This document shows, one piece after another, positions 1-31,160 of a stretch of DNA of 31,160 nucleotides. Below the pieces are notes generated by a model. That model did not search any database. It was not told the DNA's origin and saw nothing but the letters and a program-made list of their open reading frames with translations. Each line of letters starts with the position of its first letter. The first letter of the stretch is position 1. Made by a program: the position numbers and the translations under genes. Location: positions 1 to 31,160 of IMG/VR virus record IMGVR_UViG_3300027754_000303. One strand, written 5' to 3'. The stretch is from a virus.

Positions 1-7907: not shown

Positions 7908-10160
7908 ATGGGAAAGTCAATGCAAGATTTATTGAATGAGTTTAACTTTCAGGATAAAGAATTTAATCCTAGAAGTGTAACAAAGGATATGCTTTCATCT
8001 AAAGAAACTGCACAAAAAACACAACCTATAAAAATATTAGGTTTAGAAATTGAAGGTGTAACTTTACCATACGATAGACAATATACAAGATTAACACAAG
8101 ATGTAAGAACTATATATGGTTTAGATGCTCCACGTATATTATTGCGTGGTGCAGTAGATACAAATAAAGTTACAAAAAAAGTTGTAAATAGAGCAGCTAG
8201 AATAGCAGGTGGATTATTTGGTAATAATAGTGGAGTTGGTACATTTGTAAGAAATTCTATAAGTAGTTTAGTGAGTGTTAAACAACCAAGTGATACTATT
8301 AGTGGAAACAATACCGAAAATGGTTTGTATGCTGCTATGGAAAAGGGTAATGTAAATAATTCAAAAAATCCAATAACCAGTTTATTATCACAATATAGAA
8401 CACCATCTCAATTTAAAGAAGCAGTTGGTGATATTAACAATGGAGAAGTAAAAATCGGTGGAGCAATTGTAGACCAATTAACTAATAGTGCATTCAAAGG
8501 TTTAGGCTGGGTTGCATCTAAAATTGGAATAGGTAAACAAGATTCAGGTAAATCAAATTCATTAAAAAACTCATTAAAATCATTTACCGATTCCCAAAGT
8601 GTATCAAGATTTCCATCAACATTTGCAATAAATGCTGCTAAATTAAATAAACAAGAAAAACCAACAGGTGTAGTAGTTGGACAAGAACAATTCATACGAA
8701 GTGGTGATTATCCAAATATGTATGATGATTTAAAAACAAATATACAAATAGATGGAATAAATTTTAATCCACAAACTTATAGTTTTACTGGCAATTCCAC
8801 AACTGATTATTTAGGGAAAAATGCATCCGAAGCATCAAAATTTGTTATTGGAAATGCAGTAGCATCTGGTGTTGAGGGTGAATTATTGGGATATACGGAT
8901 TTAGGATTTAATTCAAATGATAATGTAAAAGGTTTCCGTAGTCAAACATTTGTTGAAGGGTTATATAATTCATATAAATTAGAAGATGCCAATTTAACTG
9001 GTATGAAAAACAATTTAGGTGGGTTTTTAATTGTAAAAGATGGTGATAAAGGTATATATAAAATATCAGATATTGTAAAGGCAGGAGAACCTATTCGATT
9101 TAGTGATAAAGCAACAGATTCAGTATTTGGTATGATTCCTAATGTTCAGTTTTTTGGTGGTTATAAAAATAAAAAAGCAAAACTATTTAAGGGTGACCAT
9201 CGTTTAAAATCATTAGGTGCATTAAGAACTACTGATATTGAGATTGGTGAAGGTGAAAGTGATTTAATAAAAATTAGATTTGGTATAGATGGTAAATATA
9301 CTTATTTATTATCCAATATAACCGGATTTACTGATACACCAACTCCAACTTGGGGAGAAGTTAAACCAATTGGTTCACCATATAAGTTTTATTTTTATGA
9401 AAGTTTTGAAAGAGAGGTTTCATTTAAAACTCAAATATACGCATCTTCACAAGAAGAACTTTCATTAGTATGGATTAAGGCAAATAGTATAATGAAACTT
9501 ACAAATGGCACATCCGGTGGTGTTGAAGGTATTAAGGGAAAGGTATGTAGTTTACGAATTGGTGATATGTTTGATAGTAATAAAGGATTTATTACAAATT
9601 GTACTTTGACTGTTCCTGATATTTCACCTTGGGAAATAAAAGATGGCTCACAATACCCATTTGTGTGTGAATTGGATATTACCTATAAAGTAATACAAAT
9701 AGTTTCTGATTCTAAATTTTATGGACCATATAATATGAAAATAAAATCACCATCTTATACTTATTTAGATTTTCCAGAAAAAGCACCATTGCCTCCACCA
9801 TATAATTTTAATCAGGTATCAAAACCGGTTATGCCTGCAATTGATATAAAACCGATAACTCAAAAGGACCTATTAAATTCACCAACAAGACAATTGTTAA
9901 AAGCTAATTTGGCAGCATCATCAATGGATGCGCAAGCTCAAAATGATTTAACACAAACTACAAATGCAGAGAAATATTTATCAGAAAATGCAAATGTAAT
10001 TACCCCTACACCATTAGTACCTAATATAAATACACCAACACCACCACAAAACTTTGGTAAACAACCCGAATATGACCCAAATACTGGAGATTATAAACGA
10101 AATATTTTTGGTCAAATAAAACTTTTTAAAGCAAGAGGTGTTGATGCTAATCAAAATTAA
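7908..10160 (+). CDS. Large tail/baseplate structural protein, exact role unknown
   Basis: 750 residues, starting 2 nt after the tape measure stop. The N-terminal 300 residues are low in recognisable features. The region around residues 490-610 looks like a beta-rich tail-tube or baseplate fold: PYKFYFYESFEREVSFKTQI, SLVWIKANSIMKLTNG, GKVCSLRIGDMF, and CELDITYKVIQIVSD. The C-terminal ~120 residues are Pro/Asn/Gln-rich and probably disordered, which suggests contacts with neighbouring subunits. Position between tape measure and the LysM gp53-like gene suggests a tube initiator (gp48/gp54-type) or other hub component. I cannot decide between these from the sequence alone. Confidence 0.6.
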   Translation: MGKSMQDLLNEFNFQDKEFNPRSVTKDMLSSKETAQKTQPIKILGLEIEGVTLPYDRQYTRLTQDVRTIYGLDAPRILLRGAVDTNKVTKKVVNRAARIAGGLFGNNSGVGTFVRNSISSLVSVKQPSDTISGNNTENGLYAAMEKGNVNNSKNPITSLLSQYRTPSQFKEAVGDINNGEVKIGGAIVDQLTNSAFKGLGWVASKIGIGKQDSGKSNSLKNSLKSFTDSQSVSRFPSTFAINAAKLNKQEKPTGVVVGQEQFIRSGDYPNMYDDLKTNIQIDGINFNPQTYSFTGNSTTDYLGKNASEASKFVIGNAVASGVEGELLGYTDLGFNSNDNVKGFRSQTFVEGLYNSYKLEDANLTGMKNNLGGFLIVKDGDKGIYKISDIVKAGEPIRFSDKATDSVFGMIPNVQFFGGYKNKKAKLFKGDHRLKSLGALRTTDIEIGEGESDLIKIRFGIDGKYTYLLSNITGFTDTPTPTWGEVKPIGSPYKFYFYESFEREVSFKTQIYASSQEELSLVWIKANSIMKLTNGTSGGVEGIKGKVCSLRIGDMFDSNKGFITNCTLTVPDISPWEIKDGSQYPFVCELDITYKVIQIVSDSKFYGPYNMKIKSPSYTYLDFPEKAPLPPPYNFNQVSKPVMPAIDIKPITQKDLLNSPTRQLLKANLAASSMDAQAQNDLTQTTNAEKYLSENANVITPTPLVPNINTPTPPQNFGKQPEYDPNTGDYKRNIFGQIKLFKARGVDANQN

Positions 10161-10170
10161 TTAAAATAAT

Positions 10171-10452
10171 ATGGGAAGATACGATAATTTAGATGGAAAA
10201 AATATAATTGGTAGAGGGATAGTATATGATTCACTATTACTACCATACATAGAACCAACCGATTCCGATATATTAATTGTAACGGAAGAAGAAGATAGAT
10301 TAGATTTATTAGCAAACCAATTCTATGGTGATTCTCAATTATGGTGGGTAATAGCGACATATAATAATCTTACAGATATAGATACAAAATTAGAACCGGG
10401 ATTACAATTAAGAATACCAAATAGAGCATCGTCAGTTACACGTTTATTTTAA
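10171..10452 (+). CDS. LysM baseplate protein (T4 gp53-like wedge component)
   Basis: 93 residues. The C-terminal part is a LysM-type fold: LIVTEEEDRLDLLANQFYGD, then SQLWWVIATYNNLTDIDTKL, EPGLQLRIP. T4 gp53 is longer (196) and has a LysM-like C-terminal domain used inside the baseplate rather than for murein hydrolysis; the N-terminal part here is much reduced. It lies between two large tail/baseplate genes, which supports a wedge role. LysM could also touch peptidoglycan, but there is no catalytic domain. The ATG at 10171 follows the previous stop by 10 nt. Confidence 0.82.
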   Translation: MGRYDNLDGKNIIGRGIVYDSLLLPYIEPTDSDILIVTEEEDRLDLLANQFYGDSQLWWVIATYNNLTDIDTKLEPGLQLRIPNRASSVTRLF

Positions 10453-10458
10453 TATTTT

Positions 10459-12660
10459 ATGAATCATTTTCCATTTATGGCACCAGTTGAGGAAACAATA
10501 ATCAACGCCATTGAAAATTTAAATAAATCAACATTTAGTGGTGCGATGCCATTTGTGTATTTTACTGCACATTCAAAAGGTGAACCAAAAACCATAGGAA
10601 CAGAAACAAGTTATAGATATGGTAGTAAAGAAATGGGTAAACATAGATTTCCTCCATTAATAACAAATTTAGAAGTAAAACCAACCGGTACTATGGGTGT
10701 TGTAAGGGAAGGTGAAGTTACTGTTAAGTTTGCATCAATGGAACAATTGAAAGATTTTCAAAATTTTTTTAGAATTGGTACTGCAAAGACAATTCATTGG
10801 GGATGGAACAAAAACAGATTAGATGGAAACAATTTTCAGATTACAGACCCCAATGATGATGATAGCAAGAAAATTGTAAATAATATTGAAAATTGGAGAA
10901 CGCAGTTAAAAGCATGGAAGTATAGTGCTGATATATTAGTAGGCCCACTTATAAATTTTAATTTTACATTAAATGAAGATGCATCTGTGGATGTTGTATT
11001 TACGGTTGGTTCTCCAAATGAATTGGTTGCATTTATGGGTTCACATAAAAAAAATTCAAACGAAGTTAAAAGTAGTGATGCAGATAATATCGCAGCATAT
11101 CGAGTGGCTTCTTTACTTAATCTGATAGATAGTGATTTTTCACCCGCAATTTTTGATAAAGAAATAAGACCTAATTTATTAAATTATGATAACACTCAAT
11201 CTACTTTAAAAAAAATATGGGAAGGAGTGACTTCTGTGTTTAATACAATAATGGGTGATTCACAATATGATAATGTTAGTGAAGATGTGTATATATCATT
11301 TTTTACAATAGCAAAATATGCATTAAATCAAAACCCACCGAAGGATACTATTAATTCTGGCTATATATTTGATATATTAGAAGCAATATCAGTAGCACAT
11401 CCAAATATGATTTCTAATTCTGAAAATGTTATATTTTTAAATACGGAAATGGCAACTCCAATAGTAGTTAATAATGAAATAAAGTTGGATAAAACTAAAC
11501 TTCAAAACTTTGATACACTATTACAAACTCATTCTTATCCAGAATCTGGAAATTTTGATGGTGAATATGGAGGCACAAAAAATTCTTTTAAAGAAAAACA
11601 TTGGGGATATGTTAGAAATGTATTTTTTAAAGCACCATTTGTTCAAGATATTATAAAAAATAATGGAGATGGTAGTATTGTAGATATAGTTGAAAAACTT
11701 TGTAATGAAATAAATGTTGCATCGTGTGGTTTAACTGATTTAGCACCACAAGTAACAACTAAAAAAGATGGGAAAGAGGTATTTACAGTAGTAGATTATG
11801 CACTTATTCCGGATAAAATAAAGCCAACTCCTTTAAGTTTATTTGAAAAGGGAAGTAATAGTTCAACTATAATAAATATATCTTTTAATTGTGATTTACC
11901 AAAAGAAATTGGTTCAATGGCAATGTTAGGAAATAGAAAATCAACGGATGTTGGTGGAAAATTATTTTTTAATTATGAAAAAGATAATGTATTAATGACG
12001 CCAGATAGATTATCAGATTATGATTATACAGGCGGTAAAGGACCCGGCGGTGGTGGCGGCGGTGGTGGAGGAGGTACTCCTAAAAATTATGGAAAAATAA
12101 AATCTGGTAGTTATAATCCCGGAGATACAGATTCCAACGGAAATAATGTGGGTAATCCTGGTTCAGTAGCACCAGTGGGTAAGATGTGGAGTTTTGAATA
12201 CGGTGCGGGAAATCAAACTCCAATTGACAAAACTACAAAGGGTATATGGTATTTACAAACCGACTCAAATTTAACTCCTCAAGGCCAAGCAAAAAATGCA
12301 ATAGCTGGTAAAATGTTGATTGATGAAAGTTGTGTTTTTATAAAATATGATGCGGCTGAACATACGTCTAGTAAAAATTTAGACCATGGAGTATTTAAAG
12401 CTGTGTTTAAAAACACAGATATGATTAAAGCTATGTATTTTGGTGATGGTAATCATAATAAAAACAATCCGTTACTACCAATTGAATTAGAAATAACAGT
12501 ACTTGGTATATCTGGAATTATTGCTGGACAAATTATAGAATTAGAAAAGGATGCATTGCCATTTGGAAATGTTGGTATATTTCAAGTAAAAGAAGTAAAC
12601 CATACAGTAAATGGTAAATGGGAAACAACTATAAAATTAGGATTTAGACCAACAAACTAA
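10459..12660 (+). CDS. Baseplate hub protein (gp27 / late-control D-like)
   Basis: 733 residues. The N-terminal half has strands such as PPLITNLEVKPTGTMGVVRE and TVKFASMEQLKDFQNFFRIG, followed by IHWGWN. A glycine run (GGKGPGGGGGGGGGG, near residues 524-538) acts as a flexible linker. After it the C-terminal domain ends with GISGIIAGQIIELEKDALPF, then GIFQVKEVNHTVNGKWETT and a final IKLGFRP, the pattern typical of hub proteins that sit at the end of the tube. No lysozyme domain like that of T4 gp5 is visible, so cell-wall lysis must be encoded elsewhere. Placement next to the LysM wedge gene supports the call. Confidence 0.75.
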   Translation: MNHFPFMAPVEETIINAIENLNKSTFSGAMPFVYFTAHSKGEPKTIGTETSYRYGSKEMGKHRFPPLITNLEVKPTGTMGVVREGEVTVKFASMEQLKDFQNFFRIGTAKTIHWGWNKNRLDGNNFQITDPNDDDSKKIVNNIENWRTQLKAWKYSADILVGPLINFNFTLNEDASVDVVFTVGSPNELVAFMGSHKKNSNEVKSSDADNIAAYRVASLLNLIDSDFSPAIFDKEIRPNLLNYDNTQSTLKKIWEGVTSVFNTIMGDSQYDNVSEDVYISFFTIAKYALNQNPPKDTINSGYIFDILEAISVAHPNMISNSENVIFLNTEMATPIVVNNEIKLDKTKLQNFDTLLQTHSYPESGNFDGEYGGTKNSFKEKHWGYVRNVFFKAPFVQDIIKNNGDGSIVDIVEKLCNEINVASCGLTDLAPQVTTKKDGKEVFTVVDYALIPDKIKPTPLSLFEKGSNSSTIINISFNCDLPKEIGSMAMLGNRKSTDVGGKLFFNYEKDNVLMTPDRLSDYDYTGGKGPGGGGGGGGGGTPKNYGKIKSGSYNPGDTDSNGNNVGNPGSVAPVGKMWSFEYGAGNQTPIDKTTKGIWYLQTDSNLTPQGQAKNAIAGKMLIDESCVFIKYDAAEHTSSKNLDHGVFKAVFKNTDMIKAMYFGDGNHNKNNPLLPIELEITVLGISGIIAGQIIELEKDALPFGNVGIFQVKEVNHTVNGKWETTIKLGFRPTN

Positions 12661-12661
12661 T

Positions 12662-13012
12662 ATGGCAAGTGTAGATACATATATTTCTTTGATTGTAACG
12701 GAATCACAACCATTGATTGTGGCATACGAACAAATACCAACTGATTTAGATTATAGTGCAGGATTTATTTATAGATATTTTATACGAAAACGAAATGATA
12801 ATTTTGGAATAATTACAGAAGTATCAAAACAAACTTATGATAATTTTTTAAATAATAATTTTTATTTAACATTGACTATGAAATGGAAAATAAGTGGAAC
12901 TAATTCTGCAGAGGTAGAGCAATTAAATCAGCGTTCAATCAACTATTCGCAAGAAACAATATCCAACATAGATACATATGTTAGAAACCTTACAAAATTT
13001 TATAGAGGATAA
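12662..13012 (+). CDS. Unknown protein at the end of the baseplate operon
   Basis: 116 residues, starting one base after the hub stop (TAATATGG), so probably translationally coupled. Mixed alpha/beta composition rich in Tyr and Asn (ISLIVTESQPLIVAYEQIPT, GFIYRYFIRKRNDNFGI, LTMKWKISGTN). No cysteine or membrane segment. A small virion or baseplate component is the simplest guess from position; family not recognised. It is the last gene before a hairpin and a host-type promoter. Confidence 0.65.
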   Translation: MASVDTYISLIVTESQPLIVAYEQIPTDLDYSAGFIYRYFIRKRNDNFGIITEVSKQTYDNFLNNNFYLTLTMKWKISGTNSAEVEQLNQRSINYSQETISNIDTYVRNLTKFYRG

Positions 13013-13034
13013 TTTGGAAAAACCAAATCTTTTT
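13012..13034 (+). terminator. Short terminator hairpin overlapping a promoter
   Basis: Stem ATTTGG (13012-13017) and CCAAAT (13023-13028), loop AAAAA, then C and five T. Begins at the last base of the upstream stop codon. Only 6 bp, so moderate strength. The left arm also contains the TTTG of the promoter below. Confidence 0.6.
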
Positions 13035-13044
13035 ATTATATTTG
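13013..13044 (+). promoter_or_regulatory. Bacteroidota-type promoter for the family A polymerase gene
   Basis: TTTG (13013-13016), 20-nt spacer, TATATTTG (13037-13044), matching the Bacteroidota primary sigma consensus TTTG / TAnnTTTG. The next gene's ATG starts only 4 nt after the -7 box, so the transcript would be leaderless or nearly so. Confidence 0.7.
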
Positions 13045-13048
13045 TAAG

Positions 13049-14395
13049 ATGGTTATATACATAGAGGATTCACAATCCTTCAATGATTTCTTATTGGAGT
13101 TTAATTCCCGCCCAAGTAGAATTTACATTCAACTTTCGGATACCGATAAACATGCTCTAAACAATCGTATATCATTCATCGTAGTTAGTTGTTTACCAAA
13201 ACTATATGTAATCAATATAAACCATACCGATGGGTTGGGATTAAGAGAAGATGCACTTAAACAATTAGAAGAATCCCAACGCTTTAAAGCAGTGGTAAAT
13301 GGTAAGAGTGTAACTCATCTATTAAACTTAAAGCAAGCAGTAGATATTGATTTATACAGATTCATTACCGATAGTGGTATAGATGAAGACCAATTTAGAG
13401 AAATCCAATCATTTTACAAAAGAACCATTAAAGAAAAGTGGGCAACAAATATAAACGATAGTATCCCATTATCAAAGCAAGTTGGGATAATAAAAAAGAT
13501 ATTAAAATATGAAGTAAACTCAACCGCAAACGAATCAGTATTCAATTTTGCAAAGGATGCAACGGAAGTATTCCAATGGATAGAGAAATCAGGCATACAA
13601 GTAGACCCAAAATACATAGTTGAATTAGATAACCAAAAACACATCAATAAGGATGGGTTAGTATTCACAGAATATAACCTCCATACTTCCACTCTACGTC
13701 CATCAAATAGGCATGGTGGGGTAAACTACTCATCACTTAAAAAAGACAGTGGTATTCGTAAAGCATTCGTTAGTAGATTCAAAGATGGTAAGTTAGTAAG
13801 TATAGATTATTCGGCATATCACCCACATTTATTGATTGATTTAATAAAGGTTAAAATCGGTGAAAAAGAATGGATGGGTAAATTTAATAGTCAATTAGAT
13901 TTCTACGATTGGATTTCGGCAAAGTTAGGTATAGCTGATTTAGATGGAGCAAGAGATGGGGCTAAACAATTAGTATTCCAATCTATATATGGTGGGGTAA
14001 GTGTGGAAATGCAAGATTTACCATTCTTTAATGAAGTACATATGTTGGCATTAAAATACAAAGCCGATTTGGAAAGATATGGTTTTGTAAAAACACCACA
14101 TTATGGGGTACAAATCACAAAAGAAAAGTTTGGTGAAGATAATCCACCCCCAGCAAAGGTTCTAAACTATGTAATTCAGGCATACGAAACAGAACGAAAC
14201 ATCCAAATCCTAAAGAAAATAAAAGAAAAGTATAAAGGTTTGGGTAAACTGATAATGTATAATTATGACGCATTTGTATTTGATGTTCCTAATTATGAAA
14301 TTACATATTTATATGAAGAGATATACGAAAAAATAATAGATTCAAAAGAGTTTCCAGCAACAATAGTAACAGGTGAAAATTATGATTTTAAATAA
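13049..14395 (+). CDS. Short family A DNA polymerase-like protein, no recognisable exonuclease domain
   Basis: 448 residues against about 600-930 for usual family A polymerases. The C-terminal half carries the palm and fingers: STLRPSNRHGGVNYSSLKK (template/primer contact), motif A VSIDYSAYHPHLL with D253, motif B R302-x3-K306-x3-F310-x3-Y314-G (the O-helix pattern of Pol I R754, K758, F762, Y766), and motif C YNYDAFVFDV with D407. Motif C reads Y-D-A where Pol I has H-D-E. The N-terminal ~160 residues show no DxE exonuclease motif. Both metal-binding Asp are kept, so polymerase activity is plausible. It is isolated from the replication operon and has its own host-type promoter. It could be the replicative enzyme or an accessory polymerase. 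Confidence 0.78.
   Translation: MVIYIEDSQSFNDFLLEFNSRPSRIYIQLSDTDKHALNNRISFIVVSCLPKLYVININHTDGLGLREDALKQLEESQRFKAVVNGKSVTHLLNLKQAVDIDLYRFITDSGIDEDQFREIQSFYKRTIKEKWATNINDSIPLSKQVGIIKKILKYEVNSTANESVFNFAKDATEVFQWIEKSGIQVDPKYIVELDNQKHINKDGLVFTEYNLHTSTLRPSNRHGGVNYSSLKKDSGIRKAFVSRFKDGKLVSIDYSAYHPHLLIDLIKVKIGEKEWMGKFNSQLDFYDWISAKLGIADLDGARDGAKQLVFQSIYGGVSVEMQDLPFFNEVHMLALKYKADLERYGFVKTPHYGVQITKEKFGEDNPPPAKVLNYVIQAYETERNIQILKKIKEKYKGLGKLIMYNYDAFVFDVPNYEITYLYEEIYEKIIDSKEFPATIVTGENYDFK
14305..14314 (+). promoter_or_regulatory. Late-promoter-like decamer inside the polymerase gene
   Basis: Exact ATATTTATAT, 68-77 nt upstream of the possible starts of the next gene. It lies within coding sequence (Tyr/Leu/Tyr codons), so it may be coincidence in AT-rich DNA. 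Confidence 0.3.
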
Positions 14396-16556
14396 TTTAG
14401 ATGAGATTTATCAAGAAGTTTTAGAAGAACTTTCTTATAGAGTGGGTATAGTAAATCTTAAAGATGGCTACCACTTTGCAATATTTAATGAAATTTTAAG
14501 AGAAAGTATATTAGCACCATATTCAGATATGTTGATACAATCACTATGTGAAGTAGATGATGCCGGTAAAGTTTGGGTAAAAAATATAGATAGTCAAAAT
14601 GTATATCAAATCCAAAAAGGTAACTTTGATAAATCAGTTCATATTGCAGCATCATCGCAAGAAGTAGAAAAAGCACAAGCAAAAGAAACAGAACCCAAAC
14701 CGGTAGAAAAACCAAAAAAACAAACAAAAGAAGAACCAACTACTAAAAGTTTAGACGATTTAAAATCAGTAATTGCACAAAAATCAATTGATAAAGCAGC
14801 AGAAGATGGTGCTGGTTATATTAATAAAATAAATGATAATAATCTAAATAAAAAGGCTTTAAGTGATACATTCAAAAAAATTGTAAATGGTGAAACATTA
14901 ACTAATGCAGAAAAAGCATTGGCTAATGATTGGATTTCAATTAGAGTTGGCGGTGGAAATGATGTTGGATTTTATATTGCTCCACAAAAAGGAGAATTTG
15001 CAAACAACCAATCACGGTTATCAGTTAAATTTAACCTACCAACCAAAGTTACCAATACAGAGGAGTGGGCAGATTCATTTAATAAACAAATAAAAGATAA
15101 TTATGGTATTAGATTAACAACACAAACTGGCTCATATGTAAACAAAAAAGATTTTACTGCGGCTAAAATGAATACTAAACGAAAAATGGTAGAGTATAGT
15201 CCATCTAAAGATGGTAATGCAGTAACAATAGAAGGAAATACTTATCAAAAAAGACCAATACCATCCGAAGATGGATTAGTTAATTCATTTGTTAAAAAAG
15301 GACAAACCAAAAAAGAAGCTAAAAACGCAGCTAAAAAAGTTGTTGCATCTATAAAAAGAAGAAATGAAATGATTGACCGTTTAATTAAAAACGGAAAAAC
15401 TCAAATGGTTGATTATGGTGAAACTAATAATAATGAAAATCGTAGAAAAACATTAAAAAATGTTACTCAATCAACAAAAAAAGCTGTAATAAAATCTATT
15501 GCTAATTTCTCTGGTTTAAGTGAGGATGAAATTAAACAACAATATGGACCGGTTTTAGATAAATTTGATGAATTAGAAGGTTTAGCACCAATAAACAATC
15601 CAAATTGGGATTCTATGAGTTCCAAAGAAAAATCTAATGCAGAAGAACAATATCAAAATAAAATAATAGATATTTTGCAGGATATGAGACGAGATGAAAA
15701 ATTAGCATCTGGCGGACCTGATATTGCAGAAGTATTTGTGTTTATGAATGAAATTGGTACTGGTAAACAAGCGTTTTTACCATCTGAATCAAATTTTCCA
15801 ACAATTGATATTATTTCATTGGGTGAACAAAAATCACCACCTGCAAATTTATCACCAGATGAGTTAGCAGAGTTCTATTCGGAAGAGTTTTCTGCAAATA
15901 GTGTATCCTTTATTGATAGTGATGGTGAAAGTATTAAATTGGGAAAAGGTGGTGCGAGTGCAGGTCATAAAAAATCTCAAAGTAGTAGATTTTCAAATTC
16001 AAAAACATCAGAAAAGTTGGATAATTTGATGGATACTTACAATTCAACATTTGGTGGCTATCCTCCATCTAGCGAAGCAATTGATAAAGCACAAAAATCG
16101 TATGATGATACTAAAGAACATACAAAACAAATCTTAATATCAAAAGGTTATTCTGAAAAAGAAGCGCAAAAACTAATTGATGAAACCGAAAAAAAGGGTA
16201 AAGATGCATATAATCAGGCTAGAAAAGCTTATCAAAAAACTTTAGAACCGGGTGATGAATTGGCTAGTGAATTTGAAAGAGGATTGGAATTGTACAATAA
16301 AGCAGGTATAATGTTTGAATTATTATATAACAACGATTTGGAATCAAATGATTTTGGTAATGTTAGATTTGTTGAAAGTGGTAAAGGTAAAACCTCTAAA
16401 ATAACATTAGAAGTATTGGATGGTATAAATGAAAAATGTTGTGTAAAATTTAATCCAAATCCCGGTGAAATGAGAATCAAAAAAGACCCAAAATCTGGTA
16501 AGGCAACTGCTGGTATTAATGTTTCATTCTCAACCTTTATAAAACATTGTAAATAA
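14382..16556 (+). CDS. Large Lys/Glu-rich phage protein of unknown function
   Basis: 724 residues from the ATG at 14382; a GTG at 14373 would add three residues. Either start overlaps the end of the polymerase gene. Order of parts: a ~90-residue N-terminal alpha/beta region (NNLDEIYQEVLEELSYRVG), a charged low-complexity linker (KAQAKETEPKPVEKPKKQTK), a long helical, Lys-rich middle, an acidic DELAEFYSEEF segment, another helical region, and a compact C-terminus with CCVKFNPNPGEMRIKK ending ISFSTFIKH-like (actual VSFSTFIKHCK). No catalytic motif recognised. Possible roles are an injected internal protein, a DNA-binding protein or a structural protein; the decamer at 14305 would fit late expression. 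Unknown. Confidence 0.7.
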   Translation: MILNNLDEIYQEVLEELSYRVGIVNLKDGYHFAIFNEILRESILAPYSDMLIQSLCEVDDAGKVWVKNIDSQNVYQIQKGNFDKSVHIAASSQEVEKAQAKETEPKPVEKPKKQTKEEPTTKSLDDLKSVIAQKSIDKAAEDGAGYINKINDNNLNKKALSDTFKKIVNGETLTNAEKALANDWISIRVGGGNDVGFYIAPQKGEFANNQSRLSVKFNLPTKVTNTEEWADSFNKQIKDNYGIRLTTQTGSYVNKKDFTAAKMNTKRKMVEYSPSKDGNAVTIEGNTYQKRPIPSEDGLVNSFVKKGQTKKEAKNAAKKVVASIKRRNEMIDRLIKNGKTQMVDYGETNNNENRRKTLKNVTQSTKKAVIKSIANFSGLSEDEIKQQYGPVLDKFDELEGLAPINNPNWDSMSSKEKSNAEEQYQNKIIDILQDMRRDEKLASGGPDIAEVFVFMNEIGTGKQAFLPSESNFPTIDIISLGEQKSPPANLSPDELAEFYSEEFSANSVSFIDSDGESIKLGKGGASAGHKKSQSSRFSNSKTSEKLDNLMDTYNSTFGGYPPSSEAIDKAQKSYDDTKEHTKQILISKGYSEKEAQKLIDETEKKGKDAYNQARKAYQKTLEPGDELASEFERGLELYNKAGIMFELLYNNDLESNDFGNVRFVESGKGKTSKITLEVLDGINEKCCVKFNPNPGEMRIKKDPKSGKATAGINVSFSTFIKHCK

Positions 16557-16567
16557 ATCAATTTTTC

Positions 16568-16601
16568 TTATACTTATAGGGAGTATAAAATGAAAATATG
16601 A
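16568..16601 (+). promoter_or_regulatory. Leader hairpin hiding a Shine-Dalgarno, plus 3-codon mini-ORF
   Basis: Stem TTATACT (16568-16574) and AGTATAA (16582-16588), loop TATAGGG. The SD-like AGGGAG overlaps loop and stem. It is 6-7 nt before ATG-AAA-ATA-TGA (16590-16601), a mini-ORF whose stop overlaps the start of the next gene in ATGA. Suggests translational control by coupling; inferred only. Confidence 0.4.
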
Positions 16602-17011
16602 TAAAGACGCAGTTACTATGTACATTCTCAACTAAAAAAGATATTGAGAATAATTTGGATTTTATAAAAAAAAGTTATATATTAGCATATAATTACATAT
16701 ACGTCTTACAAAACAAAAACGTCCCTAACGATTTATTCATAACATATAATGTAGTTGTTGAAGGACAACATCCAGAAAGTGAATTAAAAACAATATTAGT
16801 ACATAGAAAGAAACAAACTAATACCTTATATACAATCAATGCTCTAAACCAATTAATAATGGAAAAGACTGGTGGTATGTTAGATGATAAGTATGAAGTG
16901 AATTGGGAAGAGTACAGAAATTGTATATTACTTACAAATGCAGAAGGAGTTAGAAAAATAACAACTAGAGTATTTGATGTGATTGAGATTGAAGGAGCAC
17001 AAATTAATTAA
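16598..17011 (+). CDS. Unknown 137-residue phage protein
   Basis: Globular alpha/beta composition: MIKTQLLCTFSTKKDIENNL, ILAYNYIYVLQNKNVPNDLF, NVVVEGQHPESELKTILVHR, then TNTLYTINALNQLIMEKTGG, VNWEEYRNCILLTN. No membrane segment and no known catalytic motif. The evenly conserved-looking core suggests a real enzyme or adaptor. It precedes the Nmad1 gene by 14 nt and both end at the hairpin at 17391, so they form a small operon. Its start lies within the ATGA overlap of the mini-ORF. Function unknown. Confidence 0.7.
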   Translation: MIKTQLLCTFSTKKDIENNLDFIKKSYILAYNYIYVLQNKNVPNDLFITYNVVVEGQHPESELKTILVHRKKQTNTLYTINALNQLIMEKTGGMLDDKYEVNWEEYRNCILLTNAEGVRKITTRVFDVIEIEGAQIN

Positions 17012-17025
17012 AACCAAAATAAAAT

Positions 17026-17385
17026 ATGTTACAGAACGATTACACAGACCCACAAATAGTGGCTCAAGCGGAAAAAGATTATCCAGAAACTACTGCTGAA
17101 TACAAACGCATTATGGTAGAACAATACGAACTATTCTGCCGCAAACAATCAAACTATGGACCAGGTAACATTTCAGTAGGAACTGAATGTAGAAGTGATG
17201 CCGATGTTAAACTATCTCTTACTGGATTATGGTTTCGTATCAATGATAAAATCAACAGATTAAAACAAATGATTATTATTGGTGCGCAAGATAATGTAGG
17301 TGAATCACTTACAGACACATATCAGGACTTATCAGTCTATGGAATTATTGCCCAAATTGTACAAAACAAAAAATGGGGTAAATAA
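17026..17385 (+). CDS. DUF1599 / nucleotide modification-associated domain 1 (Nmad1) protein
   Basis: 119 residues, nearly the whole length being the domain. Seen: YELFCRKQSNYGPGNISVG, then DVKLSLTGLWFRINDKINRL, then ESLTDTYQDLSVYGIIAQI and KKWGK. This is the DUF1599 (Nmad1) pattern: small all-helical proteins found in phages and often encoded near base-modification enzymes. The biochemical activity is not established to my knowledge. Here it lies about 9 kb from a TS-like/PLP/methyltransferase cluster, which fits a phage with modified bases but does not prove it. Family call fairly firm; role inferred. Confidence 0.8.
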   Translation: MLQNDYTDPQIVAQAEKDYPETTAEYKRIMVEQYELFCRKQSNYGPGNISVGTECRSDADVKLSLTGLWFRINDKINRLKQMIIIGAQDNVGESLTDTYQDLSVYGIIAQIVQNKKWGK

Positions 17386-17417
17386 TTTGGAGATACGAAA
17401 AAAACTTCGTATCTTTG
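17386..17417 (+). promoter_or_regulatory. Bacteroidota-type promoter upstream of gp32-like gene
   Basis: TTTG (17386-17389), 20-nt spacer, TATCTTTG (17410-17417). Its -7 box is shared with the right arm of the hairpin below. The first gene of the replication operon starts 97 nt downstream. Confidence 0.7.
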
Positions 17418-17420
17418 TTT
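17391..17420 (+). terminator. Terminator-like hairpin embedded in the gp32 promoter
   Basis: Perfect 9-bp stem AGATACGAA (17391-17399) and TTCGTATCT (17406-17414), A-rich loop, then TTGTTT. It follows the Nmad1 stop by 5 nt. It may instead or also be an operator, since it occupies the promoter spacer. Confidence 0.65.
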
Positions 17421-17438
17421 CAACATTTTAAGAATCCG

Positions 17439-17448
17439 ATATTTATAC
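17439..17448 (+). promoter_or_regulatory. Near-match to the late decamer (ATATTTATAC)
   Basis: Nine of ten bases match, 75 nt before the gp32-like ATG. It would give this gene a second, late promoter in addition to the host-type one; T4 gene 32 also has several promoters. Weak on its own. Confidence 0.35.
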
Positions 17449-17452
17449 TTGT

Positions 17453-17510
17453 AAGATTTATCGCGATAATCTTAAAATCTAATAAATAAAACTTAAAAAC
17501 AAAAAAAAAG
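17453..17510 (+). promoter_or_regulatory. Structured then A-rich leader of gp32-like gene (possible autogenous operator)
   Basis: A near-perfect inverted repeat AAGATTTATCGCGATAATCTT (17453-17473, given as 10 bp arms with one bulge) is followed by ~37 nt almost without G or C pairing ability. T4 gp32 represses its own translation by binding a folded 5' element and then an unstructured A/U-rich leader; the layout here is similar. Inferred. Confidence 0.4.
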
Positions 17511-17513
17511 CGT

Positions 17514-18374
17514 ATGAACATTAATGCAATTAAGCAGCGTCTAAATTCGTTGCAAAACACATCCAAAAAGACAGATGCTCTTTGGAAACCAAAGCCGGGA
17601 AAATATACAATCCGTATAGTTCCTTACAAGTTCAACAACGAAAATCCTTTCATTGAACTTTTATTTCATTACAATATTAACAACAAAACTTATTTATCAC
17701 CAGCTTCGTTCCAACGTCCTGACCCGATTTTAGAGTTTGCCGAAAAGTTAAAACGATTAGGTGATACTGAAAATTGGAAAGCAGGTAAGAAGATGGAGCC
17801 AAAATTGCGTACCTTTGCACCAATCGTAGTGCGTGGTGAAGAAGGACAAGGTGTTAAGTTTTGGGGATTTGGTAAGACAGTTTATCAAGAAGTATTAGCA
17901 ATCATTTCTGACCCGGATTATGGTGATATTACAGATGCCGAAACAGGTAGAGATGTAGTAATTGAGATTGTTGAAGCAGAAGGTAAAACTTATCCAGAAA
18001 CTCGTATTCGTGTTAAGCCAAACCAAACACCAATTTCTGATAATGTAGAGTTGAATAACAAATTATTAAATGAGCAGACTGAAATTACTGACATTTATAG
18101 TGAATTAACTTATGCAGAATTAAAGGGTGTTTTAGAGAATTGGTTAAACCCAACAGCACAACACGAGGATGAAGATTCACCTGCACCATCGGTTGCATCG
18201 GAATCATTAAGACCTCAACCACAAACGGTTCAGGAGCAAGTAGCACCTCAACCAATTTCAGTACCTAAATCGGCAGAGCCAATTACAGAGTTACCGTGGG
18301 ATGTAGCAGAACAAAAACCTGCTTCTACAAAGGTTGATGTAGCTTCGGCATTTGAAGATTTATTCAATTCATAA
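17514..18374 (+). CDS. gp32: Single-stranded DNA-binding protein (T4 gp32-like)
   Basis: 286 residues, close to T4 gp32 (301). Order: N-terminal oligomerisation region (NINAIKQRLNSLQN), core OB-fold region with ALWKPKPGKYTIRIVPYKFN, ELLFHYNINNKTYLSPASF, FAPIVVRGEEGQGVKFWGFG, a Pro/Gln/Ser-rich linker from ~residue 215, and an acidic tail ending ASAFEDLFNS, the type that recruits replication partners. The protein contains no cysteine: the T4 zinc site (one His, three Cys) is absent, with H52 left but RPDPI where CxxC would be expected. It coats ssDNA in replication and recombination. First gene of the replication operon; UvsX follows after 17 nt. Confidence 0.9.
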   Translation: MNINAIKQRLNSLQNTSKKTDALWKPKPGKYTIRIVPYKFNNENPFIELLFHYNINNKTYLSPASFQRPDPILEFAEKLKRLGDTENWKAGKKMEPKLRTFAPIVVRGEEGQGVKFWGFGKTVYQEVLAIISDPDYGDITDAETGRDVVIEIVEAEGKTYPETRIRVKPNQTPISDNVELNNKLLNEQTEITDIYSELTYAELKGVLENWLNPTAQHEDEDSPAPSVASESLRPQPQTVQEQVAPQPISVPKSAEPITELPWDVAEQKPASTKVDVASAFEDLFNS

Positions 18375-18381
18375 AATAAAA

Positions 18382-18386
18382 AGGAG
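18382..18386 (+). promoter_or_regulatory. Strong Shine-Dalgarno AGGAG for uvsX
   Basis: AAAAAGGAGTTACA with a 5-nt spacer to the ATG at 18392. One of only three clear AGGAG sites in the window. Confidence 0.6.
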
Positions 18387-18391
18387 TTACA

Positions 18392-19519
18392 ATGGCAAAA
18401 GTTCAAGTGGATTTAGCACAACAAATTGCCGATAATCTAAATAAGAAATACAAAGACCAAAAGGTTGCGTTCTTTTTAGATGATGACTCGGAGGATGCAC
18501 CCACCAATATAACGGGGTGGGTGTCCTCTGGGGCAACTATGTTGGATGTGGCAGTTTCCAATAGACCATTTGGTGGATTTCCAATTGGTAGAATTACGGA
18601 AATTACGGGATTAGAGCAGAGTGGTAAATCATTATTATCAGCACACGTGTTAGCAGAAACGCAAAAGCAAGGTGGTGTTGCAGTATTGATTGATACAGAA
18701 ACTGCGGTAAGTAGAGAGTTCTTTGATGCAATTGGTGTAGATGTATCCAAACTATTATATATTACGGCTGATACCGTAGAGGATATATTTGAAACAATTG
18801 ATACAATCATTGAGCAAGTAAGAAAAGGTGATAAAGATAAGTTAGTAACTATCGTAGTTGATTCAGTAGCAGCAGCATCTACACAGAGAGAGTTGGAAGC
18901 TGATTATGGTAAGGATGGATACGCGACTGATAAGGCAATCATCATTTCAAAAGCAATGCGTAAAATCACAAATGTGATTGGTAGACAAAAGATTACATTA
19001 GTATTCACAAACCAATTACGCCAAAAGATGAACGCAATGGCATTTTCAGACCCTTGGACTACATCAGGTGGTAAAGCAATCGCATTCCACGCTTCGGTTA
19101 GGTTGAGATTAGCGTCAACTGGTAAAATCAAAGCAAAGGATGCAAAGGGTAATGAGAGAGTAGTTGGTATCAAAGTAAGAGCTAATGTTATTAAGAATAG
19201 ATTAGGACCACCATTGCGTTCAGCAGATTTTGATATTTTCTTTGATAGAGGTATTGACAACTACGGAGCATGGTTGGGAGCAATGAAAGATTATGACTTT
19301 GTTAAGCAAGGTGGTGCATGGTACACATATGTTGACGTTGAAACTGGCGAAGAATTTAAATTCCAAGCCAAAGAATTGCAAGATTTGTTGGAAAATAACC
19401 CATCGGTAAAAGAACAAATATATAAACGAATTTGTGAGTTTACTATTCTACAATACAAAAAGGATTCATTGGATACAGATAATCTAGTAGTAGATACGGC
19501 AGTATTAGGTGATGAATAA
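18392..19519 (+). CDS. uvsX: RecA-family recombinase (UvsX-like)
   Basis: 375 residues (T4 UvsX 391). Walker A GLEQSGKS at 73-80, preceded by the RecA-type GGFPIGRITEITG; Walker B TIVVDSVAA near 153-161; a DNA-binding loop 2-like region around the INQ-type FTNQLRQKM and a WTTSGGKAIAFHASVRLRL segment. It forms filaments on gp32-coated ssDNA and catalyses strand exchange, driving recombination-dependent replication and repair. No UvsW or UvsY gene is in the window. Operon position between gp32 and the 5' exonuclease supports the assignment. Confidence 0.93.
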   Translation: MAKVQVDLAQQIADNLNKKYKDQKVAFFLDDDSEDAPTNITGWVSSGATMLDVAVSNRPFGGFPIGRITEITGLEQSGKSLLSAHVLAETQKQGGVAVLIDTETAVSREFFDAIGVDVSKLLYITADTVEDIFETIDTIIEQVRKGDKDKLVTIVVDSVAAASTQRELEADYGKDGYATDKAIIISKAMRKITNVIGRQKITLVFTNQLRQKMNAMAFSDPWTTSGGKAIAFHASVRLRLASTGKIKAKDAKGNERVVGIKVRANVIKNRLGPPLRSADFDIFFDRGIDNYGAWLGAMKDYDFVKQGGAWYTYVDVETGEEFKFQAKELQDLLENNPSVKEQIYKRICEFTILQYKKDSLDTDNLVVDTAVLGDE

Positions 19520-19527
19520 ACAAACAT

Positions 19528-20583
19528 ATGAACGAGTTATATAAAAGGTTATTAGATGAAGTTAGTGAGGAACACACGAAAGTAAAAGACCAATCATTAA
19601 ACTCAAAAGTTCTATTAGTAGATGGATTAAATACTTTTATCAGAGCATGGACGGTAAATCCCGCAATGGATGATAATGGTGACCACATCGGTGGTATAAC
19701 TGGCTTCCTAAAGAGTATAGGTTATGCAATCAGAGAATACAAAGCAACTCGTTGTATCATTGTATTTGATGGTAAAGGTGGTTCGGACAGCCGTAAAAAG
19801 ATATTTAGTGGATACAAAGCTGATAGAGGTAAAAGCCGTTTTAGAGTAAATCGTCAATATGAAGATATGATGTCAAAGGAAGATGAGAGTGTTTCTATGA
19901 AACGCCAAATGATTGGCCTAATAGAATTGCTTGAATATCTTCCTGTTGATATTATGTTGTTTGATAGTATAGAAGCAGATGATGTGATTGGATATATTGC
20001 ATCAAAATTAGTTACGGAAGATGATGGAGCAATAGTAATGTCATCTGATAAGGATTTTTTACAATTAGTTAAATCAAATGTTGAAGTTTACTCACCAAGC
20101 AAAAAGAAATTATATACGGAGCAAACGATTGTTGAGGAGTTTGGCATCCATCCCAATAATTTTATGGTATATCGTTGTCTTGACGGTGACACCTCTGATA
20201 ATATTAATGGCATTGGTGGGTGTGGTCTCAAAACAATTATTAAGAGATTTCCAGAAGTGGTGGAATCGGAAAGAATAGAGTTTGATAAATTATTTGAGTT
20301 ATGTGAAGAACGTGGTTCTGGTAAAGGACCTAAAATTTACAAAGATATTTTGGATGGAAAACCAATTGTAGAAAGAAATTTCAGATTAATGCAATTAGAA
20401 AACCCAGAAATATCATCTAACACACGATTAAAGATTAATGCTAAATATCAAGAGAATGTATCCAAATTGGATAAATTATCTTTTATTAAAAAAGCAATGA
20501 GTATGAAGGTTATTGATGCATTGGGAGATGTAAATAATTGGATTATAAAGAATTTTAGTTTAATTAACAAATATAGTAAATAA
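19528..20583 (+). CDS. 5'-3' exonuclease / flap endonuclease (T4 RNase H-like)
   Basis: 351 residues (T4 Rnh 305). PIN/FEN fold metal ligands are visible: VLLVDGLNTFIRA (D32), CIIVFDGKG (D81), SIEADDVIGYIA (E149, D151, D152), MSSDKDFLQL (D174, D176), and LDGDTSDNINGIGGCGLKT, the helix-three-turn-helix DNA-binding loop (D219-D224). In T4 this enzyme removes RNA primers and trims 5' ends. It lies between uvsX and the helicase gene, within the replication operon. The ATG at 19528 is 8 nt after the uvsX stop. Confidence 0.9.
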   Translation: MNELYKRLLDEVSEEHTKVKDQSLNSKVLLVDGLNTFIRAWTVNPAMDDNGDHIGGITGFLKSIGYAIREYKATRCIIVFDGKGGSDSRKKIFSGYKADRGKSRFRVNRQYEDMMSKEDESVSMKRQMIGLIELLEYLPVDIMLFDSIEADDVIGYIASKLVTEDDGAIVMSSDKDFLQLVKSNVEVYSPSKKKLYTEQTIVEEFGIHPNNFMVYRCLDGDTSDNINGIGGCGLKTIIKRFPEVVESERIEFDKLFELCEERGSGKGPKIYKDILDGKPIVERNFRLMQLENPEISSNTRLKINAKYQENVSKLDKLSFIKKAMSMKVIDALGDVNNWIIKNFSLINKYSK

Positions 20584-20607
20584 CAATTTAAACGCGGAGA
20601 GCAATCT

Positions 20608-20820
20608 ATGAAGTGCATTAAAAATAAAGATGGAGAAATCCGAAGAGTATTAGAAACAGAAGCTGACCAAAAAGTAAAATCTTACGGATGGACATTCGTC
20701 CCAAAATCAGAGTGGAAAGCATTACGTGTAAAAACAAAAGAAAAAGTAGTAGTCGAAGTTAATACTAATTTAACAATTGAAGAAAAGAGATTAGCAAGAA
20801 AGAAGAAGGATAAAAAATAA
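20608..20820 (+). CDS. Small basic protein of unknown function in the replication operon
   Basis: 70 residues, strongly basic C-terminus (EEKRLARKKKDKK) and a compact N-terminal part with MKCIKNKDGEIRRV and YGWTFVPKSEWKAL. A GGAGAG SD-like site lies 6 nt upstream of the ATG. Its stop overlaps the helicase start (TAATG), so the two are translationally coupled. Coupling and the basic tail suggest a nucleic-acid-binding partner of the helicase, but that is inference. The family is not recognised and it is too short to be a usual helicase loader. Confidence 0.7.
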   Translation: MKCIKNKDGEIRRVLETEADQKVKSYGWTFVPKSEWKALRVKTKEKVVVEVNTNLTIEEKRLARKKKDKK

Positions 20821-22187
20821 TGGAAACAATAGATAATCTACAAAAGTTTGGTCAATCGTATCAGGCAAAAGTAGTTGCATCGTTGTTAGAATCCCAACCT
20901 TTCTTAAATCAAGTTTCCGATATAACCAAAAAAGATTTTTTTGAATTAGAAGCAGATAGATGGATAGTTGGTGAGATTGTATCTTACAATTTAAACAATA
21001 ATTCTGCACCTACATTAGATGTATTCAAAGTAAAATTGAATGAGGTAGAAACTGATGCCCAAAAGAAAATGATTGTAGATAGATTACAACAGGTCTATGA
21101 TTTATTTGGTTCACCGGATTCAGATTTTATTAAGCAAGAATATTTACAATTCTGTAAAAGACAGAAACTTAAATCAGCTATCTTCCAATCAGTTGATTTA
21201 CTACAAAGTGGTAAGTATGATGAGGTTGGGACACTTATTCAAGATGCATTAAGAGCAGGTTTAGAAAACAATTTAGGACACGATTATTTTTTAGATATTC
21301 TATATCGTTTAGAAGATGTAAAAAGAAACTCCGTACCTACCGGTTGGAAACCAATTAATGAGTTGATGGATGGTGGATTAGGACCAGGTGAGTTAGGTGT
21401 TGTAGTAGCACCATCTGGCATTGGTAAGACTTGGATATTGTGTAAGTTGGGTGCAGATGCAGTAGCACTTGGTTTCAATGTGTTGCATTATAGTTTGGAG
21501 TTGAGTGAGAACTATGTAGGTTGTAGATACGATACAATTTATACAGGCATTCCTTTGGCAGATTTAAAAAACAATAAAGAGGAAATACAAAGAAAACTAA
21601 AAGGTTATTCTGCTCGTTTGATGATTAAAAATTATCCAAATAGGGGAGCTAGTGTAAAAACTATGAAAGCTCACATTGATAAATTAAGAGCACAAGGATT
21701 TATCCCACATCTTATTATAGTGGATTATGCTGATTTACTTAAACCTGTAAATAAACGAGATGGTTTATACGCAGAGTTGGGTGGAGTGTATGAGGAACTA
21801 CGTGGTATGGGTGGAGAACTTGGAGTTCCAATTTGGACTGCATCGCAAACCAATAGAGGTGCATTGGAAGATGAAGTAATCCACGCAGATTCGATTGCAG
21901 ATAGTTATGCCAAAGTAATGACAGCTGATTTTATTATTAGTGTATCTCGTAAGGATAAAGATAAGTTGGCTAATACTGCAAGGGTGCATGTGATGAAAAA
22001 CAGATTTGGACCAGATGGTTTAACATTCCCAACAAAGATGGATACGATGCGAGGTGAGATAGAAATATACGATGCACAATCATCAAATGGTATTATGGCA
22101 ACCAAAGAAAGTAACAATGGAGTTCAGATAGAAAAGAAATTATTACACAAAAAGTATCTGGAAAATATGCCAACCGATATGGGCTAA
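20820..22187 (+). CDS. gp41: Replicative DNA helicase (DnaB / T4 gp41-like)
   Basis: 455 residues (T4 gp41 475). The N-terminal ~150 residues are helical as in the DnaB collar; the RecA-like motor follows. Walker A APSGIGKT at 197-204, Walker B LIIVDYADLL with D302, WTASQTNRGAL sensor loop and KNRFGPDG containing the arginine-finger region. It unwinds DNA at the fork in the 5'-3' direction. Starts within the stop of the small basic gene. Followed by a 113-nt gap before nrdB. No separate primase is in the window. Confidence 0.92.
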   Translation: METIDNLQKFGQSYQAKVVASLLESQPFLNQVSDITKKDFFELEADRWIVGEIVSYNLNNNSAPTLDVFKVKLNEVETDAQKKMIVDRLQQVYDLFGSPDSDFIKQEYLQFCKRQKLKSAIFQSVDLLQSGKYDEVGTLIQDALRAGLENNLGHDYFLDILYRLEDVKRNSVPTGWKPINELMDGGLGPGELGVVVAPSGIGKTWILCKLGADAVALGFNVLHYSLELSENYVGCRYDTIYTGIPLADLKNNKEEIQRKLKGYSARLMIKNYPNRGASVKTMKAHIDKLRAQGFIPHLIIVDYADLLKPVNKRDGLYAELGGVYEELRGMGGELGVPIWTASQTNRGALEDEVIHADSIADSYAKVMTADFIISVSRKDKDKLANTARVHVMKNRFGPDGLTFPTKMDTMRGEIEIYDAQSSNGIMATKESNNGVQIEKKLLHKKYLENMPTDMG

Positions 22188-22300
22188 TATACTTAAAAAA
22201 CTACCAAACTTACATAGAAAAATCCTACGAAAAGTTGGGTGGAAAAGGTAGTATATACAATACTTATCTATACCTAAAATTGAAATTAGATAAAAAAACT
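22188..22300 (+). other. Leader region of nrdB, open in the nrdB frame
   Basis: 113 nt without a supported gene. The nrdB frame stays open through it and a TTG at 22235 could add 22 residues, but the family N-terminus begins at the ATG at 22301. Partial inverted pairing is visible (CTACCAAACTT around 22201 with AAGTTGGG at 22232 and GGTAG at 22247). It may be a structured leader, or a remnant. No TAnnTTTG box seen. Confidence 0.4.
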
Positions 22301-23314
22301 ATGAGCAAATTATTTACAGAAAGGGTAGCATATAAACCATTTGAATACCCTGTTTATTATACGGAGGGTTGGTTATTACAAGCTCAAGCGTTTTGGCTTC
22401 ACACAGAAATACCGATGCAAGGTGATGTTAAGGATTGGAATGAAAACCTATCACCATCCGAAAAACATTTAGTTGGAAATATTCTTTTGGGTTTTGCTCA
22501 AACTGAATGTGCAGTTTCTGATTATTGGACAGGTATGGTTACTAAATGGTTTCCAAAGCATGAGATTAGACAGATGGCAATGTTGTTTGGTTCACAAGAA
22601 ACAATACATTCAGTTGCATATTCTTACTTAAATGAAACATTGGGATTAGATGATTTTGCAGGTTTTATGCACGATGAGGTTATGAAAGAAAGATTTGAAC
22701 TTCTTACTAACACAACTGCCGAATGGACGCCAAAAGATTTAAGAACAAATCATCAAGCTAGAGTTGAAGTGGCTCGTTCACTTGCTATATTTTCTGCATT
22801 CACAGAGGGTGTAGCCCTTTATTCATCATTTGCTGTATTGTATTCTTTCCAAATGAGAAATCTATTGAAAGGAATTGGACAACAAATGAAGTGGAGTGTT
22901 AGAGATGAATCACTACATTCTAAAATGGGATGCCAATTATTCAGACATATGTGTGATGAGTATCCTGAATTGTTAGAAGAAGCTAAAGTTGACGTATATA
23001 AAGCAGCTGAAATGATTAGAGATTTAGAACATAAGTTTATTGATAAAATTTTTGAAATGGGTGATTTGGATAATCTTAAAAAAGATGACCTAAAAGAATT
23101 TATTACAAAGAGAGTTAATGAAAAGTTAGGAGAATTAGGTTACAATCCAATCGTAGGTGGTGATGGTATGTTTGAATATAATGAAAAGAAAGCATCTGAA
23201 TTAGATTGGTTTTATCATTTGACAGGCGGGGTCACTCATACTGATTTCTTTGCAATGAGACCAACCGATTATTCAAAAGCAGGTGAAGGTGAAGATTGGG
23301 GAGATATATTTTAA
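22301..23314 (+). CDS. nrdB: Ribonucleotide reductase class I beta subunit
   Basis: 337 residues from ATG 22301. Di-metal ligands by motif: E69 in QTECAVSDYW, E100 and H103 in QETIHSVAY, E170 in FTEGVALY, E203 and H206 in VRDESLHSKM. Y107, four residues after H103, matches the radical Tyr (Y122 of E. coli). The first ligand, Asp84 in E. coli, is Glu here with the same 31-residue spacing to the next. The C-terminus ends in acidic/aromatic residues (GEGEDWGDIF), the type that docks on the alpha subunit. It makes the radical for dNTP synthesis. It is separated from nrdA by a homing endonuclease gene. Confidence 0.93.
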   Translation: MSKLFTERVAYKPFEYPVYYTEGWLLQAQAFWLHTEIPMQGDVKDWNENLSPSEKHLVGNILLGFAQTECAVSDYWTGMVTKWFPKHEIRQMAMLFGSQETIHSVAYSYLNETLGLDDFAGFMHDEVMKERFELLTNTTAEWTPKDLRTNHQARVEVARSLAIFSAFTEGVALYSSFAVLYSFQMRNLLKGIGQQMKWSVRDESLHSKMGCQLFRHMCDEYPELLEEAKVDVYKAAEMIRDLEHKFIDKIFEMGDLDNLKKDDLKEFITKRVNEKLGELGYNPIVGGDGMFEYNEKKASELDWFYHLTGGVTHTDFFAMRPTDYSKAGEGEDWGDIF

Positions 23315-23316
23315 AA

Positions 23317-23922
23317 ATGCAAATTAAAACGCATCATATTGTTTATTGTACTAGGTGTATTATTACCAAAAAATGGTATATAGGTGTACATAGCACCAAT
23401 AACCTAAATGATGGATATATGGGAAGTGGTAAAATATTAAAACTTTCTATTAAAAAATATGGAATTGAAAACCATATTAGAGAAATATTATTTAATGTTG
23501 ATACAAGGGAAGATGCTTTAAGTTTAGAAGCAACTATGGTTAAAGAAAGTACATTAAGTTTACCAAGATGTATGAATATAAATATAGGTGGTATGGGTGG
23601 AAATTTTGGTGTAGTATCTCCAAATAAAGGTAAAGTTTTTAGCGAAGAGCATAAAGAAAAATTGAGAATTGCTAAACTTGGTATTACACCTTGGAATAAA
23701 AATAAAAAACAACCATACACTGCTGAACAAATAAAAAGAATGGTTAATAATAAAAAAATAAAATCTGGATACAAATGTAAACCAAAATGGCAATATCATT
23801 GTCCTGATGGTGTATTTAATACTATAAAAGAAGCATCTGATTTTTACAAAATTTCACCCCCCGCTTTACGATTTAGGATAAAATCAGCAAATTATTTAGA
23901 TTTTAAAAAAAATAAAATATAA
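23317..23922 (+). CDS. GIY-YIG homing endonuclease inserted between nrdB and nrdA
   Basis: 201 residues from ATG 23317, two nt after the nrdB stop. GIY-YIG nuclease N-terminus: HHIVYCTRCIITKKWYIGVH (residues 6-25), then DGYMGSGKILKLSIKKYG and the acidic SLEATMV (E71, candidate metal ligand). Residues 101-122 contain a NUMOD3-type DNA-binding motif (SPNKGKVFSEEHKEKLRIAK), and the C-terminus has a helix-turn-helix-like repeat (VFNTIKEASDFYKISPPALR) as in IENR1 domains. Free-standing endonucleases of this type spread by cutting related phages lacking the insert; ribonucleotide reductase genes are frequent targets. More A-rich than its neighbours. The upstream start at 23296 would overlap nrdB and is not used. 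Confidence 0.88.
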   Translation: MQIKTHHIVYCTRCIITKKWYIGVHSTNNLNDGYMGSGKILKLSIKKYGIENHIREILFNVDTREDALSLEATMVKESTLSLPRCMNINIGGMGGNFGVVSPNKGKVFSEEHKEKLRIAKLGITPWNKNKKQPYTAEQIKRMVNNKKIKSGYKCKPKWQYHCPDGVFNTIKEASDFYKISPPALRFRIKSANYLDFKKNKI

Positions 23923-23927
23923 AATAT

Positions 23928-25715
23928 ATGAGTTATATAGATAGTTTAGTACAAGAAATGGGATGGGTAAAAGATGTAGATTATCCATCGTGGGGTCATA
24001 ATGAGGTATATGTAAAAACTATATCCAAAGGATACTTGCAAGATGGTGAGAAACCAAAGGATGCCTATTGGCGTGTATCTACAAAGATTGCACAAAGATT
24101 GGGTAAACCACAATTGGCAACAAAGTTCTTTGATTATATTTGGAAAGGGTGGTTGTGTTTAGCAACGCCTGTATTATCAAACACAGGTACAGATAGAGGT
24201 TTACCTATTAGTTGTTTTGGCATTGACGTAGGTGATAGTATCTATGAAATTGGTTCAAAGAATTTAGAGTTGATGTTATTGGCAAAGCATGGTGGTGGGG
24301 TTGGTATTGGTATAAACCAAATCAGACCAGCAGGTGCAAAGATTACAGGCAACGGAACATCGGATGGTGTAGTTCCATTTTGTAAAATCTATGACTCAAC
24401 TATATTAGCAACAAACCAGGGTTCAGTTCGTAGAGGTGCAGCATCTGTAAATATGAATATTGACCATAAGGATTTTGAAGATTGGTTGGAGATTAGAGAA
24501 CCCAAAGGAGATGTAAACCGTCAATCACTAAACATGCATCAATGTGCGGTGGTAGGTGATAAGTTTATGAATAAGTTGCAAGAAGGAGAATCGGAAGCAA
24601 GAAGAAAGTGGAGTAAACTATTACAAAAAAGAAAGGCAACGGGTGAACCATACATTATGTTTAAGGGAAATGTAAACAAACAAAATCCAGAAGCGTATAA
24701 AAAGAATGGATTAAAGGTTTTTATGACCAATATTTGTAGTGAAATTGTATTACACACAGATGAATCACATTCGTTTGTTTGTTGTTTAAGTTCTTTGAAT
24801 TTGGCTAAATACGATGAGTGGAAAGATACTGATTTAGTCTATACTGCTACGATGTTTTTAGATGGTGTTCTTGAAGAGTTTGTACAGAGAGCCAAAGGAT
24901 TAGTTGGATTTGATAATTCAGTTCGTTCAGCCACTAAAGGACGTGCTCTTGGATTAGGAGTTTTAGGGTGGCATACATACCTACAACAAAAGGGTATTCC
25001 GTTTGAAGGATTGCAAGCACAATTTGAAACTCGTAAGATTTTCTCTCAAATGAAAATTGAAAGCGAAAGAGCAAGTAGAGATATGGCAGCTGAATTGGGA
25101 GAACCCCTATGGTGTAGAGATACAGGTTTCCGTAATACTCACTTGAGAGCAGTAGCACCAACAGTATCTAACTCTAAATTAAGTGGTAATGTAAGTAGTG
25201 GTATTGAACCGTGGGCAGCTAATGTATTTACAGAACAAACTGCAAAGGGAACATTCATTCGTAAGAACCCAGAGTTAGAAAGGGTGTTAAGAAAAATGAC
25301 TAAAAACACCAAAGAAGTTTGGGATAAGATTTTAGCAGATGGTGGTTCGGTACAAGATTTAGATTTTTTGGATGAGTGGTGTTTTGTAGATACAAAGTTG
25401 GTAGAATGTAATGAAGTATCACACGAAAATAATTACAAATGTAGTTCGGTCAAAGATGTATTTAAAACATTCAAAGAAATTAACCAATTAGATTTAGTAA
25501 AGCAAGCAGGTGTAAGACAACAATACATAGACCAATCAGTTTCTCTAAATCTAGCATTCCCTGCAACTGCAGAGCCAAAATGGATAAATCAAGTAACTAT
25601 GGAAGCTTGGAAACAAGGAGTTAAGACTCTTTACTATATGAGAACAGAAAGTGTATTAAGAGGAGACATTGCGGCAAGAGCAATGGACCCTGAATGTGTA
25701 GCTTGTGAAGGATAA
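23928..25715 (+). CDS. nrdA: Ribonucleotide reductase class I alpha subunit, compact form
   Basis: 595 residues against 761 in E. coli; the N-terminal ATP-cone (overall activity site) is missing. Catalytic features are complete: C96 in LPISCFGID and C284 in FVCCLSSLN (redox pair), N267-x-C269-x-E271 in TNICSEIVL (active site), Y569-Y570 in TLYYMRTES (radical relay) and the C-terminal swinging pair C590/C593 (ECVACEG). It converts NDPs to dNDPs with NrdB, re-reduced by thioredoxin, which is encoded three genes downstream. Absence of the ATP-cone should make it insensitive to dATP shut-down, useful during phage replication. ATG 23928 follows the endonuclease stop by 5 nt. Confidence 0.94.
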   Translation: MSYIDSLVQEMGWVKDVDYPSWGHNEVYVKTISKGYLQDGEKPKDAYWRVSTKIAQRLGKPQLATKFFDYIWKGWLCLATPVLSNTGTDRGLPISCFGIDVGDSIYEIGSKNLELMLLAKHGGGVGIGINQIRPAGAKITGNGTSDGVVPFCKIYDSTILATNQGSVRRGAASVNMNIDHKDFEDWLEIREPKGDVNRQSLNMHQCAVVGDKFMNKLQEGESEARRKWSKLLQKRKATGEPYIMFKGNVNKQNPEAYKKNGLKVFMTNICSEIVLHTDESHSFVCCLSSLNLAKYDEWKDTDLVYTATMFLDGVLEEFVQRAKGLVGFDNSVRSATKGRALGLGVLGWHTYLQQKGIPFEGLQAQFETRKIFSQMKIESERASRDMAAELGEPLWCRDTGFRNTHLRAVAPTVSNSKLSGNVSSGIEPWAANVFTEQTAKGTFIRKNPELERVLRKMTKNTKEVWDKILADGGSVQDLDFLDEWCFVDTKLVECNEVSHENNYKCSSVKDVFKTFKEINQLDLVKQAGVRQQYIDQSVSLNLAFPATAEPKWINQVTMEAWKQGVKTLYYMRTESVLRGDIAARAMDPECVACEG

Positions 25716-25731
25716 ACTAAATAATAATGTT

Positions 25732-26460
25732 ATGGGTGAGAATATTTCAAATAAAAATAAAGAATTGACCGAAAAAATAAAAGAAGAAATTATTGAGAAG
25801 CCGAAAGGACCAATTAAATTTCAAATTCAACTTAACGAAGAACAAAAAGAAGCAAAGGAGAAAATCCTAAATAACGCAATTACAATATTAAGTGGTAAAG
25901 CAGGTAGTGGTAAAACATTACTTGCTTGCCAAGTAGCATTGGATATGTTATTTAAGAAAACGGTACATAAAATCATCATCACTCGCCCAACGGTAAGTAA
26001 AGAAGAGATTGGTTTCTTACCAGGTGATTTAAGAGAAAAGATGGAACCGTGGATGCAACCTGTTTATTCTAATTTTTATCAATTGTATAACAAAGAAAAG
26101 ATTGATAAGATTTTAGAAAACGGACAAGTTGAGATTGTACCCCTTGCATTTATGCGAGGTAGAACTTTTTTAGATGCATTTATTATAGTAGATGAAGCAC
26201 AGAATTGTACTAATGACCAGATGGAAATGATTACATCTCGTTTGGGATTACGAAGCAAGATGGTTGTATGTGGCGATTCACAACAAGTAGATTTAAAATA
26301 TAAAGGAGAAAGTGGATTTAAGTTTTTAGTTACTGCTGCAAAGAAGATTAAAGATATGGATTCACAAACTCTATTAACAAACCACAGACATCCTGTTGTT
26401 GACGCCCTATTAGATGCATATGATGAATTTAAAGAAAAACAAAATAAAGAAGGAAGATAA
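25732..26460 (+). CDS. phoH: PhoH-like ATPase
   Basis: 242 residues from ATG 25732; an in-frame GTG at 25705 overlapping nrdA would add nine and is less likely. Walker A GKAGSGKT at 55-62, Walker B IIVDEAQN at 151-158, and the PhoH-typical KIIITRPTVS, GFLPGDLREKMEPW and CGDSQQVDLK (sensor) motifs and TNHRHPVVDALLD. This superfamily 1-like ATPase is common in phages. RNA or nucleic acid remodelling is proposed for the family but the role in infection is not settled. Placed between nrdA and thioredoxin. Confidence 0.9.
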   Translation: MGENISNKNKELTEKIKEEIIEKPKGPIKFQIQLNEEQKEAKEKILNNAITILSGKAGSGKTLLACQVALDMLFKKTVHKIIITRPTVSKEEIGFLPGDLREKMEPWMQPVYSNFYQLYNKEKIDKILENGQVEIVPLAFMRGRTFLDAFIIVDEAQNCTNDQMEMITSRLGLRSKMVVCGDSQQVDLKYKGESGFKFLVTAAKKIKDMDSQTLLTNHRHPVVDALLDAYDEFKEKQNKEGR

Positions 26461-26462
26461 AA

Positions 26463-26723
26463 ATGATTAGTGTAAAGAAATTTTCAGCAACATGGTGTGG
26501 ACCATGCAAAACATTAAAGCCAATTTTTGAAGAGGTTAAGCAAGCCATTAGTGGTGTTCAATTTGAAGAATACGATGTAGATTCACAACACGAAATAGCA
26601 TCAAAATACAATATCCGTTCAGTTCCTACTGTCATTATTGAAAAAGATGGTAAAGAAGTTCAACGATTTGCAGGTGTATCATCTAAAATTGCATACATCA
26701 ACGCTATTAACGAAAGTTTGTAG
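26463..26723 (+). CDS. Thioredoxin
   Basis: 86 residues, a compact thioredoxin. Active site W11-C-G-P-C15-K at the end of the first strand, cis-proline SVPTVII, and final KIAYINAINESL helix. The WCGPC motif is the classical thioredoxin type rather than glutaredoxin. It most likely re-reduces the C-terminal cysteine pair of the phage NrdA, two genes upstream. The ATG at 26463 follows the PhoH stop by 2 nt. Last gene before a hairpin and a host-type promoter, so it ends the precursor operon. Confidence 0.93.
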   Translation: MISVKKFSATWCGPCKTLKPIFEEVKQAISGVQFEEYDVDSQHEIASKYNIRSVPTVIIEKDGKEVQRFAGVSSKIAYINAINESL

Positions 26724-26730
26724 TAAAAAA

Positions 26731-26750
26731 TTAGGATAAGTCTTAATTTA
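26731..26750 (+). terminator. Weak terminator-like hairpin after thioredoxin
   Basis: Stem TTAGGA (26731-26736) and TCTTAA (26741-26746) with one G-T pair, loop TAAG, followed by TTTA. Weak alone; listed because it repeats the hairpin-in-promoter layout seen at 13012 and 17391. Confidence 0.4.
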
Positions 26751-26762
26751 TTCGTATCTTTG
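26731..26762 (+). promoter_or_regulatory. Bacteroidota-type promoter for the modification cluster
   Basis: TTAG (26731-26734, one mismatch to TTTG), 20-nt spacer, TATCTTTG (26755-26762). The next ATG is at 26779, leaving a leader of roughly ten bases. It separates the TS-like/AsnB/PLP operon from the precursor operon. Confidence 0.65.
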
Positions 26763-26778
26763 TAAAAATTAAAATGTT

Positions 26779-27477
26779 ATGACAGTTATAGAAGCAGTAT
26801 CACCGGGTGATGCTTGGGTAAAAGTATCCAAATACATATTGGCAAACGGAATAAAGGTTGGTGACCTTACGGAAGAATTGAATGTAATGACAGAAATTAC
26901 ACAATTCCAAAGTGATGAATGGTTTGACCAACATTTTAGAGATGTAATGGGTGATGATAGAATTGATTTCGCATCATCTGTTACATTTGTAGAACCACAA
27001 CCTAAAAAACCAATCAACGATTTCTTTGCAGCAGAAGAAGGTTTAGAATATACCTTTATCAAAGACCATTGGCACGATTCCTATTGGGGAAGAATGATTG
27101 CTTGGCAAGGAACATTTAATCAGGTTGAAAATGTAATCAAAATCTTAAAAACAGGTAAAGCAGTAAAACGATGTGAGTTAATAGTGTTTGACCCATCACG
27201 TGATGCACGCAACCCATACTCACAACCTTGTATGTTGGGTATTGATATTAAACCTCGTAATGGTAAATTATATTTAACTGCAATGTTGCGTTCAAATAGA
27301 GTATCTAAAAGTGGTTATGCTGATTATTCTGCGTTAGTAAAGTTAGGTAAATTCCTAGCCAAAGAATCTAATTTAGAATTGGAAAAAGTTAGTATATTGG
27401 CTCACTCTTGTCATATTGGTAAGATGAACGATGAAACTAAAAAAACAAATAAGTTATTAGAAATCCTAAATAAATAA
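26779..27477 (+). CDS. Thymidylate synthase superfamily enzyme, possible dCMP hydroxymethylase
   Basis: 232 residues, shorter than bacterial ThyA (264) and nearer archaeal-type TS. The C-terminal half aligns without gaps to E. coli TS by eye: catalytic C151 in SQPCMLGID (C146), R171-S172 in MLRSNR (R166-S167), H212 in SCHIGKMN (H207). D182 stands where TS has N177; Asp here is the hallmark of enzymes acting on dCMP, such as T4 dCMP hydroxymethylase. Two other TS residues differ: D169 becomes R174 and Y209 becomes G214. So the fold and nucleophile are kept while substrate recognition has changed. First gene after a host-type promoter, followed 1 nt later by the asparagine synthetase-like gene. 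Confidence 0.75.
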   Translation: MTVIEAVSPGDAWVKVSKYILANGIKVGDLTEELNVMTEITQFQSDEWFDQHFRDVMGDDRIDFASSVTFVEPQPKKPINDFFAAEEGLEYTFIKDHWHDSYWGRMIAWQGTFNQVENVIKILKTGKAVKRCELIVFDPSRDARNPYSQPCMLGIDIKPRNGKLYLTAMLRSNRVSKSGYADYSALVKLGKFLAKESNLELEKVSILAHSCHIGKMNDETKKTNKLLEILNK

Positions 27478-27478
27478 T

Positions 27479-28984
27479 ATGTGTGGGATTGTAGCAACCA
27501 TTGGTTATACAAAAGAAGATGTGAATGAAATGTTGGAAATCATTTCACACAGAGGTAGAGATAATCGTGGTATTATGGAGTTTCAGTATAATGATAAGAA
27601 CATTATATTAGGACATAATCGTCTATCTATCAACGATACATCACCATTAGGTAATCAACCAATGGAATACGAAGGTGTGCAGTTAGTGGTAAATGGTGAG
27701 ATATGGAACTACCCACAACTACGAAATGAGTATGAGGAAAGAGGTTATACATTTAAATCAAACTCTGACTCTGAAATTATTTTATTCCTATATAAAGAGA
27801 ACGAACTTAAAAGATTAAGTGGTATGTTTTCGTTTGTTATATATGATGAAAACAAACTAATTTTATCACGAGATTGGGTAGGTAAATTACCTTTATATAT
27901 TTTTAATAATGGTAGTTACATAATAGCAAGTGAATTAAAATCAATAATAAATACACACAAAGGTGCTGATATAAAGTTTGTTCCTAAAAACTCTTTGGTA
28001 GAGATTAATTTGGATACAAATAAAATAGATGTCCATAGTAACTATTACTTTAATTTTAGTAATGATATTACAAATTTACCAACACGAGAAGAGGTTGGAC
28101 AAAAAACATATCAGTTATTAAGAGATGCGGTAGATAAAAGGTTATTATCAGATGTCCCAATTGCTACATCATTGAGTGGGGGTATTGATTCTGCAGTTAT
28201 TACTTATTTACTTTCTACAAAAATACCTAACTTAAAAGCATACACAATTGCGTTTGACCAGTCATCACCTGATTTACAAAAAGCAAGAGTATGTGCAAAG
28301 CATTTAGGAGTAGAATTAGTAGAGGTATTTGTTCCGCGAGATGAAGAATTATTAAAGCAAAGATTTATAGATTCAATTAGAGTGATTGAATATCCATCAA
28401 CAGTCCAAATGGAAGTGGGAATCCTACAATCATTTATTGCTGAACAGATGGCAAAGGATGGAATCAAAGTTGCATTTAGTGGAGAAGGTAGTGATGAATC
28501 GTATGGTTCGTATGGTATGATTCGTATGTTTAGTAAGAAGCCTGATTGGAGTGATATTAGAAAAAAACTATTTGAAAAGCAATACTATGGTAATTTGTTA
28601 AGAGGTAATACTATCTTTATGAATTATGGAACAATCGAATTACGTTGCCCATTCTTTGATACTGATTTTTTAGATTTTACAACAAACCTAACAGATGAGT
28701 TTTTATCAAAAGGAAGTCAATGGAAGTTGCCATTAGCAGATGCATTTAGACCATATCTACCAGAAGAAATTATTGAGCAAGAAAAGAGGGCATTTCAAAA
28801 AGGAACTAATTTCAAACAATATATTGAAGAACTTATATTAAATGATTCCAATATAAATTTCCGTAATCGTAAAAATATGTTGCACGTCATTGGTGATAAT
28901 TTTGAAAAAATAAATGGATTCTCACATAAGAAAATGAAAGCAGAATTGACATCAACTAATATGGGGATTTACCAGTGGATTTAA
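27479..28984 (+). CDS. asnB: Glutamine-dependent asparagine synthetase-like amidotransferase
   Basis: 501 residues (E. coli AsnB 554). N-terminal class II glutaminase: C2 exposed after Met removal (MCGIVATIGY), SHRGRDNRG, HNRLS (R48), NGEIWNY (N72, G73) and SDSEI (D97). C-terminal ATP pyrophosphatase: SGGIDS at 232-237 and FSGEGSDESYGSYG. All key residues of both halves are present, so it should hydrolyse glutamine and amidate an adenylated carboxylate. The substrate may be aspartate or, given its neighbours, a carboxylated intermediate of base modification. It overlaps the next gene by 10 nt, so tight co-expression. Confidence 0.9.
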   Translation: MCGIVATIGYTKEDVNEMLEIISHRGRDNRGIMEFQYNDKNIILGHNRLSINDTSPLGNQPMEYEGVQLVVNGEIWNYPQLRNEYEERGYTFKSNSDSEIILFLYKENELKRLSGMFSFVIYDENKLILSRDWVGKLPLYIFNNGSYIIASELKSIINTHKGADIKFVPKNSLVEINLDTNKIDVHSNYYFNFSNDITNLPTREEVGQKTYQLLRDAVDKRLLSDVPIATSLSGGIDSAVITYLLSTKIPNLKAYTIAFDQSSPDLQKARVCAKHLGVELVEVFVPRDEELLKQRFIDSIRVIEYPSTVQMEVGILQSFIAEQMAKDGIKVAFSGEGSDESYGSYGMIRMFSKKPDWSDIRKKLFEKQYYGNLLRGNTIFMNYGTIELRCPFFDTDFLDFTTNLTDEFLSKGSQWKLPLADAFRPYLPEEIIEQEKRAFQKGTNFKQYIEELILNDSNINFRNRKNMLHVIGDNFEKINGFSHKKMKAELTSTNMGIYQWI

Positions 28985-29817
28985 TACAAACACCAATCCA
29001 AATTTACGAACTAAAAGGGCGTAAAGTTCACGTTAAGCGAGATGATTTAATAGGTGATGGGAAAGTATTACCACGTTGGGCAAAGATTGAAGGTATTCGT
29101 AGAATATTACAGAGTGAAACAATTGATAAATCAAAACCATTAGCACATTTATCTGTATATGGTAGTTGGACTGGATGGGTTTTATCTCAATTATGTAAAG
29201 AAGAAGGTATTGAGTTTATATCAGCATACCCAGATACACAAAAGTATCCACCAAATCTTTTAGAAAAAATAAAAGAAAACGGAGCAACCCTATTTCCAAT
29301 GAAACCAAATATGATGGCTTTGTTGAGTAATAAATTATCAGGTATTGCTAAAACAAATGGGTGGCAGTTGTTACCATACGCATTTAATCATCCAATGTAT
29401 GTTGATTATATGGCTAGTAGAATGGATGAGGTATTACAGAACGAAGATTTTGACCATTTAGTTGTTTCGATGGGAGCAGGTGTAACTTGTTCAGGTTTGA
29501 TTAGAAGATTTTTAGAATACAAAGATTGGAAAGATATTCTAAAAAATAAAAGACAAGTGCACGGAATTACAATGTCATCAATTAACTCAACTAGAAATAT
29601 ATTAGAATACAATAAAGCCGGTGATATAAACAACGTCCATATTTACAAATCACCATACGCATTTGATGATATGATGCCAAATTATGAAGTCCCATTTGAT
29701 TGTAATGAATTTTGGGATAAGAAAATGTGGTATTGGTTAGATGAAAATATACAAAAATTAGATGGTAAAATTCTATTTTGGAATATTGGTGGTTCTTACA
29801 TAAAAAGTTTAGAATAA
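28975..29817 (+). CDS. Fold-type-II PLP-dependent enzyme (ACC deaminase / D-cysteine desulfhydrase-like)
   Basis: 280 residues. N-terminal HVKRDDLIGDG matches the IKRDDL opening of this family. Candidate Schiff-base lysine K37 in LPRWAKIEGIRRIL, where relatives have GGNKxRKLE. AHLSVYGSWTGWVLSQL corresponds to the Ser/Asn loop and VVSMGAGVTCSGL (163-175) to the phosphate-binding glycine loop. The Asn before the lysine and GGN of typical members are replaced, and the protein is shorter (about 330 in relatives), so the substrate has probably changed. GTG start at 28975 inside the previous gene; the frame has no ATG there. Likely acts on an amino acid or amino-acid-modified nucleotide; inferred. 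Confidence 0.72.
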   Translation: MDLIQTPIQIYELKGRKVHVKRDDLIGDGKVLPRWAKIEGIRRILQSETIDKSKPLAHLSVYGSWTGWVLSQLCKEEGIEFISAYPDTQKYPPNLLEKIKENGATLFPMKPNMMALLSNKLSGIAKTNGWQLLPYAFNHPMYVDYMASRMDEVLQNEDFDHLVVSMGAGVTCSGLIRRFLEYKDWKDILKNKRQVHGITMSSINSTRNILEYNKAGDINNVHIYKSPYAFDDMMPNYEVPFDCNEFWDKKMWYWLDENIQKLDGKILFWNIGGSYIKSLE

Positions 29818-29822
29818 ATTAT

Positions 29823-29853
29823 TTTGTTTTTAAAAAAAAATGTATTATATTTG
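29823..29853 (+). promoter_or_regulatory. Bacteroidota-type promoter for the methyltransferase-like gene
   Basis: TTTG (29823-29826), 19-nt spacer, TATATTTG (29846-29853). The ATG at 29858 begins 4 nt after the -7 box, suggesting a leaderless transcript, as at 13049. Confidence 0.7.
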
Positions 29854-29857
29854 AATT

Positions 29858-31090
29858 ATGTATTTAGACTATTTTGACAAGTATAAGGGGATGACCCCTT
29901 ACCTCCATATTCCAAAAGAAGAGTGGACATATATTAAAGACACGTTTGATAAAGAAGACGTGAAAGAAACTCTTGGACAAGTTTTAATGGAGTATCCAAT
30001 TCCATATGCCGAACTAACTGAAAAGGATGCACGAAGTGAATATCTAGCAACAAAAGGCATCCGTCATCAAAACCTTATGGTAGAAGGTGAATGGTTTCCA
30101 CGTAAGGCATCCGAATCCCGTTACCCAATAACTTACAACGGAAAGAATTTATACTTCCGTAGATTGAATACTGGCAACGCGGCATCAAATTACTTTCAAC
30201 AGGCAAATCGTTGGAGCGTGGATGGGACGGTCTCGCCAGGCCCGAAAAGAACTTGGGAAACAAAAGAATTTATGCATTCACTTATGGGTGGGTTATATAC
30301 TTTAAAGTTTGAAGAAATAAATAGAAATACATTACGAGTTTGTTTGAGTTTAAGAAAGTATATCTGCTCTCAATTCAAACCTAATGTAGCAAAAGCTCTG
30401 TATGATTTTGTGGGAGCAAAGAATGTACTAGATTTTTCAGCAGGATGGGGAGATAGATTGTGTGGATTTATGGCATCAGAAAACGGAGAACATTATGTAG
30501 GTATTGACCCGCGTAAAGAAAACCACCCAATTTACGAACAACAGGCAGAGTTCTATAAAAAGAATAACGGTTTCTTTGAAACAGAAAAAAGAGCTACATT
30601 CCACGAATCACCTGCTGAAGATTTTGATTTCACACAATATCCAGATTACTTTGATATTGTATTTACATCACCACCATACTTTAATGTGGAGAGATACTCA
30701 TACGATGATACACAAAGTTGGGTAAGATATAAAAACATAGATGCTTGGAATGAGTTGTTTCTACACAAAGTAATTAATAACTTATGGCCATCAATCCGTA
30801 AGGGTGGGTATTTGGCAGTAAATATTGCCGATGTGTACGCATCCTCAAAAGGAGATGGTAAAGGGTATCAGGAGATTACAAACCCTATGAATGATTTTAT
30901 AGGAACAATGCCAGGTGCAGAGTATCAAGGATGTTTAGGCATGGAAATGGCTAAAAGACCGGGCAGTATTGGAGCAGGTGCAATGATTGAAGGTGATGAA
31001 GCTAGATTCACCGAAGAAGAAATCGAAAAAGCAAAAGAAAATATTGGTAAAACATTCTGCGAACCTGTTTGGGTGTGGAGAAAAATGTAA
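29858..31090 (+). CDS. SAM-dependent amino-methyltransferase-like protein with novel N-terminal region
   Basis: 410 residues. The C-terminal half has SAM-binding motif I NVLDFSAGWGDRLCGF (189-204), the acidic VGIDPRK after it, and motif IV FTSPPYFNVERYS (269-281), the SPPY catalytic signature of N4-cytosine/N6-adenine DNA methyltransferases, then GGYLAVNIADVY. The N-terminal ~185 residues (GMTPYLHIPKEEW, IRHQNLMVEGEWFPRKASES, LYFRRLNTGNAASNYFQQAN) are not a target domain I know. A second copy of this gene begins 5 nt after its stop, and its N-terminus matches from the first residues, which supports the ATG at 29858 over the later one at 29891. Could methylate DNA, or a nucleotide or base intermediate. 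Confidence 0.75.
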   Translation: MYLDYFDKYKGMTPYLHIPKEEWTYIKDTFDKEDVKETLGQVLMEYPIPYAELTEKDARSEYLATKGIRHQNLMVEGEWFPRKASESRYPITYNGKNLYFRRLNTGNAASNYFQQANRWSVDGTVSPGPKRTWETKEFMHSLMGGLYTLKFEEINRNTLRVCLSLRKYICSQFKPNVAKALYDFVGAKNVLDFSAGWGDRLCGFMASENGEHYVGIDPRKENHPIYEQQAEFYKKNNGFFETEKRATFHESPAEDFDFTQYPDYFDIVFTSPPYFNVERYSYDDTQSWVRYKNIDAWNELFLHKVINNLWPSIRKGGYLAVNIADVYASSKGDGKGYQEITNPMNDFIGTMPGAEYQGCLGMEMAKRPGSIGAGAMIEGDEARFTEEEIEKAKENIGKTFCEPVWVWRKM

Positions 31091-31094
31091 TCTA

Positions 31095-31160
31095 ATGATA
31101 AAAGAATACTTTAAAAAGTTTTATGGTATGACTCCATACATCAATATTGATAAAGATGAA
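31095..31160 (+). CDS. Start of a tandem paralogue of the methyltransferase-like gene (3' partial)
   Basis: 22 codons are visible before the window ends: MIKEYFKKFYGMTPYINIDK and two more acidic residues. Set against the previous protein's start (MYLDYFDKYKGMTPYLHIPK), the two share M, YF, K, GMTPY, I and K in register. Starts 5 nt after the upstream stop (TAATCTAATG). Whether it also keeps the methyltransferase half cannot be seen here. Confidence 0.75.
   Translation, partial: MIKEYFKKFYGMTPYINIDKDE

Follow-up and report, generated by a model that had tools for sequence, protein, structure and literature searches.

Gene content of the locus

The window, a whole stretch of 31,160 nucleotides of viral DNA (IMG/VR record IMGVR_UViG_3300027754_000303), ends in a group of genes on the plus strand. 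The first, at 26779..27477, encodes a thymidylate synthase (TS)-like protein of 232 amino acids that matches PF00303 with E=4e-5 and 23.3 bits, just below the cut-off of 24.3 bits. It is followed at 27479..28984 by the gene for ASN, a protein of 501 amino acids predicted to be a glutamine-dependent, AMP-forming amide ligase of the AsnB/CmoY type (GATase_7, E=8e-31; Asn_synthase, E=2e-43), and at 28975..29817 by a gene with a GTG start for PALP, a fold-type-II PLP enzyme of 280 amino acids related to gp52 of phage M6 (PALP profile, E=7e-6, below its cut-off; phrog_7093, E=1e-22). The next gene, at 29858..31090, encodes SPPY-A, a SAM-binding, DNA amino-methyltransferase-like protein of 410 amino acids (N6_N4_Mtase, E=9e-5, below its cut-off). 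A thioredoxin gene lies upstream at 26463..26723, also on the plus strand (Thioredoxin, E=2e-20); a member of its cluster was called in 37 of 48 TS loci, counted by eye, and no role in the pathway is claimed for it.

A previous, sequence-only reading had described five adjacent genes, the first three tightly packed, with tandem SPPY proteins at the end. The packing was borne out, TS and ASN being 1 nt apart and ASN and PALP overlapping by 10 nt; 40 nt separate PALP from SPPY-A. Four of the five genes are complete, and the fifth, SPPY-B, consists of 22 codons from an ATG at 31095 to the point where the window ends (31095..31160, plus strand). Twenty-one of these 22 residues are the same as in the second SPPY paralogues of four loci (L008, L045, L070 and L072), which amount to two contigs, because L008 and L070 carry one contig name and L045 and L072 another. 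The tandem arrangement rests on this 22-codon fragment, and a near-identical relative of the window, L067, has a different gene at that position.

Conservation and genomic context of the cassette

Gene order was counted in those 44 TS relatives whose contigs continue for 1.3 kb or more downstream of TS, excluding L046, in which no TS was called, and three loci that fall short of this length. Over these loci, which are not independent events since most contigs belong to related phages, the ligase gene came next after TS in 38 and PALP next after the ligase in all 38; the remaining six loci (L005, L006, L044, L045, L047 and L049) contain a ligase gene too. SPPY was present in 33 of the 44 loci and absent in 11; the downstream sequence is shorter than 4.4 kb in ten of these and 8 kb long in L015. 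TS, ligase and PALP co-occur more than by chance. At L049, on a 220-kb contig with other neighbours, genes for SPPY, TS, PALP and ligase are consecutive in a reordered arrangement, and the TS is 40% identical to that of the window. The proposal of a DNA-base hypermodification cluster had come with the suggestion that co-occurrence of its families be looked for in relatives; it was found there, in many contigs and in the distant L049.

The gene maps of relatives derive from a simple longest-ORF caller, which may miscall genes that are small or overlap, and polymerase, clamp and clamp loader were identified by eye. With these maps, the cassette of relatives falls between UvsX/helicase genes and a polymerase gene, the region in which T4 has b-gt and 42. 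In some contigs SPPY precedes TS, and at L047 a radical SAM gene adjoins the TS-like gene. At L068, whose SPPY is 95% identical to that of the window, PALP and SPPY occur with neither TS nor ASN adjoining, and a PF00303 search of the 120-kb record gave no match. ASN accompanied by a GNAT gene, without TS and PALP, was seen in 20 of the 38 loci found with SPPY. Bacterial genome contigs scanned with the TS alignment yielded 47 matching stretches, of which none was confirmed, and a scan with the L049 TS returned only that TS itself. PADLOC, which covers anti-phage defence, gave no match for TS, ASN or PALP, and matched SPPY to type II methyltransferase profiles and to mad2 of MADS (E=1e-7 and 2e-7).

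The TS-like protein

Cys151, the catalytic cysteine, and Asp182 are invariant in the 36 distinct TS sequences into which 71 aligned members were merged. Asp182 shares a column with Asn177 of ThyA, a position occupied by Asp in T4 gp42 and by Asn in M6 gp58. This Asp narrows the pyrimidine substrate proposed earlier to cytosine as the likeliest base, and the TS-like protein is most likely, as predicted from its residues, an enzyme acting on C5 of dCMP, of the hydroxymethylase or hydroxylase type. Its closest fold neighbours were tied, a phage dCMP hydroxylase (9iqu, Z=19.4) and the CMP hydroxymethylase MilA (5b6e, Z=19.0); the group added to C5 would be hydroxymethyl or hydroxyl. Counterparts of ThyA Arg21 and Tyr209 were missing by eye, so the substrate could differ from dCMP. 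The best NCBIfam match was a methanogen thymidylate synthase, at 68 bits versus a cut-off of 174.6. A plain thymidylate synthase is disfavoured by Asp182 and by the additional full-length TS that, among the 11 records searched in which the TS-like gene occurs, four possess (L021, L022, L036 and L049); the L026 record contains a 72-amino-acid TS piece with an internal stop.

Among isolates, relatives of the TS-like protein were found in Enterococcus phage nattely (24% over 91%) and in Gordonia phages (35% over 53%). Both kinds of isolate have Asp at the 177 position, as read by eye in nattely and Forza. A beta-glucosyltransferase gene lies two genes downstream of the nattely TS relative, and no glycosyltransferase is annotated near the TS gene of the Gordonia phages. 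The dCMP hydroxymethylase gp42 of T4 resembles the window protein in genome position, in length (246 versus 232 amino acids) and in Asp at 177; whereas gp42 works with beta-glucosyltransferase, the neighbours in the window are ligase and PLP genes. In the MetaGPA study, most TS proteins of contigs carrying modified cytosine have Asp177 (PMC8670742). The 5hmC carbamoyltransferase loci of that study likewise pair an Asp177-type TS with a neighbouring group-adding enzyme in modified-cytosine contigs, but this enzyme is a carbamoyltransferase there, and an amide ligase plus PALP in the window.

The PALP enzyme and thymidine hypermodification

Lys37 of PALP, invariant in 41 of 41 aligned rows, is presumably the PLP-binding residue. 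PALP matches a protein of phage M6 by tblastn (E=3e-17 over 97%), whose gene has ADDT and radical SAM genes as neighbours and HMUDK close by; in other contigs PALP relatives lie near TAGT. A tie between the PLP enzyme and thymidine hypermodification had been anticipated, and the kinship with the M6 cassette enzyme agrees with it. The product of the M6/YuA-type system is 5-(2-aminoethyl)dU. Like that system, the window combines a PALP-related enzyme with an enzyme of the TS family, and a radical SAM gene adjoins the TS-like gene in L047 and PALP in M6. It differs in the cytosine-type Asp of its TS, which is Asn in M6 gp58, and in that HMUDK (PF18723) and ADDT (PF18724) were each found in none of 16 relatives, records that may be fragments (positive controls, M6 and MW2); the M6 route was rejected as such. 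In loci of other PALP groups the TS-like profile gave no call, and PF00303 had no match in 24 of their records, an absence that weighs little because the same profile missed the TS-like genes of the L004 and L022 records. The gene list used for M6/YuA-type systems is that given in PMC9476957.

The ASN ligase

ASN keeps the glutaminase and PP-loop residues of AsnB and exceeds the NCBIfam cut-off for asparagine synthase (TIGR01536, 289 versus 267 bits). Both features would suit an auxiliary metabolic function that boosts infection, with TS serving the nucleotide pool, ASN making asparagine and PALP acting on amino acids. By contrast, the TTIRAST stretch of AsnB, which lies near the synthetase site and is taken here to bind aspartate, aligns with VQMEVGI in the window and with AQVEIGW in phage TurkishDelight, whose ligase gene adjoins Cmo-type genes. 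Moreover, a PP-loop ligase without the glutaminase domain replaces ASN in six of 44 loci, and is found in L049. Asp182, the extra full-length TS of some records and the location of PALP relatives in DNA hypermodification loci likewise speak against auxiliary metabolism, which we regard as very unlikely. The service of host metabolism that the sequence-only reading had allowed for is disfavoured, since the cassette lies among replication genes and a full-length TS accompanies the TS-like gene in four of 11 records.

A closer functional parallel is offered by CmoY, an AsnB-like AMP-forming ligase shown experimentally to amidate carboxymethylcytosine with glycine in the DNA of Synechococcus phage S-B43 (PMC12783734). 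The product of CmoA-CmoX-CmoY is 5-glycylcarboxymethylcytosine, and a CmoY branch with a glutamine-hydrolysing domain, untestable there, was described (PMC12783734). The PP-loop ligase matches the 'putative asparagine synthase' of S-B43 (24% over 45%, E=2e-4), whose gene is flanked by genes for a methyltransferase and for a DNA-cytosine methyltransferase, an order equal to the CmoA-CmoY-CmoX arrangement of PMC12783734. The sequence link between ligase and CmoY is weak, and was made with the PP-loop variant and not with the window's own ASN, in which the AsnB-like PP-loop synthetase domain of CmoY-type proteins is present. What had been called a glutamine-dependent ATP amidase can be placed as a relative of this experimentally demonstrated phage DNA ligase.

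The two systems share an AsnB-like AMP-forming ligase for modified phage cytosine, and the PP-loop ligase and ASN resemble the two CmoY branches. They differ in the TS-like enzyme and PALP of the window operon and in that neither CmoA (TIGR00740) nor the CmoX-type DNA C5-methyltransferase (PF00145) was found in any of 16 relatives, records that may be fragments; in TurkishDelight both were found, TIGR00740 below its cut-off. The Cmo route itself was accordingly set aside, and by analogy ASN would work like CmoY rather than as part of a Cmo system. For a TET route, PF12851 matched none of 31 records, an absence that shows nothing, as no control matched either.

The SPPY proteins

SPPY proteins carry a SAM motif and the SPPY motif, G-W-G and S-P-P-Y being invariant in 16 of 16 rows, and are predicted to be DNA amino-methyltransferase-like, of the N4C/N6A type. 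The fold of SPPY-A is that of a Rossmann methyltransferase, with Trm11 (Z=14.4) tied with O-methyltransferases (14.8), and some viral proteins of similar structure are named N4-cytosine methyltransferases. Among the Foldseek/VIA-align matches listed are RNA methyltransferases (Trm11, for example), O-methyltransferases and other proteins; a DNA methyltransferase of known structure is not among them, which excludes nothing. No PDB sequence matched the SPPY alignment at E<=0.1. After removal of identical proteins and those under 300 amino acids, 100 SPPY proteins were kept, five of which lack the SPPY pattern, all from a clamp-adjacent group with lengths from 359 amino acids. Another scan for relatives kept the best 80 of 98.

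It is close to an even bet that the pathway comprises TS, ASN and PALP only and that SPPY proteins are ordinary DNA N4-cytosine or N6-adenine methyltransferases travelling with replication genes, an arrangement compatible with the best explanation given below. Many SPPY genes lie, without partners, between genes whose lengths suggest a sliding clamp and a clamp loader, and the records of Bacteroides and Vibrio phages with SPPY relatives gave no PALP or ASN match. The methyltransferase fold, the looser 40-nt spacing and the position of SPPY before TS in some contigs point the same way. However, in 13 of 20 loci PALP is immediately preceded by SPPY, and in four more a single ORF separates the two; two other groups of PALP loci, without a called TS-like gene, show the same direct order in 16 of 29 and one intervening ORF in nine. 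In the cultured Erythrobacter phage ZS04, a PALP domain is inserted within a DNA amino-methyltransferase, and the flanks of this fusion match a single Microcystis phage protein over residues 3-112 (51%) and 117-275 (57%), the PALP gene following directly after that methyltransferase-like gene in the Microcystis phage.

This adjacency and the fusion also speak for a bolder alternative, in which SPPY and PALP would equip an exocyclic amine of a DNA base with a SAM-derived group, either 3-amino-3-carboxypropyl or its decarboxylated form, ASN would amidate the carboxylate of that group, and TS would add a separate C5 layer. We consider it unlikely. MccD with the PLP enzyme MccE, and PLP-dependent transfer by Mur24, both described in PMC10491745, provide precedents, and the tailoring genes of related loci (GNAT, D-2-hydroxyacid dehydrogenase, Asp/Asn hydroxylase and amide ligase) would fit an amino-acid-bearing base. 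On the other hand, ligase, PALP and GNAT are all missing within 6 kb in 38 of 80 SPPY loci, the best 80 of at least 571 relatives, several contigs ending sooner. Both PALP and Asn_synthase were missing from 12 of 13 such partnerless records searched whole, which may be fragments, and both were present in the other, L245. PALP also occurs without a called SPPY in M6-type loci, and the present data fit aminocarboxypropyl and methyl transfer alike.

A proposed pathway for cytosine modification

The reading that best accounts for these observations is that TS, ASN and PALP act in one DNA-modifying pathway on cytosine, to which we assign a probability of about 0.6, a figure that excludes the final product. 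In the proposed scheme, the TS-like enzyme would put a hydroxymethyl or hydroxyl group on C5 of dCMP before replication, cytosine as the base of this step being well supported by the Asp residue, and the modified cytosine would be incorporated in DNA, replacing C or beside it. A side chain bearing an amino acid or carboxylate would then be put on the base. No gene installing the amino acid was identified, and HMUDK, ADDT, CmoA and DNA C5-methyltransferase were not found in 16 relatives, whose records may be fragments; the first candidate is PALP, with or without the SAM-binding SPPY. PALP may remodel the amino-acid part, as we presume its M6 relative to do. ASN would adenylate the carboxylate and, with glutamine as the source of ammonia, cap it as an amide, by homology with CmoY, which uses glycine in S-B43, and SPPY may methylate or otherwise alkylate an exocyclic amine.

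The insertion of a PLP domain in the ZS04 DNA amino-methyltransferase suggests a further possibility, that SPPY/CPPY amino-methyltransferase-like proteins and a PLP enzyme transfer a SAM-derived, aminocarboxypropyl-type group to an exocyclic amine, which a CmoY-type ligase amidates, on C5-modified cytosine in the lineage of the window. This appears quite unlikely, and within the sources sampled by a brief literature search, which turned up work on a bacterial adenine methyltransferase, we know of no DNA modification that places an amino acid derived from SAM on an exocyclic amine.

On thymine, amino-acid groups are a known modification of phage DNA, in M6-type systems. Amino-acid groups on phage cytosine, added through carboxymethylation, have been known since 2025 (PMC12783734). 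The cassette is a new combination of known DNA-modifying parts, earlier described in separate pathways: one conserved operon joins a TS of the cytosine type to a ligase of the CmoY type and a PLP enzyme of the M6 type. As these parts are joined, and the installing enzymes of both known routes were not found in the relatives searched, the cassette points to a third route, which probably decorates phage cytosines with an amino-acid-like group, likely as a protection from host nucleases. The gene set is small and testable, and the methyltransferase-PLP fusion of ZS04 offers a direct entry to its chemistry.

Results

The 31,160-base IMG/VR virus record carries tail sheath, tail tube and baseplate hub genes together with T4-like replication genes (gp32-like, UvsX-like, a DnaB-type helicase and ribonucleotide reductase). 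Its right end is occupied by genes encoding a thymidylate-synthase-like protein (TS-like, 26779-27477), an asparagine-synthetase-like amide ligase (ASN, 27479-28984), a PLP enzyme (PALP, 28975-29817) and a DNA amino-methyltransferase-like protein (SPPY, 29858-31090), followed by a second SPPY gene starting at 31095 and cut by the window end after 22 codons. In this fragment, 21 of 22 residues match the second SPPY genes of loci L008, L045, L070 and L072, which represent two contigs in all. Elsewhere in the window, a small protein (17026-17385) weakly matches Nucleotide modification associated domain 1 (PF07659, E=1e-4, below cut-off), and a homing-endonuclease-like gene (23296-23922) separates nrdB and nrdA; the relative L067 lacks it at this site.

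The TS-like protein has 48 relatives in viral contigs, and gene order was counted in the 44 TS loci that extend 1.3 kb or more downstream, from phages mostly related to one another. A ligase gene directly follows TS in 38 of them, being ASN in 32 loci and a shorter PP-loop ligase in the other 6, with a 1-nt gap in 32 loci and a 4-nt overlap in 6, and in all 38 PALP directly follows the ligase, overlapping it by 10 nt (36 loci) or 4 nt (2 loci). The remaining six (L005, L006, L044, L045, L047 and L049) also contain a ligase gene. SPPY is present in 33 of the 44; of the 11 loci without it, 10 have less than 4.4 kb downstream and one, L015, has 8 kb. In the distant case L049, a 220-kb contig in which the cassette has other neighbours and the TS is 40% identical, SPPY, TS, PALP and the PP-loop ligase stand in direct succession. 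As a counterexample, L068, whose SPPY is 95% identical to that of the window, has PALP and SPPY but neither TS nor ASN at this locus. The cassette of the relatives is flanked by UvsX/helicase/ribonucleotide-reductase genes on one side and a polymerase gene on the other, much like the T4 region from uvsX/41 to 43, in which b-gt and 42 are found. In L047 a radical SAM gene (4966-6309) separates ASN from the TS-like gene; phage M6 likewise has a radical SAM gene, next to its PALP. A 390-aa protein of unknown function (phrog_11143), combining an ABC-type ATPase part with a GNAT part, is encoded directly before the TS-like gene in L018 (2938-4110), L017 and L021.

When 36 distinct TS-like sequences were aligned with E. 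coli ThyA, T4 gp42 and M6 gp58, Cys151 and Asp182 were invariant in all 36. Asp182 aligns with ThyA Asn177, a position occupied by Asp in T4 gp42 and by Asn in M6 gp58; one report associates Asp at this position with modified cytosine (PMC8670742). As judged by eye in this alignment, the TS-like proteins lack an equivalent of ThyA Arg21 and of Tyr209. Their best NCBIfam match, taken for the window protein, is methanogen thymidylate synthase, which lies far below its cut-off (68 versus 174.6 bits). Two structures tie as nearest to the model of the TS-like protein (pLDDT 82.9): phage HY126 dCMP hydroxylase (Z 19.4, 198 aligned, 3.1 A) and the CMP hydroxymethylase MilA (Z 19.0, 201 aligned, 3.2 A). 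Full-length TS genes occur in 5 of 16 searched records, and 4 of the 11 searched records carrying the TS-like gene (L021, L022, L036 and L049) have one besides it.

Of the 48 rows in the alignment of ASN relatives, 47 share Arg48, Asn72-Gly73-Glu74 and Asp97 of the glutaminase, the PP-loop SGGIDS and Lys436 without variation, and the other one does not extend to these positions; Cys2 occurs in the rows displayed but is not among the invariant columns. A less likely alternative is that the cassette is auxiliary metabolism boosting infection, made up of an asparagine synthetase, a nucleotide-pool enzyme and an amino-acid PLP enzyme; in its favour the window ASN scores above the NCBIfam asparagine synthase cut-off. 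Where AsnB has the stretch TTIRAST, the window's protein reads VQMEVGI, that of Streptomyces phage TurkishDelight AQVEIGW and that of L143 TQVSPAV. The TurkishDelight relative has a DNA C5-methyltransferase gene on one side and, on the other, a CmoA-like gene scoring under the profile's cut-off, and in Achromobacter phage Motura an AsnB-like gene lies within a deazaguanine gene cluster. The PP-loop protein that replaces ASN in some loci (308 aa, no glutaminase domain) matches an S-B43 phage protein annotated 'putative asparagine synthase' (24% over 45%, E=2e-4), encoded between methyltransferase and DNA-cytosine methyltransferase genes, which we take to be CmoY. CmoY of S-B43 joins glycine to 5-carboxymethylcytosine in DNA, and a related cluster with a glutamine-hydrolysing domain was reported in the same work, where its expression was not achieved (PMC12783734). 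None of 16 relatives yielded HMUDK or ADDT (positive controls M6 and MW2), and none yielded CmoA or a DNA C5-methyltransferase (positive control TurkishDelight); these records may be fragments, and the window's own phage is known for 31 kb only.

PALP relatives occur in 62 phage records, including M6 (E=3e-17, 97% covered), where ADDT and a radical SAM gene adjoin it on either side and HMUDK is nearby; PMC9476957 counts the PLP enzyme in the M6 cassette. Four arrangements account for most of the best 80 of 98 relatives given by a profile scan: the window type; SPPY-PALP-(D-2-hydroxyacid dehydrogenase)-ASN, with SPPY immediately 5' of PALP in 13 of 20 loci and one intervening ORF in 4 more; SPPY-PALP with glycosyltransferase-like genes including TAGT (16 of 29, and 9 more with one ORF); and the M6 type, where SPPY was called in none of the 9 loci, out of 10, having a called PALP. 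Asp/Asn beta-hydroxylase-like, D-2-hydroxyacid dehydrogenase-like and PALP genes are consecutive in L153 (4131-6810).

In Erythrobacter phage ZS04 (L207:2326-4764), an 812-aa protein comprises a ParB/sulfiredoxin-like start, 51% identical to a Microcystis phage gene annotated ParB/sulfiredoxin, a DNA amino-methyltransferase part, a PALP domain and the methyltransferase rest with a CPPY motif. PALP is cleanly inserted, since its flanks match residues 3-112 (51%) and 117-275 (57%) of a single protein of Microcystis phage Mae-JY30, whose unfused locus (L206:4387-6705) has the ParB/sulfiredoxin-annotated gene, the methyltransferase and, directly after it, PALP. Phage R6L has a relative, annotated as a DNA modification methylase.

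Among the 38 loci found with the window's SPPY, 20 have ASN and a GNAT gene without PALP or TS, and 3, all with SPPY near a contig end or on a short contig, have no partner. The acetyltransferase-like GNAT gene (L093:7489-8010 and 19 further loci) lies between ASN and SPPY, the place of PALP in the window, with no TS-like gene called. Among the best 80 of at least 571 SPPY relatives, a ligase, PALP or GNAT lies within 6 kb in 42 loci and in none of the other 38, several of whose contigs end inside 6 kb; in many of the 38, SPPY is flanked by genes with sliding clamp and clamp loader lengths. Thirteen of these records were searched whole: 12 lack both PALP and Asn_synthase and one, L245, has both. 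SPPY relatives in Bacteroides and Vibrio phages have no PALP or ASN match in their records, and none is annotated around those of DAC16 and Vibrio 2.058.O. Such partnerless loci count against a tight role for SPPY. Predicted pithovirus proteins bearing the name N4-cytosine methyltransferase are among the fold neighbours that match SPPY across most of its length.

Discussion

Gene order, families, key residues and co-occurrence of the cassette genes are direct observations. The part of the literature that was searched gave no description of this combination, which may already be described elsewhere. We favour a phage DNA hypermodification cassette acting mainly on cytosine, with a probability of roughly 60% that TS, ASN and PALP work in one pathway on that base. 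Cytosine would be the substrate and DNA the target, and the cassette would perform amidation and amino-acid remodelling steps. The most likely product of the TS-ligase-PALP core is a hypermodified cytosine with an amidated amino acid or carboxylate in its side chain. In the boldest reading, SPPY and PALP would transfer a SAM-derived amino acid, as suggested by their adjacency, the ZS04 fusion and the precedents of MccD/MccE and Mur24 described in PMC10491745.
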